DNA of 64,000 bases from a virus: the IMG/VR virus record IMGVR_UViG_3300035188_001379, positions 120,466 to 184,465 of that record. The stretch is one strand, 5' to 3'. Below, one piece after another: positions 1-64,000 of this stretch. The position numbers and the translations under genes are program-made. Position 1 is the stretch's first letter, and every line of letters begins with the position of its first letter. The notes under the pieces were generated by a model, which was not told the origin of the DNA, made no database searches, and was given only the letters and a program-made list of their open reading frames with translations.

Positions 1-7
1 TTCTTCT

Positions 8-126
8 ATGACTAGAAAACTAAAAATAAGCTTGCTGAGTCAAAAGCTGGCCGTAAACTTGTAAAAGTGCGTACAATTTTCAAAACTACCCAAAATTGTA
101 CAGGTATTGTACGTAGCGTTAAGTAA
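8..126 (+). other. Possible small ORF split by a frameshift
   Basis: An ATG at 8 opens an 18-codon frame that stops at 62-64. The neighbouring frame is open from 16 to the TAA at 124-126. Read through the A-rich run near 25-31 with a one-base shift, the two join into a basic peptide of about 39 residues (MTRKLKNKLAESKAG... to ...VRSVK). Joining needs either a base missing from the A-run or -1 frameshifting. No family is recognised, and the piece sits at the window edge, so upstream context is missing. Confidence 0.25.
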
Positions 127-142
127 ACAAGCTTAGCAACTT

Positions 143-1666
143 ATGCAAAAACGAAAAAAGAAATCTGTAGTTTCACAAAAAATAAAAATGACTGTGCCTG
201 CTAGCGTTATCGAAGAGTGCAGAAGGCTGAAGCAGCAGAAAAAGGGTTTTACGAAATACCTTTATGAAAAGCTAAAATACAATGGAGAGCAAATCGACTT
301 GGTGTTGCGAGAGCTAAAAAAAGGATTTTTAGACAAAAAATCTAGCGGTCCTGTGGAAGAGGACGTTGAGTGGGAGAGCAGTCTCAAATTTACTGATAAA
401 TATATCTACAACAAGCAAGACGACAAATACATCATGCATCTCAAGTCAGCCAACGGAAACATTGTTCTTCCGGGCGACACTGTGAGAGGAATCAAAGAGA
501 ACTATTCAAACTGGGTAGGTGAAGAGCATTCGATCAATCAAGTGTGTCGGAACTACCAGATTCCTAGAAACTATCTTGTAGAGATTCTCAAGGTACTCGG
601 CATCACTCACGACAGCGAGCCGATCACAGATGAACAGATCAACGAAAGAGATGTTAAAGACATCGCTAAAGACATTCTACAGAAAAAGAAGTTCAATCTC
701 TATCAGGAGTTTCAAAAGCGTAGCTGGAAAGAAACAGAAGAAGATGCTTCTAAATGGAGAAGATTACAAGAAGGTGTAATAGACCCTTTTACAAATTTTA
801 TCAATTCGTGGAATCCTCCGCCTAGAGAAAAAGTATCGTACAAAGGCTCTCCAGTAGGTAATAAGCCTAGAAAATCTTTCGTAGTAGGTTTGTCAGACGT
901 GCACTTTGGAGCCAAATCCAACCCAAAAGACTCGTATAGAAATAAAGGCTATAGCACGCAAGACGCAGTAAACTATATTAAGAAATATGTACAAGAGATT
1001 AAAGAAGCAGTCGAATCGAGGAATTACCATTTTGACGAGTGCGTGCTTGCTGCCATGGGTGATATCCTACACACTACAGGCGCTGGATTCACCACCAAAG
1101 GAACTATGCTTGTACACGATTGCATCAAGGAAGAGCAGTTCGCTAGCGCATTCAATAGCATTGTTCTGCTAATTGACTCTCTGCTTGAAATCTTTCCTAA
1201 AGTTCGTGTCAACAGCGTTAAAGGAAATCATAACGACTTTGGAGACTGGGTGCTGTTTAAAACCCTCGAGGCCTACTATCGTACAGAGCCAAGAATCTCT
1301 ATAGATGTGTTCCAAACTGACCACGGACTGTTTAAGGTTAAGAGCACTTTGTTTGTGATTTCTCACGGCTATAGCGCAGAATACAAAGGCAGGTTGCCGA
1401 GTGGAAAAGAAAGAGAAAGGTATATCGCAAATCTTTTCCTCAGTAGGCCTGAAGAGTTGATTGGAGCTAAACAAAAAGTGTTGTTAACAGCAGACCAGCA
1501 TCATCTTGAGATGAAAGAATATGCTGAGTTCGAGCACTATATGCTTTCTACCGTAGTCAAAGGAGACAAACACAGTGATGCGTTTGGATTGAACAATATC
1601 GCTAGGCAGAGTTGTTTTGTGGTAGACGAGACAGGCATCAAAGAGATAGTCTATTGCTACAGCTAG
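143..1666 (+). CDS. Calcineurin-like metallophosphoesterase with N-terminal HTH-like region
   Basis: A 507-residue protein. The C-terminal half carries the ordered motifs of the calcineurin-like metallophosphoesterase fold: SDVHFG near residue 252, MGDIL near 305, GNHND near 360, SHG near 407 and DQHH near 451. These bind two metal ions, and the family hydrolyses phosphomonoesters or phosphodiesters, often nucleic acid ends. The first 240 residues lack these motifs. They begin lysine-rich, and around residues 110-160 resemble a helix-turn-helix segment (SINQVCRNYQIPRNYL), so DNA binding is possible. The substrate cannot be read from sequence; DNA end processing or repair is a reasonable guess. 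The gene precedes the tRNA cluster and has no Shine-Dalgarno sequence. Confidence 0.8.
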   Translation: MQKRKKKSVVSQKIKMTVPASVIEECRRLKQQKKGFTKYLYEKLKYNGEQIDLVLRELKKGFLDKKSSGPVEEDVEWESSLKFTDKYIYNKQDDKYIMHLKSANGNIVLPGDTVRGIKENYSNWVGEEHSINQVCRNYQIPRNYLVEILKVLGITHDSEPITDEQINERDVKDIAKDILQKKKFNLYQEFQKRSWKETEEDASKWRRLQEGVIDPFTNFINSWNPPPREKVSYKGSPVGNKPRKSFVVGLSDVHFGAKSNPKDSYRNKGYSTQDAVNYIKKYVQEIKEAVESRNYHFDECVLAAMGDILHTTGAGFTTKGTMLVHDCIKEEQFASAFNSIVLLIDSLLEIFPKVRVNSVKGNHNDFGDWVLFKTLEAYYRTEPRISIDVFQTDHGLFKVKSTLFVISHGYSAEYKGRLPSGKERERYIANLFLSRPEELIGAKQKVLLTADQHHLEMKEYAEFEHYMLSTVVKGDKHSDAFGLNNIARQSCFVVDETGIKEIVYCYS

Positions 1667-1690
1667 ACTGTGCATATTTAGGCTATTTAT

Positions 1691-1699
1691 TGGTATAAT
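1691..1699 (+). promoter_or_regulatory. Extended -10 promoter for tRNA-Met region
   Basis: TGGTATAAT (TATAAT at 1694-1699) is followed by five bases and GATAGG. This matches four other sites in the window. There is no convincing -35 box, as expected for an extended -10 promoter. It lies 38 nt upstream of tRNA-Met. Confidence 0.75.
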
Positions 1700-1737
1700 A
1701 TATTGATAGGGAAGCACTAGCTTTCAAATCAATGAAT

Positions 1738-1813
1738 GGGCCTGTAGCTCAATGGTCAGAGCAGGGCACTCATAATGCCTTGGTTGGGGGTTCGAATCCC
1801 TCCAGGCCTACCA
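1738..1813 (+). tRNA. tRNA-Met (CAT)
   Basis: Full cloverleaf. The 7-bp acceptor GGGCCTG pairs with CAGGCCT, the D stem is GCTC/GAGC, and the anticodon stem GGGCA/TGCCT encloses loop CTCATAA (anticodon CAT). The T arm has loop TTCGAAT. CCA is encoded at 1811-1813. The anticodon stem lacks the three consecutive G:C pairs next to the loop that mark initiator tRNA, so this is elongator Met or an Ile tRNA whose C34 would be modified to lysidine. Confidence 0.95.
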
Positions 1814-1847
1814 TTCATTTAAGTTCACCAACCCAACCTAGCCCAAT

Positions 1848-2258
1848 ATGTATTCAACTCAGTTAGACAAAGTTCAAGTTAAGATCGCTAAGCTCGAAAA
1901 GCTCAAAGCGAAAGCAGCAAAGCTCAAGCACGAGATTGCGAGTGCGTTGGCCCTTACTGCTCCTCTAGATCACAGGGTAAGTGCTCCAGAGATCGCAAAC
2001 ATTCCATCAGGCTCGAGAGCAAGAAACATATGGCCAAAGTCCCCTGAGTGGGACAAAGCCACTTTTCAAGTCTTAGAAGTCACTGGAAAAATCAATCAGT
2101 ATTATGCTCCTGGCATCTGGTTCAAAACCAATGAGTGGGAGCTTGCCAAGCAGCATCTGGAAACAAACCTTACCAAAGGGAACATCTGGATCAGCGAGGC
2201 CTGGATTCAAGACGGAGAACTGTTCACAGGCAGCAGAAAAAGAGTAGCTACAAAGTAG
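1848..2258 (+). CDS. Hypothetical protein with N-terminal coiled coil
   Basis: 136 residues, no family recognised. Residues 5-40 are lysine/alanine-rich and heptad-like (KIAKLEKLKAKAAKLKHEI), suggesting a coiled coil. The remainder is mixed, with several tryptophans (IWPKSPEWDK, GIWFKTNEWEL, NIWISEAW). The start is preceded by a CA-rich leader at 1826-1847 containing AACCCAACC and no Shine-Dalgarno sequence, a pattern repeated elsewhere. It is probably co-transcribed with tRNA-Met upstream and the acidic protein 4 nt downstream. Confidence 0.7.
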   Translation: MYSTQLDKVQVKIAKLEKLKAKAAKLKHEIASALALTAPLDHRVSAPEIANIPSGSRARNIWPKSPEWDKATFQVLEVTGKINQYYAPGIWFKTNEWELAKQHLETNLTKGNIWISEAWIQDGELFTGSRKRVATK

Positions 2259-2262
2259 TATT

Positions 2263-2541
2263 ATGATTCACACAGAAATACTACTGAAGAAGGCTCTCGT
2301 CAAAGATGCTGTTGAAGCTCTTCGAAAAGAGATTGAAGATACCTTTAAAGGTAAAACAGTCTTTTTTGAGAAAGATGGTCCTTGCGCAGTTGAGAGCGTG
2401 TTCATATATAATGACGCATCCGAAGCTGAATGGACCACTGGAGATCTATGGGTGACGTTTCTTCCTGAGAAAGAAGAAGACGACGACATGATGGTTTTTT
2501 GTCCCATAGATGATCTGGACAAGCTGAAAATTCTGGTCTAG
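2263..2541 (+). CDS. Small acidic hypothetical protein
   Basis: 92 residues, strongly acidic (EKEEDDD near residue 70), no family recognised. The first 30 residues are predicted helical and the middle alternates like beta strands ([18 protein letters not shown]). It lies 4 nt after the preceding gene and 11 nt before tRNA-Leu. Small acidic early phage proteins are often host-interaction factors, but nothing here proves that. Confidence 0.65.
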
Positions 2542-2552
2542 ATTAAAAGAAC

Positions 2553-2637
2553 GCCGGTGTGGCGGAATGGCAGACGCAACGGACTTAAAATCCGTTGGGG
2601 AGCAATCCTCGTGTGGGTTCGAGTCCCACCATCGGCA
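2553..2637 (+). tRNA. tRNA-Leu (TAA)
   Basis: An 85-nt class II tRNA. Acceptor GCCGGTG pairs with CATCGGC (one G:T), the D arm begins GCGGAATGGC, and the anticodon stem ACGGA/TCCGT encloses CTTAAAA (anticodon TAA). There is a long variable arm, T arm loop TTCGAGT and discriminator A at 2637. CCA is not encoded, unlike the two neighbouring tRNAs. Confidence 0.95.
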
Positions 2638-2649
2638 CTTTCAAATCTT

Positions 2650-2808
2650 ATGCACGAGATATTTCAGTACTTGTTTTTGGTTATTCTAGATGTAGTTTTT
2701 ATGAAGAATGTTTCTCCCATCTACATAAAAACTACATTCGCCCTGCTTGCTTTTTTGAGTGCATTGATGCTCACTAGAGCTGCATTGAAAAGATTCACGC
2801 ACCAGTAG
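2650..2808 (+). CDS. Small two-helix membrane protein between tRNAs
   Basis: A 52-residue frame starting at the first ATG after tRNA-Leu. It has two hydrophobic stretches (about residues 5-18 and 28-46) separated by a short polar turn, and ends KRFTHQ. Its last 10 nt overlap the start of tRNA-Arg. A longer upstream reading would run into tRNA-Leu and is unlikely. Function unknown; a small membrane-active early protein is possible. Confidence 0.45.
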
Positions 2809-2875
2809 CTCAGCTGGATAGAGCAACGGATTTCTAATCCGTCGGTCGCAGGTTCGAATCCTGCCTGGTGCACCA
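2799..2875 (+). tRNA. tRNA-Arg (TCT)
   Basis: Acceptor GCACCAG pairs perfectly with CTGGTGC. The D arm is GCTC/GAGC, the anticodon stem CGGAT/ATCCG surrounds TTTCTAA (anticodon TCT), and the T loop is TTCGAAT. Discriminator A is followed by encoded CCA at 2873-2875. It reads AGA/AGG codons, which are very frequent in this window, so it may offset a codon-use mismatch with the host. Confidence 0.95.
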
Positions 2876-2907
2876 CTTCGGTAAGTAAACAACAAACAAA
2901 GCAGACA

Positions 2908-3051
2908 ATGAACAAAAACACCCGAGCTAAGAAAAAGTTGGAAAAGTCCTCAACAAAAGGAACAGCATGCGTCTCAGACTTCAAGCTGAGGCATTTGAAT
3001 CCTCAGAACAAAAGAGGAAGTGCATGGCAGGGCGCAAGTCCTAAGAAGTAG
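2908..3051 (+). CDS. Small lysine-rich hypothetical protein
   Basis: A 47-residue frame (MNKNTRAKKKLEK at the start, QGASPKK at the end). It is highly basic and probably disordered. The start follows a CA-rich leader (ACAACAAACAAAGCAGACA) like other genes here, and a strong terminator follows 20 nt after the stop. No family recognised. The 7-bp hairpin inside it (near 2969-2991) could instead belong to an RNA, so coding status is likely but unproven. Confidence 0.5.
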   Translation: MNKNTRAKKKLEKSSTKGTACVSDFKLRHLNPQNKRGSAWQGASPKK

Positions 3052-3071
3052 AGAATACTCTATTTAGTTCG

Positions 3072-3120
3072 AGCCCCTATAGAGCGCAGATGTGCGTTTC
3101 TATAGGGGCTTTTTTTTAGC
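3072..3120 (+). terminator. Rho-independent terminator after tRNA block
   Basis: A perfect 12-bp stem AGCCCCTATAGA/TCTATAGGGGCT (3072-3083 with 3099-3110) carries an inner CGCA/TGCG stem with loop GATG. A T-run and AGC follow. It ends the tRNA and small-gene transcript. Confidence 0.9.
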
Positions 3121-3151
3121 CTATAGAGGTGCATATAATATGCGGTATTTT

Positions 3152-3160
3152 TGGTATAAT
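3152..3160 (+). promoter_or_regulatory. Extended -10 promoter
   Basis: TGGTATAAT followed by five bases and GAGGGA, matching the window consensus. It lies 39 nt upstream of the next gene. A second weaker TATAAT lies at about 3134-3139. Confidence 0.7.
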
Positions 3161-3198
3161 ATTATGAGGGAGTTTTCCCTATAAGAAACAGCATACCC

Positions 3199-3396
3199 AT
3201 GGACCCAGATCCAACAAAGCACTGTGACTGCCCTAAATGCAAAGCATTGAGGGGAGAAAAATTACCCGTCAACAGATGGGTATCTAGAGAGAGACAAGTA
3301 GCGAAAAGCAAGAACACGATGCTTGCTGACGCTATACAACAAGAAGAGGACAGAGACCATCAACCACCAGGAATCAGACTATGGAAAAGAAAATAA
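3199..3396 (+). CDS. Small protein with CxxC zinc-knuckle-like start
   Basis: 65 residues. The N-terminus contains HCDCPKCK (residues 8-15), a cluster able to bind a metal ion. The rest is basic and polar with no fold recognised. First gene of a four-gene overlapping set (3199-4028). Its end overlaps the next gene by 16 nt. Confidence 0.6.
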   Translation: MDPDPTKHCDCPKCKALRGEKLPVNRWVSRERQVAKSKNTMLADAIQQEEDRDHQPPGIRLWKRK

Positions 3397-3647
3397 ACCT
3401 ATACAACCTAGAGAACACAATCATATCACTCGCAGCAGTGGTAGTAGCAGTTCTCTCGTTCGTTTATCTGGGCGACAAATATCTCGACCAGAGACAAGCA
3501 GAGATAGATAAGCTCAACGATCTTCTTGACCAGAAGGTTGTAGAAGTCGAGCGCTTGAGAGGCGCACTTATCGAGAAAGAGGATGAAATCGTAGAGTTGA
3601 GATATACCTACGCAAGAGAAGTAACAAAAAAACTCGCAAGAAAATGA
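3381..3647 (+). CDS. Membrane-anchored coiled-coil protein
   Basis: 88 residues. One transmembrane helix (about residues 13-30, ISLAAVVVAVLSFVYLG) is followed by a charged heptad-like coiled coil to the C-terminus. The layout resembles i-spanin or Rz-type proteins, but it sits among early-type small genes with no lysis partner visible. Its ATG lies inside the preceding gene and its stop overlaps the next start (ATGA). Confidence 0.65.
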   Translation: MEKKINLYNLENTIISLAAVVVAVLSFVYLGDKYLDQRQAEIDKLNDLLDQKVVEVERLRGALIEKEDEIVELRYTYAREVTKKLARK

Positions 3648-3838
3648 CAAACCTACAAAAGCTAGCCAAGATTAATGAAGAGATGCGTAAGCTGCTCACT
3701 GAAGTTGAAAATCTTCGAGATCTAGGTCAGTTGCTCAGTATCCCAGAGATTCTGAGCAAGGCTGAGAAGCTGCAGAAAGAAGGAGCACTTTTGATTTCAA
3801 AGATAAATGCAAAACGTTCTAGAGATCATCAGAGCTGA
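3644..3838 (+). CDS. Small helical hypothetical protein
   Basis: 64 residues, predicted almost all helix with leucine and glutamate heptads (LAKINEEMRKLLTEVENL). Starts in an ATGA overlap with the preceding stop, indicating translational coupling. No family recognised. Confidence 0.55.
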   Translation: MTNLQKLAKINEEMRKLLTEVENLRDLGQLLSIPEILSKAEKLQKEGALLISKINAKRSRDHQS

Positions 3839-4028
3839 CCACGATAGAAGACTCGAAGCAGCACGAAAGCGTGTTGCTGAGGCTAGTGAGATGAGCAAGG
3901 CCTCACACTGGACAGACGGTTACATGACACTTGAAAAGCTACGAAAAGCTCACGAGGAATACATGAAGCTTATCAAAGAAGAAGCATTTCTAATGAACCT
4001 GCTTTTAGGTAAAGTGCCATTGAACTAG
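3807..4028 (+). CDS. Small charged helical hypothetical protein
   Basis: 73 residues, helical and charged (DHDRRLEAARKRVAEASEMSK), overlapping the previous gene by 32 nt. Last gene of the four-gene set, with a terminator 8 nt downstream. No family recognised. Confidence 0.55.
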   Translation: MQNVLEIIRADHDRRLEAARKRVAEASEMSKASHWTDGYMTLEKLRKAHEEYMKLIKEEAFLMNLLLGKVPLN

Positions 4029-4035
4029 TTGAAGA

Positions 4036-4080
4036 GAGAGTAGCAGCAGGGTGACACCTGTTTGCTGCTCTTTTTTTAGC
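4036..4080 (+). terminator. Rho-independent terminator
   Basis: Stem AGCAGCA/TGCTGCT (4042-4048 with 4063-4069) with an inner CAGG/CCTG pairing, then a run of T and AGC at 4078-4080. Confidence 0.85.
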
Positions 4081-4118
4081 TCTTGGGTACCCCCCCGGTA
4101 TATCTCAAGCATCTTGAG

Positions 4119-4125
4119 GTATATT
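4119..4125 (+). promoter_or_regulatory. Probable promoter of a leaderless gene
   Basis: GGTATATT differs from the window promoter GGTATAAT by one base and ends 7 nt before the ATG at 4133. Transcription would start at or next to the start codon. Confidence 0.5.
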
Positions 4126-4132
4126 ATTATAG

Positions 4133-4468
4133 ATGAGAGCAACTAGCCCATCAATATACAAGCCTGTCAGTCAGGCAACCAGCAGAGTTGAATCTGCTTT
4201 GCGGGTCGAAGTAACACTTCAAGCAGGCATAGTCACGCAAGTGGTTGTTGCCTCGCAAGATTTTCCTGTAGGGCCAGACGACCTCTGGTTTGAGGAAAAC
4301 ATTTCATTGAAAAATGCGGTATTCAATGAATCTCTCTTGGTAAGTCGTATCAGTACCGAACAGTATAGAAAGCTCATACGCTTGGTATACAGCTCGGACG
4401 AGATATTGTATGGCGACGGACCAACAGTGAACAGAGAGAACACTGAAGTAACCTTGGAGGTCTTCTAG
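4133..4468 (+). CDS. Hypothetical protein with shared KPVxQATSRVES N-terminus
   Basis: 111 residues of unknown function. Residues 10-21 (KPVSQATSRVES) match the start of the MYG1-family gene at 45393, and the DNA at 4160-4196 is almost identical there. The rest of the two proteins is unrelated. The remainder here is a mixed alpha/beta sequence (VEVTLQAGIVTQVVVASQDFP). The ATG lies directly after a promoter-like GGTATATT, so the mRNA is probably leaderless. A terminator follows. Confidence 0.65.
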   Translation: MRATSPSIYKPVSQATSRVESALRVEVTLQAGIVTQVVVASQDFPVGPDDLWFEENISLKNAVFNESLLVSRISTEQYRKLIRLVYSSDEILYGDGPTVNRENTEVTLEVF

Positions 4469-4473
4469 ACCTG

Positions 4474-4513
4474 AGCGCGCTCCCTTTGAGGGAGGTAAGC
4501 CGCTTTTTTTAGC
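4474..4513 (+). terminator. Rho-independent terminator
   Basis: CTCCC/GGGAG stem flanked by GCG/CGC pairing, then T7 and AGC (4504-4513). Confidence 0.75.
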
Positions 4514-4563
4514 ATATACCCCCACCCCTCTCCCCTACCCCCCTCCCTAAAACCTAGATACTC

Positions 4564-4572
4564 TGGTATAAT
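4564..4572 (+). promoter_or_regulatory. Extended -10 promoter of a leaderless gene
   Basis: TGGTATAAT ends exactly 6 nt before the ATG at 4579, so the expected start of transcription is the start codon itself. Confidence 0.75.
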
Positions 4573-4578
4573 ACCTTG

Positions 4579-4746
4579 ATGAAAACACTAGCACTCAGCT
4601 TAGTTTTGTTGGTCACCGTAAACGCACAGGCTCTTGTGACTACCTGGGACTTTCTGTATTATGCAGAAACTGATCCTTGGGAATTGCAGGAAGAACTTGT
4701 GGAAGAAACACCGGTAGTTACTACCAGCGGTTCTTTCAATAGCTAA
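4579..4746 (+). CDS. Small secreted protein, leaderless mRNA
   Basis: 55 residues. Residues 1-18 form a typical Sec signal peptide (lysine at position 2, core LALSLVLLVTV, likely cleavage after AQA). The mature part, about 37 residues, is acidic and aromatic (TWDFLYYAETDPWE). The ATG lies at +1 of a strong TGGTATAAT promoter, which supports this start and implies a leaderless transcript. The target is unknown; a periplasmic or surface-exposed early protein, such as a superinfection-exclusion factor, is a guess. Confidence 0.65.
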   Translation: MKTLALSLVLLVTVNAQALVTTWDFLYYAETDPWELQEELVEETPVVTTSGSFNS

Positions 4747-4766
4747 CCATTCAACCACCCATACAC

Positions 4767-5006
4767 ATGAGATCAAAAGAAATCGAAACACTTCACAGAA
4801 TTAACGACGTGCTTCAGTTGCTGTTTGAAAAGATCAGCAACAACAGCACAAACCCTTTCGAGATTCTGGACGCACTTGATGAAACAATCGAACTTGTTCA
4901 AGAAATCGCTGAGATTATTCCTCACGACAGTTTCTACAGACGAGTTCCAGAAGAGCATCTTGTGGGTTTGAAGAAACTTCGAGATGAGGTAGTTTCTGGG
5001 CTGTGA
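4767..5006 (+). CDS. Small acidic helical protein, paralogue of the 5978 gene
   Basis: 79 residues, mostly helix. It shares a pattern with the protein at 5978: MR(S/T)KE start, then NPF(E/D) followed by a D..D..(I/L)EL.(E/Q)E(I/L) helix. Family unknown. Preceded by a CA-rich leader (TCAACCACCCATACAC) and no Shine-Dalgarno sequence; a terminator follows. Confidence 0.65.
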   Translation: MRSKEIETLHRINDVLQLLFEKISNNSTNPFEILDALDETIELVQEIAEIIPHDSFYRRVPEEHLVGLKKLRDEVVSGL

Positions 5007-5021
5007 ATTGCTGCACAGCCA

Positions 5022-5062
5022 AACCCCACCCCAATCTGGGGGTGGGCGGATCTTTTTTTAGC
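5022..5062 (+). terminator. Rho-independent terminator
   Basis: GC-rich stem CCCACCCC/GGGGTGGG with loop AATCT, then GCGGATC, T7 and AGC. Confidence 0.85.
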
Positions 5063-5094
5063 TAGCAGCCCTTTTAAAAAAACATACATATTTG

Positions 5095-5103
5095 TGGTAT
5101 AAT
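5095..5103 (+). promoter_or_regulatory. Extended -10 promoter of putative ncRNA
   Basis: TGGTATAAT followed by ATTTTGAATAG, matching the consensus of the other sites. Nothing convincingly protein-coding follows for about 460 nt. Confidence 0.75.
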
Positions 5104-5109
5104 ATTTTG

Positions 5110-5545
5110 AATAGAAATTTATAGCATATAGCTATAGGCTACTGTTCCAAGCATGCTAAGAAAGTATGCAGTGAGTCACGACTAAACAGGGCTAACTATG
5201 CTGAGAATAGTATAAGGTTCGATCTGCCAAAGAGGTCCGAAGTATGCTATGATAGTATACAGCCTTGGGATACAGGCCAAAGTCGAATAACACATATCCC
5301 CAAAAGCATGCTATGTAAGTATGCAGTACGGTTCACCGCTAAACGGGAGCAGTCTAGGAGTAAAGACTCAGCAGTGTATATTCGCAATTTAGAATATACA
5401 AAACTGCTACTCACTGCGCTATACAGCGAAAATAGCCCGATCGCTTGGAGAGGCGGAATGGCGTGGCACACACGTCTAAATACAAGTGTGTAGACTAGTG
5501 GACAGTCTGGAGTCCGTCCACTGACGAAGCAGGCTCTCGTCATGT
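5110..5545 (+). ncRNA. Putative large structured RNA
   Basis: A promoter at 5095 drives about 440 nt with no credible gene but many perfect stems. Four hairpins have sequence RYATGCT, a 5-6 nt loop, then AGTATRY (5151-5169, 5197-5214, 5242-5260, 5306-5324). A two-tier hairpin lies at 5370-5408 (AGCAGT plus GTATATTC paired with GAATATAC, then AAA, then ACTGCT), and another stem is AGTGGAC/GTCCACT at 5497-5522. The flanks of hairpins 1 and 4 repeat (CTAAAC then GG), and those of 2 and 3 share GCCAAAG. Large ornate RNAs such as GOLLD occur beside phage tRNA genes, but identity to any known class is not established. Confidence 0.6.
5151..5324 (+). repeat. Four imperfect hairpin repeats
   Basis: Hairpins at 5151-5169, 5197-5214, 5242-5260 and 5306-5324. 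Three have 7-bp stems and one has 6 bp. G:T wobbles occur at the same stem position in each, and the loops differ (AAGAA, GAGAAT, ATGAT, ATGTA). Conserved stems with variable loops fit a functional RNA better than chance. Confidence 0.7.
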
Positions 5546-5570
5546 CATATATAACAAATAGTTATATATG
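5546..5570 (+). promoter_or_regulatory. Hairpin covering the Nudix start codon
   Basis: CATATATAAC (5546-5555) pairs perfectly with GTTATATATG (5561-5570) around loop AAATA. The ATG at 5568 forms the last three bases of the stem. It may block translation, or form the 3' end of the upstream RNA. Confidence 0.55.
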
Positions 5571-5981
5571 ATAAAACCTGCAGCTTTTCATATGAAACCC
5601 ATGAAACAGGAGAGAGTCAGAGTAGTACTTCCTTACCTAGAAGGCTATCTTCTAGAAAGGTTAAGCAACCCAAGATGGCCTATGAACATGGGTAAAACCA
5701 GACATGTAGGCGGAGGAATAGAGAACAATGAAACCCCAGAACAGGCAGCAAGCAGAGAGCTGTTTGAGGAGCTCGGAGTAACTATACCTCCAGCTTCTTT
5801 TGAGAAACTTGGTTCCCACGAGAATCAACACTATTTGATCGTGAAAGATCATGGTCTTGTTCCTGGTGTGTATAAAGCATCTGTAGGCTCAGATGAGTAT
5901 ATACATCTTGTAGCAGGAGATCTCAAGGAAGCTCAGTATATCGGCCCTAGACTAGAAACCCTAACCCAACCCACACAATGA
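5568..5981 (+). CDS. Nudix hydrolase
   Basis: 137 residues with a complete Nudix box (GX5EX7REUXEEXGU) at about residues 49-71: G, five residues, E, then RELFEELGV. Nudix enzymes hydrolyse nucleoside diphosphate-linked compounds using Mg2+ bound by the REUXEE glutamates. The substrate is not predictable; phage examples act on nucleotides, NAD-type dinucleotides or RNA caps. The ATG used is buried in a hairpin; ATGs at 5592 and 5601 are alternatives that keep the domain intact. The stop overlaps the next start (ATGA). Confidence 0.9.
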   Translation: MIKPAAFHMKPMKQERVRVVLPYLEGYLLERLSNPRWPMNMGKTRHVGGGIENNETPEQAASRELFEELGVTIPPASFEKLGSHENQHYLIVKDHGLVPGVYKASVGSDEYIHLVAGDLKEAQYIGPRLETLTQPTQ

Positions 5982-6214
5982 GAACTAAAGAAGAACTCAC
6001 GTATCTTATTGAGCTGATGAAAATCACTTTTAAGATAATAGAATCGACTGAGTCACACAACCCATTCGACGTTATCGACAATGTTGACAGAGCGCTAGAG
6101 CTTTTCGAGGAGTTGATCAGCGTAGCTGTGGACCCGCAGTTTAAGTCTGAAGCTGAAGAAAAACGAGATAGCCTGGTGAATTTTCGGCAATTCGTTCTTG
6201 ATAACGCAAACTAA
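5978..6214 (+). CDS. Small acidic helical protein, paralogue of the 4767 gene
   Basis: 78 residues, related to the 79-residue protein at 4767 by a shared start and the NPFDVIDNVDRALELFEEL helix. Translation is coupled to the Nudix gene by a 4-nt overlap. The upstream sequence TAACCCAACCCACACA resembles the CA-rich leaders of other genes even though it lies inside the Nudix reading frame. Function unknown. Confidence 0.65.
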   Translation: MRTKEELTYLIELMKITFKIIESTESHNPFDVIDNVDRALELFEELISVAVDPQFKSEAEEKRDSLVNFRQFVLDNAN

Positions 6215-6235
6215 TCTTCAACCCAACCAACAAAC

Positions 6236-6439
6236 ATGACAGCCACAAAAGAGCAGCAAAGGCTCCTAGACTTCTTGTGCGAGAAATATGATCTTGCCGA
6301 GAAAGCTGGAAATCAGATCAAGCAGCTAGAGATGATAGACCGTATCATTCTGTTTGATGAAGACCATCCTGGAATCATCTCTAAGGAGAAGCTTGAGAAA
6401 ATTAAACAGATTGGTGAAGAGATACTAAAAAACCTCTAG
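6236..6439 (+). CDS. Small helical hypothetical protein
   Basis: 67 residues, helical and charged (KEQQRLLDFLCEKYDLAEKAG). Possibly a distant relative of the 4767/5978 pair by size and character, but without the NPF motif. Preceded by a clear CA-rich leader (TTCAACCCAACCAACAAAC). Last gene before a terminator. Confidence 0.6.
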   Translation: MTATKEQQRLLDFLCEKYDLAEKAGNQIKQLEMIDRIILFDEDHPGIISKEKLEKIKQIGEEILKNL

Positions 6440-6451
6440 CCGCTCAGATGT

Positions 6452-6494
6452 AAACCCCGCCTCGATTCTGAGGTGGGTGGATCTTTTTTTTAGC
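6452..6494 (+). terminator. Rho-independent terminator closing the early block
   Basis: Stem CGCCTC/GAGGTG with loop GATTCT, then GGATC, T8 and AGC. The 170 nt between here and the next gene are AT-rich with a weak TATAAT at 6518-6523 and no gene. Confidence 0.8.
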
Positions 6495-6664
6495 TGTTAG
6501 GTTTAATTCTTGTTGTATATAATTACTCTAGCTTTAAGTGCGAAACTATATCCTGTGTTTTTTTGAATAGTATTTTTATTTAAAACAAATCAGTTTAAAT
6601 TTTGACGTACGTTTTACAAGCTATCCGAAAGTTTCCAGCTTAAATTATAAAGAAAAATAAAAAT

Positions 6665-7111
6665 ATGCCGGCAGAATCAAAAGCACAACAAAGACTAATG
6701 GGTATGGCGCTAGCAGCTAAAAGGGGTAAAGGAGAGTATAGCGATAAAGTAAAAGAGCTAGCTGATAGTATGAGTGAAAAGCAGCTTATGGAATACGCTA
6801 AAACTAAAATTTCAGACCTACCCGAAAAGAAAGCATTCATTCTAGGTTTTGTAAAAAAAGCCGAGGAATATAGCATATCTAAAAGCAATGCTCTCGAATT
6901 GCTGAAAGAGGCTGCCCCTGCTCTCAGAGCGCTGCAAGAAGTATTAGGTAGTTCTGCAGGGAGAGCACTTATGGAGGGAGTCGCCGATCCAACTAGAGCG
7001 GCTCTAGCAAGAGGTAAAGTTTCAGGACAAGATCTTATGCTAAGACGCAGGCTAGCTGATACTGCTAAAAAACTAAGAAGAAAGTTTAACACAGACCATA
7101 CGTCATTTTAA
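6665..7111 (+). CDS. DUF3008-like N-terminus with GFVKKA motif
   Basis: 148 residues. The first about 50 residues begin MPAESKAQQRLMGMA, like the DUF3008 family (short phage and bacterial proteins starting MPxKSxAQ), whose function is unknown. At about residues 59-82 it carries the local motif GFVKKA..Y.IS...ALELLKEA, which recurs in five places across the next 16 kb. It opens the block of delivered or virion-type proteins. No Shine-Dalgarno sequence; the leader is A-rich. Confidence 0.7.
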   Translation: MPAESKAQQRLMGMALAAKRGKGEYSDKVKELADSMSEKQLMEYAKTKISDLPEKKAFILGFVKKAEEYSISKSNALELLKEAAPALRALQEVLGSSAGRALMEGVADPTRAALARGKVSGQDLMLRRRLADTAKKLRRKFNTDHTSF

Positions 7112-7129
7112 TTATAGGCTAGCCTGCGC

Positions 7130-9238
7130 ATGAACTACAACACACCTATTAGAGACGTTTCAAACCCTGTGATTAACGCAGGGCTTGAAGCTTTATTTGG
7201 CAAGAATCTTATTCCTTCAAGGCTTGAAGGAGAAGACATGATAGACGCTCTTAATAGGCGAGATCGTACACTAGCTTTTAGAGAGAGTGCTGCAAACAAT
7301 TTTGCAGATAATCCAATTGTTAGCCGCCTAGGTGAAAAAGGGTCTAAAGCCTTGGGTAAAATGGACGCACTCTCCGGGGGCAAGCTCAGCGGTTTCTTGA
7401 GTCCTATGCTTGGCGGTAACACATATAAGGCTACAGAAAATGTGCATAACATGCTGCACAATCCTGCAGCTATGAGTGCTTTTGGTGGAGGAAATCACAA
7501 TTCCGAGAATATTATGAAGGCATTACACAAGAACTTCTATAAGCATGCCGAGAATGCTTCTTTAGCGGGTAGCTATATTAATCAGAACATAGGAGAGCTA
7601 CCAACCATCAAAGAACCGGAGAGTATTTCTTTTACACCTGTAGACAATGGTAAGAAAGTAGGGATGGGCTCAGGCTCTAGCACTTTTGCTGGAAAAACAC
7701 CAGTACAACATGCTGAGCACTATCCTAGTCGCAGTGCAGATAAAGCTATCCCAAGAAAGTCTGGTAAAGCCACAATCTCAAAAATACCTATGGGACGTAT
7801 GCCTGCAGCTATGAGTAAAATGGCTCTAGATGATAAGAGTGACACACACACCTATAGAATGGAAGGTAACGTGCAAGGAGTAGGTTTGCGTAAAGCTCTA
7901 CATAAAATACTTGAGGAAAATAGACTCAATGGGCTTGCTGTGAACTATCCAGAAACAAACGAGGTATATGCTACCATACAAGGAAGGAAAAAGAGGATAG
8001 ATCAGATTCTTGATGAGCTTAAGGCCCGTCTGGCGGTGAGAGAAAAAAAGCCTCTGGCTTACGGAACAGACTATAGCATCGAGCACGCTCCAGCCATGAA
8101 GGAAAGGATGCGTAGGGTTGTATTTACTCCAAAAGATATAGAGGTGTTTGAGCAAAACAATCCTGAGCTCGATAAATTCAAAACAGTAGATCTAGAGAAT
8201 AAACTCAAATATTTTGAAGACCGCTATAGGCTACATAGAGACGCTCGAGGGAAGTTGAGAGGCAGTCTGCCCAATAAAGCCATAGACCAGTTGTTTAATG
8301 GTGCTCCTGTGTATCACAGACAGGTATTAGCGCGTAACGAGAATAACGAGAAAGCTGCGTTCTTTACAGGCTTTCTCAAAAGAGCTGCAGAACATGGCTT
8401 TAGCCGCGAGGACACTGTAAAGCTTGCTGCTACATATAAAGAAGCAGTGGCACTTTCAGGAATAGGGAAAGCTTTCGGCACAAAAATGATGCCAAAAATA
8501 TTTAACATGGCTCGCGGAGCTTTTGGCAGTCTTCGTTCACTAGGTTCTAGTGTACCTGAGGGGCCTCTACACACTGAAAGAAATGCAGCGTTAGAAGCGG
8601 GAAACAAGTTTATTGAAAACTTCAAACCTGAAGGTTTTCGTATGTACGCAGGTCGAGTAAAAACACCTGAGAGTCTTGCTGGGCATGGAGGAGGGGTTAC
8701 AAACGACTTGCTAGGTATTAGAATGAGGCCTAGCAAGGGAGGCTATACTCAGGAAAGCGCAGACAACCTTGTAAATCAATTAAGACAGGCAGGGGTAAAT
8801 GTAAGTGGGCAGAAAAAACTTGTAAGACCTGGGTATCACGGCTGGAACATAAAAGGAACATTGCCTCACGCTACTGGGGATGTACCTATCGAAGTGCAGA
8901 TGACTCCGAGAAGAATGCAGGGCATATTTGCAGCGAACCATGCGTATGTATACAAGCCAGAAACATCTGGAGTCTCTCCAGCGGTATCAAAGGGCATCTA
9001 TGACCCAGCATTAAACTATGTGACAAACGTGCTTTCACCGATGAGTAGCCCAGCCAAGAGAATAGGTTATGGTGCTGCCGGGGTAGGTGCGCTAGGTACA
9101 ATGGGCGGTGTTGGCTATAACGCTGTAAAAGGACCAAATAACGCAGCGCAAAACAATGGAGAAGCCTTCAATAGTCAGGCTATATATGATAGAGTTCAGA
9201 CTAGTCCCGCTAGCTATCTAGCTCAGCAAACAAGATAA
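7130..9238 (+). CDS. Polyvalent virion-type protein: acylphosphatase plus RelA/SpoT-like domains
   Basis: 702 residues. Residues about 240-300 match acylphosphatase: EGNVQGVGLRKAL contains the phosphate-binding VQGVGxR loop and arginine, and VNYPETNEV holds the partner asparagine position. Near residues 410-438 is the GFLKRA..HGFS motif. Residues about 505-605 resemble the RelA/SpoT nucleotidyltransferase core: GRVKTPESL, NDLLGIRM, then IEVQMTPRRM and HAYVYK, aligned with KS.eS, D..GiR and EvQiRT..M. The Q-x-R of that last motif is altered, so pppGpp-type activity may be changed or lost. The end is glycine-rich (residues about 640-670). Multi-domain enzyme fusions of this kind fit phage polyvalent proteins injected with DNA. 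Confidence 0.75.
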   Translation: MNYNTPIRDVSNPVINAGLEALFGKNLIPSRLEGEDMIDALNRRDRTLAFRESAANNFADNPIVSRLGEKGSKALGKMDALSGGKLSGFLSPMLGGNTYKATENVHNMLHNPAAMSAFGGGNHNSENIMKALHKNFYKHAENASLAGSYINQNIGELPTIKEPESISFTPVDNGKKVGMGSGSSTFAGKTPVQHAEHYPSRSADKAIPRKSGKATISKIPMGRMPAAMSKMALDDKSDTHTYRMEGNVQGVGLRKALHKILEENRLNGLAVNYPETNEVYATIQGRKKRIDQILDELKARLAVREKKPLAYGTDYSIEHAPAMKERMRRVVFTPKDIEVFEQNNPELDKFKTVDLENKLKYFEDRYRLHRDARGKLRGSLPNKAIDQLFNGAPVYHRQVLARNENNEKAAFFTGFLKRAAEHGFSREDTVKLAATYKEAVALSGIGKAFGTKMMPKIFNMARGAFGSLRSLGSSVPEGPLHTERNAALEAGNKFIENFKPEGFRMYAGRVKTPESLAGHGGGVTNDLLGIRMRPSKGGYTQESADNLVNQLRQAGVNVSGQKKLVRPGYHGWNIKGTLPHATGDVPIEVQMTPRRMQGIFAANHAYVYKPETSGVSPAVSKGIYDPALNYVTNVLSPMSSPAKRIGYGAAGVGALGTMGGVGYNAVKGPNNAAQNNGEAFNSQAIYDRVQTSPASYLAQQTR

Positions 9239-9245
9239 TTTAAGC

Positions 9246-12200
9246 ATGAATAAAATTGGAGATAACGCAGAAGCCTCAGCACAACCGTTTGCAGGTAGAA
9301 CTCAGCCGTTTGCTAATAGTGAGATATCTGCAGAAAGCGCAGCAATAAACACGAATAGGAGCATTCAGCCGGGTACAGGGGCCATAGCTGACTCTGCTCC
9401 TAGTGTTTCTTCTAGAAGTTTAAAAAAAACTCCAGGAGTTAACACTAATATCACAACTCCTCCGCCTAGAATTCCTGAAGCTCAACAAAAAGCCTCTCCT
9501 GCTGGCGCTGTGGGTGCCGCTGGAGGAGTTGTGTCTGCTTTTGGCAGACGAGGAGGTGTAATAGGTGCTGCAACTAATCTTGCTTCTGAAGATGTGCCTG
9601 GCGCTGTATCTAACGTAGCAAGAGCTGTGAGCCCAAAATTGAATGTATTTTCTAGAGCATTAGACGCAGGCAAAAAACTGATTAAAGGCAATCCTGTAGG
9701 TGCAGGACTTGAGATGGCAGGAGCTGTAGTGCCTGTTGTGCCTGATCTAATAAATACAGGAAAAGATTTCATAAATCAGATCGACGAGCAAGCAGAACAG
9801 AATAGGCAATTTAATAAGAGAAACAGAGAGGTGCGTGGAAGTCTAGAGGCGCGTAATACTGGGATAGCTGATGTGGACGGCAATATCTTTGTGAACACCA
9901 ATGACGCTGTGCTTCTAGATAAATTAGGCTTTGAGGTTGCAGATTACGATCTGCTGGAGAAGACGAGCGAGGTGCTAGACCTATACTCGTATATCGAGAA
10001 AGTGGCAGAAGTTCCTAGAGAAGTAGCTAAGCTCATAGACGAAGGCAAAGCGTTCAGTGCTGAGTATCTTAAGGAAATGGAGTATAACGTACCAAAAGGC
10101 TACGAAGTAAAAGGTGACCTATGTTGTCCTTCTGAGAAGACTGAAAAGGAGAAAAAGCGTCTCTCTGAGAAGACTGCTTCAATTCAAAAACAAGCTGTAA
10201 ACTTTGGGCAGATAGCAAAGGCTATAGGTGCAGGTGTAAACAAAATTGCTCCAACTGTGGCAAATGCAGTGCACAGTGCTGCTCCTGCTGCTGCAAAACA
10301 AAAAGCAATTGTTAAGCAATTTCAAGACCCATCTAAAATAGGATTTAAAAGCGTATATCCTACCGAGCCAGTTATGCCTGCAGGCACAAATCCAAAAAAG
10401 TGGAGAGCAGATGTAGCTGAGGGGATGCAGCAACACCAAACTCTAAGCAGAATAAGACAAGACTCTTCTGGACACCAAGCCGCTTTTAGTTTCAATGCTC
10501 CGAATTCGTCGGGGGTAGATGAATTGCATAATGTCTGGGTGCATCCTGAAATGATACATACAAATCAGCAAGGTAAAGGGCTTGCAGCTCATGACAGACA
10601 GCTTGTCAATGCACTCATTGAGAACACTCAAACGGGGCAGAAATGGGCACAGCCAATGTACAGGTCTACCGGCACGAATAGTGAGCATACAGTAGGACAG
10701 TGGCTACCAACCAGAGGATTTGGTGCACCTAGTGAAGACTGGGTTAACGCAGTAAAAACAAAAATAAATCCAGAATTTGAAATGCCTCAACCGGTACCTG
10801 GAGTTTTACCGCAATTTGTAGGACCCAGCAATCAAGGGCCAGGAGGATTAAAAGGGCCAGGTTGGCTTGGTAAATATCAATTTAATCCTAGCACACAACA
10901 GTGGATGGTGCATGACAAAACAGACGCAGGAGTTAACGCTCTTATGCCTGTATATCAAAGATTGCGTGAAGCAATGGGAGAGTATATGGGAAATATTGGG
11001 CTAGCTAAGCAAGGATCTGAGAAGTCTGCTTCTGAAAGTAAGCCTGGGCTATGGGCAAATATTCATGCAAAGAGAAAGCGTGGAGAGAAAGCTGCTAAAC
11101 CTGGAGATGAGGATTACCCAGATAAGAAGCAATGGGATAAATTGAGTAAAAAAGGAGAAGCCGATCCAGAACAGTCTATATTGATCTCAGGTCACAGTGG
11201 TGCAGGAAAGAGTACGCTCGCGAAAGAACTATCTAAATTACTAGATATGAATCTACGTAGGGTAGATGCACACAAAGGATTTAGTGACTATGTTAAAAAA
11301 GACCACGAACACTGGGAAAAGTCATTGTCTGCTGGAACAAAAGAGTACGAGAGGTTTAATAAAATTATAAATAACGCTAATAGACACGTGCTGAGAAATG
11401 CTCCAGAGGCTTCAATTATCGAAGGCACTCAACTAGGTCATCTTTCTCCAGAAGAACTCAGCAAGTTCAAGGCACACATTCTGGTAGGAGGTACTCCAGA
11501 ACAGTCTATAATGCAAAGAATAGCTAGAAGCGCAAAAAAGAAAGGTGTCGAGTTCTCTCCAGAAGAAATTGAAGCTAGGAGAATAAAGGCAAAGAAAGTG
11601 GTAGACTTCTGGGAGCCTGGTATTGAAAAGTTCAGAAAGCTGCCAGGGACGCTGCAATATAATCACACAGAGCATGAGGTGGAGCCTTTGGTAGAACAAC
11701 TGCGTGCACTAATGAGCAAGCAGGCAGCATCTGCAGCATGGCAGCGCAGTGAAGGCAAGAATCCTGAAGGTGGATTAAACGCTAAGGGCAGGGCTAGCTA
11801 TAAGAAGCAAACAGGAGGCACCCTCAAAGCTCCAGTAACAGAGAGTAACCCGTCTGGTGAAAGGGCTAAGCGTCAGAATAGCTTCTGTAGTCGCATGTGT
11901 GGAATGAAGAGTAAGAACACGGGCAGCAAGGCTCAGAGCGATCCAGATAGCCGCATCAACAAATCGTTACGTAAGTGGAACTGTAAGTGTGGCGAAGATC
12001 ACAGTTCATTGTTCGAGAAAATAGCCTGTAACTTTAAAGAAGCTAAGAGTAGGTGCTGGGAAGGCTATGAGCCTGTTCCTGGTAAAGATCCTTATAGTGA
12101 AGACAGTTGCAGACCTAAGGGCAAAAAGAAAAAGATAGAAAAGAATGCCTCTACCGCTTGGAAAAAGAGACTTCGCACAGGTAAGCTGAGCGTCGATGGA

Positions 12201-13172
12201 GTTAACGCGATACTGCGAAGTAGTGGGCTGAGTTCAACTATGTCGCCTGAAAGTTGGCACAAGAGTCTTTCCGATCCTAGGTATTCTAAGGGAATACTGT
12301 ATGGGCATAGAGAGAGAGGAAAATCGGAAAATGTATTTAATCGTAAATATACCGTGCAACCTTTTAGTGAACAAGAACATTTGGATCGTCTTGCGCGAAC
12401 CAACTTAGGCTCTCTAGCTAGGGAGGCGGCATGGAGGCATCCGGATAGTATATATCCCTACTATAAAGCTCATATGATGGATACTCGTGCAGGACAGGAT
12501 GCTCAAGCAGTAAAAGAAACAATTAATGAACTATCGTATGATTCTAAGCAAAAGCGTTATATGCGAATTCTTCAAAAAATGTACGATAAAAGAGAGAAAA
12601 TGCCCACTAGCCGTAAAAAATTTTTAAGCGATTCTTCTGACTACCCTAGAGAAAACTGGCGCGGCATGTCTCTACAGCAAGCAAACGACTTGCTCGACAG
12701 TGCTGGGCAAACTGGGAATCATGGTCCGCAGGCAGTTCCAGACTTAAATACGATTGCTGGTCCTGTGGGTGTAGGGCAGCCAATCACCAGGCATGAGATT
12801 TCTCATCTAGTGGATCGTAATATGCCACAAGCTCAACGGCTAGCTGTTTTGAAAGAACTGCACCAAACACTTAAAAGAAATCCTGAAGTTATGCGAGGTA
12901 TACTTAGATATAAAGATCCGACCAAGGCTATATCTGAGTCTTTTGCGCAATTGATAGGTAGCAGAGGCAATTCAAATTCAGCGAAAAGGTTTATTGACTC
13001 ATATGTTGACGCTGCAAAAAATTCAAAAATATGGGATATGCAGCAAATACTTCCTAAATTACTTGAACGTGATCCTTCTGGGCGAGACGCTGCCGTTGTT
13101 TCTCAGTTGATAAGAAGATACGGCCTTAGGTTACCTGATTACGCGCGACACCAAGGCGCTCTACCTCTATGA
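9246..13172 (+). CDS. Giant polyvalent protein: GNAT-like, P-loop kinase, DUF6321, zincin
   Basis: 1308 residues with at least four modules. Residues 1-200 are low-complexity with alanine/glycine-rich hydrophobic stretches. At about 420-500 is a GNAT-like segment (VWVHPE, then QQGKGLAAHDRQL and RGFG). At about 645-800 is a P-loop kinase-like domain with Walker A GHSGAGKST at 648-656. At about 830-912 is DUF6321 (GLNAKGRASYKKQ, LKAPVTESNPSG, DPDSRINKSLRKWNC). A cysteine motif CWEGYEPVPGK lies near 937. The C-terminus is a zincin with HEISH at about 1183-1187, strongly similar to the gene at 20495. The stop overlaps the next start. Probably virion-packaged and delivered, by analogy with phage polyvalent proteins. 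Confidence 0.75.
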   Translation: MNKIGDNAEASAQPFAGRTQPFANSEISAESAAINTNRSIQPGTGAIADSAPSVSSRSLKKTPGVNTNITTPPPRIPEAQQKASPAGAVGAAGGVVSAFGRRGGVIGAATNLASEDVPGAVSNVARAVSPKLNVFSRALDAGKKLIKGNPVGAGLEMAGAVVPVVPDLINTGKDFINQIDEQAEQNRQFNKRNREVRGSLEARNTGIADVDGNIFVNTNDAVLLDKLGFEVADYDLLEKTSEVLDLYSYIEKVAEVPREVAKLIDEGKAFSAEYLKEMEYNVPKGYEVKGDLCCPSEKTEKEKKRLSEKTASIQKQAVNFGQIAKAIGAGVNKIAPTVANAVHSAAPAAAKQKAIVKQFQDPSKIGFKSVYPTEPVMPAGTNPKKWRADVAEGMQQHQTLSRIRQDSSGHQAAFSFNAPNSSGVDELHNVWVHPEMIHTNQQGKGLAAHDRQLVNALIENTQTGQKWAQPMYRSTGTNSEHTVGQWLPTRGFGAPSEDWVNAVKTKINPEFEMPQPVPGVLPQFVGPSNQGPGGLKGPGWLGKYQFNPSTQQWMVHDKTDAGVNALMPVYQRLREAMGEYMGNIGLAKQGSEKSASESKPGLWANIHAKRKRGEKAAKPGDEDYPDKKQWDKLSKKGEADPEQSILISGHSGAGKSTLAKELSKLLDMNLRRVDAHKGFSDYVKKDHEHWEKSLSAGTKEYERFNKIINNANRHVLRNAPEASIIEGTQLGHLSPEELSKFKAHILVGGTPEQSIMQRIARSAKKKGVEFSPEEIEARRIKAKKVVDFWEPGIEKFRKLPGTLQYNHTEHEVEPLVEQLRALMSKQAASAAWQRSEGKNPEGGLNAKGRASYKKQTGGTLKAPVTESNPSGERAKRQNSFCSRMCGMKSKNTGSKAQSDPDSRINKSLRKWNCKCGEDHSSLFEKIACNFKEAKSRCWEGYEPVPGKDPYSEDSCRPKGKKKKIEKNASTAWKKRLRTGKLSVDGVNAILRSSGLSSTMSPESWHKSLSDPRYSKGILYGHRERGKSENVFNRKYTVQPFSEQEHLDRLARTNLGSLAREAAWRHPDSIYPYYKAHMMDTRAGQDAQAVKETINELSYDSKQKRYMRILQKMYDKREKMPTSRKKFLSDSSDYPRENWRGMSLQQANDLLDSAGQTGNHGPQAVPDLNTIAGPVGVGQPITRHEISHLVDRNMPQAQRLAVLKELHQTLKRNPEVMRGILRYKDPTKAISESFAQLIGSRGNSNSAKRFIDSYVDAAKNSKIWDMQQILPKLLERDPSGRDAAVVSQLIRRYGLRLPDYARHQGALPL

Positions 13173-13528
13173 ATCAAGGAGATCTAAGCGGACTGAAACA
13201 GTATGGGATAGATGTAGGCCTTTTAATCAGCGGGCTGTTTGGGGCTATCCTTTTAACTAGCAAGGGAAGCGCTATGAATCTTACTCGTACTGTGAGCAGC
13301 CTTGTAGGAGGAGCAGCTAGTGCAAACTATATTACACCTATCGTTGTTAATATGGCCAAGCTAGACGATACACACTACCATTATGGTATAGCATTTCTAT
13401 TGGGTTTTCTTGGATTAAAAGGTATAGAATATTTTAGCAGCAAGCTAATTCCTGAAGTTGCTCACGAACCAGAGCCTGTGCGCGCTAGACCAAGAAAAAG
13501 AAAACCCGCAACAAGAAGAAGAAAATGA
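13169..13528 (+). CDS. Small membrane protein, possible holin
   Basis: 119 residues. Two to three hydrophobic helices (about residues 13-30, 40-60 and 72-92) precede a basic tail (PRKRKPATRRRK). The size, topology and charged tail resemble phage holins, and it lies 5' of a second membrane protein and a membrane-anchored protease with 4-nt overlaps. No specific holin family is recognised, so a structural membrane role remains possible. Confidence 0.55.
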   Translation: MNQGDLSGLKQYGIDVGLLISGLFGAILLTSKGSAMNLTRTVSSLVGGAASANYITPIVVNMAKLDDTHYHYGIAFLLGFLGLKGIEYFSSKLIPEVAHEPEPVRARPRKRKPATRRRK

Positions 13529-13896
13529 CTACACCAGCAGTAATCAATGCAGTTGCAAATTGCACTACCGCTTTCTCAGCTCTAGCGCTACTTATTCATA
13601 TTTTTGGAGACCCTGACAACAGTGTATGGGACAACAATATCAAAGCATGGTTAGCCAAGTCAGGCTTATCCGTAGTTGTCTGTGGAGCTATAGCGAATGT
13701 GCTCACCCTAAGCTCTCCAGCAACATCAGAGATAGTACTCAACTGCGGCATGAGTCTTACATTTTTCTGGCTTAGTTGGTGGCAGTGGGAGATGTTTAAA
13801 GAGATGCAGCGAGAGAGCGAGCGTAAAAGAATTGCTAGAAATAAAAGAAATACAGTTAAAAAACAAACAAAGCGTAAACCAGCAAAAACAGTATGA
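13525..13896 (+). CDS. Small membrane protein with basic tail
   Basis: 123 residues with three probable transmembrane segments (about residues 12-28, 45-65 and 70-88) and a strongly basic C-terminal tail. Overlaps both neighbours by 4 nt, indicating coupled translation with the putative holin and the papain-like protease. Function unknown; could be a second holin or antiholin. Confidence 0.55.
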   Translation: MTTPAVINAVANCTTAFSALALLIHIFGDPDNSVWDNNIKAWLAKSGLSVVVCGAIANVLTLSSPATSEIVLNCGMSLTFFWLSWWQWEMFKEMQRESERKRIARNKRNTVKKQTKRKPAKTV

Positions 13897-14927
13897 ATCT
13901 AGAAGATTTTAAAAACGGATGTAACAAGCAAAAAGAAGACTCTAGAGACAGAGTCTATAAGCCAAAGATCGTTCATTGGACGCATCTCAATGATATAGAT
14001 CTTCGGAAAGATTGCAGCGCACCTAGAGCTCAAGGAAACATTGGTTCGTGTACTGCTTTTGCTGCCACAAGCATGTTTGATTTTGTGAGAAGGAAAAACA
14101 GCATGGTGAGCTGGCAGCCTAGTCCTCTTTTCACATACTACGCCACACGAAAAGCAGTAGATCCTGTACTAACAGATTCTGGAGCAACTGTACGAGACGC
14201 TCTTAAAAGTGCCGCAAGAGATGGAGTAAGTATGGAGCGGGTATGGCCATATATCGTTGAGAAGTATAACGAGCATCCGCCAGAAGAGGCGTGGAATATT
14301 GCAGAAAAGCATCAGGCTCTCGAGTATCTAAAGCTCAATGACTTTGATAAGAGCGAATGGCTTAACTGTCTCCATGAGGGATATCCTTTTATATTTGGAT
14401 TAAACCTATATGCGTCTTTCTTTGATCCTTTCATGCAGCTTCTTGGAGGATTCATGCTAGATCCTGATAGAGAAAATGAAAAGCTTGTGGGCGCACACTG
14501 CATGATGGCTGTTGGTTATATTAAGAACTACAATAATAAAGAGTATCTCATAGTTCAGAACAGCTGGGGCACTGGTTGGGGAGACGGTGGTTATTGCTAT
14601 ATTCCACTAAGCTATATCATGACTAACGATAGCTTTGATTTCTGGACAATTAGACTTACAGAAACTAGCGACGAGTACGCTAGCGATCCTATCGAAGAGC
14701 CTAAGCCAGAACCAAAGCCTGAGCCAGTTCCTGAGCCTGCGGTAGAACCTCCTGCTCCTGAACCTGAACCTATAGTAGAACCTCCCTCTCCTGTTGTAGA
14801 GCCTGTTGTAGAGCCTGTCGCACCGGCCCCGGCGGTAGAAGTAGTGGAAGCTAAGCGCAAAAACCTACCATTCTATATAGTAATGGCTATAGGTGTGCTA
14901 CTCTTACTTGTTTTTATTTTTGGATAA
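13893..14927 (+). CDS. Membrane-anchored papain-like cysteine protease (C1A)
   Basis: 344 residues. The papain fold is clear: oxyanion-hole glutamine and nucleophile in QGNIGSCTAFA (Q47, C53), catalytic histidine in GAHCMMAVGY (about H201) and asparagine in QNSWGTGWGDGGY (about N223). There is no obvious propeptide. A proline/glutamate repeat linker (about residues 269-318) leads to a C-terminal membrane anchor (about 323-343). A protease tethered by a rigid PE linker and a tail anchor is unusual for phages. Coupled to two small membrane genes, it could act in lysis, virion maturation or entry. Confidence 0.88.
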   Translation: MNLEDFKNGCNKQKEDSRDRVYKPKIVHWTHLNDIDLRKDCSAPRAQGNIGSCTAFAATSMFDFVRRKNSMVSWQPSPLFTYYATRKAVDPVLTDSGATVRDALKSAARDGVSMERVWPYIVEKYNEHPPEEAWNIAEKHQALEYLKLNDFDKSEWLNCLHEGYPFIFGLNLYASFFDPFMQLLGGFMLDPDRENEKLVGAHCMMAVGYIKNYNNKEYLIVQNSWGTGWGDGGYCYIPLSYIMTNDSFDFWTIRLTETSDEYASDPIEEPKPEPKPEPVPEPAVEPPAPEPEPIVEPPSPVVEPVVEPVAPAPAVEVVEAKRKNLPFYIVMAIGVLLLLVFIFG

Positions 14928-14931
14928 ATCT

Positions 14932-15930
14932 ATGCTAAAGCTTGCTAAATATATTGAAAAAACTGGGATGAATCTCAGTTACATGAAGAATGCGCTTAGA
15001 GCTGCTCGCGCTGCGGGTGTACCTATTCTTCGAAGTGAGGATGCACTAAAGTCTCATATAGCCCAAAACGTGACACCCTCTTTTTTAAAGAAAATCCCTT
15101 TCATTGGAGAACGGATGCACGACGCTACAACTAACCTTGGAACTAATGCGTTAACCTTGAAAGGGCCTGTAGCTGTGCCTGGCCATAATTTTGTATACAT
15201 GCCAAGAAGTTTTACAAACGGAGCAGGACAAAATTATTCTCCTAGAGCGACATTGTTACATGAGTTAGGCCATATACAACACATGCAAGAAGATCCAAAG
15301 TCTTTTGGAACAATGGGTCAGTTAAATCGTGTTTTTAGTTCACCCGTAAATGCTAGAAGTAGAATGAATCTAACTGAAACTATAGCGAACAACAACGCAA
15401 TTATGGATATGCGTGCAGCTAATGTTCCTGAGCATTTAATAGATACATATAAAACTAGGGTGCAGTCTCCTTTTCATAATAGTTATGGGCTAAACCTAGA
15501 AAATATTGGAAATAGCCCTACTGGGAATATGAATTTACCTAGAAGAATTTTGCACGGTGCAACACAAAGACTTTCAGATATGGGAAAAAATATTGCAGGA
15601 ATTGGAAAAAGTTTTTGGCAAAGCTTTAAAAAACCCAAGCAACTAGATGCAAATTTTTCTGGAACGGTACCAAATACCCAGGCAAGCCTGCCTGGACCTT
15701 TAAGACCGTACAAACCATCAGCCGACTTCATGAGCAAATTTAACGCCTCTTTAGGCAAAGCTAACAATGCGGCAATTTCTCCTGTCATGGAGCGCCCTGC
15801 GCATATCCCTGCGCGACAAGCCGAAGTTCGAAGATTTTCAAGTAAAGCAACAGGTTTTGCTCCACTAAAAAAGATCCCAGTTTACACACATCCGGCTGCA
15901 CAAGAATTTAACGTACCTTATTCAGTATAA
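14932..15930 (+). CDS. Zincin-type metallopeptidase domain protein
   Basis: 332 residues. ATLLHELGHIQH at about residues 106-117 contains the HExxH zinc motif, and the downstream NLTETIANN (about 144-152) supplies a possible third ligand glutamate. The N-terminus (MLKLAKYIEKTGMN) and the proline-rich C-terminal half look like the unstructured parts of neighbouring delivered proteins. The ATG at 14932 is chosen over an upstream ATG that lies inside the membrane-anchor codons of the previous gene. Substrate unknown. Confidence 0.7.
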   Translation: MLKLAKYIEKTGMNLSYMKNALRAARAAGVPILRSEDALKSHIAQNVTPSFLKKIPFIGERMHDATTNLGTNALTLKGPVAVPGHNFVYMPRSFTNGAGQNYSPRATLLHELGHIQHMQEDPKSFGTMGQLNRVFSSPVNARSRMNLTETIANNNAIMDMRAANVPEHLIDTYKTRVQSPFHNSYGLNLENIGNSPTGNMNLPRRILHGATQRLSDMGKNIAGIGKSFWQSFKKPKQLDANFSGTVPNTQASLPGPLRPYKPSADFMSKFNASLGKANNAAISPVMERPAHIPARQAEVRRFSSKATGFAPLKKIPVYTHPAAQEFNVPYSV

Positions 15931-15975
15931 AATAAATCTTTATCTGGAGCAAAGCAATTGCTAGAATTACAAAAT

Positions 15976-17103
15976 ATGAGCGCAGATCAAATACACATGC
16001 TAGGCTTTATTAAAAGAGCTTCTCAATACGGTTATTCAGAAAGAGAAATTGAATACCTTTTGAAGCAGGCTTACGGACTTCCTTCAAATTTCGTACCGAA
16101 TACTCCAGGTAGCTTAGCCGCCCCTATAGCTACTTCTGTTACAGGAGGAAAAGTTCCAGAGTCGCTAAAACCTGAGTATCAAAGCAACTCTCAAGCAGGA
16201 ATGATGAGCGGTTCAAATTTTTATTCTTCTCCTCAACCGGCACAGTCGGCAGCTGCAGCTCCTGCAGCAAATCCAACACCAGCGCCTGCTCCAGTTCAAG
16301 CAGGTCCTAGCGATGCGCAGCTAGCAAAAATTATGGGCAGCTACAATCCCAAGTCGAAGCTAGACCAAACAAAAGCTACAAGAATTCGAGAGTTATATGG
16401 GCAGGGTACAACTTCACCCAGCGCCATATATGCCGATAAAGCTTATAGTGGAATAACGCCTAAATCTATTAGAGCAGGAGGAGCACCGCAACCTATTTCA
16501 ATACCAACAAAAACAGCCAGCATGAATACACAACAACACTCATACATCTACGGATTCGTAAAAAGAGCCATGCAATATGGTTTTAGCGAGCAGCAAGCAT
16601 TGAACATTTTCAAGAACGCTGCTGAACTTAAGGGCGACCAGCATAAGCTCGACGTCGATAAAGACGGTAAGATCGAGGCTTCTGACCTTAGGAAGTTGAG
16701 ACAGCGCAAGCAGGCTGCGTTCATGAAGCAGTCTGACCTTGGTGATGCGATGATGGCCGGCGCTAATTATATTCAAGATAAGGTAGTAAATCCTGTTTCT
16801 ACGTTTGCGCAAGAGAAGATTGTGGCCCCTGTAAAGCAGTATATGAGCAGACCAGACCCTTTTGACCCAGCTAACAGAGCTCAGTTTGATAAAGGAGCCA
16901 AAGGAAGTTATATTAGAGAAAGAGCTCTAGCTGATAAGGCTAATAGTGCAGCTGCAGGAGACGTTGGTACTTTCGCAGGAGGAACTGGTACTTTAACTGG
17001 AGGTACAGTAAATGCAGGTACAGTAAATGCAGCTCCAGTCGCTAGACCTGCGGTACGCGCTCCTGGTGTAACTGCCGTTAAACCTGTTGTAGCTAGACCA
17101 TAA
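15976..17103 (+). CDS. Virion-type protein with two GF(I/V)KRA motifs and an EF-hand
   Basis: 375 residues from the ATG at 15976; a TTG at 15958 is an alternative. GFIKRASQYGYSE lies at about residues 10-22 and GFVKRAMQYGFSE at about 193-205. A proline/alanine-rich linker separates them. DVDKDGKIEASD (about 225) is a canonical EF-hand or dockerin calcium loop. The second half begins with an internal MNTQQ sequence that matches the start of the gene at 22324 in protein and DNA, so this gene looks like an in-frame fusion of two once separate genes. The role is probably virion-associated. Confidence 0.65.
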   Translation: MSADQIHMLGFIKRASQYGYSEREIEYLLKQAYGLPSNFVPNTPGSLAAPIATSVTGGKVPESLKPEYQSNSQAGMMSGSNFYSSPQPAQSAAAAPAANPTPAPAPVQAGPSDAQLAKIMGSYNPKSKLDQTKATRIRELYGQGTTSPSAIYADKAYSGITPKSIRAGGAPQPISIPTKTASMNTQQHSYIYGFVKRAMQYGFSEQQALNIFKNAAELKGDQHKLDVDKDGKIEASDLRKLRQRKQAAFMKQSDLGDAMMAGANYIQDKVVNPVSTFAQEKIVAPVKQYMSRPDPFDPANRAQFDKGAKGSYIRERALADKANSAAAGDVGTFAGGTGTLTGGTVNAGTVNAAPVARPAVRAPGVTAVKPVVARP

Positions 17104-17108
17104 ATAAT

Positions 17109-17366
17109 ATGACCCCCGAAGAAGCATATATCGAAGGATTCGTGAAAAGAGCAACACAGTATGGACTTAGTGAAGCTGAGGCATTTGAGCTGTTAAAAAG
17201 CGCTGTCGACCAAGATGCAGTAGCACAACCTGGTATGAGATCCGCTACGGCTAAACCTGGTCCTGAGCGTTACGTACCTCCAGCTCCTCCTACTGGTGTG
17301 CCAGCAGTCTCGCTTGACTCTTTAGATAGTCGTAAAAAGGGTCCCGTAGCGCAAAGAAGAAGATAA
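17109..17366 (+). CDS. Small GFVKRA-motif protein
   Basis: 85 residues. Almost the whole N-terminal half is the recurring motif (EGFVKRATQYGLSEAEAFELL); the rest is a proline-rich basic tail. Five nt after the previous stop and 4 nt before the first DUF1501 gene. It may be a minimal carrier of a packaging or localisation signal. Confidence 0.6.
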   Translation: MTPEEAYIEGFVKRATQYGLSEAEAFELLKSAVDQDAVAQPGMRSATAKPGPERYVPPAPPTGVPAVSLDSLDSRKKGPVAQRRR

Positions 17367-17370
17367 GCGT

Positions 17371-18642
17371 ATGAACAGACGCGAATTCCTTTACACTGGT
17401 TTGTTCGGTGGGTTAGGAATTGGTATGGGAGATCTGTTCAGACTAAGAGCTGAGTCATCTCTAACTGCGAAGGCCGCGTCTGTTATTCATATTTTCCTGC
17501 CTGGAGGAGCAGCAGCGCAGGAAACATGGGATCCTAAAGTAAATGCTCCTTCAGAGTATCGTGGGCCGCTAAAGAGTATTCCTACAGCTATTCCTGGGAT
17601 ACACTTTAGCGAGCACATGAAGAATACAGCTAGAGTAGCTGATAAGATCACTCTTGTGCGCTCTATGACTCATGGCGAAGCTGCTCATGAGCGGGGTACC
17701 ACCAGCATGTTTACAGGCTATAAGCCTAGCCCTGCTGTAAACTATCCTTCGTTTGGTAGCGTTGTGTCTCATGAGCTTGGAGGCGCTAATAATTTACCTG
17801 CATATGTATGCATCCCCCAAAAAATCAATAATAATGGTAACGATGTCGCTGGCAGTGGTTTTCTCTCTAACTCGTATGGTCCTTTCAGTCTTGGATCAGA
17901 CCCGGCGAGTAAAGGGTTCAAGGTAAGAGACCTTGACTCTAATGTGAGCGCTGATCGCTTTGAGCGTAGAAAGAGTATACTTGAAACAGTGGACGGTCAT
18001 TTCAAGTATATGGAGAGCACTGACGCGTTGGTGTCGATGGATACGTTCTACCAGCAAGCATATGCTCTGCTTAGCTCTGAGAAAGCTAGAGCAGCATTTG
18101 ATCTGACAAAAGAAACAGCAAAGACCAGAGAAGAGTACGGACTCTCTGAAGCAGGCCAAAGATTTCTTATGGCTCGTAGGCTTGTAGAGAGTGGTGTGAA
18201 GTTTGTGAGTGTCACATATGGAGGGTGGGACATGCACAACAATATAGGTGTACAGATAGATAAGCAGCTTCCAGCTTTTGATAAGGCTTACGCGGCCCTG
18301 ATTAATGATCTTGATCAAAGAGGAATGCTAGAGAATACACTGGTGATGGTAAGCAGCGAGTTTGGACGCACACCTAAGATAAATATGAACGCTGGGCGCG
18401 ATCATTGGCCTAGAGTGTTCAGCGTTGCATTTGCTGGAGGAGGATTCAAGAGAGGGCTTGTGTACGGAACAAGCAGTGTCACAGGCGATGATGTTGACAG
18501 TAACCCTCTGTCTGTAGAAAACCTTGCAGCTACCTTGTATCATCAGCTAGGTATCAACCCAGAAGGCTCTCTTATGGCTGATGGTGGACGCCCTGTAAAG
18601 ATTGTGTATAATGGTACTGTGATGCAAGAACTATTAGCATAA
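17371..18642 (+). CDS. DUF1501 family protein, Tat-type signal (copy 1)
   Basis: 423 residues, full length for DUF1501. It starts MNRREFLYTGLFGGLGIGMG, a twin-arginine signal. The family features follow: IHIFLPGGAAAQETWDPK, the RSMTHGEAAHERGT region, GWDMHNN near residue 287, and SSEFGRTPKIN then GRDHWP near 329-348. DUF1501 belongs to the alkaline phosphatase/sulfatase-like fold and is abundant in Planctomycetes, with no assigned reaction. Its presence in a phage, directly before a second diverged copy, is unexpected. It may have been acquired from the host and may be virion-borne or exported. Confidence 0.88.
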   Translation: MNRREFLYTGLFGGLGIGMGDLFRLRAESSLTAKAASVIHIFLPGGAAAQETWDPKVNAPSEYRGPLKSIPTAIPGIHFSEHMKNTARVADKITLVRSMTHGEAAHERGTTSMFTGYKPSPAVNYPSFGSVVSHELGGANNLPAYVCIPQKINNNGNDVAGSGFLSNSYGPFSLGSDPASKGFKVRDLDSNVSADRFERRKSILETVDGHFKYMESTDALVSMDTFYQQAYALLSSEKARAAFDLTKETAKTREEYGLSEAGQRFLMARRLVESGVKFVSVTYGGWDMHNNIGVQIDKQLPAFDKAYAALINDLDQRGMLENTLVMVSSEFGRTPKINMNAGRDHWPRVFSVAFAGGGFKRGLVYGTSSVTGDDVDSNPLSVENLAATLYHQLGINPEGSLMADGGRPVKIVYNGTVMQELLA

Positions 18643-18644
18643 TT

Positions 18645-20006
18645 ATGAGCGACTGTGGTAATCATCCTTCTTTCTCTAGCCGAAGAGAATTTCTAAATGA
18701 TTTTGCATGGGGTATGGGCGGCTTATCGCTTGCCTCTATTCTAAATTTTAGTACTCATACGCTAGAGGCTAGCGGAGCACTAGGAGCAAAGAAACCGCAC
18801 TTTCAACCAAAAGCAAAAGCAGTAATTCAATTGTTTGCTAGTGGTGCTCCTAGTCATGTAGACACTTTCGACTATAAGCCAGAGCTGCAGAAAAGAGATG
18901 GAGAGAAGCACGATTATGGAAATCTGCTAGCTTCTCCTTTTGAGTTTAAAAGATTTGGTAAGTCTGGTATACACTATTCTGAAGTGTGGAGCAAGCTTGC
19001 CGGTCATGCTGACGACATCGCAATAATCAACAGCATGCAGACTCCAATACCTGACCACGGTATTGCTAGCAAGTTCCTACACACAGGAAGCTCTCAGTTG
19101 AGTAAGCCTAGTCTTGGTAGTTGGCTTGTATATGGGCTAGGTACATTGAATGAGAATATGCCAGGGTTTATCTCGTTAAACTCTTCTCCTGAGTCTAGGC
19201 AGTGTGCATTTCTTCCTGGGATGTATCAGGGTTGTAATGTGTCCTATCGCCAAGGCATGAATCCTAACGAGATTCTTGCAAATCTACGTAGCGAGTTCAG
19301 CACAATAGAAAGACAAAGAAGGCAGATCGATCTAGCTAGAAGTCTGAGTTTGGATCATATGAGCAAGCTGCAGAAAGACACACAGCTCGAGGCCAGACTA
19401 GAGTCTTTTGAAACTGCGTTTAAGATGCAGACCGAAGCCACTGACGCTTTTGATACGAGCAAAGAGAGTGAAGCTGTTAAAGACTTGTATGGCAGAACAG
19501 AAGAAGGCGCAAGAATGCTTGTGGCTCGTAGACTTGTAGAAAAAGGAGTACGGATGGTTCAGGTAAATGTAGGAGGCTATGATCACCACTCTGATATTAA
19601 AAATGCTATGAGTAATACGGCTCGTAGATATGATCAGGCATTTTCTGCGTTGCTTACAGATTTGAAGCAAAGAGGATTACATAAAGACGTACTTGTTGTT
19701 TGGGGTGGAGAGTTTGGTAGAACTGTAACTAGTGGAGGAGGTGCAGGTGCTCCTGGCAGAGATCACAACGGTAAAGCTTTTAGCGTCTGGATGAGTGGCG
19801 GTGGAGTGCAAGGAGGACAAAGATATGGTGAGACTGATGAGATAGGAGCTAAAGCTGTAAAAGACGTCACAGGCATTCATGATCTGCACGCTACAATTTT
19901 ACATCTGATGGGGTTTGACCACACAAAGCTTATCTACGAGTATAACGGAAGACCGTTCAGGCTTACTGATGTATACGGTGATGTGATTAAAGAAATCACA
20001 GGCTAG
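18645..20006 (+). CDS. DUF1501 family protein, Tat-type signal (copy 2)
   Basis: 453 residues. SSRREFLNDFAWGMGG at about residues 11-26 is a twin-arginine signal. Core motifs match copy 1: VIQLFASGAPSHVDTFDYKP, INSMQTPIPDHGIASKF, GGYDHHSDI near 305, and GGEFGRTVTSGG then GRDHNGKAF near 349-375. It is too divergent from copy 1 to be a recent duplication. The two copies are only 2 nt apart and surely co-expressed. This copy resembles the form usually paired with DUF1549/DUF1553 proteins in Planctomycetes; those partners are not seen here. Confidence 0.88.
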   Translation: MSDCGNHPSFSSRREFLNDFAWGMGGLSLASILNFSTHTLEASGALGAKKPHFQPKAKAVIQLFASGAPSHVDTFDYKPELQKRDGEKHDYGNLLASPFEFKRFGKSGIHYSEVWSKLAGHADDIAIINSMQTPIPDHGIASKFLHTGSSQLSKPSLGSWLVYGLGTLNENMPGFISLNSSPESRQCAFLPGMYQGCNVSYRQGMNPNEILANLRSEFSTIERQRRQIDLARSLSLDHMSKLQKDTQLEARLESFETAFKMQTEATDAFDTSKESEAVKDLYGRTEEGARMLVARRLVEKGVRMVQVNVGGYDHHSDIKNAMSNTARRYDQAFSALLTDLKQRGLHKDVLVVWGGEFGRTVTSGGGAGAPGRDHNGKAFSVWMSGGGVQGGQRYGETDEIGAKAVKDVTGIHDLHATILHLMGFDHTKLIYEYNGRPFRLTDVYGDVIKEITG

Positions 20007-20043
20007 CTCTAGCAGTCTAAAACTAACCTAGAAATAATTTATA

Positions 20044-20490
20044 ATGCACAACACAACATCAGCAATAAACGACATAGAGAAATACGCAGACCCCACTAGT
20101 TCTAGGTATGGGAAGCTTTTGAACTGGCCTGATCCTGTATGGCCGATTTGGCACTATGGCATCGGGCTATCTGATACCTATATTTTTGATACTGGTAAGG
20201 GTTGGCAAGCCTTTCAAAGAGTAGATGCCAAAGAAGTAATTGGAGTCGATCATTTGCACCTAGCTTCAGTCGATGTGATTGACCGATTAAAAAAGGCTGT
20301 AGAGTGTTTTAAATCATGGAGCTATCATCTGCTGGGCTGGAATTGTGAACATATGAGCAGACTTGTAGCAACTCAAGAAGCTCGCTGCTATGCAATAGGA
20401 CCTGTACTAGGTTTGCGTTTAGCTGGTGACGGAGTAAACCACGACGCAGACAAGCTGTTTGCAGAATACATTAAAATTAAAGACAGCTAA
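20044..20490 (+). CDS. LRAT/NlpC-P60-like acyltransferase or hydrolase
   Basis: 148 residues. HYGIGLSDTYIFD at about residue 37 gives the catalytic histidine, and WNCEHMSRL at about 99-107 contains the NCEH signature of lecithin:retinol acyltransferase-like (permuted papain) proteins, with C101 as nucleophile. Such proteins act on lipid esters or thioester/amide bonds. In phage polyvalent or delivered proteins this fold is a recurrent effector. Lies between DUF1501 and a zincin gene. Confidence 0.7.
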   Translation: MHNTTSAINDIEKYADPTSSRYGKLLNWPDPVWPIWHYGIGLSDTYIFDTGKGWQAFQRVDAKEVIGVDHLHLASVDVIDRLKKAVECFKSWSYHLLGWNCEHMSRLVATQEARCYAIGPVLGLRLAGDGVNHDADKLFAEYIKIKDS

Positions 20491-20494
20491 AATT

Positions 20495-21469
20495 ATGAAT
20501 AGTACTGAGGCATATCTTCAAAAAGTTGCTACAGCTTGGAAGGAGCGGCTTAGAGCTGGAGTACTAGGCACAAAATCTTTAGGTAAAATACTAGACCGGG
20601 CAGGTATGTCTAGACCTGATGAGGGAGTTAAAAGATTACACGAACGTGTTTCTCATCCTGCGTACGCTAAAGGGCAAGAGTATCATAACCCTATGAGAGG
20701 ACGCCCGATAAAACGTAACCCGAACTACACCTACGACAACACGCGCAAAGATCTGAAACAGATCAGCCGCGCGTTGGCTGACAGATCCGGTGAATACAGG
20801 TCATCTGATCTTTTCAGTATTTTTCCAAGCTATAAGGGGCATTTAGATAGAAGGATTGTTGACGGGTACACCAATTACATAGCACAGAACGCAGGTGAAG
20901 ATGGTGCTGTCTTGGCGAAGCTAGTAGCCAGACGGGATAAAACCCCCATTTCATCAAAAAAATTCATAGGCAGCAGTGAGGGAGTTATTCCTTACGATCG
21001 CAATAAGCCTTGGCATGAGCAACTTAAACAAACGCGACAATCACCATACGGAGCGGGTATGGCTCTCCAAGATATAAGTGCAGCATTAGCTCCTTTAGGT
21101 ATAGGGAGCCCTACTGCCAGACATGAGATTGCACATCTCATTGATAGTAGTCTTCCTCGAGCTGATAGGTTTGCTGTTTTGAAAGAGCTGCATCAAACAC
21201 TTAGAAGAAATCCTGAGGTTATGAGGGCTATAGCTAGGCAGGGTTTGGAGGGGTCTGTGTTTATACGTGAAGGAATGGCGCAAATGATAGCCAGTAAAGG
21301 CAATTCAAATTCTGCAAAAAGATTTATTTCTAAATATATTGATGCTGCGAAAAACTCAGGCATAGATGATTTGCTGCGGCTGCTTCCTAAATCCTTAGAA
21401 AAGGATCCTTCGGGGCGAGATGCTGCCGTAATAACTCAATTGATGCGTAACTATGAGCTTCGGGTTTAA
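20495..21469 (+). CDS. Zincin metallopeptidase, paralogue of the C-terminus of the 9246 gene
   Basis: 324 residues from the ATG at 20495. HEIAHLID at about residues 210-217 holds the zinc motif. The flanks (FAVLKELHQTLRRNPEVMR, SKGNSNSAKRFI, EKDPSGRDAAVITQLM) closely match the last 140 residues of the 1308-residue protein at 9246, and the N-terminal TAWKERLRAG segment matches its TAWKKRLRTG. So a stand-alone copy and a fused copy of the same peptidase module exist 8 kb apart. Confidence 0.75.
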   Translation: MNSTEAYLQKVATAWKERLRAGVLGTKSLGKILDRAGMSRPDEGVKRLHERVSHPAYAKGQEYHNPMRGRPIKRNPNYTYDNTRKDLKQISRALADRSGEYRSSDLFSIFPSYKGHLDRRIVDGYTNYIAQNAGEDGAVLAKLVARRDKTPISSKKFIGSSEGVIPYDRNKPWHEQLKQTRQSPYGAGMALQDISAALAPLGIGSPTARHEIAHLIDSSLPRADRFAVLKELHQTLRRNPEVMRAIARQGLEGSVFIREGMAQMIASKGNSNSAKRFISKYIDAAKNSGIDDLLRLLPKSLEKDPSGRDAAVITQLMRNYELRV

Positions 21470-21484
21470 GACAAGCTTGGCTCT

Positions 21485-21928
21485 ATGAAAAAGACATACG
21501 CTTGCGCTATATGCGGCAAGATCTGGAATAGACGTACGCTAAGGATGGAGCAGGGGAAAACCTGCAGTAAGAAGTGCGCAAGTATTAAAGGTTATTTGAG
21601 CGGAGACCGCAAAGAGACAGGTATAGAGCTCAAACTACAGTCGCTACTACTGGCTCTAGATATTGAATTTGAAACGCAGAAGCCTATCCTTGGGGTTACG
21701 ATAGCTGACGTGTTTATTCTACCCAACGTAGCTATATTTGCAGATGGCGCATACTGGCACGGAGACCCGATGACTCAGTATAAAGACGCAGAGAAAACAA
21801 AAAGGCTTAGGCGTGCAGGCTATGTTGTATTGCGGCTGGATGAGGAAGAAATCGAAGAAGACACTGAGCTTGTAAAATCTAAATTGCTGGAAGCGTATAA
21901 TTGTCGTAGAATAACAAAAAAACTTTAA
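21485..21928 (+). CDS. Zinc-finger plus Vsr/DUF559-like endonuclease
   Basis: 147 residues. Four cysteines (C7, C10, C27, C31) form a zinc-finger-like knot. The remainder resembles the Vsr/DUF559 PD-(D/E)XK nuclease fold: GIELKLQSLL, TIADVFI, IFADGAYWHGD and RAGYVVLRLDEEEI, in which the AD, FADG and WHG positions are typical. Stand-alone phage genes of this kind are usually mobile or homing nucleases, or DNA-nicking enzymes. Confidence 0.75.
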   Translation: MKKTYACAICGKIWNRRTLRMEQGKTCSKKCASIKGYLSGDRKETGIELKLQSLLLALDIEFETQKPILGVTIADVFILPNVAIFADGAYWHGDPMTQYKDAEKTKRLRRAGYVVLRLDEEEIEEDTELVKSKLLEAYNCRRITKKL

Positions 21929-21936
21929 ATTTAAAT

Positions 21937-22293
21937 ATGGCGACAACGAAACTATCAGAGCTTAACGAAGGGAAAAAACCAGAAGGACACAAAAGAAGTT
22001 CTCGCTGGGGTAAAACAAGAAAAGCTCATCTGAAGGAGAATCCTACGTGCGCGCTTTGCGGAGGAACTAAAAAACTGGAAGTGCATCATATTCATCCTTT
22101 CCATACACACCCAGAACTTGAATTAGAGGCAAGCAATCTAATTACTCTCTGCGAAGACAAAGGAGACGGAGTATACTGCCATTTATTTTTTGGGCATTTA
22201 GGTAGTTATAAATGCGTTAATCCTACAATTCGTGAAGACATACTTATCTGGAGAGAAAAGCTCGCAGGTAGAAATAAAGACTTCAGTTTGTAA
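21937..22293 (+). CDS. HNH endonuclease
   Basis: 118 residues. C38 and C41 plus later cysteines bracket the core VHHIHPFHTHPEL...ASNLITLC, where H50 and H51 and the asparagine fit the HNH motif with metal binding. Directly follows the Vsr-like gene (8-nt gap). A terminase-associated role is possible, but no terminase is adjacent, so a homing-type nuclease is as likely. Confidence 0.85.
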   Translation: MATTKLSELNEGKKPEGHKRSSRWGKTRKAHLKENPTCALCGGTKKLEVHHIHPFHTHPELELEASNLITLCEDKGDGVYCHLFFGHLGSYKCVNPTIREDILIWREKLAGRNKDFSL

Positions 22294-22323
22294 TTTAAGG
22301 CTGGTAAAATATTTAATTAAGTC

Positions 22324-22731
22324 ATGAATACCCAGCAACAAGCGTATATCTACGGATTCGTAAAAAGAGCAGCCGAGCACGGTGTTAGCGAAGATAAAGC
22401 TCTTGACCTCTTGAAAGAAAAAATGGGGCCTTTCGACGCTGAGCGTGCTGCCGACATGCTTGCAGCAGAGGTAAAGCTTAAAGCGTTAACTCACAATAAA
22501 AAAGAACACCCGTACCACTACTATTTAAATCCTTTTGTAGGAGGTCCTCTTACAGAAGTAATGACTAAGTTAGATAGACGTGGTTATGCAGGAATAGCAG
22601 ACGACGAAGTACTCGCACATCATTTAATTGGAGGGCCTTTGTTAAATATGTACAGGGGAGGAAAAGAAACAAGAAACAAGGTTAGAGAAAAGTTCAATAA
22701 AGCTGTGGAAGACTATTCTGGAGAAAAATAA
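22324..22731 (+). CDS. GFVKRA-motif protein
   Basis: 135 residues. The first 33 residues are the recurring motif (GFVKRAAEHGVSEDKALDLL), with DNA nearly identical to 16521-16580. The remainder is of unknown fold, with histidine-rich ALTHNKKEHPYHYYLN and a GGPL repeat. Preceded by a GGTAAAAT promoter-like sequence at about 22301. Confidence 0.6.
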   Translation: MNTQQQAYIYGFVKRAAEHGVSEDKALDLLKEKMGPFDAERAADMLAAEVKLKALTHNKKEHPYHYYLNPFVGGPLTEVMTKLDRRGYAGIADDEVLAHHLIGGPLLNMYRGGKETRNKVREKFNKAVEDYSGEK

Positions 22732-22754
22732 GGTTAATTTTAACACGCATACAT

Positions 22755-23492
22755 ATGAGCAAAGCTATACAATATCTTGAAAAACTGGCAGCAAAAAAAG
22801 AAAAAGAAAAAGAGCGGGGTATAGGGTTAAGTGGGGTAATAGGAGCTCCATTACTCGCTGCTGGTGTTTTGGGGCTGGCCGGCAGTGTTCCTGCCACTAA
22901 GATGCTTTTACGCGGAGCTCGGGTGCCAGAGAAAAAAACCTTACTGTCTAAGCTAATGCCTAAGAGTTACGATGCGCGGGATTTTGTTGCGGACTATATT
23001 GCTACAAGTCGCGGTGTAGGTCATACACCATATGCAAAGCCTTTAAAAGCGTACGCAAAGACACAAGCAAAGCCTTCTATCACATATCCAACAGCTGAAT
23101 TGGCTGTGAAAGAGATGGAAGACCACTACGATAGCTTCTTGTCTAAAGATCCAAGAAATGCGGTACGTAAATGGATTGATGAAGTGGTTGCACATAAAAA
23201 AGAAAATTTTATTAAAAATAACCCCGATTTTAAAGGAAACAGAATTACTCAAGATTTCGAAGCACGAGGACAAAAATTAAAAGATTATATAGCGCAACCT
23301 CACGAAGACACACTAAAACTTATAAGAGAAATAGAAGATCCTGAGCTTTTAAAAATGCTGATCAATATGCAGTCACAAAAGGCAAAGGTTTCTGGTTTTT
23401 ATGGTAAACTCGGTCTTGGTGGTTTAGGTTTGGCTGGAGTTGGGGCAGGGCTTGTAGGAAAAGAAATTTATGACCAGTCACAAAAAGAATAG
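22755..23492 (+). CDS. Membrane-associated hypothetical protein
   Basis: 245 residues. Hydrophobic glycine-rich segments lie near both ends (about residues 25-45 and 217-236), with a long charged helical middle. The N-terminus AIQYLEKLAAKKEKEKERG resembles other short basic starts in this block. Overlaps the next gene by 23 nt. No family recognised. Confidence 0.55.
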   Translation: MSKAIQYLEKLAAKKEKEKERGIGLSGVIGAPLLAAGVLGLAGSVPATKMLLRGARVPEKKTLLSKLMPKSYDARDFVADYIATSRGVGHTPYAKPLKAYAKTQAKPSITYPTAELAVKEMEDHYDSFLSKDPRNAVRKWIDEVVAHKKENFIKNNPDFKGNRITQDFEARGQKLKDYIAQPHEDTLKLIREIEDPELLKMLINMQSQKAKVSGFYGKLGLGGLGLAGVGAGLVGKEIYDQSQKE

Positions 23493-25395
23493 CGAGAGTA
23501 ATTCTGAAAAAGCTGAAAACGCGCTAACCGTTGCCTCTGGTGGATTAGGGGCAGCGGCCTTGGCTAAATTTATATACTCTGGAGGTCTGCGCGGAGTAGA
23601 TCTAGATGCTGCGCCTAGTGTGCAGATTATGAGTAACAACGAGGGGTCTTTTGGTAATCAGGCAAAAGGACTAGAAAGTTTGCTGAAGGCCGAAGGCATC
23701 AAGACTGCCCCATTTTCATGGGGGTTTACTGGAGCAGGTGAACGTAAGCCTGGTTGGCAAAGAATTCTGCATGCTCCGTTTAGTGATGCCTCAATATATT
23801 TAGGACATAACACAAATGTTCTTAAACATCTAGCTGATATAGGTAAACTGAAGTATAGAGTAAATACTGACTTCAGAGAGGGTAATTTTTTAAGCCCTCA
23901 CATACTGCATCATGGCGGATCCGGTGAAACGTTAAAGCAAAGCTTGGCGCGTAAAATAATCTTACTGCTCGGAGGCGGAGATAAAATGGCGGTAAGAGAA
24001 AACCCTAAACACTACGATAGGTTTTTTACACCAGGAGACGCGTCGGAAGCAATGCCTGAGATGTATCAAGGTAAAAAACCGTCTGTAATGACGGGCAACA
24101 TACCTACAAGAGATATATTTGGAGAAACTCCATATAATGAAAAAAAATGGAGTCCAGGAGAAAAAATAAAAGCTATACTCACAACAGGAGGAGGCAACGC
24201 AATGCCTCAAGTTTTTGACGAGCTTGCCTCGGAGCATGCTGGGCTAGCCAAAGGGGCACCTAGACCATCTTTGTACGATGTAGATAAAAGATGGATATCT
24301 CCGAAGCCCTGGAGAAACTATGATGTAAAGAAAAAGTTTTTCATAGATGACATCCTTGAGAATTTAAGAAAAACGCATGGAAAAGATAACGTAGAATTAG
24401 ACTGGCTAACTGGGTATAACCCTAAAGTTACAGCGTGGCCAGGCAATGTAGAGCTTATGCATGAGCTTAGGGAGCATATGAAAACTCCTGAAGGTGCAGA
24501 AAGGTTCAAGGGATTGAACGTACTGGATCATATAGATGATATGCCTAAGGCTTTTTCTGATGCTCACTATATTTTTGCTACTCCGGGGAGTACTGTAGCT
24601 GAAGTGATGCGTATGCCTGGGGAGCATGTACCTAAACTTGTGAATATGCTTCCAAATCAGGAGGCGGAGGGGTACATGAATCACTTTACAACAAACGCAA
24701 ACGAGACAGTCAAAAAGTTTCCAGGGGCTAAAGTGTGGGATGCCACCGCAGAAGACAGAAATGCTGCTCTTGCTAAAATAATGGCAGAGCCTCACAGCAT
24801 AGCAAAAGGCAGAACTAAAGGCTACGAAACAAGCATGGGAGATATTGGGAGAGTTATTCGAGAAGACGTCAAACAAAACAAAGTTAAAAACATAAAAACT
24901 CTTTTGGCGCTTACAGGTGCAGGTCTTGGAGCTTTCGGATTATCCAGGGTAATTAAAAAAATAAGAGAGCTGCGTGCAAAAAAACCTGAAAAAGAAGAGA
25001 CAAAGCAAGCCGAGTTCTTTTCAAAGATCGCTAGCTTCATAAAAGCTTCAGGCAGCGACATCGATATCATGTTTGATAAAAAGGTAGAGACAAAACCTAA
25101 AGACCCTCTAGATGGCAGGCTTAAGAAGAACAAAGCTATTGTAGAGGTCAAAGAAACAGGGTTAGAGGAGCCCAAGCTGCACAAGCATAAAATAAAAATA
25201 GCTCTCGAGAAACTTAGAGGAGGAAAAGGAGACCGTAAATCAGACGAGTCTTTTTCGAGTAGTGAATTAAGAAAGGGAACCACACACGAGCTAGAGCATA
25301 CAAAAGATAAAGAGCTTGCGAAAGAAATCGCTAAAGATCATTTGAGTGAAGTTAAAGACTATTACTCGAAGCTACAAAAAGCAAATATAGACTAG
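23470..25395 (+). CDS. GT-B (MurG/MGDG-like) glycosyltransferase domain with DUF5661-like C-terminus
   Basis: 641 residues. Residues about 50-440 fit the two halves of a GT28-type GT-B fold: SNNEGSFGNQAKGLESLL, TGNIPTRDIF, KIKAILTTGGGNAM, and the sugar-nucleotide site HIDDMPKAFSDAHYIFATPGST.AEVM followed by NMLPNQEAEGY. A hydrophobic helix lies near 480. The C-terminal 70 residues (HELEHTKDKELAKEIAKDHLSE..DYY) match the short DUF5661-type tail found in phage proteins. The transferase may modify a cell-wall or lipid target after delivery, or glycosylate the virion. Confidence 0.65.
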   Translation: MTSHKKNSESNSEKAENALTVASGGLGAAALAKFIYSGGLRGVDLDAAPSVQIMSNNEGSFGNQAKGLESLLKAEGIKTAPFSWGFTGAGERKPGWQRILHAPFSDASIYLGHNTNVLKHLADIGKLKYRVNTDFREGNFLSPHILHHGGSGETLKQSLARKIILLLGGGDKMAVRENPKHYDRFFTPGDASEAMPEMYQGKKPSVMTGNIPTRDIFGETPYNEKKWSPGEKIKAILTTGGGNAMPQVFDELASEHAGLAKGAPRPSLYDVDKRWISPKPWRNYDVKKKFFIDDILENLRKTHGKDNVELDWLTGYNPKVTAWPGNVELMHELREHMKTPEGAERFKGLNVLDHIDDMPKAFSDAHYIFATPGSTVAEVMRMPGEHVPKLVNMLPNQEAEGYMNHFTTNANETVKKFPGAKVWDATAEDRNAALAKIMAEPHSIAKGRTKGYETSMGDIGRVIREDVKQNKVKNIKTLLALTGAGLGAFGLSRVIKKIRELRAKKPEKEETKQAEFFSKIASFIKASGSDIDIMFDKKVETKPKDPLDGRLKKNKAIVEVKETGLEEPKLHKHKIKIALEKLRGGKGDRKSDESFSSSELRKGTTHELEHTKDKELAKEIAKDHLSEVKDYYSKLQKANID

Positions 25396-25453
25396 CCTAT
25401 TTCGGTAGGAAATATATTGCTGTAGTTTAACTGATGGTATATATTCAGCCATT

Positions 25454-25834
25454 ATGGTGATGAAAAAGAAGAGGATACCTCAGTTCGACCCAGCTACAGC
25501 CTTATTCGACAACGACTTAATCCTGATTGATCAGGAAAACGTTACCAAGAAGGCATCGTTCAAGCTATTCAAAGATTCTGTTGGCGGTAACGGCGGAGGA
25601 GGATCACGTAACACCACAACATATTATTTTGTCGGAGACGGTATCAAAAAAACGTTTAACCCTGTGTCTTCGCTAGTCAGCACAGATGCTACAAAATGTT
25701 TGGTTGTAGTTGGTGGTGTTCCGCAACTAGCTAATATATCGTATGATCTAACTATGGACGCTGGAGGAACCCTGCGATTCATCGACGAAGCCCCTCCTGA
25801 AGGGCTTTCCATCTCTATACAAAGTTTTCAATAG
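25454..25834 (+). CDS. Small tail-fibre-type protein
   Basis: 126 residues. The start (PQFDPATALFDNDLILIDQENVTKKASFKLFK) matches the common N-terminal head of phage fibre proteins. A glycine linker (GGNGGGGS) leads to a compact beta-rich domain. Preceded by a TGGTATATAT promoter-like sequence at 25435. First of the fibre genes. Confidence 0.6.
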   Translation: MVMKKKRIPQFDPATALFDNDLILIDQENVTKKASFKLFKDSVGGNGGGGSRNTTTYYFVGDGIKKTFNPVSSLVSTDATKCLVVVGGVPQLANISYDLTMDAGGTLRFIDEAPPEGLSISIQSFQ

Positions 25835-25899
25835 TTCTTTATTTTAGATAAATAATCGGGTATGATAATGACTGTACCGAATTAACCTTTTAAAAATAT

Positions 25900-27216
25900 A
25901 TGCCATTAACAAAAGTAAGATACGACATGTTAGATCCGGAGATCACGCAAAAGATCTCTGACGCTGGGAGTCCTTTGGTCTTTACTCAAGACCCTAACAA
26001 TGCGAGCGCAAAAGCATTAACCAAGTTCAAAATTGACGGAGGTGAAAAGAACATTCGTAGTACAGCGTTCGCTGAAGGCAAGCTTGTGATTACTCTCGCA
26101 AGTTTTACACCTACAGTTACCCCTACAGGGCAGACTAATCTTGCTTGGGATAAGGCAGCTACTGAATTTACTGTAGTGGTTGATAATCCTTCTACCGATT
26201 ATCCTGATCAATGGCTTACTGAAGTTACCGCCATTGAGCAGACCGCTGGAGCTGTGTCTGTAGATTTGGATGACTACACACCCACTACACAACAAACCTT
26301 ACCTTTGACGGCTTCTGGCGATTTTACAGTAAAATATACTGCTGACAAAACCGTCAGCTATATCCGTCCTGTTCATGCTAGTGTTAACGGTACAGCTAAC
26401 GGCGGATCTGCAGGAGCTAATGTAGTGCTTAAGAGCAAGACAGGAACTGCCGATGCTGTTAACTGGACTACAAAGTATCCGTGGAGCACTACCTGGCAAA
26501 ACGTAAGTCACAGTATTTCACTCGCTAACCTGACAGGTAAAACATTCCTTAAGACCTACGATAAGGTTACCTTTACTGTGGCAAGTTCGGGACTTGACAC
26601 GCGCGGTAACGCAAACCACACATTCACAGTTACTGGAGGTACGGCAACCGAACCAGGAACTTCTGGCTCGTTGACAGGTGACTTCGAGTTCGATAAAGAA
26701 ATCAACCACAGCAACGGCGCTACTGTCAGAACTATCAGGTTAACAACTGAGTTTACAAGACCTGCTGAAGTTACAGGTACAGAGTATAAATTTACTCCTG
26801 GTGACGAGACTACGACAGCGATATCTGCCGCTTTTTCGTATCCTTCGTTTACTCTGATGAGCGCTTCTACTCCAACAGCAAATACAATCATCAGTGACGG
26901 CTCAACGACAGGGTTTAGTGGGGCTGTAGCTCTTCTCGGAGACCAGCAAAAAGCTTACACTACATCAGTAACTAATCCTGATGCGACAAACGCAACCAAG
27001 TTTTGGTTTGGTGTTAGAACAGCCGCAGGGGTACCCACTTCCATCAAAGGTGGAACATCTCTCATATCTGACGTGTCTTATGAAACAGCCACTATTACTT
27101 TAACGCCATCGAACACAAGCGATGCTGACAAATGGCAGAACTATAGCGGAGAAGGCTATACACTTATAGGGATTACAATACCTGGAGGAGCTAGCACAAA
27201 CATCATTATTTCTTAA
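25900..27216 (+). CDS. Beta-rich fibre or appendage protein
   Basis: 438 residues, threonine/serine/alanine-rich, with strand-forming repeats of about 90 residues suggestive of Ig-like domains (VTPTGQTNLAWDKAATEFTV and similar). The N-terminus MPLTKVRYDMLDPEI resembles fibre connectors. A TATGAT preceded by GGG at 25858-25866 may be its promoter. Confidence 0.55.
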   Translation: MPLTKVRYDMLDPEITQKISDAGSPLVFTQDPNNASAKALTKFKIDGGEKNIRSTAFAEGKLVITLASFTPTVTPTGQTNLAWDKAATEFTVVVDNPSTDYPDQWLTEVTAIEQTAGAVSVDLDDYTPTTQQTLPLTASGDFTVKYTADKTVSYIRPVHASVNGTANGGSAGANVVLKSKTGTADAVNWTTKYPWSTTWQNVSHSISLANLTGKTFLKTYDKVTFTVASSGLDTRGNANHTFTVTGGTATEPGTSGSLTGDFEFDKEINHSNGATVRTIRLTTEFTRPAEVTGTEYKFTPGDETTTAISAAFSYPSFTLMSASTPTANTIISDGSTTGFSGAVALLGDQQKAYTTSVTNPDATNATKFWFGVRTAAGVPTSIKGGTSLISDVSYETATITLTPSNTSDADKWQNYSGEGYTLIGITIPGGASTNIIIS

Positions 27217-27258
27217 GTGTAGTACCGGTTAAAAAAATAAACCCAGCTCAATATAATT

Positions 27259-28800
27259 ATGAAAGATACAACAGGATTATTACCGTTTCAATGGCCAGGT
27301 ACATGGTTAGCTTCAGGCAACTCGCCTATCGTTTTAGACTCTGATATCAGAGGTACACTACAAAGTATTGCCGGAGGAAGCACAGAAAAGCTCACTTCTC
27401 TGTCAGGCACAAGACTCAGTGAAGGGATGCTTGTTTATGTCAAAGAGTCGTACACTGCGTCTGAACCAGGGGCGACTCCAAGCGATCCACAGGTACAATA
27501 TGCAAGAGAGGGAGGGCAATATTACCAATATCGTGCTGGCGGAGCTACGAGAGATGCTAACGGTGCGTTCCCTAACAATTCTGAGTCTTACTGGCACGTT
27601 TTAGGTCTTGCTGGCGACAAGGGAGACCCTGGAGTTTCTTCGAGCATCTACAAGTATAAGGCAGAGACAACGGCTACTTTTGACGCTGACGACGCGACAA
27701 AGATTCCAGGTGCTGCGCAGATCATGTGGAGCAGTGCGGGACCCAACCAGAAGAGCGCAGAGTACATTTATGTGTCTCACAAGACAAGCGATACGCTTGA
27801 TATCGATAACTTCCTCAGCTTGTTGCAAGCTACGCAACCTATCCTCATTCAGAACGCTACAAATAGCGAAAGCTACCAGAAGTTTACTATCACAGGGGCA
27901 CCCACCAGAGTAGTTAAACCAAACGGAGCTAGCTCAATCGTCTATTGGAGTATTCCTGTCGAAGAAACCTCAAGCTCAGGTTTAGCGGCTACAGCGGGTT
28001 TCAGTGACGAAGACGACATTTTGCTTGTTGTCGTTTCTGGTGCAAGAGGCGAGCAAGGCCCTCAGGGAGAATCGGCAACTATTGTTGGAAAGACAAGGAA
28101 CACTTTGTTTACAACTGAGCTTGTCGATGCAAATGATCCGACGCAGGGAGTTAAGAAAGAATACGGCCCCTTGACAGGCTGGACGGCTAACGACCATGAG
28201 GCTTTTATTGTTAAGCTTGGCGGCGTCATTCTTACAGGCGGCACTGACAAAACAGGAGCTAACGCAAAAGGCTATGTAATCGAAGGTACTACACAACAGT
28301 CTAGTAAGGTTGTACTGACCGAAGAGCCTAGTGTAGGCTATGAGCTTGAAGTGCGGGCTATCTCTGTAGGTGCGGCTGCTACCACTTTGAGTGGTACGCT
28401 TTCTTCACCTATTCGTGAAGTGGCCAAAACAGATATCAATGTAATTCCTGCAGAAACTCGTCTCGATCTCGGATTACAGCAGGTCTATCTGTACCCTGGA
28501 GACGCACCAGCTCTTTTCAGCCTCAACCTTAAGCACACCGAGAGCAACAACTTAAATGCTTTGATGCAGATCGGTGAAGCTATCGGAGCTACCGTTATGG
28601 TGGGAGCAGGCACTACAGGCACTCTTCCTGCGTTAGGAAACGTGCAGATTGATGGAGTCACACAAGCAGTTAAATGGGTTAACAGCACAAAGACTCTTAC
28701 AGCCGGCAAGTTGAACATCATCAGCCTCACAGTAATCAAGACAGCAAATGACGCATTCACTGTTGTTGGTTCTGTTGTTGCTGCTGGAACTCCTGCCTAA
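27259..28800 (+). CDS. Fibre protein with short collagen-like segments
   Basis: 513 residues. Two short collagen-type stretches, GDKGDPG (about residue 119) and GARGEQGPQGE (about 258), separate beta-rich domains, typical of trimeric phage fibres. The C-terminal about 130 residues form a separate domain. No Shine-Dalgarno sequence. A strong hairpin follows the stop. Confidence 0.65.
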   Translation: MKDTTGLLPFQWPGTWLASGNSPIVLDSDIRGTLQSIAGGSTEKLTSLSGTRLSEGMLVYVKESYTASEPGATPSDPQVQYAREGGQYYQYRAGGATRDANGAFPNNSESYWHVLGLAGDKGDPGVSSSIYKYKAETTATFDADDATKIPGAAQIMWSSAGPNQKSAEYIYVSHKTSDTLDIDNFLSLLQATQPILIQNATNSESYQKFTITGAPTRVVKPNGASSIVYWSIPVEETSSSGLAATAGFSDEDDILLVVVSGARGEQGPQGESATIVGKTRNTLFTTELVDANDPTQGVKKEYGPLTGWTANDHEAFIVKLGGVILTGGTDKTGANAKGYVIEGTTQQSSKVVLTEEPSVGYELEVRAISVGAAATTLSGTLSSPIREVAKTDINVIPAETRLDLGLQQVYLYPGDAPALFSLNLKHTESNNLNALMQIGEAIGATVMVGAGTTGTLPALGNVQIDGVTQAVKWVNSTKTLTAGKLNIISLTVIKTANDAFTVVGSVVAAGTPA

Positions 28801-28815
28801 TTGGCAGATAACAAC

Positions 28816-28848
28816 GACAGGGCGCAGAATCATGGGCTGCGCCCTGTC
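28816..28848 (+). terminator. Strong hairpin after the collagen-like fibre gene
   Basis: A perfect 12-bp stem GACAGGGCGCAG/CTGCGCCCTGTC with a 9-nt loop. It lacks an immediate T-run, so it may be a terminator of another type or an mRNA-stabilising 3' end. Confidence 0.65.
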
Positions 28849-28864
28849 TAACCAATATTTATTT

Positions 28865-29266
28865 ATGCCTTTCATCACATCTGTAGGTTCAGCTAACTCG
28901 TTTGGCTTTGGATTGTCTTATATCAAAAAGTACATAGAGACTCTCTGGATATACGTTTCTAGTGGGAATGCCGCATGGGCAACTCAAGCCAACTGGTATA
29001 AAGACGAACAACACACTGTAGCGGCAGGTAAGCTTCCTGCAGCTACGAATGCGGCTGTTTTATTGAGTGACGCTACTGCAGATGTGGAAACTTGGACGGC
29101 CCCAGAGAGTATTGAATTAAATGGAAATACTCTAACTCTACAGGCGCACACTTTTACTACTAACCCTGCGTGTGCCCCTATAGTCACAATATCTGTCGAT
29201 ATAACTAATTCTCAAGGACCGACAACTTCTTTAAATCTTGTAGGACACATACAGACTGCTGCATAA
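28865..29266 (+). CDS. Hypothetical fibre-region protein
   Basis: 133 residues from the ATG at 28865. An upstream ATG in the hairpin would give a longer reading and is less likely. Strand-rich, with SVGSANSFGFGLSYIKK at the start and a short G..W..A.NW motif. No family recognised. Located between two fibre genes. Confidence 0.5.
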   Translation: MPFITSVGSANSFGFGLSYIKKYIETLWIYVSSGNAAWATQANWYKDEQHTVAAGKLPAATNAAVLLSDATADVETWTAPESIELNGNTLTLQAHTFTTNPACAPIVTISVDITNSQGPTTSLNLVGHIQTAA

Positions 29267-29285
29267 TAAGCCAAAACTTAATTTT

Positions 29286-32200
29286 ATGTCTAAAACTTTT
29301 ACAAATATCACTGTCAACGTCGGTAATGGGGCAATAAACAACAGACCTATCGTTAATGGGTCTGCAGTTATCGCTACAGGAGGCAGAAACAATGCTACAG
29401 TAGCAGGATCTGTGGTACTCAACGGAGGGCTTAACTCTAATACAGCGGTAGTCACTGGCACACTCACCATAAACAGTGGAGCAAACAATGCCCCTGTTGT
29501 AGGTGCAGCCACAATTAGCGGAGGAACAAACACTGGAACAATTACAGGCCCAGCCACAATTGATGGAGGAGACAACCTAGGTGCAATCGCAGGAGCAGTT
29601 ACAATCTCTAGCGGAACTAACGCGGCAGCTATTACTGTAGGACCTGTCACAATCAGTGGAGGCTCTAACTCTGGAACCATCGCTGCAGCAACGGTCATCA
29701 GCGGTGGCGCTAATTCTGGAGCAATTACTGGCGCTGTTACAATTTCTAATGGAACAAATACAGGAGCAATTACAGGCCCAGCGACAATCAGTGGAGGGTC
29801 TAACTCTGCACCTATTACAGGAGCTGCTATAGTTAGTGGAGGAGATAACTCAGGAGCTGTTACAGGAGCTGTCACAATTTCTAGCGGAACTAACTCTGGG
29901 CCTGTAACAGGACCAGTTAATATCACTGGAGGAACAAACACAGGAGCAGTCGCTGGAGCAGTTACAATCAGCGGAGGCTCTAACTCTGCAGCCGTTACCG
30001 GCACAGTTCTTGTGAGTGGAGGAACAAATACAGGCACTGTAACTGGTAGTGTGCGTGTCACAAATGGCGGCACACAGAACGGGCCAGTGGTCGGTAATCT
30101 CTATATAGAAGCAGGGGGCACTATATCTGGCGATACAACTATTTCTGGAGGAGGGAAAGTTTATGCCGCTGCTAACGTAGATACGGCTGCGGCTCTGTCG
30201 CTAATTCCAACTTTTACAGGTACTGTAGTACAGACAACGCAGAACGGAGTACTTACGTCAACCACCTACACAGGGGGAACACCTGGAGCAACTGCGCCTG
30301 TTACAGGGATTTTCTATAATCTTGAAGGAGGCAGCAACGCAGGGAAAGCTTATAGCTATAACGAGCAAGGTGAACCTACGCCAGTCAATACGCCTAAGTT
30401 CAATCTTACAGGAGACGGTAAGGCTTATAACTGGAATAACGGCGTCAAAGGGAGCTTGTTTACTGGTGTTATCGACGGTGTTACCTATACAAACGGTGTT
30501 GAAGGTACTGGAGGCGGTGGTGGAGGTGCTTCTTACAATGAATACGCTGTAACCTTTGAGGGCAGCTCAGGTACGCTTTATACGAGTTTGAGCGATACAG
30601 TCACCTCAGGCACTGTTTATAGCGACTCCGCATTGAATCTTCCATTCACAGGGGCTTTTGAATACAACTCTGTTTGGTATTATGCTGACGCTGGTGTACC
30701 CAACACCTACAGAGCTTATGGTGTATCGGGCGATACCAACGGAGGTGTACTTTACAGCTATCCAGTATTTAACGCAGAACCTGACGAGTTTATCTACACC
30801 AACACAGCGCTCACAGCAAAGTACACCGGAGAATATCAATACCAGGGAGTGTTTTATTACGCTGAAGACGGTGTGGTAGGACAACTTAAACCTGTCACAG
30901 TAACAGGGGACAGTAATGACGGAGTACTGTATATCGCTGCAGACAGCGGTATTTCGGTAGGAGCGACAGGCTCTCCTGTGTTTACAGACTTTACAGGAGA
31001 TACGCCGTACGAAGGGCCATTTGTATATAACGGAGCTTATTTCCGAGCAAACAATGCCGGGGCTTGGACTGCTTTTGATGGTGTAGCGCAGGCTGCTATT
31101 AACGGCTCATATTATAATGTAGTTAATGGCAGCTTAGACTTAGCTTCGACAAACTACGCTGTTGGAGTTAAATTATTTTTTGCTGACAACAGGTACTACA
31201 CTTTTGATGGAGATGGTTTAGCTGGAATCGCTTTTAATGGGGCTGTAGACGCAGAAAACTCGTGGTATGAGGTTGTAAACGGGCTCTCTGTGGGGTTGTT
31301 TAATGGTATAGCCAAAGACGCTGATAATAATTATATCAAGATTACCAGCGGCAGTAACGTGGGGCAGAACATCCCTGATGGAGGCCATAAATTTGCTGAA
31401 GACGGACTTTACTACTTATTTGAAAATGGGCAGCTTGTTCGACTCTTCGAAGGCGGTGCACCGGGAGCTAACGGCACGTACTACAAAGTAGATCAAGGGG
31501 TTTTGACTTCAAATGTTTTTGCAGGCGCAGGCTATAACCAATGGGGGCAAGCCATGGATTTTAATGGAGGCCTGAGCGGAATTGCGACAAGAGGCTATAA
31601 GCAGCTTGTAAGCGACGGCAGACATTATTACTTTAATACCATCTATGGCGGTGGCCCTGCTATTAAGCAAACCGTAGCTATACTTACTCCAGATGGCTAT
31701 CGTGTTGCAGACGACGGTTTTGTAACAGACGAAGTCTTTTCTGGATTATACCAGGAGTTTTTTGATGCGGGTCAGTATGCCGACGGCTCGCGATATCTGA
31801 TGATTAATAATGGTAGTGGCGGTATTTTTAGTGGTACTGCTTACGACCAAGTCACAGGCTTAGTTCTTAAAATTGTGAACGGCGAGTCTCTAGGAGGACA
31901 CACCTCGGTGTTTGCAGACAGCTATATTGATGGGGATGGTGCGTTTGTAAACTATAATATATCTGAGCTCTATGAGGGATATTATTATAATAATGGTCTT
32001 CCTTATAACGGGTTAATTGGTTTCAGTACCCCTGTAACTGATGAATATAACGTAGTCGTAGGTACGTCACAAGGGGCAGGGTCTTTTGCGTTTTACTTGG
32101 GCTGGCCTGAAGGGGAGATTGCCTCAGGGGCTACGGCAAAATGTACGACAATATCTGTAAGCGCTAACGGCAACGTGATGACAATTGCAGGTGACGTGGA

Positions 32201-35200
32201 CTATGGGGGTCTTTCCTCGTATCCGTCAAAAATGGTCCTGTACAATGCTCAGGTTTCTGGCAACGTGCGTGCCATCGCTAACGGTAATAATTTAATGGGG
32301 TCTCCTGCAGGTGTGGGCGGCGACTTCAATTGTAACAATCTCGGTATTACTAGCCTAAAAGGCGCCCCAATTACCGTAGCGGGAACCTTTAATTGTTCAT
32401 ACAACTATCTCACTAGCTTGCAATATAGCCCAACTGCTGTAGGAATCTTCAATTGCTTTCACAACCAGCTCAACAGCTTGCAAGGTGCTCCAGCTGTGGT
32501 CAACGGATTCAATTGTGGAATCAACCAGCTCGCCAGCTTGCAAGGTGTTCCAGCTACGGTATACGGAGATTTTGACTGCTCAGGTAACCAGCTCACCAGC
32601 CTGCAAGGTTCTCCAGCAACTGTAACAGGAAATTACATTTGCTCCAACAATAGCCTCACTAGCTTACAGGGTGTTTTAGCTAGCGTACAGGGAGATTTTG
32701 ACTGCACTACCAATCAACTCACTAGCCTGCAGGGCGCTCCAGCCATGGGCGGGAACGGGTCCTTTTACTGTAGCGACAATCAGCTCACAACCTTACAGGG
32801 AGCTCCTACAGAAGTACGGGGTAACTTTATGTGTGTTGGCAACCAGCTCACCAGCTTGCAAGGTGCTCCGGCTGTGGTACAGGGTGTATTTAATTGCTCT
32901 GATAATCTAATTACTAGCTTGCAAGGAGGACCAACTAGCATACCTGGAGTTTACAATATAGGTCAGTACATTTGCGCCAACAATCAGCTTACTAGCTTAC
33001 AGGGTGCTCCAACTACAGTAATTTTCTATTTTGATTGCGGCTACAACCAGCTCACTAATTTAGTAGGCGGCCCTGTAACTGTTCTTAACGGCTCCTATAA
33101 CTTCAGCCATAACCCCTTATTGACCAGTTTGAGTGGGTCCCCAGACAATGTAAATGCAGGTACTGTCTATTATAACAACACAGGATTAACATTACCTACA
33201 GTTGCCGCCTCTGTCGGAGGAACCTTGTTTATATATTCTGTAAGTGGTGTTGGACGCCAGGCTGTAGCGGCAACTGGAGGAACCCCCACAAGCTTTGCTT
33301 ACTACCTCGACGGAGTATTGAGTAACTCGTTTACAACAACCACTCCTACAAAAGCTGTAGATAACGGAAATTTTTACACCTACACTAACGGAGTACCTAC
33401 TTTTGAAAAAGCAGGAGTTATTGCAGGTAGAACAGTGACATATTCTGACGGACAGTATCGTATTACTGGCGACATTTCGATCCAGTCGCAGATGGCCCAG
33501 CTACCTGACTTTAGTGGTATACACTTGAATGGAAGTTTCTATTGTGGCGGTAAGGGACTTACAAGTCTACAAGGTGCACCAGCACAAGTTACTGGGAGTT
33601 TTCATTGCCAGGGCAACCCTATTACAAATCTACAAGGAGCGCCATCGTATGTCGGTGGAGATCTTGTCTGCGGAGAATTTGCGACGTTTACGAGCCTGCA
33701 AGGAGGACCTACCACTGTCGGCGGTTACTTTAGGTGTCGTAACAGTCAAATTACCAGCTTACAGTACGGCCCAACTACCGTAGGAGGTGATTACATTTGC
33801 GACAACAATCAGCTTACTAGTATACAGGGAGCTCCTACATCCTTAACTCGTGTTTTCCTTTGCAACAACAATCAAATCACTAGCTTACAGGGAGGACCAA
33901 CAGGGTGGATATCTGGTTATAATTGTTCCTACAATCAGCTCACTAACTTGCAGGGTGCTCCGTCGAATATAGGTGAAGGCTTTAATTGCAGCAATAACCC
34001 GCTAACCAGTTTACAGGGCGCTCCTGGCACTGTGTTAAACTTTGACTGCAGTTATACAAACATCACTGGCTTAGATATGGGGCCATTGCAAGGAATTCGC
34101 TCGTATACTTGCACAAATACGAAGATCACCTCATTAATCGGAGCCCCTAGTGTGGTGGGTACCGTAAATTCATCTAACCCCGGAGGATTCTATTGTAACA
34201 ATAATGCGTTCCTCACCACGCTAATCGGTTCACCACATACAGTATATGGTGCGTTTAGCTGTCATAGCTGCAGTAGTCTCACAAGCTTTCAAGGAGCACC
34301 TGACACAGTTACAGGGCTGTTTAACTTTACAACTTCAGTAATAAGCTTGCCTAAGGCGTTCTTGACTGCCACAGAAAAGGCTGCAATATACGCTGCATCA
34401 GGAGTAACCAGATTATCCCCAAACCCATCAGGATCTCTTCTAAGTATAGGTTACTTTACCCCTTCAGGGCGAGACGAGAGTTACTCAAGCACTGTCCCAC
34501 AAAAGGCAGAAGATTCCAATTATTATCTGTATTCCAACGGCTACGCTATTTTTGATAGAGTGGGTACGGTGGCAGGGATCGAGCTACAATACGCTAATGG
34601 ACGATACGAGACCATTGGTAGTGTAAGCTTGTCAAATAGAGGATTGACTGCTTTGCCTGACTTCACTGGCGTACACATTAAAGGGTCGTTCAGTTGCAAT
34701 AATAACTTACTTACTGATTTACAAAAAGCACCAGCAAGCATTCAAGGAGATTTCAACTGCTCCTATAATCAGATCACTTATCTGCGCTGCCCCACTACTA
34801 GCGTTGGAGGAGCTTTTAATTGCGGTAATAACCCACTTATTAACTTATACGACATGCCTCCAGTAATTTCTGGAGCAGTACAATACGCTAATACACCGAA
34901 TGTAACACCGTTACCTGGGCTGCATCTTGACAACACAGGTGTGTGGTGGATATATAACGCTTCTAGGACTGGTCGAACTCTAGCTATTCCTGCTACAGGT
35001 TCGAGAGCTCTAAGCATAGGTTATTATGTAAATGGTGAGCTAGCTACAAGTTACACGTCAAATACTCCTACAAAAGCAGAAGATAACAATTTCTACACAT
35101 ACAGCCAGGGAAGTCCAAATTTACACAGAGTAGGCACGGTTGCTGGGTATGTTTTGGATTACGAGGCAGGAGAGTATGTTTATAATGGTAACGTTGATTT

Positions 35201-35873
35201 GATGTCTCGCGGACTAACCTCTTTACCTAATTTTAGCGGAGTATATGTTAAAGGAAACTTCTACTGCGGGCTTAATCAACTTACGAGTCTAACTGGAGCT
35301 CCGTCCAGAGTGCTTTACCATTTTGGATGCCAGGGCAATCAGCTCACAAGTTTACAGGGCGCTCCTTCGGTTGTAGGATTAAGCTACGATTGCTCAGTTA
35401 ATCAGCTCACTAGCCTACAGTATTGTGCGACTACCATAGGAGGCGACTTTAGATGCCACAATAATCAGCTCACTAGCCTGCAATATGGACCTACAAGTGT
35501 ATCTGGAGATTTTCTTATAAGTAACAACCAGATTACTAGCTTGCAATACATGCCGACTACACTAGGAGGAGGAATACACGCATCTTCTAATTTACTCGCT
35601 AGCCTGCAATACTGCCCAGCAACTGTAAACGGAGCCTTTAATGTTTCCAATAATCGGCTCACTAGCCTGCAATACGGACCTGCCACAGTAACAAGCTTCT
35701 ACAATTGCGCTAATAACTTAATTAGCAATATGCAATATGCTCCGTCAAGTGTACCAGAACAATACATTACATATGGTCCGAATCCAAATCTCGCCCTACC
35801 CAGAACTGACGCAGATGTTGCAGGAGTGCTCTGGAATTACGGGGCTGCAGGATATATGAGAACCCGAGCCTAG
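29286..35873 (+). CDS. Giant repeat adhesin: Gly/Thr solenoid plus leucine-rich repeats
   Basis: 2195 residues. Residues about 50-275 are a repeat of roughly 14 residues, of type TGxVTISGGTNSG, consistent with a beta-solenoid stalk. Residues about 340-950 are aromatic, tyrosine/glycine-rich repeats (GDSNDGVLY, YxGxFxYNGxYY). From about 1010 four blocks of 21-residue leucine-rich repeats follow (consensus NQLTSLQGAPxxVxGxFxC), separated by units ending FYTY.NG.P and AGxxxxYxxGxY. A large receptor-binding or host-adhesion protein is the obvious inference. The bacterial-type 21-residue LRR with a conserved cysteine is unusual in a fibre. Confidence 0.75.
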   Translation: MSKTFTNITVNVGNGAINNRPIVNGSAVIATGGRNNATVAGSVVLNGGLNSNTAVVTGTLTINSGANNAPVVGAATISGGTNTGTITGPATIDGGDNLGAIAGAVTISSGTNAAAITVGPVTISGGSNSGTIAAATVISGGANSGAITGAVTISNGTNTGAITGPATISGGSNSAPITGAAIVSGGDNSGAVTGAVTISSGTNSGPVTGPVNITGGTNTGAVAGAVTISGGSNSAAVTGTVLVSGGTNTGTVTGSVRVTNGGTQNGPVVGNLYIEAGGTISGDTTISGGGKVYAAANVDTAAALSLIPTFTGTVVQTTQNGVLTSTTYTGGTPGATAPVTGIFYNLEGGSNAGKAYSYNEQGEPTPVNTPKFNLTGDGKAYNWNNGVKGSLFTGVIDGVTYTNGVEGTGGGGGGASYNEYAVTFEGSSGTLYTSLSDTVTSGTVYSDSALNLPFTGAFEYNSVWYYADAGVPNTYRAYGVSGDTNGGVLYSYPVFNAEPDEFIYTNTALTAKYTGEYQYQGVFYYAEDGVVGQLKPVTVTGDSNDGVLYIAADSGISVGATGSPVFTDFTGDTPYEGPFVYNGAYFRANNAGAWTAFDGVAQAAINGSYYNVVNGSLDLASTNYAVGVKLFFADNRYYTFDGDGLAGIAFNGAVDAENSWYEVVNGLSVGLFNGIAKDADNNYIKITSGSNVGQNIPDGGHKFAEDGLYYLFENGQLVRLFEGGAPGANGTYYKVDQGVLTSNVFAGAGYNQWGQAMDFNGGLSGIATRGYKQLVSDGRHYYFNTIYGGGPAIKQTVAILTPDGYRVADDGFVTDEVFSGLYQEFFDAGQYADGSRYLMINNGSGGIFSGTAYDQVTGLVLKIVNGESLGGHTSVFADSYIDGDGAFVNYNISELYEGYYYNNGLPYNGLIGFSTPVTDEYNVVVGTSQGAGSFAFYLGWPEGEIASGATAKCTTISVSANGNVMTIAGDVDYGGLSSYPSKMVLYNAQVSGNVRAIANGNNLMGSPAGVGGDFNCNNLGITSLKGAPITVAGTFNCSYNYLTSLQYSPTAVGIFNCFHNQLNSLQGAPAVVNGFNCGINQLASLQGVPATVYGDFDCSGNQLTSLQGSPATVTGNYICSNNSLTSLQGVLASVQGDFDCTTNQLTSLQGAPAMGGNGSFYCSDNQLTTLQGAPTEVRGNFMCVGNQLTSLQGAPAVVQGVFNCSDNLITSLQGGPTSIPGVYNIGQYICANNQLTSLQGAPTTVIFYFDCGYNQLTNLVGGPVTVLNGSYNFSHNPLLTSLSGSPDNVNAGTVYYNNTGLTLPTVAASVGGTLFIYSVSGVGRQAVAATGGTPTSFAYYLDGVLSNSFTTTTPTKAVDNGNFYTYTNGVPTFEKAGVIAGRTVTYSDGQYRITGDISIQSQMAQLPDFSGIHLNGSFYCGGKGLTSLQGAPAQVTGSFHCQGNPITNLQGAPSYVGGDLVCGEFATFTSLQGGPTTVGGYFRCRNSQITSLQYGPTTVGGDYICDNNQLTSIQGAPTSLTRVFLCNNNQITSLQGGPTGWISGYNCSYNQLTNLQGAPSNIGEGFNCSNNPLTSLQGAPGTVLNFDCSYTNITGLDMGPLQGIRSYTCTNTKITSLIGAPSVVGTVNSSNPGGFYCNNNAFLTTLIGSPHTVYGAFSCHSCSSLTSFQGAPDTVTGLFNFTTSVISLPKAFLTATEKAAIYAASGVTRLSPNPSGSLLSIGYFTPSGRDESYSSTVPQKAEDSNYYLYSNGYAIFDRVGTVAGIELQYANGRYETIGSVSLSNRGLTALPDFTGVHIKGSFSCNNNLLTDLQKAPASIQGDFNCSYNQITYLRCPTTSVGGAFNCGNNPLINLYDMPPVISGAVQYANTPNVTPLPGLHLDNTGVWWIYNASRTGRTLAIPATGSRALSIGYYVNGELATSYTSNTPTKAEDNNFYTYSQGSPNLHRVGTVAGYVLDYEAGEYVYNGNVDLMSRGLTSLPNFSGVYVKGNFYCGLNQLTSLTGAPSRVLYHFGCQGNQLTSLQGAPSVVGLSYDCSVNQLTSLQYCATTIGGDFRCHNNQLTSLQYGPTSVSGDFLISNNQITSLQYMPTTLGGGIHASSNLLASLQYCPATVNGAFNVSNNRLTSLQYGPATVTSFYNCANNLISNMQYAPSSVPEQYITYGPNPNLALPRTDADVAGVLWNYGAAGYMRTRA
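29460..30110 (+). repeat. Degenerate 42-nt repeats coding the Gly/Thr solenoid
   Basis: Consecutive units encode variants of GAVTISGGTNSGAI. Repeated ACAATCAGTGGAGG and AACTCTGGAGC blocks are visible. On the opposite strand they create a long artefactual proline/valine reading frame. Confidence 0.75.
32320..35760 (+). repeat. Leucine-rich-repeat coding array in four blocks
   Basis: Units of 63 nt centred on AACCAGCTCACCAGCTTGCAAGG-type sequence recur at about 32320-33130, 33520-34320, 34640-34870 and 35210-35760. Later units switch from LQGAP to LQYGP, indicating block duplication and drift. Confidence 0.8.
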
Positions 35874-35884
35874 GTAAAAAGCGT

Positions 35885-35979
35885 CTATAGTTAAGCAGAA
35901 GACTTGAACTGCTTAACTATAGTCAGTAATAAAAATATAACTGCCTGCTTGATACTATTCAGGCAGGCAGTTATATTTT
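35885..35979 (+). terminator. Two consecutive long hairpins
   Basis: A 14-bp stem CTATAGTTAAGCAG/CTGCTTAACTATAG (35885-35922) is followed by a 17-bp stem AAAATATAACTGCCTGC/GCAGGCAGTTATATTTT (35932-35979). The second has A and T tails and could terminate in both directions. They insulate the adhesin gene from the glycan cassette. Confidence 0.8.
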
Positions 35980-35990
35980 GTAATTAACGT

Positions 35991-37388
35991 ATGCGTGTAA
36001 CTATACCTAAAGAAATAAAAGAAAACCTGGAACAGCTGACCAGCGTTATGATTAACCTGGATGATGTAGCTACTCCAGGCAGAGTCATACCGCAGATTTT
36101 ACCAATAGCTTACGTAGCGCAAAACGATTATGCCGAGGTACTAGACTATTTGTGGCAAAGTTGCTCGTACATAAGGTACATAGTTAAGTACAAAGACGGC
36201 ACAGAAAGCATTATCAGTTTTGATTCTAAAGAAAAAGCGGCATACACGCAAACAGCCAACAGAAGCGAACGGGAGGTTCACGGTTTTGATGAAATTAATC
36301 CTAGAGAAATGCTCGGTTGGTATTTTGGACGCCCGCCGCGTGAGTACAGTTATAGCAAAGCGAACATCGTTAATGGTGAATTTTTAGATGCGTTAGATTC
36401 TTGTAGGCTTATTAAAGGAATCGAGCTGCCCGCTACAGGAGTTTTTCGACTCAAGAACGGAGTGGTGTCTTCTAGGGGATTAGTTTATTCTTACGACCTA
36501 AGACAACGCTATTTAGAGCTATCTAGATTCTCATCTTTAGATGAAGTTAACAAAGACGAGGCTGAGCTAAAAATTTATCTAGGTAAAAAACTAGATCGAC
36601 TGTGTCCAAACACATCGGCCAGGTACTATAAAGGTAGAGCATTAAATCTATACACATTCTTCAGTAATTATAATTTTTGTCACGGGTTTTTAGATGTATG
36701 TGCACTATTAAGCTCTTGCTACTCAGTAGGTATTGATTTTAAAGAGTTTGATTGGTTTGTGGTACCTGAAAATAATTTTAGTCTTACCCAAGGACTTTTC
36801 GATAGACTAGGTATAGATAAAACAAAAAAGCTAGTCACAGGCGAAATTAAAGTAGAGGACAAAGTACAAGCGAGAGACTATAGCTTGATGTTTGATGAGT
36901 TAGTCACGCCTTCTTTTGATGGCTTTTGTGGCTATTATGCTCCGCATGCTTTCGATTTTATCAGATATCTTTACGCAGATGAACTAACCGCACTAGGAAA
37001 ACGTAGAAAAATTTATCTGAGTCGGGAAGGCTCAGTTAGAGGAGTGAGTAATGAGCAAGATCTTATCGAACTTTTAAAGAAATATGGCTTTGACGTGGTA
37101 AATAGCAGCACGCAAGCTAATATTCCTGAACTAATGAGTAATGCGTCTGTCATTATAGGCGCTCACGGAGCAGCGATGGCTAACTGCGTGTTTTGCTCTC
37201 CAGGCGCTCGGCTTATAGACTTGCTTCCTGCGGGCTATCCTTATCCGTATTATATGAGCTTGGCTGACTCGGTTGGGCTAGAATATACGGCATTTGTATG
37301 TAAGTCTAAAGGTAAAGGCGCGGCAACTAAAGCTGATTTTATGGTAGATATTCCTAGGTTGAAAGTGTTTCTCGACCAGACTTTATGA
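35991..37388 (+). CDS. GT61-family glycosyltransferase
   Basis: 465 residues. The C-terminal third has the family 61 (EOGT/xylosyltransferase-like, DUF563) signature: RRKIYLSREGS, then a SNASVIIGAHGAAMANCVFC segment (about residues 384-403) and LIDLLP. The first half is cassette-specific. Transfers a sugar from a nucleotide sugar to a glycan or protein. First gene of a tightly packed six-gene glycan cassette, overlapping the next gene by 4 nt. Confidence 0.85.
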   Translation: MRVTIPKEIKENLEQLTSVMINLDDVATPGRVIPQILPIAYVAQNDYAEVLDYLWQSCSYIRYIVKYKDGTESIISFDSKEKAAYTQTANRSEREVHGFDEINPREMLGWYFGRPPREYSYSKANIVNGEFLDALDSCRLIKGIELPATGVFRLKNGVVSSRGLVYSYDLRQRYLELSRFSSLDEVNKDEAELKIYLGKKLDRLCPNTSARYYKGRALNLYTFFSNYNFCHGFLDVCALLSSCYSVGIDFKEFDWFVVPENNFSLTQGLFDRLGIDKTKKLVTGEIKVEDKVQARDYSLMFDELVTPSFDGFCGYYAPHAFDFIRYLYADELTALGKRRKIYLSREGSVRGVSNEQDLIELLKKYGFDVVNSSTQANIPELMSNASVIIGAHGAAMANCVFCSPGARLIDLLPAGYPYPYYMSLADSVGLEYTAFVCKSKGKGAATKADFMVDIPRLKVFLDQTL

Positions 37389-38296
37389 ACAACACTCTCT
37401 ACGTCGTAGTACCCTATTTTAATTTTGTAAACTATAAGCGGGGCCAGAAGAACCTCGACAGCTTTCTCGCTACTCTGCAGCATGCCCCTGGGATATCTGT
37501 AGTGCTTGTTGAAGGTTACAGAGAAGAGAGGCTTCCAAGCTATAGCGGAAGAGTGGCAAACCACGTACAAGTATATGTTCCGGATGTATTATGGGTTAAG
37601 GAAAATCTTATAAACATTGGATTTAGTTACCTGCCTGATGACTGGCAGTATGGCGGCTGGTTTGATAGAGATATAATGTTTTTAAACCCTAATTGGCTGC
37701 CTGAGACTATAGCCGCTCTAGAAGTTTCTGATATTGTTCAGCCATGGTCGCAGTGTCTTTACTTAAACAGCAGGCATGAGCATGCCCCTTTAGTTGTGCG
37801 TGATAATTCTTACACTTACGCAGAGAGCCTGACTGGACTGCTCTTAAGAAGAGAGGTTGATGCACAGAATCTGTATAAAGGTAAGCATACGCAGCCAGGA
37901 CAGGCGTGGACAATCAATAGGAAATATTACGATTATCTTGGAGGACTTTATGACAAAGCTATTCTAGGAGGAGCTGACTCACTGTGGTCTATAGGTTTGC
38001 TAGGTATTAAGAAATTCTGCGTGCTAGAAGGAATAGAAGAGGATGCTCAGGAATATCTAGCTAAAGTAAGTACAGCTGTTGTAGGGGCTACACGAGGAGC
38101 AATAGTGCATTACTATCACGGAGAAATTAAAAACAGGCAGTATGTTAGCCGTCACGACATACTCAAAAAGCACGGTTTCAACCCTAAAGACTTTTTGACG
38201 TACACACAAGAAGGTGTTCTACGCTACACTGAGGTGGGTAAAAATATGGAAACGGACGTAATTAATTATTTTCTTGGGCGCCAGGAAGACTTATGA
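37385..38296 (+). CDS. GT-A type glycosyltransferase
   Basis: 303 residues. YVVVPYFNFV at the start, GGWFDRDIMFLNP (about residues 80-92; an acidic D.D metal site) and PGQAWTINRKYYDYLGGLYDKAILGGADS (about 172-200) match GT2/GT27-type nucleotide-sugar transferases. Starts in a 4-nt overlap with GT61 and overlaps the sulfotransferase by 4 nt. Sugar and acceptor unknown. Confidence 0.75.
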   Translation: MNNTLYVVVPYFNFVNYKRGQKNLDSFLATLQHAPGISVVLVEGYREERLPSYSGRVANHVQVYVPDVLWVKENLINIGFSYLPDDWQYGGWFDRDIMFLNPNWLPETIAALEVSDIVQPWSQCLYLNSRHEHAPLVVRDNSYTYAESLTGLLLRREVDAQNLYKGKHTQPGQAWTINRKYYDYLGGLYDKAILGGADSLWSIGLLGIKKFCVLEGIEEDAQEYLAKVSTAVVGATRGAIVHYYHGEIKNRQYVSRHDILKKHGFNPKDFLTYTQEGVLRYTEVGKNMETDVINYFLGRQEDL

Positions 38297-38952
38297 AAAG
38301 AATTAACTTTTTTAGTCTGTGTCGCAGTGGACACCATGCTGTAATCTTTTGGCTAATTAATAATCTTGGAGGCTGTGAAGAAGAAGTATATTTGCAAAAA
38401 TACAGTAATCCTTCCTCAGGGTTATTGTACTACAACAATATAGGTGTGTATAATCCCACTTTTCCAGAAAACTACACATGGCTCATTACGAACACAGAAG
38501 ATCGAGAATTTGTCTCGGGTGAGGACAACATCGTAATTGTTAGAGATTTTTACAACCTGCTAGCTAGCAGGTATAAAAAGTACGGAGCACTGCTAGGGTT
38601 GCGAGAAAAAGATTATATTACAAATTTGCAGGAGCTCATAGGCTCATGGAAGCAACATGCAAAAACTTTTCTAGACTTCCCTACCAAAGGAATTTCATAC
38701 AACGCTTGGCTTAAGAGCAAAACTTACAGAGACAGTGTTGCTGCTAGATTCAGTGTACCCAACGAGATTGACGCTATTGATTACGTACCAAATATGGGAG
38801 GAGGCAGCAGTTTTGTAGGGGTACAAAAAGAAAAAGACATAGAGAGCTATCTTCACAGGTATAAACAAATAGAGCTACCTGAGAGTATAGCTACAGAAGT
38901 AAACAGAGATGCGGAGCTTGCCAGCTTAAACACCAAATTGTTCTTTGCCTAG
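38293..38952 (+). CDS. Sulfotransferase-like protein
   Basis: 219 residues. SLCRSGHHAVIFWL at residues 8-21 is the 5'-phosphosulfate (PAPS) binding loop of sulfotransferases, and IVIVRDFYNLLASR near 80-93 fits the 3'-phosphate binding region. It would transfer sulfate from PAPS to a glycan or protein. Phage-encoded sulfotransferases are rare. In this cassette the likely product is a sulfated glycan on the virion or the host surface. Confidence 0.75.
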   Translation: MKRINFFSLCRSGHHAVIFWLINNLGGCEEEVYLQKYSNPSSGLLYYNNIGVYNPTFPENYTWLITNTEDREFVSGEDNIVIVRDFYNLLASRYKKYGALLGLREKDYITNLQELIGSWKQHAKTFLDFPTKGISYNAWLKSKTYRDSVAARFSVPNEIDAIDYVPNMGGGSSFVGVQKEKDIESYLHRYKQIELPESIATEVNRDAELASLNTKLFFA

Positions 38953-38979
38953 CATACGTAAGGTTATATAAAACCAGCT

Positions 38980-39891
38980 ATGTCGACTGAAGATAAATAT
39001 GTGTGGTGCCGTCCTATGGGAGGACTTAACGATAATCTTTGCCAAATAGCGTATTGTGTAGCCTATTGCGAGAGTTATCATAGAACATTAGTTTTAAATG
39101 ATATATGGGGAAGGTTGTTTGACTGGTCGTTGGGCCTGAAATTGGTTGAACCTCAGAATATCCGGATCATTAAAAAAACGCCTGACCTTTTTGAAAAGTT
39201 TAAAACATTAAGCTGTTTCCCTAAAGAGTTAGAGTTTAGCAATTTTGATTACAAAGCGAATACGTGTCTTATAACTAGAAAAATCTGCATTCAAGACACA
39301 GCTACACCTTTATGCTTTGATTTATCAAAAAAATACGACGAGACTTTGCTGGTACATCAACAGTGCGGAGGAGGCGTGGAGTCGAGAAAAGCTCTGCAAT
39401 ATTTTCAAGTGAATGAAAACATTGCGGAACAAGTTCAAAGCTTGAGAAAACTTTACGGAGACTATACGGCAGTACATATAAGAAACACAGACTATATTTC
39501 CGATTATGTTGAGCTTTTACAGCAAGTTAATAGCGAAGACGACGCTGAAAAAATTTTAATTTGCTCAGATGACCATGATGTAAAAAAAGCCGCACAAGAA
39601 ATATTAAAAGATAAGTACGTCTCTGTTGTAGATATGCCTCTGCTGGCTGCTAAAGGAGTAGGTTTGCATCATAATTCAAAAAATACTCCAGAGTTTATAG
39701 TTAAGTCAGCGCTGCTAGAGCTATGCATGCTTGCGTACGGCAAAAAGCTTGTTAAGTGCCCGATCAAAGGCTACTATAACGAAAGCTCTATAGGAAACAC
39801 TGTTAAGCATTCCGGATTTTCTAACCTAGCGGCGTATTTACACAGCAACAAAACTGAGCTTCAGCGATTCGCTAGACAAAACGACGAATAA
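38980..39891 (+). CDS. Fucosyltransferase-like (GT11/O-FucT type) protein
   Basis: 303 residues. MGGLNDNLCQIAYCVAYCE at the start and AVHIRNTDYISDY (about residues 162-174) are typical of alpha-1,2/1,6- and O-fucosyltransferases, where the arginine contacts GDP-fucose. ILICSDDHDVKK resembles the following I.SDD segment. Sugar specificity is inferred only. Confidence 0.65.
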   Translation: MSTEDKYVWCRPMGGLNDNLCQIAYCVAYCESYHRTLVLNDIWGRLFDWSLGLKLVEPQNIRIIKKTPDLFEKFKTLSCFPKELEFSNFDYKANTCLITRKICIQDTATPLCFDLSKKYDETLLVHQQCGGGVESRKALQYFQVNENIAEQVQSLRKLYGDYTAVHIRNTDYISDYVELLQQVNSEDDAEKILICSDDHDVKKAAQEILKDKYVSVVDMPLLAAKGVGLHHNSKNTPEFIVKSALLELCMLAYGKKLVKCPIKGYYNESSIGNTVKHSGFSNLAAYLHSNKTELQRFARQNDE

Positions 39892-39893
39892 CT

Positions 39894-40562
39894 ATGTACA
39901 ACGTATCTTCATCATGTCAAGTAAAGCAACTTGCCGCTATCTACGAAAAGTACTTTAAAGACTTAACAAGCGGAGTCTTCGTAGAGGTTGGTGCGTACGA
40001 TGGAGAGTCTTTTTCAAACACGTCATGCCTAGCTGACCTCGGATGGAAAGGTGTCTACGTAGAGCCTGTTAAGAGTTTTTATGAGAAGTGTAAAAAAAGA
40101 CACGAAAACAACAACGTGACAGTTTTAAACTACAGTGTAGGTACAGAAGAAAAGGAAGTTAAGCTGTATGTAGTTGGCCCCATAACCACGACAAAGGCCT
40201 CACAGTTACAAATGTACAAAGATGTAGACTGGCTTAAAAACAGGACTGAAAATGAAGAAAAATGTACGCAAACTACACTAGAGAAAATACTCACAGCCAA
40301 TAAAATTCAACCTAACTTTGAATTGCTGGTAGTGGACGTTGAGGGAAGCGAAGTAGACGTTTTTAATTCATTCTCACTAAAACACTGGAGACCTAAAATG
40401 CTGATTGTTGAGCTGGAAGACTTGCATCCCACATTTGCAAAATTCGTAGAACATAGAGAACAGCATAAAGCTTTACGAACTAAAATTACAAACGAAGGCT
40501 ACACTGAAGTTTACAGAGACTCTATAAATACCATTTTTGTCGATAAAAAGCACTATGACTGA
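39894..40562 (+). CDS. FkbM-family methyltransferase (copy 1)
   Basis: 222 residues. FVEVGAYDGESFSNT (about residues 28-42) is the SAM-binding loop I, GVYVEPVKSFYEK the second motif, and LLVVDVEGSEVDVF the FkbM signature. It methylates a hydroxyl, commonly on a sugar. Overlaps the second copy by 8 nt. Confidence 0.88.
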   Translation: MYNVSSSCQVKQLAAIYEKYFKDLTSGVFVEVGAYDGESFSNTSCLADLGWKGVYVEPVKSFYEKCKKRHENNNVTVLNYSVGTEEKEVKLYVVGPITTTKASQLQMYKDVDWLKNRTENEEKCTQTTLEKILTANKIQPNFELLVVDVEGSEVDVFNSFSLKHWRPKMLIVELEDLHPTFAKFVEHREQHKALRTKITNEGYTEVYRDSINTIFVDKKHYD

Positions 40563-41217
40563 GATCGAGTTAATTTCAAAACTTTTGCCTGAAAACAAAG
40601 AGACACGCCTCGTCTTTTTTGACGTAGGGGCTAACTCTTTTTCTTTTGGTTTATACGCTAAGCAGATTTACCCAAACGCAACTGTCTACGGGTTCGAGGC
40701 TGACACTGCTGTTTTTAAATCCACCGCCAGGAATAGGCAAATAAATGAATCCTATGAATTACACTACCTCAACAAAGCTGTAGCTGATGTAAATGGTGTG
40801 GCTAAATTTTACCCAAGCCTTAGTTATTCTGGCAAAGAGCACCGCTCAAGTGGTTCGCTATGTGAACCTGTTATAGATAGCGCTACAAACAAAATGCTTA
40901 GAGGCTATACTTCGTTAGAGTTTGACCCTGAGGGCTACGAGGTACCTACGGTTAGGCTTGATACTTTCTGTAGCGACAAAAAAATAAACCAGATTGATTA
41001 CCTGCATATCGATGTACAAGGAGCCGAAGATAAAGTAATTCGCGGGCTTGGAAAATTACGTCCTACGTACATATACGCAGAAACAAACTTGTTTGGAGAG
41101 GCTCTATACAAAACAACAACCACACTTAGTAAATTTGATGAGTTACTAGAGGATTATGGATATCAGATTTTTGATAGGACGCACTCAGATACGATGTACC
41201 TTCGAACCAAAAGCTAG
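40555..41217 (+). CDS. FkbM-family methyltransferase (copy 2)
   Basis: 220 residues from the ATG at 40555, chosen because it overlaps the previous stop by only 8 nt; an ATG at 40537 is possible. VFFDVGANSFSFG, YGFEADTAVF and YLHIDVQGAEDKVI are the FkbM SAM-binding and signature motifs. Similar in type to copy 1 but diverged. Last gene of the glycan cassette. Confidence 0.88.
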   Translation: MTEIELISKLLPENKETRLVFFDVGANSFSFGLYAKQIYPNATVYGFEADTAVFKSTARNRQINESYELHYLNKAVADVNGVAKFYPSLSYSGKEHRSSGSLCEPVIDSATNKMLRGYTSLEFDPEGYEVPTVRLDTFCSDKKINQIDYLHIDVQGAEDKVIRGLGKLRPTYIYAETNLFGEALYKTTTTLSKFDELLEDYGYQIFDRTHSDTMYLRTKS

Positions 41218-41316
41218 CATATCAAAGATTCTTTATAATGCTGTTGCGCTGCCGCTAAGTTTTGTGTAGCTTGATGAGGCCTAATAAAAGGCAGCAACCA
41301 TAACCTACACAAACAC

Positions 41317-41550
41317 ATGACAGTACTACCTACTCCCACAATTCCCGGCTACACTCAAAAGTATCTTAGCGTCACGCCTCCTGCAGGCTTGGTGGTGCTT
41401 GATAAGCCTAAGCGTGTTCTTCCTCCTGCCGCAACAGAAGGCACAGGACTCCCACCATCAACGATTACTCCATACTCAGGAATCTATGACAGCGAAGGAA
41501 AGCTGCCTAAAGTCCCAGGAGACGGGACCACGTTCATTGCGCGAGTGTAA
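41317..41550 (+). CDS. Small proline-rich hypothetical protein
   Basis: 77 residues, rich in proline, threonine and glycine, probably extended or disordered. Preceded by a TATAAT at 41234 and a CA-rich leader (AACCATAACCTACACAAACAC), and followed by a strong terminator, so it is a single-gene transcript and probably well expressed. The protein resembles a small virion decoration or linker, but no family is recognised. Confidence 0.55.
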   Translation: MTVLPTPTIPGYTQKYLSVTPPAGLVVLDKPKRVLPPAATEGTGLPPSTITPYSGIYDSEGKLPKVPGDGTTFIARV

Positions 41551-41575
41551 AGCCTAACAGCTAAAAAATAGACTG

Positions 41576-41612
41576 CTCGGTACTGGGTTAGCTCCTGGTA
41601 CCGAGTTTTTTT
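41576..41612 (+). terminator. Rho-independent terminator
   Basis: CTCGGTAC/GTACCGAG stem extended by TGGG/CCTG, followed by T7. Unlike the early-block terminators the T-run is followed by GTATAAT rather than AGC. Confidence 0.85.
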
Positions 41613-41674
41613 GTATAATTAGCAGGCTAGAAATTCTTATAGCTAACCCGGCTAATTTAAGTTAAAATATAACC

Positions 41675-42097
41675 ATGCATAGGAAATATACACGTGAAGG
41701 GCTTTTTTCCAATATAGGGGCTGCCGCTAGCTATGGTAATGAGTATTATTTTGCTACTGACACAGGACAGTACTACTACTCGAACGGGACAGCCTGGAAT
41801 ATTACAACATTTGAAGATGCAAGAAGCGTCAAAAGCCATTCTGGGCTAATTCAAACTGCTAACGTAGCACAGCTTGTAATGCCTGCGGATCCTAGCAGGA
41901 GATGGTTGTTTATGCAGAATCATTCTAGTACAAACATGTATGTGGGTCTTGGTTTTCGTCCCACAACCACCACAGGTATTCTTATACATAAAGATGGTGG
42001 TAGTTTATCTTTGGATACTTTCGTACCTACAGACGCAGTTTATATCGTTGCAGGCAGCGCAGGGAGCGGCACTACATTCATTGCGCTAGAAGGCTAG
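41675..42097 (+). CDS. Small fibre or decoration-type protein
   Basis: 140 residues. The N-terminus (ASYGNEYYFATDTGQYYYSNGTAWN) is the short repeat common in phage fibre proteins, and the rest is beta-rich. TAAAAT ends exactly 6 nt before the ATG, suggesting a leaderless mRNA. Ends 1 nt before the next start. Confidence 0.55.
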   Translation: MHRKYTREGLFSNIGAAASYGNEYYFATDTGQYYYSNGTAWNITTFEDARSVKSHSGLIQTANVAQLVMPADPSRRWLFMQNHSSTNMYVGLGFRPTTTTGILIHKDGGSLSLDTFVPTDAVYIVAGSAGSGTTFIALEG

Positions 42098-42098
42098 T

Positions 42099-42368
42099 AT
42101 GCTAGGTTCAATCTACAGCTTTGTTAAGCTGGCCAAGTCAACGCAGCTTAAAAGACTCATCGAGGCTAAAGAGCGTTCCGACAAAAACGATTACGCTAGC
42201 AAAAATCGAATACTAGGAGAGCTGCTCAATACTCATCCTAGACAATTCAAGATTGATTCTGTTTTGAATCAAAAGTATGTAGGGCTTACACATAAACCTA
42301 CAGGGTTCCGGATACATGCCCCAAGAAAGCTGATACCGGAGGGTATAGAGAACGCTGTGCAAAAATAA
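42099..42368 (+). CDS. Conserved phage hypothetical protein
   Basis: 89 residues. The segment VLNQKYVGLTHKPTGFRIHAPRKLIP resembles a small phage family whose members contain a G.TH.PTGFR.H.PR..IP core. Function unknown. Often neighbours nucleic-acid metabolism genes, as here. Confidence 0.55.
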   Translation: MLGSIYSFVKLAKSTQLKRLIEAKERSDKNDYASKNRILGELLNTHPRQFKIDSVLNQKYVGLTHKPTGFRIHAPRKLIPEGIENAVQK

Positions 42369-42372
42369 GCCT

Positions 42373-42795
42373 ATGATTGCTCCACGCAAAGCCTCGGAAG
42401 TATACAGAGACATACTTGGAGGAAAAGCACAGAAGTGGGCATCAATATTTTCAGAAATCTGGGAGTTTATAGAGGCAGTCTCTAAGTTGGATGCTGAGGA
42501 GATGCGTCTTGAGGGTCAGCAAGTACTATACGCGCTGCAGATGCAGCTCTATCAAATCATAGAAATAGACTTCTACCTGCAGTCTTGTGAGGACGCTGTG
42601 GAAGGGTTCTATGCCAGGAGAGCTGTATGGCTTGAGATATTTGACGAGTACAAAACGCCTTTTAAAAACGAGTATCTCGAGTACGGAAGTAACTATAAAA
42701 GAATACACAAGATCAAAAAAGCGCTGGAGCTTGCAGGTGTGCATATAACTACAAAACAGGCTATAAACACGTATCTAAAGCATCTGGATAAATAG
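42373..42795 (+). CDS. Helical hypothetical protein
   Basis: 140 residues, mainly helical, with a central acidic/aromatic region (LQMQLYQIIEIDFYLQSCED) and a basic C-terminal helix. Four nt after the previous stop. No family recognised; a nucleotide-pyrophosphatase-like four-helix bundle is one possibility from the composition, but the EExxE motifs are not clear. Confidence 0.5.
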   Translation: MIAPRKASEVYRDILGGKAQKWASIFSEIWEFIEAVSKLDAEEMRLEGQQVLYALQMQLYQIIEIDFYLQSCEDAVEGFYARRAVWLEIFDEYKTPFKNEYLEYGSNYKRIHKIKKALELAGVHITTKQAINTYLKHLDK

Positions 42796-42807
42796 GCTAG
42801 GCTAGCA

Positions 42808-42813
42808 TATAAT
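42808..42813 (+). promoter_or_regulatory. -10 box of a leaderless phoH-like gene
   Basis: TATAAT followed by six bases (CAAACC) and the ATG at 42820, the same spacing as at 4579 and 45393. Confidence 0.65.
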
Positions 42814-42819
42814 CAAACC

Positions 42820-43578
42820 ATGGCTAAACCCAAAACAACCAAACCAGACACTAGTCCAAAAGTGTACCAGAGAGAAAAGATTGATTTTGACCTACACATT
42901 CGTGAGCTTCCTTGGACTGAGAAGCAGCAAGCTTTAATAGAGCTCGGGTCAGATAAAGACACTCGTATAATTTTTCTTTCTGGTCCTGCAGGATCTAGCA
43001 AAACGCTAACTGCAGTCAGAATTGGACTTGAAATGCTCAATAAACGCAGAGCATCTGATCTTGTGTTTGTGCGTGCTGCTGTAGAATCAGCGGACTCTAA
43101 GCTGGGTTTTTTGCCTGGAGATATTAACGGCAAATATGAGCCTTACATGGGACCGTTTGAAGATAAGCTCGAGGAGTTGTTGCCTGCTGGAGAAGTCAAA
43201 AGACTTAAGGGAGAGAATAGGGTGATTTACCAGCCTATTAACTTTGTAAGAGGAGCTAGCTGGACAGCTAGGTTTGTTATCGTGGACGAATGTCAGAATC
43301 TTACAATCAACGAGATTCAAACACTGATGACTAGGCTCGGAAAGTTCACAAAGATGATTTTATGTGCAGACAGTGCGCAGTCAGACTTACCCAAGATCAA
43401 GCAAGGAGGCTTCGAGAAGTGTGCCTATATGTTTAACACTGTAGAAGCCCAACGATTCGGCATCTATAGCGTCGCATTCAATAACGACGACATTATGAGA
43501 AGCGAGCTTTGCAAGTTTATCGTGAAGACGTTTGAAGAAAACCCAAGCGTACTGGCTTCAGCTCAGCATACTAAATAA
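42820..43578 (+). CDS. phoH: PhoH-like ATPase
   Basis: 252 residues. Walker A GPAGSSKT at about residues 53-60, SKLGFLPGDINGKYEPYMGP (about 92-111, typical of PhoH) and Walker B FVIVDECQN at about 150-158. PhoH-like proteins are P-loop ATPases related to superfamily 1 helicases, frequent in marine phages, with a debated role in RNA metabolism or phosphate stress. The start lies 6 nt after TATAAT. Converges with the next gene with a 3-nt gap. Confidence 0.92.
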   Translation: MAKPKTTKPDTSPKVYQREKIDFDLHIRELPWTEKQQALIELGSDKDTRIIFLSGPAGSSKTLTAVRIGLEMLNKRRASDLVFVRAAVESADSKLGFLPGDINGKYEPYMGPFEDKLEELLPAGEVKRLKGENRVIYQPINFVRGASWTARFVIVDECQNLTINEIQTLMTRLGKFTKMILCADSAQSDLPKIKQGGFEKCAYMFNTVEAQRFGIYSVAFNNDDIMRSELCKFIVKTFEENPSVLASAQHTK

Positions 43579-43581
43579 GAG

Positions 43582-44709
43582 TTATTTTGTAATAACAGAG
43601 TTGTTCTTGCCTGCAAGCTTTCTACGAAGATACTGCGCTTCTTCAGAAAGGTCTGCTATAGGCATTTCTGAAACCATGTCTTTGGCTACGTCATCCTGAA
43701 CTGCAGGTTCTGGAGCTGTGTATATGCTGGGTGCAGGAGCAGGCTCTGGAACAGGAGGTATCACCGCAATCACAGGCTCAGTGCTAGCAGGCTCTTCTAG
43801 TTTATCGACAATCACCTTCTCTATAGGCGGCTCAAAAGCAATAGGAGCAGGGACCTTAACAGGTTCTTTACTTTCTTGAATTACTATGCTGCGGCTCTCA
43901 GGCTGTATTGGAGTTAGCTCTCTTAAGGAAGACTCGAACTGCTCCTCCTCTTCTTTTTTACTCGCAGCTCTATGTTCTATGAGTTTATTCCAGGCAAGCA
44001 CAAGAGCAACAGCTAAGGGGTCGAATACGGCAATTAGAGCGAATATAAAGTATTGTACTGATGTGTCTACGTCAGTACCTATGGCGTCTGCAATAAACTT
44101 AAAAGAGCCTACATCTGTAGTGGTATTCAACGAAATCTTCAACTCACTGATTTCTTTATCTAGCTCTGTGGCTCTTTGTCTGTCCTGGGCAACCTCTGTC
44201 TCTTTTTTGTGTATCTCTTCGTTGGCTTCAGCGATTGATTTGTAGGCTTGCTCTCTAGGAGCCTTAAGGTTTCCTGCAGCTTGTATACGCTGTTCTTGTG
44301 TTTGCCTCAAATCTACAAGTGTTTTAATTCTGTCTGTGCGTTCAAGTATGCTTTGATCTACTCCTTGTTTTTCAAGCGTCAAAGAGGCAATCTTTGTATC
44401 GAAGGTGTTCACTTTACTTGAATGCACCTGATATGCGCCTGTAAGAAAGCCGAATATTCCCAGGCTAGTGATACACATGAGAACAAGCACAGCCGAACTC
44501 AAGTAGAGCTTAAGAAGAAAGTTAATTCTTCTCCAATAGGTGTGTAAAAAAGAAGCAGCTACTAGCTTACCTAGTTCAAGGCTGCTAGCCATAATACCTA
44601 TAGCCAGAGAGCTACCGGAGAAGAGCGTGATCAGCCCTTTAATACTAAAGAAAGCAGCGCAGCTGGCTACGAATATTGCAGAAAAAGCGACAAGGGTTAT
44701 GAAAAGCAT
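43582..44709 (-). CDS. Conserved phage membrane protein with coiled coil
   Basis: 375 residues. Two to three N-terminal transmembrane helices (about residues 3-45 and 65-92, with SSLELGKLVAASFLHTYW between) precede a long coiled coil (about 100-200). A further helix (about 218-238, FIFALIAVFDPLAVALVLAW) and a proline/glutamate-rich tail follow. The N-terminal pattern is familiar from large marine phages, where the protein has no known function. Upstream TATAAT boxes abut the start. Confidence 0.65.
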   Translation of the reverse strand: MLFITLVAFSAIFVASCAAFFSIKGLITLFSGSSLAIGIMASSLELGKLVAASFLHTYWRRINFLLKLYLSSAVLVLMCITSLGIFGFLTGAYQVHSSKVNTFDTKIASLTLEKQGVDQSILERTDRIKTLVDLRQTQEQRIQAAGNLKAPREQAYKSIAEANEEIHKKETEVAQDRQRATELDKEISELKISLNTTTDVGSFKFIADAIGTDVDTSVQYFIFALIAVFDPLAVALVLAWNKLIEHRAASKKEEEEQFESSLRELTPIQPESRSIVIQESKEPVKVPAPIAFEPPIEKVIVDKLEEPASTEPVIAVIPPVPEPAPAPSIYTAPEPAVQDDVAKDMVSEMPIADLSEEAQYLRRKLAGKNNSVITK

Positions 44710-44759
44710 ATATATTATATTATACGCTTTTCGAAGCCTAATTCACACAGAAAAGATTT

Positions 44760-45311
44760 CTACAAACTGTCAAAATACCTAGCAAGGACGTGCAGGAAAT
44801 CGCTAAGTCTGTTGATGTACTTGAACAGTAAAGGTCTAAGACTCTCTTCAGTAGAGAGTGTCAGTGTATCTTCGTACTCTTTAACTAAAAGAAGAGATCT
44901 TTCAGCTCTTCGGCACACCTTAGCAGCAAAGTCGCAGTTTGCTCCTATGATACTGTTACCGTACAGCACCCAGTCTTTTTGTTTTGTTCTTGGGTCTTTT
45001 TCAAGTGAAGCCAGCTCATCTTCAAGCCTAATTAAATCGTAGTCATCAAGACTGTTAAACTTGGTGTAGTATTCTTTTCTTTTTTCTGGCTCAGCTACCA
45101 CCTCACCCATAAGTAAAGTGAGAGACTTCTGAATGTGTTGAATGGTTGACGCGTAAATTGAAGATGACATGTGCGCTCGAGCTGAACCCATAGCAGCGTT
45201 CAGCTCGTCTATATCTCCTACACTAGTTATATGCGGGGAAGTTTTACTTACTCTAGATCCATACAGTCTACCTGTAGTTCCACTGTCTCCTGTTTTTGTA
45301 GCAATACTCAT
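44760..45311 (-). CDS. PduO-type cob(I)alamin adenosyltransferase
   Basis: 183 residues, full length. TKTGDSGTTGRLYGSRVSK (residues 5-23) is the ATP-binding signature, DIDELNAAMGSAR follows, and CRRAERSLL (about 132-140) and NRLSDFLHVLARY (about 167-179) complete the family motifs. Transfers the adenosyl group of ATP to cob(I)alamin to make adenosylcobalamin. That is the cofactor of the class II ribonucleotide reductase encoded 1.2 kb away on the same strand, so this gene probably secures its cofactor. Confidence 0.9.
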   Translation of the reverse strand: MSIATKTGDSGTTGRLYGSRVSKTSPHITSVGDIDELNAAMGSARAHMSSSIYASTIQHIQKSLTLLMGEVVAEPEKRKEYYTKFNSLDDYDLIRLEDELASLEKDPRTKQKDWVLYGNSIIGANCDFAAKVCRRAERSLLLVKEYEDTLTLSTEESLRPLLFKYINRLSDFLHVLARYFDSL

Positions 45312-45377
45312 TTAATTAATTTAGCTAGTCTATCAAAAATGTCAATTATACAGGCGTACATAAACAATGTGTTTTTT

Positions 45378-45386
45378 TGGTATAAT
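45378..45386 (+). promoter_or_regulatory. Extended -10 promoter of leaderless MYG1-like gene
   Basis: TGGTATAAT preceded by seven T, followed by ATATTG and ATG at 45393. Identical to the 1691 promoter through ATATTGAT. Confidence 0.8.
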
Positions 45387-45392
45387 ATATTG

Positions 45393-46403
45393 ATGGAAGC
45401 AAACAGCTATTCCACGATAAAGCCTGTCGTTCAGGCAACCAGCAGAGTTGAATCTGTTTTTACACATGGTGGACCTTTTCACTGTGATGACGTACTGGCC
45501 ACCGCACTCATTAAAGTGTTGTGGGGAGACGCCAAGATCGTCAGAACCCGAGACCAAGCCTTGCTTGCGGAAGCTAAGGAAAATCCTCATGCGGTACTGG
45601 CTGATGTAGGTGGGGAGTTTGACTCTTCCTCGAGGGTCTTTGACCATCACTTCGTCGACTCTCCAAAAAGAGATGACGGAACACCGTACGCGGCTGCAGG
45701 ATTGGTTTGGGTCAACCTTGTTGGAGAGCTGCTGCAGCAAAGCACTACTGCTGAACAGATCGCGGTGCTCGAAGAGGTGATCAAGGCCACTGACAGCACC
45801 GACAACGGTGTAAAGGTAGGGCCTTGGTGGACACTCTCATTGAGTGTACACAAGTCAAATCCTGTGAACGGCGAGCCTAAAACTTTCGACGAAAGGTTTG
45901 CGGGGGTTGTACTGATCGTTAAGAAGGCGATCGAGAAAACCCTGCTGTCTGAAATTATTTCAATAAATCAATTTCAGAATTTCGTCGAAGAGCATCCGAT
46001 GATGCTCAAATGGGTAGGAGAGCATGAGCTGACCATTCAGGAAAGTTCCGTCAGGTTGCGAGAGGCTTTGAGGCTTGAAGAAGGGAACGTTCTTGTGCTT
46101 CCGCAGTACGAGCCAGCAATGCATGACGTTCTTTGGGAAGCTCCAGAGAATGTCTTGTTTGTTGTGTTTCCCTCGCCAAGCGGAGAGTTCATGGTGCAGC
46201 AGATTCCTGCAGGGAAAGGCTCATTCGCAGGCAGGAAGAAACTTCCTTCGAGCTGGGCAGGCAAAAGAGGCACGGACCTTGATGAGGTGGCCGGAGTAGA
46301 GGGTGCCGTCTTTTGTCATCCTGCAAGATTTATTGCAGGACACAAAACAGTTGAGGGAGCCAAGCAATTGGCTCTTTTGGCTGTGAGTGAACCTCCCGAG
46401 TAA
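45393..46403 (+). CDS. MYG1 (UPF0160) family DHH-type phosphoesterase
   Basis: 336 residues. THGGPFHCDDVLATA (residues 24-38), ADVGGEFD, FDHHF (about 83-87), GTPYAAAGLVW and ATDSTDNG (about 132-139) are diagnostic of the MYG1 family, metal-dependent exonucleases or phosphoesterases related to the DHH superfamily. Residues 1-22 are an added extension whose KPVxQATSRVES is shared with the protein at 4133. The ATG at 45393 is chosen because it lies 6 nt after TGGTATAAT and the similarity to 4133 begins there; longer upstream readings would cross the promoter. A substrate such as RNA is inferred from the family. Confidence 0.88.
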   Translation: MEANSYSTIKPVVQATSRVESVFTHGGPFHCDDVLATALIKVLWGDAKIVRTRDQALLAEAKENPHAVLADVGGEFDSSSRVFDHHFVDSPKRDDGTPYAAAGLVWVNLVGELLQQSTTAEQIAVLEEVIKATDSTDNGVKVGPWWTLSLSVHKSNPVNGEPKTFDERFAGVVLIVKKAIEKTLLSEIISINQFQNFVEEHPMMLKWVGEHELTIQESSVRLREALRLEEGNVLVLPQYEPAMHDVLWEAPENVLFVVFPSPSGEFMVQQIPAGKGSFAGRKKLPSSWAGKRGTDLDEVAGVEGAVFCHPARFIAGHKTVEGAKQLALLAVSEPPE

Positions 46404-46468
46404 TCCCCCCATCTCACACATCCTTCGTCAGGGCAAGTGTGTGAGTAGCGTAGAATAACGACGGAAAA

Positions 46469-46521
46469 AGAGAGTAGCTGAGAGGGTTGGTCGCCTCTCA
46501 AGTCTACTCTCTTTTTTTAGC
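46469..46521 (+). terminator. Rho-independent terminator
   Basis: Stem AGAGAGTAG/CTACTCTCT (46469-46477 with 46504-46512), inner GAGAGG/CCTCTC, then a T-run and AGC. A further CTCACAC/GTGTGAG hairpin precedes it. Confidence 0.85.
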
Positions 46522-46551
46522 TATCAGCTATTCCCGCCAGATTCGACGGGT

Positions 46552-48402
46552 TTAGATTTCTAGGCTACATGCACCGCCAGCGCAGGCAACCTCACCTTTG
46601 AAGTCTGTATTATCCTTTCTCTCTTTGATATCTTCGAATCTGTAGTCTTCAGCAATCAAGCTAAAGGCTTTTTCCAAAACTTCAAAGACCTCAGGATGCG
46701 GCGGCTGGCTGTAAGGCAGGTATTTATAATCACCGCCATCATATGGAATAAGACTAATACCATAATAAGAATCTCTATTCTCCAGCATCCATCGCTTGAT
46801 GCTTTCTTTTTCGTGCTCATGGTAGTTGATCGTGAGGCTGATGTTGTGGGTGTTGGGTCCCTCAATATGTCCAGGGACAATCCAATTATCATACAAATCT
46901 TTCACACGCTCGAGGCATTGTACAGCTGTTTCTTGGCTGCGTAGCAACGTGGTATCGTAGAGCTTGATCGGCACCTGCATGATCATGTCGTTACTATTGA
47001 ACGGGTCGTCTACAACAAAAGCAGGAAACTTTTTAGCCAAGGACTTAGCAAGAGCGCTATGCTTATCCATGCGTACCCTACGCACATAGCGTACTTCATG
47101 CCCAGCGTGAACACCTGCGGTTGTACCTAGCCATGAGCTACTCGTGCCTGAAGGCTTTGTAGTAGTGATTCTCCTAGCTGGACGAATACCTAGCTTGGTC
47201 GCCCATACTTTGTTCACTTCTACTGCAGTAAGAGCTCCTTCTTTAAGATTCTCTGGAGTTAAAATAGACTGGGCTTCTGCTTGTCCTGTGATGCTCACGC
47301 CTAGAAGGGCTTCCTCATCAGCATTCTTTTTCCAGTCAGGTTGAACATACTGGAAGTCTGTATAGGTGGCTTGCAGCGTTCCAATAATTGTTGCACTCAC
47401 AACAGCCTTCAACCAGTCATCTTTGCTGAAGCACTGCGCGGCGTTAATCTCGGTAAGATTGCATACACCCATACTCTTTAGCGCAATTTCATGACAGGGA
47501 TTAAATCCCATCTCGTCGTCGTTTGTTAGCGACAAGCCTGGCTCTGCCTGTCCTCCAGCAAAACAAGCATCGATAATTTTTGCACCTACTTGATTAAAGT
47601 CGGGATCGTCTTTACGAAGAACAGCTGAGTTATTTGCGCGAGCAAGTTCGGGATACTTCTCCCACCATGAACCTGCTTTGCAGTTCAATAGCTCTTCATC
47701 ATCAGCGTCGAACAGGCTGATCAAAGCGCCTCTACGTACGCCTCCAACAACTACACAGTCAGCGATCAAGCATGAAATTCTATGACACTCGAACGGACTG
47801 AGCTGTCTCCCAATAGCCTTGCGGAGAATAGCTCGAACATTTGCATGCATTTTTACAAGCGCCTTGGGTCCGCTGGCTGTGCCTCCGGTAGACAAGGGAG
47901 CTCCCATTGGGCGAATCTGTGTATAGTCAAACTGAAGATCAGGGTTTGCAAAAAGCGCTAGCAAACTGTCACACCAGCCTTCTGCAGAGTCATTGATAAT
48001 ATACGGAGCTTCTACGGAACCTTCGGGAATAGTGGGCAAACTGCCGATGTGTCTCTTTTTGACACTGAAGCCTACACCTACACCACTCATGCTCATATAG
48101 AACAAGTCTGCGAAATCTCTGAACTTTGTGATGTTGATAAAGCTGCAGTTAAACATGCGATTGTTTCTGCGCTCAATCGCTTCGCCAGCAAACTGAAAGC
48201 TTCTCATTGACGGAACTACACGACCCGCAAAAACCTGCTCGTAGGCTTTCTCAATAGCTTCAGCAAGGTGAGGAAACTTGCGGATGTGCATATCCATGTT
48301 CCTCTTGATAGTTTCTTCTTTAGTTTCTCTGCGGAGCTCTTCTGGAAGATACTTTGCGTATGTTCTGTAGTGAACTAATTTACTTAGGAATTCTTTACTC
48401 AT
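46552..48402 (-). CDS. nrdJ: Adenosylcobalamin-dependent (class II) ribonucleotide reductase
   Basis: 616 residues, monomeric class II type. VPSMRSFQFAGEAI, FNCSFIN (C86, first redox cysteine), the central NPCHEI (about 303; radical cysteine and catalytic glutamate) and CNLTEIN follow in order, and the C-terminal CAGGAC (C607 and C612) is the shuttle pair. Reduces ribonucleotides to deoxyribonucleotides with the adenosylcobalamin radical, independent of oxygen. Linked to the cobalamin adenosyltransferase and dCMP deaminase on the same strand. The leader is CA-rich (CATCAACACAAAAT). Confidence 0.92.
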   Translation of the reverse strand: MSKEFLSKLVHYRTYAKYLPEELRRETKEETIKRNMDMHIRKFPHLAEAIEKAYEQVFAGRVVPSMRSFQFAGEAIERRNNRMFNCSFINITKFRDFADLFYMSMSGVGVGFSVKKRHIGSLPTIPEGSVEAPYIINDSAEGWCDSLLALFANPDLQFDYTQIRPMGAPLSTGGTASGPKALVKMHANVRAILRKAIGRQLSPFECHRISCLIADCVVVGGVRRGALISLFDADDEELLNCKAGSWWEKYPELARANNSAVLRKDDPDFNQVGAKIIDACFAGGQAEPGLSLTNDDEMGFNPCHEIALKSMGVCNLTEINAAQCFSKDDWLKAVVSATIIGTLQATYTDFQYVQPDWKKNADEEALLGVSITGQAEAQSILTPENLKEGALTAVEVNKVWATKLGIRPARRITTTKPSGTSSSWLGTTAGVHAGHEVRYVRRVRMDKHSALAKSLAKKFPAFVVDDPFNSNDMIMQVPIKLYDTTLLRSQETAVQCLERVKDLYDNWIVPGHIEGPNTHNISLTINYHEHEKESIKRWMLENRDSYYGISLIPYDGGDYKYLPYSQPPHPEVFEVLEKAFSLIAEDYRFEDIKERKDNTDFKGEVACAGGACSLEI

Positions 48403-48496
48403 ATTTTGTGTTGATGGCTAACTGAGCTTTTATACTAGCTAATTTAAGGTTTAGGGTACAGAAAATTAATTTTTAGCCTCTAAACATTAAGTCTTG

Positions 48497-48946
48497 CTAA
48501 ATTGGAAAGCTATGATCTGTAGATAGCTTAGGTTGAAATTTACGTAAGATTATGTTAAACTTTTCTGCATTTTTAAGCGCTTCCTGATCTCTCTCGTACA
48601 AAAAGTCGTAGACTATTTGTTTAACACCGTAAGCCGCACAAAGGACTAGGCAGTTGGTGCAAGGAAGTAGGGTGACGTATAGATAATACGGCTCACCAGG
48701 TTTTGTGTATTTGAGGCAGTTGCACTCAGCATGAATAACGTAGGGCCTACGAGCGTCTCTATCGCTCCAGTCAATCTCTACTCCTGAAGGGGCTCCGTTG
48801 TAGCCAGTGCTTATGATCGAATGATCCTCTCTAAAAGCTGCAGCTCCTACGATAACATACGGATCAGGAGATCTTTCCGCAGCTGCTCTAGCAATAAGCA
48901 TTCCGTACTCATCCCAGCAAGGACGAGTTCTTTCTGTACTGTTCAT
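48497..48946 (-). CDS. dCMP deaminase-type cytidine deaminase
   Basis: 149 residues. HAECN (about residues 72-76) and PCTNC (about 94-98) are the zinc ligands and catalytic glutamate of the deoxycytidylate deaminase family. STGYNGAPSGVE matches the substrate loop of that group. Converts dCMP to dUMP for dTMP synthesis. Lies upstream of the reductase. Confidence 0.9.
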   Translation of the reverse strand: MNSTERTRPCWDEYGMLIARAAAERSPDPYVIVGAAAFREDHSIISTGYNGAPSGVEIDWSDRDARRPYVIHAECNCLKYTKPGEPYYLYVTLLPCTNCLVLCAAYGVKQIVYDFLYERDQEALKNAEKFNIILRKFQPKLSTDHSFPI

Positions 48947-48950
48947 CCAA

Positions 48951-49139
48951 CTACGCTAGCGCTTCGTAAGCCGCCTTGCAAAGGTTTTTAAGCATAGTTT
49001 CTATCTCTTCGTCTTGCAGTCTTTCGAAGTTTCTGAAGATAGGTTTGTCTCCGTCAAAATCCGCTTTGAGCACAAAAACACCATCATAAACGATAGTTAT
49101 CTGGTCTGTGTCAGCATCATAGTCGAACTCAAATCTCAT
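48951..49139 (-). CDS. Small acidic beta-rich hypothetical protein
   Basis: 62 residues from the ATG at 49139: RFEFDYDADTDQITIVYDGVFVLKADFDGD, two or three strands and an amphipathic helix. An ATG at 49169 would add ten residues but leaves only 13 nt to the divergent polymerase gene. No family recognised. Four nt before the deaminase. Confidence 0.5.
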   Translation of the reverse strand: MRFEFDYDADTDQITIVYDGVFVLKADFDGDKPIFRNFERLQDEEIETMLKNLCKAAYEALA

Positions 49140-49182
49140 TGCGGTATTGTTTTTTAAATTACTATTCATTACTATAGCGGAT

Positions 49183-49875
49183 ATGATTATCACTAAACAA
49201 GAAAAAATAAATAAGCTTAAAGAATATTTCAAAAATATGAAGCTGGATGCTTCTGTAATGGGAAGAACGATGGGCACTACTACAGGTTTTGTGACCACTC
49301 AAATAATTCTCGATTCTTCTAAAAAGCTTCTGGATGTGTTTAGTAGACAGGTTGCACCTGACGACCGCGATAACGTGGTTTTTTCAAAATTTTTAGGCCC
49401 TGAAGACTATATGAAAGAGCATATAGAGCACGACGCAGGGAAGCTGCAGTTTAAAGCTAAGAACAAGCTTAGACAGAAAAGAAACCTGAGCTGGCTTCAC
49501 GCAGGCTTCTTTACTCCGCAAGTCAAAAGTGTGTTTGTAGGTAATGCGTTAGCTCAGAATATTGAAGGTGTGAATCCGATGGAGCAGTACATGCTAGCAC
49601 ATAAAGTTACCAAGATGGGAGAAGGAGGCATCGGAAGTTCTGAGGCTATTCCCGACAGTTCTCGAGAAGTCAACGAAAGCCAGTTTGGACTACTCGATCC
49701 TATTCAAACGGTAGAGGCTACCACCATCGGTGTAGTAAACTTTTTTGTTAATAATCTACGTAAAGGAGACGATGGAAAGCTGTATAGGCAGGTAATTGAA
49801 AACGCTACAGGTAAAACTGTATGGATTGACCATCAAGAGTTCCTCAGCTCTACGATTGACGTGCCTGAGCATTAA
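49183..49875 (+). CDS. RNA polymerase beta subunit, middle fragment
   Basis: 230 residues, aligning with the middle of bacterial RpoB. SKKLLDVFSRQVAPDDRDN corresponds to the segment that ends in bacterial GEVDDIDHLGN. GVNPMEQYMLAHKVTKMGEGG matches the [20 protein letters not shown] region, and REVNESQFGLLDPIQTVEATTIGVVNFF matches RDVHPTHYGRVCPIETPEG..IGLINSL. This is the fork region that helps form the active-site channel. The protein stops near the equivalent of RpoB residue 600, where the gene at 62271 takes up the alignment. TACTAT ends 7 nt before the ATG. An isolated plus-strand gene among minus-strand neighbours, overlapping the convergent gene by 4 nt. Confidence 0.82.
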   Translation: MIITKQEKINKLKEYFKNMKLDASVMGRTMGTTTGFVTTQIILDSSKKLLDVFSRQVAPDDRDNVVFSKFLGPEDYMKEHIEHDAGKLQFKAKNKLRQKRNLSWLHAGFFTPQVKSVFVGNALAQNIEGVNPMEQYMLAHKVTKMGEGGIGSSEAIPDSSREVNESQFGLLDPIQTVEATTIGVVNFFVNNLRKGDDGKLYRQVIENATGKTVWIDHQEFLSSTIDVPEH

Positions 49876-50744
49876 GGAGCAGGGTCAGGATCAGGTTGTG
49901 GATCAGGATCAGGTTCCGGATCAGGCGGCGGAGCATCTGTCGGATATATATGACACACCCCGTCCGCGACGAATCCAATGAAATAGCCGTCTCCCTGAGA
50001 GCTTATTTGAGGACTATAACGGCTATAATCGTCCTGATCGCATGGTTCGGTTATAATATAGCTAGCTGTATCCTCAGAGGGGATGGTGCTAAAGTTGTAT
50101 TTAAATTTGCAGCTAGTCGGAGAGTCCAAAGTAGGGTCAAGAGGCAGAATGTCTACATTATCCCAAATTATAGTTTCGTCTGTATAATCTTGTGTAAAAG
50201 TCCCTAGCAGCTGGCCTCCATTATAAGCTGTAAAAGAAAACGATTGAGCTGCTTGAGAGGCCGCGGCAGCGCCTCCATCACCACCTCCATCACCACCTCC
50301 ATCACCACCTCCATCAGGAGGAATAGGGTCCATCTTAATACCTCCACTAACATAATACTCTGTCCCGGCTGAGTCGTACACTGTACCATTGTATGGCCAT
50401 TGCAAACTGCTATCCATATAGTACATAAAGTACGAGTAACACTCATGATAGAGGTATACTTGATCTGTGAGATCAGCATCTGTGTAGTATATCTCAAAAC
50501 AACTGCCTCCTCCTCCTCTGCTTCGATAAACCTCTCCCTCGCCGGTACATATATCCATATAGCTCGACCACCCTGTACGGCCTATAGGGCCTAGATTCCA
50601 GTCTTCTATGTCCTCTTCTGTGGCGTTAGAGTTCCATGTGACCTGTGCGTCGCTTAAAGAAAAAGTTCTAAGTGTAAACACACATTTTTTATCTTTAATG
50701 GCCTCGCACCCGTTACAAAAACAACAAGAGCTTAATCTATACAT
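49872..50744 (-). CDS. Cysteine-rich virion-type protein with glycine linker
   Basis: 290 residues. The N-terminus holds a cysteine cluster (SSCCFCNGCEAIKDKKC). Two beta-rich halves are joined by a GGGD repeat linker (about residues 146-158), and the C-terminus is a proline/aspartate repeat tail. Probably a virion decoration or fibre protein. Convergent with the polymerase fragment, sharing 4 nt. Confidence 0.55.
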   Translation of the reverse strand: MYRLSSCCFCNGCEAIKDKKCVFTLRTFSLSDAQVTWNSNATEEDIEDWNLGPIGRTGWSSYMDICTGEGEVYRSRGGGGSCFEIYYTDADLTDQVYLYHECYSYFMYYMDSSLQWPYNGTVYDSAGTEYYVSGGIKMDPIPPDGGGDGGGDGGGDGGAAAASQAAQSFSFTAYNGGQLLGTFTQDYTDETIIWDNVDILPLDPTLDSPTSCKFKYNFSTIPSEDTASYIITEPCDQDDYSRYSPQISSQGDGYFIGFVADGVCHIYPTDAPPPDPEPDPDPQPDPDPAP

Positions 50745-50764
50745 ACTATTTATACAATTTATGC

Positions 50765-53152
50765 TTAGGAGCTAGTGACATACTCAGGAGGAGTCATAAA
50801 CACCATGGCAGTCATTTTTTTGCCTTCGTTGTCGCACAGCGTTATGGTCTGCCAGCCTGCCGTTTTTCCGCCTAGTGCGTTAGGAGAAAGAGTAAAGCTG
50901 CCTCCGCTACCAGTCATGCTAATACTTCCTCCGTTGATCGTCGTGGTTCCCTCACTGCACACTATATGAATATTTTCACCGATCTTTACAGTACACAGCC
51001 CATCACCTACAGTTAGTCCTGACCTAGCTGTAATGTTTTCCATCGTCATCTCTCCTGAGATGAAGCTGAAGCTATAGGCGCCTCCGCCACAATGAGGAAG
51101 CAGCTCTGAGGTGTATATGGTTTTCATATACATAGTGCTGCTGCACATTTCTATGGTAGTATGGCACTCAGGCGAGCAGCAAGGATAAGGAGGAGTAATA
51201 AGGCGTACCTGTAACTGATCTAAAATCAATGAAGAAGGCGCTTCTGAGCACGATGTAGTTAACTCCCCTTGAAGCTCTAGGCCTCCTGCTGAATTGGTGC
51301 CTAGGTACATGCCTGCTACTTGCGCGGCGATGTTGACATCTATCGTTCCTCCAAGGCTGAGACGGGAATCTGCTGTTTGAGTTATATAAAGACCTGAAAC
51401 TTTAATCTCAGATGCAGCTTCGCAAGGAGGTAGGTTAATGGTCGTATTTAAAGGAGACATCTCGAGAGCGAACTCTGCCCCGCATCCCTCATTAGTACTG
51501 GTGACTGACAGCGTGCTTGTAAGATCCAAAGTACCTACTTGACGACTTCCTTGCGTGAACGTAACATTTGCAGAGTTGTATGGTGAGTTTACATTGAATG
51601 AAAACTCCTTACAAGCGTCTAGCTCGATATTTCCGTTAAGCTCAAAGCCACAACCTTCGTTAGTTGGAAGCATACTCAGCTCTAGCTTAGGTGGATTGGT
51701 CCCCGATGTGGTGATGTTTACGTCACTTGTGATTTCCTTACAGGCATCTACAGCGATGTTTCCGTTAAGTTCAAACCCACAGCCATCATCTGCCATCTGA
51801 AAAGATAAATCTACTTCAGGAGGATTAGTTCCTGAGGTAGTGATGTTAACTGCTGCTGAGATTTCTTTACAAGCGTCTAGCTCGATATTTCCGTTAAGCT
51901 CAAACCCACAACCATCGTTGGTTGGAACCATGCTCAGCTCTAGCTTAGGTGGATTGGTCCCCGATGTAGTGATGTTTACGTCACTTGTGATTTCTACACA
52001 GGCATCCAACGCAATGTTTCCGTAAAGCTCAAACCCACAACCATCATCTGACGGCATCATACTCAAATCTACTTCAGGAGGATTAGTTCCTGAGGTAGTG
52101 ATGTTGACCGAGCTTGAGATTTGTTTGCAGGCGTCTAGAGCAATATTTCCGTTAAGCTCAAACCCACAACCATCGTTGGTTGGAGTCATATTCAACGCTA
52201 AAGTAGGAGGGTTAGTACCTGAGGTAGTGATGTTGACAGCGCTTGTGATTTCTACACAGGCATCCAACGCAATATTTCCGTAAAGTTCAAATCCACAACC
52301 ATTGTCGGTTGGGAGCATACTTAAATCTACTTCAGGAGGATTAGTTCCTGAGGTAGTGATGTTGACGGATGCTTTGATTTCTGGGCAGGCATCTAGCTCG
52401 ATGTTTCCATTAAGTTCAAATCCACAACCATCGTCGGTTGGGGTCATATTCAATGCTAGCTTAGGAGGATTATTTCCTGAGGTAGTGATGTTGACGCCTG
52501 CTGAGATTTCTGGGCAGGCAGTTATTTCTACGTCTCCAACTAAAACAAACCCGCAATTATCATCTACACGCTCTAGGTTCCAATCGCTTCTTTTAACAGC
52601 GTTACCGGACACGCTTATCTGCGCAGAAGAAGTCAGCTCAACGCAAGCGTCTACAGTTATACTGCCTGTCAGCTCGAGAGCACAATCAGGAGCGCCGCTA
52701 TTTGAAAACGACAAGCTGACGCCAGGTTGTGCCTTACCTAGGCCATCTATCTCAACGCTTGTAGTGATTTCCTCGCAAAATCCAGAAGGCATTGCGATTT
52801 CTCCGCCGATAGTTATACCGCAAGCAGGAGGACCATCAGAGTCAAGCGTAAGTGTGCCGCTAAGCGGAGCTTTTATAACAAAAGTTGAGTTGGCTAGAAA
52901 GTCTACACAGCCTCCAGGAACAATAGGAGGATTATAGACAGGGGGAACAGGAGTAACATCAGGAAAAGTAAAAACGCAAACCTCTTCAACCTTTTTAAAA
53001 GATACAGGTGTGAGAGTTAGATTTGTGAGAGGTGGTAGTACACAAGCCTCAGGCTTCTCTTCTTGCGCATTATAAGCAGGAAGATACTCAGCATAGTACT
53101 TATACTGAGTATCTCCTAAGTGGATTTTAGTTGGATCGATCTTTAAAGCCAT
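50765..53152 (-). CDS. Repeat-rich virion-type protein (43-residue repeats)
   Basis: 795 residues. About eight units of roughly 43 residues, consensus NITTSGTNPPxxxLxMxPTDDGCGFELNGN then IELDAC.EI, fill the central half. They are flanked by related diverged units. The units are threonine/asparagine-rich beta strands with two conserved cysteines each (GCGFEL and DAC), suggesting a disulfide-linked or stacked beta-solenoid. The C-terminal 200 residues form a different cysteine-containing domain. Likely a large structural or fibre protein. Confidence 0.65.
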   Translation of the reverse strand: MALKIDPTKIHLGDTQYKYYAEYLPAYNAQEEKPEACVLPPLTNLTLTPVSFKKVEEVCVFTFPDVTPVPPVYNPPIVPGGCVDFLANSTFVIKAPLSGTLTLDSDGPPACGITIGGEIAMPSGFCEEITTSVEIDGLGKAQPGVSLSFSNSGAPDCALELTGSITVDACVELTSSAQISVSGNAVKRSDWNLERVDDNCGFVLVGDVEITACPEISAGVNITTSGNNPPKLALNMTPTDDGCGFELNGNIELDACPEIKASVNITTSGTNPPEVDLSMLPTDNGCGFELYGNIALDACVEITSAVNITTSGTNPPTLALNMTPTNDGCGFELNGNIALDACKQISSSVNITTSGTNPPEVDLSMMPSDDGCGFELYGNIALDACVEITSDVNITTSGTNPPKLELSMVPTNDGCGFELNGNIELDACKEISAAVNITTSGTNPPEVDLSFQMADDGCGFELNGNIAVDACKEITSDVNITTSGTNPPKLELSMLPTNEGCGFELNGNIELDACKEFSFNVNSPYNSANVTFTQGSRQVGTLDLTSTLSVTSTNEGCGAEFALEMSPLNTTINLPPCEAASEIKVSGLYITQTADSRLSLGGTIDVNIAAQVAGMYLGTNSAGGLELQGELTTSCSEAPSSLILDQLQVRLITPPYPCCSPECHTTIEMCSSTMYMKTIYTSELLPHCGGGAYSFSFISGEMTMENITARSGLTVGDGLCTVKIGENIHIVCSEGTTTINGGSISMTGSGGSFTLSPNALGGKTAGWQTITLCDNEGKKMTAMVFMTPPEYVTSS
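51570..52600 (-). repeat. Tandem 129-nt repeats in the 795-residue gene
   Basis: Near-identical blocks containing GTAGTGATGTT (plus strand) recur about every 129 nt, with two alternating unit types (NPPEVDLS and NPPKLELS), implying duplication of two-unit blocks. Confidence 0.8.
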
Positions 53153-53490
53153 TAAAGCATCTTATTAAACACGAGGTAAAAAAACAATATTAAAGCAGGC
53201 GCACATAAGGATTCAAAAGAGCCTAGAGAGGCGACTACAGCTACACCTAGCCAAAAGCTTACGCAAACTGGGCAGGTGAGCAGCCTTACTAGAAATTTAT
53301 CATGATAGTACTCTCTTAGGAATGCTGCATAATTTCCAGGATACTCGGCCTGCTTTAATTGTTTGTACTCTGCAAATTTATTACCTAGCGAAAGCCTTAG
53401 AAGATTCAAATACTCAAAAAGAGCATCAGTATCTAGCCAGACCAGTAAAAAATAACTAGCAACTGCAGATAGTACGATGACTTGAAGCAT
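53152..53490 (-). CDS. Small membrane protein with CPVCVSFW motif
   Basis: 112 residues. An N-terminal hydrophobic helix (about residues 3-18) and a C-terminal hydrophobic region (about 74-110) flank a polar middle. LLTCPVCVSFWLGV resembles a CPxCxSFW motif found in small phage membrane proteins. Function unknown. The stop touches the start of the 795-residue gene. Confidence 0.6.
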   Translation of the reverse strand: MLQVIVLSAVASYFLLVWLDTDALFEYLNLLRLSLGNKFAEYKQLKQAEYPGNYAAFLREYYHDKFLVRLLTCPVCVSFWLGVAVVASLGSFESLCAPALILFFYLVFNKML

Positions 53491-53493
53491 GTG

Positions 53494-53733
53494 TTATTTG
53501 CTTAGTTCAATAATCTTGGCCTTCAAATCGGCAAGCAAGTTTTTTTGCGCGATAGAGGCGATGCGCATGTTTTGCAATTGAGCAATCTGCTCGCCAAGCT
53601 TCTTGATATTGTTCTCTTGCTCTGTGACATTGATGGTTGCCTGCTTTAAGCCATCCTCAATCAACAAGAGAGAGATGTGTGTGGACTCAGGATTTTCTTC
53701 GGTCACGACGGGAAGTTCGACTCGGTCTTTCAT
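53494..53733 (-). CDS. Small coiled-coil protein
   Basis: 79 residues, a helical heptad pattern for most of its length (DGLKQATINVTEQENNIKKLGEQIAQLQ). The leader is CA-rich (AATAACCAACAAAACAC) with no Shine-Dalgarno sequence. No family recognised. Confidence 0.6.
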   Translation of the reverse strand: MKDRVELPVVTEENPESTHISLLLIEDGLKQATINVTEQENNIKKLGEQIAQLQNMRIASIAQKNLLADLKAKIIELSK

Positions 53734-53745
53734 GTGTTTTGTTGG

Positions 53746-53919
53746 TTATTCTGCGATTGAGTTGTTTTCTGTCAGGAGTTCTTTGATTTCTGCTTGGATT
53801 CTTTTGATGTTTTCGTTGTACCCTTTTACCATATCTTTTTTATCACGTTTAGCTTCTTCAAGTTCTACAACTAGGTTGTAGATCTTTTCTTCTTTAGTTG
53901 CATGGGTATCGTTACTCAT
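53746..53919 (-). CDS. Small charged helical protein
   Basis: 57 residues (MSNDTHATKEEKIYNLVVEL at the start, TENNSIAE at the end), one long charged helix. DMVKGYNENIKRIQAEIKELL resembles a short phage protein type with a K.Y...I..I..EI.ELL core. It lies 12 nt upstream of the coiled-coil gene in the same direction. Function unknown. Confidence 0.6.
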   Translation of the reverse strand: MSNDTHATKEEKIYNLVVELEEAKRDKKDMVKGYNENIKRIQAEIKELLTENNSIAE

Positions 53920-53970
53920 AGAGGATCAAATTAACGAATAGCCTGAGAGTGTGCAAGCGATTTTGCAAAA

Positions 53971-54004
53971 AAAAAGACGCACCAGCGAACCAGTGCGTCT
54001 TTTT
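53971..54004. terminator. Bidirectional terminator
   Basis: A perfect 12-bp stem AAAAAGACGCAC/GTGCGTCTTTTT with loop CAGCGAAC, giving a T-run on either strand. It separates the 54025 gene from the small helical genes downstream. Confidence 0.85.
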
Positions 54005-54024
54005 GGTTGGAGGTTAAGGGTAGC

Positions 54025-54741
54025 TTACGCGAGTGCGGCAAGCTGTGCAGGAGACAGGCTTGCTTTTTGCCCTGTAGTGAGTACAGCTTTTTGAGCTGTG
54101 GTAAACGCAGAAAGCTGCGATACAGACAACGAAGCGAGCTGAGCTGCTGTAATCTGCTGCACATCAGCAATTTCAAGTGCGCGAATTTGCTTGTTGGTGA
54201 GGGAAGCAAAGTCAGCAACTTCGATCGCCGGAATCTGAGTAGTGGTCAGGTTTGCAATCTGTGTAGTGTTCAGCGTAGATACCTGCTGCGGAGTGAGTGC
54301 GGCGATCTGCGGATTAGTCAATGCGGCGATATTGCCGATAGTGACTTGCAAGAGTTGACCTTCACCAGACTCAAGTTCTTGATCTGCGCTACCATATTCA
54401 GCAGAACCATAAGCGTTAGGTCCTACACGCCCAGAGCCACGAACATACTCAATTACATAGCTGATCTTAGCTGGTGCAGTTACTCCAGAAAGCGTCAAGG
54501 GAACAGAGGTGTCTGTGCCAGGATATACGTCGAGCGTAATGACAGGATCTGTGTGTGCTACGATAGTAGCACGGATAATGTCTCTGGCAGGTACATCTGC
54601 GAAAGAAAGGGTGTCAAGCAACAGGTAAGAAGATGCTTCGACAGAGCCGTAACTCACTTGAAGCTTTTCATACCTAGAGCTCTTAAGACCTCCGACGTCG
54701 TTAGTTTCTACTGCGATTTTTCTGATACGTTTAGTTGACAT
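54025..54741 (-). CDS. Virion-type protein with C-terminal LTxxQI repeats
   Basis: 238 residues. The first about 130 form a beta-rich domain (ITLDVYPGTDTSVPLTLSG). The C-terminal about 100 are repeats of 10-11 residues of the kind IAALTPQQVSTLNTTQIANL, a helical solenoid seen in bacterial surface and phage proteins. A monocistronic transcript with a CA-rich leader (CAACAACTAAAAACACAAAA), a 5' hairpin and a strong terminator suggests high expression, as for a major structural protein. Confidence 0.6.
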   Translation of the reverse strand: MSTKRIRKIAVETNDVGGLKSSRYEKLQVSYGSVEASSYLLLDTLSFADVPARDIIRATIVAHTDPVITLDVYPGTDTSVPLTLSGVTAPAKISYVIEYVRGSGRVGPNAYGSAEYGSADQELESGEGQLLQVTIGNIAALTNPQIAALTPQQVSTLNTTQIANLTTTQIPAIEVADFASLTNKQIRALEIADVQQITAAQLASLSVSQLSAFTTAQKAVLTTGQKASLSPAQLAALA

Positions 54742-54788
54742 GTTGTTTTGTGTTTTTAGTTGTTGATGATAGCAACAGACTTTCAGGC

Positions 54789-54812
54789 AACAGGAACCAA
54801 AGGTTCCCAGAG
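54789..54812 (-). promoter_or_regulatory. 5'-leader hairpin of the 54741 gene
   Basis: GGAACC/GGTTCC stem with a 3-nt loop inside an extended CTGGGAACC/GGTTCCTG palindrome, about 50 nt upstream of the start codon. A TATTAT-like -10 lies further upstream near 54830. Probably stabilises the mRNA. Confidence 0.5.
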
Positions 54813-54882
54813 GATCGCTGATCTACTCCATTGCTATAATAATTATCTATGTTGCTAGATAGATAATCAAGATAAATTACCA

Positions 54883-55545
54883 CTAGTTGTCGCCAACAAG
54901 CAACTCATATAATTTGTCTATCTCTGTTCCTGTATAACTTGCTCTGTTGGCGTTGTATATCGCTTCTCCCCAGGCTTCACGCATAGCGGAATCTGCTATT
55001 CCCATATCTTTTAAAATGCCGTAAAGTTTGATCTGAGAGTTTCTAATCATCATTATGAACAGCTGCTTATCAGGCAGGAACAAGATTCTTGAGGTAGTTC
55101 CTGTACGTGCTTCAGGATTTATGTGCGCCTCAGGAATACCGTCCTGCCTAATCCTAGAGTATATGCCCGGCAACAATCTTTGCTGATTCACTCCCTCATA
55201 CTCAGAGCCGTTGTATATAACAGTGTTGTGAGGAGTTACATAAGGAATCTGAGCGATTGTAGTGCTCTTACTTTCGATGATCTTTCCACTAGGCTTATGT
55301 ATCAGGTTAATCGTACCTTTCAAAGGCACAGTAAGATCTTTCTTTTCAAGAATAGCCTGCTTCTGCTGAGAAACAGGAATACGTGAAGTATCTACCTTTA
55401 GATCTTTTGCTTGCAGCTTAAAATCCTGCGTTTCAATTGCTCCTAACTTTTTATTAAACGAGTTTACCGCAGTATCAAACAGATTTTGCCTGAGCTTGTC
55501 AGGATCAAAAAAAGCACGTGTATTTTTAGGAGGATTTGAAGCCAT
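54883..55545 (-). CDS. RNA polymerase beta subunit, N-terminal fragment
   Basis: 220 residues aligning with the first about 230 residues of bacterial RpoB. DTAVNSFNKKLG fits the IQLDSFQKF segment and LTVPLKGTINLI fits the YSAPL region. IAQIPYVTPHNTVIYNGSEY then EGVNQQRLLPGIY matches [31 protein letters not shown], the protrusion core, and FLPDKQLFIMMIRNSQIKLYGILKDMG matches the F.PK..L.V.IDRRRKLP.TI.LRALG region. The protein ends where the lobe domain would begin, so most of the lobe is missing or lies elsewhere. Fourth from the end of the minus-strand virion operon, 6 nt after its upstream neighbour. Confidence 0.82.
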   Translation of the reverse strand: MASNPPKNTRAFFDPDKLRQNLFDTAVNSFNKKLGAIETQDFKLQAKDLKVDTSRIPVSQQKQAILEKKDLTVPLKGTINLIHKPSGKIIESKSTTIAQIPYVTPHNTVIYNGSEYEGVNQQRLLPGIYSRIRQDGIPEAHINPEARTGTTSRILFLPDKQLFIMMIRNSQIKLYGILKDMGIADSAMREAWGEAIYNANRASYTGTEIDKLYELLVGDN

Positions 55546-55551
55546 GTTATG

Positions 55552-56154
55552 CTAGGACTCTAGTAGCTTTTTTAAGTAGGCTTTATTAGCTTCGTCTTTC
55601 AAAAGATTTTCTAGTTCTGGGTATTTTGCAACGAGCTCAAGCTCTTTTGGTTGTTTTGCGCTAGCTGCGCGAGCAGGGTCATTTATAGCAAAACCGAGAG
55701 CATTAGTTTTAGTTACTTGATTGAGAACACTGTTAGCTATCCTTCGATTGACTGCATCTCCGAAGCTGTCAACGAGATCAGCTTGTTTTATAGGACTTGC
55801 ATACGCTCTGGGGCTACTAATAGAGCTCACTGTACCTGGGTCAGGTGTCAGAAAGGAAGGTTTTTCGTGAGATGGAAGATATGTTCTTCTTGCTGCGTTT
55901 CCTTTGTTACTTTTTCCGCCAGACATACCCATAAGCGCTGCTAGTCCAATAGGGGCAACAGCCTTAGCGATTTCGCCAATTTCTCCAAGCCCGTTAGATG
56001 CGCTTCCTAGCAAGCTTGAGCCTCCGGCCAGAATTCCTCCTCCAACAAGAGCAGGAGCCACAACCTTCTTGGCAACAGCCCCGTAGTTTATGCTTCCGCT
56101 TTTTTCAAGCTCTTCACGGAATCCTTCAGTTAGTTTTTCCCAGTCAAGATTCAT
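55552..56154 (-). CDS. Virion-type protein with EELEKS motif
   Basis: 200 residues from the ATG at 56154 (an ATG at 56184 is possible). The N-terminus EGFREELEKSGS carries the motif of this operon. A glycine/alanine-rich hydrophobic region (about 30-75) could be membrane-active, and the rest is polar with a helical C-terminus. Probably an inner virion protein. Confidence 0.6.
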   Translation of the reverse strand: MNLDWEKLTEGFREELEKSGSINYGAVAKKVVAPALVGGGILAGGSSLLGSASNGLGEIGEIAKAVAPIGLAALMGMSGGKSNKGNAARRTYLPSHEKPSFLTPDPGTVSSISSPRAYASPIKQADLVDSFGDAVNRRIANSVLNQVTKTNALGFAINDPARAASAKQPKELELVAKYPELENLLKDEANKAYLKKLLES

Positions 56155-56158
56155 AGGA

Positions 56159-56893
56159 TTAAGCGTAAGGTTCAAGTTCAACACGAGTAGGCAGCGCCTC
56201 TTCAGTATAAGATTCAGGACGTTCCCTCATCTTCTTGCGTAGCATATAGGTAAGATACGCGGCTCCTGCGCCTGTACTCAGAAGCCCTGATGCGGCAGTA
56301 TCTATTGCGGGCTGAAATGGCTTTTTCGCCACGCCCCCAAGTTCTCCTAAGAGTCTACGAATGCTTCCTTCTTCAATTGCTGTATCGTTGGGATCTTCTG
56401 CTTCTTTTTCAAACATAAGCTGATAGGCTACCCCGTTACAGAATGCATCCACGCAAGGAGTTTCCTCGCTTGAGGAATCAGAGCCTGTTTTGATCTGGCT
56501 CAAAACGTCGATATACTCTTTCTGGGCTTGGGCTAGCTCTTTCTGAATTCTTTTCTTTTCGGCAAAATAGAAATCTTTCTTAGCCTGTCCAAAACCTTGC
56601 TGACTTCCTAGTAAAAGCTGAATAGGTACGTTTTGTGTTTTTACAGCTCTCGAAAATATGCCAGGAGCATCAAGGTCTTCAGCAACCTTTGCGGAAGGTA
56701 GCAAGGAGGCGGGAAGAGGAATTCTAAGAATGTTAGAGTCTTCTTCCTCAAGCCTGGCCTGCTCGAGGCGTTTTCTAAGCTCGTTTTCTTTAGCAAGTTG
56801 AATTGCGCTGAACAAACTGCGCCCAAAGAGATTCGAGGCTTCCTGAGACTCTTCAGGAGAGAGAGGTATAGGTGTAGAAGATTCTTTTAGCAT
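56159..56893 (-). CDS. Virion-type helical protein
   Basis: 244 residues. A long charged helix (about residues 100-130), then FCNGVAYQLMFEKEAED, a variant of the operon motif, and a hydrophobic C-terminal segment (about 203-222, GLLSTGAGAAYLTYMLRKKM). No family recognised. Tightly packed in the operon with gaps of 2-4 nt. Confidence 0.6.
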   Translation of the reverse strand: MLKESSTPIPLSPEESQEASNLFGRSLFSAIQLAKENELRKRLEQARLEEEDSNILRIPLPASLLPSAKVAEDLDAPGIFSRAVKTQNVPIQLLLGSQQGFGQAKKDFYFAEKKRIQKELAQAQKEYIDVLSQIKTGSDSSSEETPCVDAFCNGVAYQLMFEKEAEDPNDTAIEEGSIRRLLGELGGVAKKPFQPAIDTAASGLLSTGAGAAYLTYMLRKKMRERPESYTEEALPTRVELEPYA

Positions 56894-56895
56894 AA

Positions 56896-57285
56896 TTATT
56901 CTTTTTCTTTTTTACTTCCGTAGATGATAAACACCCTGAAGCTTCCTTGTGGAGTCCATGTATCTTTCCAGAGTGAGATCAGATATTTTTTGTTGTTCAT
57001 CAGCTCGTTGAGCATGTCCTGGTCGCGCTGTTGTTCAGGATCGAGAATGATGTTCTTGAAGACATAGTCTGTCATGTCTCCTGCAGAAGTTTTGCGTTTA
57101 ATTCCTTTTGCATGCTCGAAAGCATCGATAACCGTTTCAGGATCAAAGCCTTTATTGGTTACTTCGTTGCGAATGTTCCTGGCTTTAGAAGACGTGCGCA
57201 AATCCGCGGCACTAGAACCAAAGTCGAAGTGCTCGGTGGCTGTATTTTTTCCGTTGTCTGATAGCCTAAATGAGTCCATGTTCAC
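56896..57285 (-). CDS. Hypothetical protein
   Basis: 129 residues (an ATG at 57279 would drop two). Charged and mixed, with a helical middle (DPETVIDAFEHAKGIKRK) and a strand-rich end (GSFRVFIIYG). No family recognised. Overlaps the gene upstream by 20 nt. Confidence 0.6.
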   Translation of the reverse strand: MNMDSFRLSDNGKNTATEHFDFGSSAADLRTSSKARNIRNEVTNKGFDPETVIDAFEHAKGIKRKTSAGDMTDYVFKNIILDPEQQRDQDMLNELMNNKKYLISLWKDTWTPQGSFRVFIIYGSKKEKE

Positions 57286-57610
57286 GTTTCAGATTGTTTG
57301 TGATTTGTCTGACTAGCTTGATTTTGTCTCTTTCGCGTTGAAGGGCCTTATTCACAGAGTCGACAGAGCTGTCCATCTCATCCATAGTAAGCCCTGCCAT
57401 AGCTCCGCCTGCGAGAGAGCCTTTGATTGCGAGCTCTGGAAGACTAGCAAGGCTTAAGCTGGGGGCAAGGTTTTCTGCAACTTTCAATACTCCTTCACCT
57501 GTATTCAAGTTCTGAAGAGCATTCTCAAAAACTTTCAAAGAGGACCCTTGTTTTTGTAGCTCGAGAGAAAGCTCTGCCTTGATTGCCTGGGCTGTTTTTG
57601 TCATTTCCAT
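57266..57610 (-). CDS. Hypothetical virion-type protein
   Basis: 114 residues, helical. It begins MEMTKTAQAIKAELSLELQKQ, has a glycine/alanine-rich short hydrophobic centre (about 63-73) and a basic end. No family recognised. Confidence 0.55.
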   Translation of the reverse strand: MEMTKTAQAIKAELSLELQKQGSSLKVFENALQNLNTGEGVLKVAENLAPSLSLASLPELAIKGSLAGGAMAGLTMDEMDSSVDSVNKALQRERDKIKLVRQITNNLKREHGLI

Positions 57611-57615
57611 AAAAG

Positions 57616-58005
57616 TTACATGCGAATTCTTGAGCGTCCTGTATCAGGATCGTAAGTTGTGAATTTATTTTCTTTAAACTGATTGTACATTATATTACCA
57701 ATACCAAACCCTGCCAAGCTCATTAGTGTTTGTGCGGGTTTGCTCATGCCTAGGTATGATGCGGTGGCTTTTGTGAGTGCAGCTCCTGCAGCTCCGACAA
57801 CAAGATGGTCTACCCATTCCGGACTATCTAGCATTGTGAGTAGCGAATTCTTTTTATTAACATCTATACCATGATCGTGCATCACGACATGCTTGAAAAC
57901 ATTTGGAGTGACCTTTGTGGGGTCATAGTATTTTGTGGCGTATGGAGGAGCATCTGCAATGCTGAGCATCGAGTTTGTGTTAAATGGAGATGCGGCTGAG
58001 TACAT
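57616..58005 (-). CDS. Hypothetical virion-type protein
   Basis: 129 residues. A glycine/alanine-rich segment (about residues 68-105) suggests membrane association. The end (YDPDTGRSRIRM) is basic. No family recognised. Confidence 0.55.
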   Translation of the reverse strand: MYSAASPFNTNSMLSIADAPPYATKYYDPTKVTPNVFKHVVMHDHGIDVNKKNSLLTMLDSPEWVDHLVVGAAGAALTKATASYLGMSKPAQTLMSLAGFGIGNIMYNQFKENKFTTYDPDTGRSRIRM

Positions 58006-58008
58006 AGG

Positions 58009-58875
58009 CTATTGAGTTTTGATCGCCATGCTTCCTAGCGTAGCTGCAGCTGAAGGAAGTATAGAGTATATTTCGTGTGATGTGCGAGAGGCAGGATTCA
58101 TTGCACGCTCGGTTACTCTGTCTGGATTGATATGGTCGAGTACTTTAGACAAGCCTTTGCTCGCAGCATAGCCTCCTACGAGACTAGTAATTGGTCTGCT
58201 TGCGTGAGAGGCCACAAAGTTAGAGCCAAAGTCGCTTACTCCGTGAAGTACAGACTTTAAAGCAGAAGAGGCCTCCTCTGCATCCATCTCAAAGGCCTGC
58301 TTCATGTGATCGTTTCCTCCCTCAAGCAGACTTGAGGTGTTAATTACTGCTGAGGGGCTCTCTGTGGTTGCCGACTCGCTCAGATCACCCATTTCAGGCT
58401 TGAGATTTTCTTCCATAGCTTTGAGCTTTGCTACGAACTTTTTGCTAGGAGAGTATCTCCAGTTTTTACCTTCCTCATGCTGAAGCATGAAGGTAGGATT
58501 TTTTCTGCCGTCAGCAAGAGTCATATAGATGTTGTCAGGACTGCTTCTATGAATCTGCGCTGTACCTTTACCTATAGCGTCTTTGTCGAAATCGAGAATG
58601 CTATCCTCGCCCAGTCTACTTACCTTAGCGTCTTCGCTAGGATATTCTTCTCCTAGTCCTCCGAAGCTATAAACAAGGTTGCCGTCGCTGAGTTTTAGTC
58701 CGTCGCGAGTACGCACATACTTCCATTTTGCCTGACCTGCCAGTGTGGGTAGAATGTTCTCGTTAACAGGCATGCTAGAGATGTCCAGAGCCTCTTTAGT
58801 AAGGGCTCTCGCACTCTTCTCTAGTTCTTCCTGCACTCCAAGACAGAAGGCAGGCATATAGACACGCATTACCAT
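58009..58875 (-). CDS. Virion-type protein with EELEKSA motif
   Basis: 288 residues. FCLGVQEELEKSARALTKEA at about residues 10-29 is the operon motif. The middle (KYVRTRDGLKLSDGNLVYSF) is strand-rich, and the C-terminal about 80 residues are small-residue-rich helices. No family recognised. Two nt after the 58877 gene. Confidence 0.6.
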   Translation of the reverse strand: MVMRVYMPAFCLGVQEELEKSARALTKEALDISSMPVNENILPTLAGQAKWKYVRTRDGLKLSDGNLVYSFGGLGEEYPSEDAKVSRLGEDSILDFDKDAIGKGTAQIHRSSPDNIYMTLADGRKNPTFMLQHEEGKNWRYSPSKKFVAKLKAMEENLKPEMGDLSESATTESPSAVINTSSLLEGGNDHMKQAFEMDAEEASSALKSVLHGVSDFGSNFVASHASRPITSLVGGYAASKGLSKVLDHINPDRVTERAMNPASRTSHEIYSILPSAAATLGSMAIKTQ

Positions 58876-58876
58876 A

Positions 58877-60568
58877 TTACGGTTGAGGTTGTTGAGGTGG
58901 CGGAAGGCTCGCAGAATAGCTCTGAGGCGTCTCGGGTGCCCCTACAAAAGGATTCTGTCTGTTATAGGCTGCAGCAAAAGGATTCATGCTGTTTGCTCCT
59001 GAGCCGTACGGATCTTTCCACTTGTTCATCATCTGAGGAAGATAGTTGTAGCCTGCGATACCTCCTAGGATAGGAGCAATGAGTCCTCCTGCCCCTTCAA
59101 GACCCATTTCTCTAGAGATCAGCATAGCCAGCAATGCTCCTCCCACTGCTCCTGTCGCCTGGTTGCTCATGAATGGAACAACTCTATGGCGATCAGCCTG
59201 CAGACCTGAAGCGTCTTGCGCTGGACTTGCTCCTCCTACTCCTAGTCCGTTTAGTGCTTTTTTGCCTCCATACAAACCTAGTCCTGTTGCGGCTAGCGCA
59301 CCAGCAGGCCCAAAGGCTTTATACGCCCCTAGGGCTCCTGCACCTGCAAGAGGACCAAGCGGGCCTAGGATAGGAGAGGCTAAAGAACCTAGCATGCCTC
59401 CAGTAAACGCACCTTTCACTCCTTCCCATGGAGCAAATCTGAACATTCCCTTTCCTGTGCTGCGTGTGCCTGTAGCCACATGAGGAGCTGCCTGGTCTGC
59501 CCAGCTGGGAGCATTTTCTACTCCTGTGTGTCCTATGTCTGCGGCATGACCTTTCATCTTTTCTAGATGGTCAACAAGCCCCTGATCTGCCGGATGTGTT
59601 TTGCCTGGAGTGGTAGAGTGGATGTTTGTGACTCTGGAAGCCACACCCTTACCTACACCTGATCTTGCAGCAAGAGGATCGAATTTTCCTGCGCCAATGT
59701 CTTTGAGTGCTTGCGCTGCGTCTGTTTTGGCTGAGCCAGTACCGAACTCTGCAGCATGAAGGGTGTCTAGATAGGTTCTGTCTAGAATTCCCTGGTTTTC
59801 TTTAGCAAATCCTTCAGTCAGCTGAGATGCAGCGTCAGATTTCATCTTTTTGAGCGCGCTGAAGGCTTTGCTGTTTTGCTTATAGAGATCAGGATTGCTG
59901 GCCATCAGATCCTCGGCAAGCCCGTAAGATCGCGCTCCCTTGAGTTTGTCGAGCCCTTCTCCATGAAGCACTTTACCTGCGTCGTCGACGAATGCTCCAA
60001 ATTGCTGTCCTTTGGCGATAGCTTTCTCTGCGGCAGGAGCTGACCTTGCATTCCTAAATACTCCCTTGGCCACGTCGCCTAGAGCTTTGTAGTTTCCTCC
60101 TCTAAAGAGTTGCATACCTAGATTTCCTAGATTGGCCAATCCTTTGAGGTTGACGGCTTCTTTTGTCATTCCGTCGATGAAAGCGTCGTCTGCTCCTTCT
60201 TTTCTGAGCTCGTCAACAATTCCTTCCCATACACGGACCGCCTCGATTTGTGCTGCCTTCTCGAAGCATTCTGCACTCTTTGTGAAAGCGTCGATCTCGG
60301 TCTCTGAGTATGATGCACTCTCGCAGAGGCTGGCCATTTTTTTCAGCTCTCGATTCAGATACGCTAGATAGTTTGATTCCTCTCTTTGCTTCTCGAGAGC
60401 ATTCTTCTCTAGTGTCTCCTCTAGCTCCCGCACTATTCCCTCGTAGAAAGGGTTCTGGGCACCCGCCTGCTTCTGAATCTCTAGGAACAGAGAGTCTAGA
60501 GTCTTCTCGTTGCTCGTCTGCTCTCCCAAGAGGGCTTTTTTCGCTAGTGGATGGTTCGTTCTGTTCAT
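58877..60568 (-). CDS. Large virion-type protein with glycine/alanine-rich C-terminus
   Basis: 563 residues. FYEGIVRELEETLEKNALEK (about residues 42-61) is the operon motif. Alternating charged helices fill the first 130 residues. The C-terminal half contains several long glycine/alanine-rich hydrophobic stretches (about 375-425 and 465-500), as in internal or membrane-penetrating virion proteins. The first 119 codons overlap, in another frame, the end of the 60213-61775 gene. Confidence 0.65.
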   Translation of the reverse strand: MNRTNHPLAKKALLGEQTSNEKTLDSLFLEIQKQAGAQNPFYEGIVRELEETLEKNALEKQREESNYLAYLNRELKKMASLCESASYSETEIDAFTKSAECFEKAAQIEAVRVWEGIVDELRKEGADDAFIDGMTKEAVNLKGLANLGNLGMQLFRGGNYKALGDVAKGVFRNARSAPAAEKAIAKGQQFGAFVDDAGKVLHGEGLDKLKGARSYGLAEDLMASNPDLYKQNSKAFSALKKMKSDAASQLTEGFAKENQGILDRTYLDTLHAAEFGTGSAKTDAAQALKDIGAGKFDPLAARSGVGKGVASRVTNIHSTTPGKTHPADQGLVDHLEKMKGHAADIGHTGVENAPSWADQAAPHVATGTRSTGKGMFRFAPWEGVKGAFTGGMLGSLASPILGPLGPLAGAGALGAYKAFGPAGALAATGLGLYGGKKALNGLGVGGASPAQDASGLQADRHRVVPFMSNQATGAVGGALLAMLISREMGLEGAGGLIAPILGGIAGYNYLPQMMNKWKDPYGSGANSMNPFAAAYNRQNPFVGAPETPQSYSASLPPPQQPQP

Positions 60569-61775
60569 TTGAGAGCGTAATTACTTTTTTTATTGTATTT
60601 GACTTCTTCTTTTTTTGCAAGAGTGGATGCATGTATAATCCTGCTTCGTCTCTAGAAGGAATGTGACTCTTGCCGAACCTCTGAATTCCTGTATTCAGAC
60701 TGTCACCTCTGCACAGCCATATAAGGTTGTGGTAGCATTCTACAGTAGCCTTGTTGAGCTCTCTGAGATTGTCGCTTCTCACTTCGCGCAGATACTGAGA
60801 GGCTAGAGAGTAGGCATTGAAGAGATAGTCTACAGCCTTCTCTATGCTAGCGTATGTTTTTCCAGCCTTGAACTCGAGGTTTGAGTCTCTGAGTATTTCT
60901 AGTTTGCGATCAGAGTAGTTCTTGTTGAACTCTTCCTCGATCATCCTGAGTTTCTCTTTGTGTTCCGCATAGTTCTGCTTCTTTTCTTTAGGTATGAAGA
61001 AGAGCAGGTGTGTATGAGGATCGTATAGGCCTTTCTCTATGCTAGAGACGCTGATTTCATGACTTCTCATATAGGAAGGAAGCAACTTCTTCTTGTGGCA
61101 CAATCTGGAGAGCTCTAGAGCATTAGTCTTGAAGAAGCTTTGAATCATCTCTTTGCAGGCCTGTGGATCTTGAAGGCTTACGCTTTTGTCTAGAGTGATC
61201 ACAGCCTGATAGGCAACGAATCCAGCCTCAAACAGTCTTTCTACAGAGTAGCTCTTCTTAAACTGCGCTGCAAACCTACGGCATGTTTTAGCGTCTACAG
61301 CTCGAGTATCCAAACATTCGCTAGAGTATGCTCCAGCTCTAGAGAGTAGGTTAGAGCGAACACTGTCTTTACCGTTGTTAACAATGTTGGTCATATCACA
61401 ACCAATGTTAAGTAGTAGATGAGCCTCTAGGTCTTTGCGCTTTAGGCCAAATCTGTTTGCATTACCAGATAGGTCAGACCCTAGGAGATCTTCTAGCGTG
61501 AGTTTGTCTTCTCTAGAGAGCTTGTCCCAATAGGTGATATAGTTGTCGATGTTACACCAGTTCAGATCGTACTTATGAGCTACATCACCTTCAGGCTCGA
61601 TAAATGCACCAGAAGAGGATAGGCTAGGATGAGAAGATCTGAATCGCTCCACATCGTACGAGCAAGGAGGAGCTATCCTAGCGAACTTGTATGATCCCTC
61701 GTATACGTGAGAGGAGTCAGGAGAGTCAGAGTCAGAGTCAGTGAGAAACTCAGTGAGAGAGACAGCCGAGGGCAT
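60213..61775 (-). CDS. HUH-type replication initiator-like protein
   Basis: 520 residues. AYQAVITLDKSV (about residues 188-199), then HEISVSSIEKG and DPHTHLLFFIPK (about 254-265), have the order of rolling-circle Rep proteins, where the HxH pair binds the metal ion. A tyrosine-bearing helix (KAVDYLFNAYSLASQYL, about 314-330) could supply the nucleophile. The last about 118 residues, rich in serine, arginine and glutamate, lie over the first 119 codons of the next gene in a different frame and look non-globular. Rep proteins of this kind are typical of plasmids and small ssDNA phages, not of large tailed phages. Assignment is tentative. Confidence 0.5.
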   Translation of the reverse strand: MPSAVSLTEFLTDSDSDSPDSSHVYEGSYKFARIAPPCSYDVERFRSSHPSLSSSGAFIEPEGDVAHKYDLNWCNIDNYITYWDKLSREDKLTLEDLLGSDLSGNANRFGLKRKDLEAHLLLNIGCDMTNIVNNGKDSVRSNLLSRAGAYSSECLDTRAVDAKTCRRFAAQFKKSYSVERLFEAGFVAYQAVITLDKSVSLQDPQACKEMIQSFFKTNALELSRLCHKKKLLPSYMRSHEISVSSIEKGLYDPHTHLLFFIPKEKKQNYAEHKEKLRMIEEEFNKNYSDRKLEILRDSNLEFKAGKTYASIEKAVDYLFNAYSLASQYLREVRSDNLRELNKATVECYHNLIWLCRGDSLNTGIQRFGKSHIPSRDEAGLYMHPLLQKKKKSNTIKKVITLSNEQNEPSTSEKSPLGRADEQREDSRLSVPRDSEAGGCPEPFLRGNSAGARGDTREECSREAKRGIKLSSVSESRAEKNGQPLRECIILRDRDRRFHKECRMLREGSTNRGGPCMGRNC

Positions 61776-61915
61776 AGTGGGAGAATCAGTGATATCGTAC
61801 AGCTAGTCAAGCGTAGCGTAGGCTAAGTGAGGGAGAATCTAACACTACTACTATCTCTATAGGTACCAGCCACTCCTGCTTGCCTATTCTCAGGTTTTAA
61901 GATATACTTTCCAGT

Positions 61916-62239
61916 ATGAAATCCACCTGCAGGTCTATCAGTCAGATAAAGACCGTAACCATACGGGGCAAACGCTACCGCTTTGTGGTGAAGAAGCTCA
62001 ACAAGGCCCGAGGGCTCACCGAGCATCCAGACACGAAAAACAAGACCGTGTACATTGACGAGCGTGAGCACGGGAAAGACCTGCTGGCTACACTTATCGA
62101 CGAGTTCATTCATTGCGCTATCTGGGAAATCCGGAATGATGTAGTTGATCAGATTTCTGACGACATTGCAGATGCCTTATGGAGATGCGGTCTTAGATTT
62201 ACTGACGAAATTGAGGAGCCTACAGATACTCCCGATTGA
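61916..62239 (+). CDS. Metallopeptidase-like conserved protein (degenerate HExxH)
   Basis: 107 residues. TVTIRGKRYRFV at the start, then KTVYIDEREHGKDLLATLIDEFIHCAIWE and DDIADALWRCGLR, is the layout of a small family in phages and Planctomycetes whose members carry HExxH in the position of DEFIH here. The first histidine is replaced by aspartate, so peptidase activity is doubtful. TATACT ends 7 nt before the ATG. Lies 31 nt upstream of the polymerase gene. Confidence 0.65.
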   Translation: MKSTCRSISQIKTVTIRGKRYRFVVKKLNKARGLTEHPDTKNKTVYIDEREHGKDLLATLIDEFIHCAIWEIRNDVVDQISDDIADALWRCGLRFTDEIEEPTDTPD

Positions 62240-62270
62240 TATTTGCTCTAGAGTGCGCTAATATCTTTCT

Positions 62271-64000
62271 ATGTCTGGTAAAAATTATAAGTACGCTCTT
62301 GTTAACGGTAAGCTGCAGCGAGTATCTGCTTCGCAGAAATCGAAGTATAGTATTCCGGATCCTTCCAACTTCTTCAGTCCTGTTACCAATCTGATTCCTA
62401 GCCTCAGTTCTGTTTCCGGGGCACGTGTACTTATTGGAGATAAGTCTTCGCTTCAAGCGATGACCCTTGTCAACCGCGAAGCCCCTCTAGTGCAGTCTGC
62501 TCCAAAAGGAGCCAAGACGAGTTTTGTTAAAGAGTTTGGAAAGCTGGTAAGTATCGTCTCTAAAGCTGACGGGAAAGTGAGCGAAATCAGCGACGACCAC
62601 ATCATCGTCAAAGACAAGTTTGGCAAAGAGCATACCCACGATCTGTACTCAAACTATATTGTAGGTCGTGAAAGCTACATTCATCATACCCCTAAAGTTG
62701 CAGTAGGAGACAAGGTGACTGTTGGGCAGCTCCTAGCCACATCCAACTATTCAGACAATAAAGGTACACTGGCCCTTGGGATGAACCTTAAGACTGCTAT
62801 CATGCCGTACAGGTCTTTGAACTTTGAAGACTCTTTGGCTATCTCAGAAACAGCCGCCAAAAAACTCGAGGGAGAGCAATTGATTCCTGTCCGTATGGAA
62901 ATTGCTCGGGGATTATCTACAGACAAAGACAAATTCATTTCTCTATTTCCGAACAAATATTACAATTCGCAGCTGGGCAATATCGCAGCTAATGGGGTAG
63001 TTAAGCGTGGAACTGTACTCAAGCATGGTGACCCTGTGATTCTAGCTTTCCAGCCAAAGACTCTAAAGTCCCTTGATATTCAGCTAGGAAAATTGTCGAA
63101 GGTTATCCGTAATGCCTTTTCTGATATTTCTGTGCCCTGGTCCTACGAGTACGATGGAGAAGTCACTGATGTTGCAGTCACAAGCAAGCTGGTCTCTGTT
63201 ACCGTAAAAACCAAAAGACCGATGAGCTTTGGTGACAAGCTCAACATGCCCTTCGGAGCTAAGGGAGTTGTGCATATCGTACCAGACACGCAAATGCCTC
63301 AAGACTCTGACGGTAAGCCTGTGGATGTTCTACTCAATACTATGAGCATTACTTCTCGTGTGGCTCCTGGCCTGGTTAACACTATAGGTCTTGGCAAGCT
63401 CGCCGAAAAGAAAGGTAAGAGTTTGAATGTGACAGGCTTTGTCGAAGGGTCTGCAGTCCAGAAAGTGATAGACGTTTTGCGTAAACACGGAGTTTCAGAG
63501 ACAGAAAAACTCTATGATCCTACATCAGGCAAACACATAGATGTTCTCACCGGCCCGCTCTACTTCAATAGACTGCATCACATTGCAGAAGACAAAATAT
63601 CGTCCAGGTCGGCAGCTACAACGTACGATATTAACATGCAGCCCAGTAAAGCTGGTTCTGACGAGAAAGCTAAACGACTAGGTAATTTGGCCACGACAGT
63701 AGCCTTGTCGAATGATGCAAAAGCAGTATTGCGGGATGTGGCTACTGTTAGAGCTACAAAAAATGATGAATTCTGGACCTCATTAAAACTAGGACACACG
63801 CCTCCTCCTCCTAAAGTACCGTTTATTTTTAATAAGTTCATTAGCCATCTTCAAGGAGCTGGAGTAAATGTAGTGCAGCAAGGATCTAAATTTCACATAA
63901 AGCCTCAAACAGATAAAGATATTGTCGCACTCTCTCACGGCGAAATTAAAGAGCCTCTCAGCTACAAACTAAAGAAGGATAACCTTATCCCAGAAGACGG
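62271..64000 (+). CDS. RNA polymerase beta C-terminal half, running into beta-prime (partial)
   Basis: At least 576 residues, open at the window end. NLIPSLSSVSGARVLIG matches the LIPFLEHDDANRALMG region. GDKVTVGQLLATSNYSDNKG then LALGMNLKTAIMPY and NFEDSLAISE (about 183-192), FGDKLNMPFGAKG (about 320-332; both lysines of the active-site region kept), PVDVLLNTMSITSR and LHHIAEDKISSRS (about 434-446) follow in RpoB order. VPFIFNKFISHLQGAGVNV (about 516-534) matches the very end of beta. Then, without a stop, DIVALSHGEIKEPLSYKL matches the beta-prime start SWSFGEVKKPETINYRT. Begins 6 nt after TAATAT. The fragment starts where the middle fragment at 49183 ends. Confidence 0.85.
   Translation, partial: MSGKNYKYALVNGKLQRVSASQKSKYSIPDPSNFFSPVTNLIPSLSSVSGARVLIGDKSSLQAMTLVNREAPLVQSAPKGAKTSFVKEFGKLVSIVSKADGKVSEISDDHIIVKDKFGKEHTHDLYSNYIVGRESYIHHTPKVAVGDKVTVGQLLATSNYSDNKGTLALGMNLKTAIMPYRSLNFEDSLAISETAAKKLEGEQLIPVRMEIARGLSTDKDKFISLFPNKYYNSQLGNIAANGVVKRGTVLKHGDPVILAFQPKTLKSLDIQLGKLSKVIRNAFSDISVPWSYEYDGEVTDVAVTSKLVSVTVKTKRPMSFGDKLNMPFGAKGVVHIVPDTQMPQDSDGKPVDVLLNTMSITSRVAPGLVNTIGLGKLAEKKGKSLNVTGFVEGSAVQKVIDVLRKHGVSETEKLYDPTSGKHIDVLTGPLYFNRLHHIAEDKISSRSAATTYDINMQPSKAGSDEKAKRLGNLATTVALSNDAKAVLRDVATVRATKNDEFWTSLKLGHTPPPPKVPFIFNKFISHLQGAGVNVVQQGSKFHIKPQTDKDIVALSHGEIKEPLSYKLKKDNLIPED

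What the first reader, a model, noticed from the sequence alone, without database searches (positions are those of the whole stretch)
5110..5545. Candidate new phage structured RNA beside the tRNA block
A strong promoter drives about 440 nt with no credible protein. It contains four related hairpins (RYATGCT, loop, AGTATRY), a two-tier 14-bp hairpin at 5370-5408, and stems at 5497-5522 and 5546-5570. Paired positions are kept while loops vary. Phages are known to carry large RNAs such as GOLLD near tRNAs, but the repeated hairpins here do not match a class I recognise.
Basis: partly seen in the sequence, partly recalled or inferred. Interest (0 to 1): 0.78.

Follow-up and report, generated by a model that had tools for sequence, protein, structure and literature searches.

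The report
Orphan structured leader RNA in phage
A large environmental phage makes a long, strongly folded, non-coding RNA with four near-identical hairpins in front of a Nudix enzyme gene; it looks real, but no relative was found in any searched phage, so its covariation and function cannot yet be tested.

Summary
From a promoter of the type this phage group uses (inferred start G5109), about 460 nt without coding signal run up to a Nudix hydrolase gene. The stretch folds far better than its shuffles (z -5.6, 0/100). It holds four hairpins sharing the exact stem ATGCT/AGTAT (0 of 3000 shuffles reach even three copies). The repeat domain is structured on the + strand only (z -3.35 against +0.29), because every copy keeps a G.U pair; this favours RNA over a DNA palindrome.

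Three parts of the reading weaken. (1) The first hairpin (5109-5147) is the standard 5'-terminal hairpin of this group's transcripts. (2) No terminator separates the RNA from the Nudix gene, so it is made as that operon's leader; the tRNAs lie 2.2 kb upstream. (3) It is an orphan: no Rfam, ROOL or GOLLD match and no homologue in 27 related phage records, GenBank phages, plasmids or IMG/VR pattern scans. "Paired positions kept" rests on one C-G/U-A exchange, not significant.

Most likely it is a multivalent binding RNA cut from the Nudix leader; a cis-acting leader is almost as likely. Side result: the same genome's other tRNA cluster, outside the window, carries a ~90-nt RNA family with strong covariation, absent from Rfam.

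The parts
5025..5046 (+). Intrinsic terminator of the upstream transcription unit (followed by TTTTTTTAGC)
   Evidence: the tail TTTTTTTAGC recurs at this group's terminators
5074..5103 (+). Promoter, extended -10 TG-GTATAAT; inferred transcription start G5109
   Evidence: the start is inferred from leaders that begin at the G of TTTGAA
5109..5147 (+). 5'-terminal hairpin (6 + 8 pairs), the group's standard transcript leader hairpin
   Evidence: 24 distinct leaders, mean -9.87 kcal/mol against -5.13 for shuffles
5149..5193 (+). Repeat unit 1: hairpin 5151-5169 GCATGCT-AAGAA-AGTATGC plus linker with TCACGACTAAACAGG
5194..5239 (+). Repeat unit 2: hairpin 5197-5214 TATGCT-GAGAAT-AGTATA (can also pair with unit 3)
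5240..5303 (+). Repeat unit 3: hairpin 5242-5260 GTATGCT-ATGAT-AGTATAC; GGGATA/TATCCC pairing in the linker
5304..5350 (+). Repeat unit 4: hairpin 5306-5324 GCATGCT-ATGTA-AGTATGC plus linker with TCACCGCTAAACGGG
5170..5176 (+). 5' strand of predicted closing stem AGUGAGU (pairs with 5409-5415)
   Evidence: mean pair probability 0.83 for the fold of 5109-5545
5370..5408 (+). Two-tier hairpin, 6 + 9 pairs
   Evidence: the surrounding 5340-5440 has z -3.28
5409..5415 (+). 3' strand of the closing stem ACUCACU
5497..5522 (+). Stem AGTGGAC/GTCCACT in a tail that is otherwise not unusually structured
5543..5573 (+). A/U-rich 13-bp hairpin just before the Nudix start; not a terminator (no T run)
5568..5981 (+). 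Nudix hydrolase gene (true start may be ATG 5592 or 5601), first gene of the same transcription unit
   Evidence: PF00293, E 4.8e-10; full Nudix box read in the sequence
5978..6214 (+). Small protein, 78 aa, unknown
6236..6439 (+). Small protein, 67 aa, unknown
6456..6477 (+). Intrinsic terminator, the first clear one after the RNA

Best explanation
A large phage with no close cultured relative transcribes, from its usual promoter, a long structured non-coding RNA as the first ~460 nt of a Nudix hydrolase operon. SHOWN in sequence: promoter, no coding signal, strong fold, four tandem units that share one hairpin stem with a fixed internal G.U pair, no terminator before the Nudix gene, no relatives found. 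INFERRED: the RNA starts at G5109 with the protective 5' hairpin common to this group; the units sit inside or beside a closing stem (5170-5176 with 5409-5415) together with the two-tier hairpin and present several copies of one binding surface, the ATGCT/AGTAT stem, to a protein (a decoy or titrating RNA) or to one another; cleavage ahead of the A/U hairpin at 5543-5573 frees a stable ~430-nt RNA and leaves the Nudix message with its own 5' hairpin. It would thus work like a multi-hairpin titrating RNA. The bound partner is unknown.
For: Fold z -5.60, 0/100 shuffles. Repeat domain z -3.35 on + and +0.29 on -: strand-specific because each hairpin has a G.U pair, as expected of RNA. Four copies of one stem in about 175 nt against a maximum of two in 3000 shuffles; units 1 and 4 also share their linker. 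No coding signal. Shared promoter and 5'-terminal hairpin. Related phages carry other separate structured RNAs: L019 7318-7845, 528 nt, same promoter type, z -6.95, ending in a terminator; and L017/L007, ~210 nt, about 84% alike in two phages, ending in a terminator.
Against: No homologue, so no covariation evidence. No terminator between RNA and Nudix gene, which fits a cis leader as well. Processing and abundance are not testable here. The fixed stem could also be a DNA or protein-site repeat.
Confidence: 0.4

Rival explanations
1. Cis-acting leader: the 460-nt 5' untranslated region controls the Nudix operon (translation, stability or attenuation), with the hairpins binding a phage or host protein or a ligand.
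For: No terminator between RNA and gene; the A/U hairpin overlaps the first Nudix ATG and ends close to ATGs 5592 and 5601; RNA and Nudix operon are both missing from relatives, so they may travel as one cassette.
Against: It is longer than usual riboswitch leaders; no Rfam leader class matches; other structured RNAs of this group are stand-alone units with terminators.
Confidence: 0.36
2. DNA element: the four imperfect palindromes are protein-binding iterons (operator, origin or partition site), read by the first stage as RNA hairpins.
For: Tandem ~19-bp dyads with constant half-sites and variable centres; spacing 45, 46 and 64 bp.
Against: All four have the same G/T departure from a DNA palindrome, which is a G.U pair in RNA; the repeat domain is structured on one strand only; they lie downstream of a promoter inside a transcript; no replication or partition gene was recognised next to them.
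Confidence: 0.1
3. A diverged member of a known large phage RNA class (ROOL or GOLLD).
For: Size, phage origin, tRNA genes 2.2 kb upstream; ROOL and GOLLD are often near tRNA islands (PMC12286853).
Against: Neither model matches at E<=1 in the phage record or eight relatives (the control genomes did not ring either), and cmscan at E<=10 gives no such hit.
Confidence: 0.04
4. Non-functional sequence: a decaying or recently acquired intergenic stretch whose repeats arose by tandem duplication.
For: Orphan in a hypervariable region; units 1 and 4 look like duplicates.
Against: Loops and linkers diverged while the stem stayed exact; strong overall fold with a promoter and the standard 5' hairpin.
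Confidence: 0.1

Closest known systems
ROOL RNA (RF03087)
   Same: Large non-coding RNA of phages, often near tRNA islands, function unknown, folds elaborately (PMC12286853)
   Different: No match to the model; ~430 nt against a 574-position model; made as the leader of a Nudix operon; four identical-stem units
GOLLD RNA (RF02032)
   Same: Large phage RNA, sometimes beside tRNAs
   Different: No match to the model; GOLLD members often exceed 800 nt (PMC12286853)
CsrB/RsmZ-type titrating RNAs (from general knowledge)
   Same: Several repeated hairpins in one RNA, suggesting several copies of one binding site
   Different: CsrA sites are GGA in loops; none of the four hairpin loops here (AAGAA, GAGAAT, ATGAT, ATGTA) has GGA, and the constant part is the stem
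Stable RNAs C and D of the T4 tRNA cluster (from general knowledge)
   Same: Small phage RNAs of unclear function near tRNAs
   Different: Not in this tRNA transcript; own promoter and a protein operon behind it

Membership tests
ROOL | Match to covariance model RF03087 | tested here: not met
   No match at E<=1 in G000 and eight relatives (no control genome rang), nor at E<=10 in 4950-5650
ROOL | Encoded near phage tRNA genes | tested here: inconclusive
   Last tRNA ends at 2875, 2.2 kb upstream, in other transcription units
ROOL | Forms a homo-oligomeric RNA cage | not testable with these tools
   Needs cryo-EM or mass photometry
GOLLD | Match to covariance model RF02032 (conserved 3' region) | tested here: not met
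   No match (no control genome rang)
tRNA or tmRNA | ARAGORN or Rfam RF00005/RF00023 match | tested here: not met
   None at standard settings in 5110-5575; only an 11-base GGCGGAATGGC also present in the window's tRNA-Leu
Riboswitch or other Rfam leader class | Match to any Rfam 15 family | tested here: not met
   Only chance hits far below the gathering scores
CsrB/RsmZ-type titrating RNA | Repeated GGA in hairpin loops | tested here: not met
   Loops AAGAA, GAGAAT, ATGAT and ATGTA read from the sequence
Structured RNA conserved by selection on pairing | Compensatory changes in homologues | not testable with these tools
   No homologue found; among the four paralogous hairpins the signal is not significant

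The most novel reading that the evidence does not exclude
A new class of large phage RNA in which tandem modules with an invariant G.U-bearing stem form a multivalent scaffold or protein decoy, co-transcribed with and cut from a Nudix enzyme message, in a phage group that carries several unrelated large RNAs as exchangeable cargo.
Probability: 0.3. Interest if true: 0.7.

Novelty: new variant of a known kind. Interest (0 to 1): 0.45.

Why it matters
Large structured phage RNAs such as ROOL and GOLLD are among the least understood RNAs. This phage group seems to carry several unrelated ones: this RNA, a 528-nt RNA in L019, a ~210-nt RNA in L007/L017, and a covarying ~90-nt RNA in tRNA clusters or next to tmRNA. 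If real, they give a set of new RNAs with clear boundaries, and this one ties such an RNA to a Nudix enzyme in one transcript.

Tried and rejected
Homologues by neighbouring proteins: the Nudix protein and the 702-aa protein gave none in IMG/VR; the 507-aa protein gave 27 loci, none with the RNA. Two-tier hairpin scan, 0. Genome contigs: the 507-aa protein gave none. Plasmids, none; GenBank phages, only ~20-30-nt chance hits. Alignment with the L019 RNA: nothing beyond chance apart from the promoter. A tRNA-like reading of 5440-5545 (11-base D-arm match) was dropped: no tRNA hit at any useful score. CRISPR-like array: dropped because stems, not whole repeats, are constant. ARRPOF and mir-567 hits are far below their gathering scores.

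Full report
SETTING. The window is the last 64 kb of a 184,465-base virus record. Its 507-aa metallophosphoesterase-like protein (143-1666) has 27 relatives in IMG/VR, the closest 86% identical, but the only GenBank phage matching most of it is 26% identical. So this is a large phage group without close cultured relatives.

OBSERVATION. Region 5110-5545 has no coding signal in any frame, no Rfam match and a fold far more stable than its shuffles (for 5110-5575: -150.9 against -116.1 kcal/mol, z -5.6). Four hairpins share the exact stem ATGCT/AGTAT with loops AAGAA, GAGAAT, ATGAT and ATGTA. In 3000 shuffles of the region no stem appears more than twice, and a model of the unit finds just these four places in the whole record. 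Units 1 and 4 also share a linker, so the array is a set of diverged tandem copies.

RNA OR DNA. Every copy has G opposite T inside the stem. As DNA this spoils the palindrome; as RNA it is a G.U pair. Accordingly the repeat domain 5140-5350 is more stable than shuffles on the + strand (z -3.35, 0/120) and not on the - strand (z +0.29), while the neighbouring two-tier hairpin is strong on both. This favours an RNA role on the transcribed strand. The covariation among the four copies is weak: one C-G/U-A exchange, not beyond shuffles.

TRANSCRIPT. The promoter belongs to a series in this phage group, TGGTATAATnnTTTGAAT. Leaders starting at the G of TTTGAA form hairpins at or near the 5' end: 24 distinct leaders average -9.87 kcal/mol against -5.13 for shuffles, with no set of 100 below -6.2. 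The target's first hairpin, 5109-5147, is such a leader hairpin. After the RNA no terminator was found before the Nudix gene, and the first strong one with a T run is at 6456-6477, so Nudix (PF00293) and two small genes share the transcript. The A/U hairpin 5543-5573 stands before the Nudix start much as 5' hairpins stand before other genes, which suggests, without proof, that the message is cut there.

DISTRIBUTION. No relative of the RNA was found in the 27 related records, in GenBank phages, in plasmids, or by exact two-hairpin patterns in IMG/VR (hits examined). The Nudix and the two small genes are also missing from the relatives. RNA and operon therefore look like one accessory cassette in a hypervariable region.

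OTHER RNAS OF THE GROUP. Relatives hold further structured RNAs behind the same promoter type or with the same terminator tail: L019 7318-7845 (528 nt, z -6.95, terminator) and L017 14525-14735 with L007 5601-5813 (about 84% identical, terminator). Neither has an Rfam match (L007). Outside the window, the same genome's second tRNA cluster holds a ~90-nt RNA at G000 92611-92701. Homologues lie at the same place in G002, in the tRNA cluster of G014, just before the tmRNA of G016, and in G017 (found blind by the model, 65 bits, E 1.4e-17). In five sequences 14 of 26 pairs show changes on both sides with 95% of cells paired, and no shuffle of 500 reaches this (the alignment was fitted to the structure, but the four-sequence MAFFT alignment already gave 9 of 26). 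It has no Rfam match and is absent from the window. This is a better supported new phage RNA beside tRNAs than the target itself.

MECHANISM. I rank a multivalent binding RNA released from the Nudix leader (0.40) just above a cis-acting leader (0.36). The first fits the repeated identical stems and the group's habit of making stand-alone RNAs; the second fits the missing terminator. A DNA iteron array (0.10), chance or decay (0.10) and a hidden ROOL/GOLLD member (0.04) are less likely.

VERDICT. A real, strongly structured, non-coding orphan element; a promising candidate RNA whose function and class status remain open until homologues or expression data are found.

Noticed in passing
G000:C1:92611-92701 (L240:1501-1591; L248); G002:48438-48526(-); G014:42414-42502(-); G016:31801-31889; G017:20735-20824: A ~90-nt structured RNA (core TAACCACRAMCCCMCTGGTANTAGG) inside tRNA clusters, directly 5' of a phage tmRNA in G016, and apart from any tRNA in G017; 14 of 26 pairs with compensatory changes in five sequences; no Rfam match, no exact match in genome contigs. 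Looks like a new RNA family.
   Followed up: partly
L238:14690-14887 (G000), L241:1490-1720 (-, G002), L242:1240-1500 (-, G014): Behind that RNA, two tandem units (and related copies in G014) GCGACACCTGC...GTGGTGTGACA..CTGGnGAGAC, non-coding, between tRNA-Met and tRNA-Gly in G000 and G002.
   Followed up: partly
L236:13179-13609 (G000:C1:52179-52609) and L247:1599-2012 (G016): Phage-encoded tmRNAs with unusually long predicted tags (30-31 aa, ending ALAA and ILAA).
   Followed up: no
L019:7318-7845 (identical in L028): A 528-nt promoter-driven, terminator-ended RNA without evident coding gene, z -6.95, no Rfam match.
   Followed up: partly
L017:14525-14735 and L007:5601-5813: A ~210-nt non-coding RNA conserved at about 84% in two phages at different places relative to the 507-aa gene, ending in an intrinsic terminator; no Rfam match.
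   Followed up: partly
promoters at window 3153, 5096 and in L002-L019 (list): Group-wide transcript design: terminator tail TTTTTTTAGC, often a TACCCCCCC run, promoter TGGTATAATnnTTTGAAT, 5'-terminal hairpin, then a leader that is A/C-rich in many cases with no obvious Shine-Dalgarno site. The C run is unexplained.
   Followed up: partly
window 5440-5480: GGCGGAATGGC, 11 bases identical to the D arm of the window's own tRNA-Leu (2553-2638), inside the RNA's tail; the tail is not a tRNA by ARAGORN or Rfam.
   Followed up: partly
L019:6005-7282 and 8634-9230: Proteins that by reading resemble DUF1501- and DUF1549-type proteins, common in Planctomycetota and relatives, a possible host hint (not tested with a library).
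   Followed up: no
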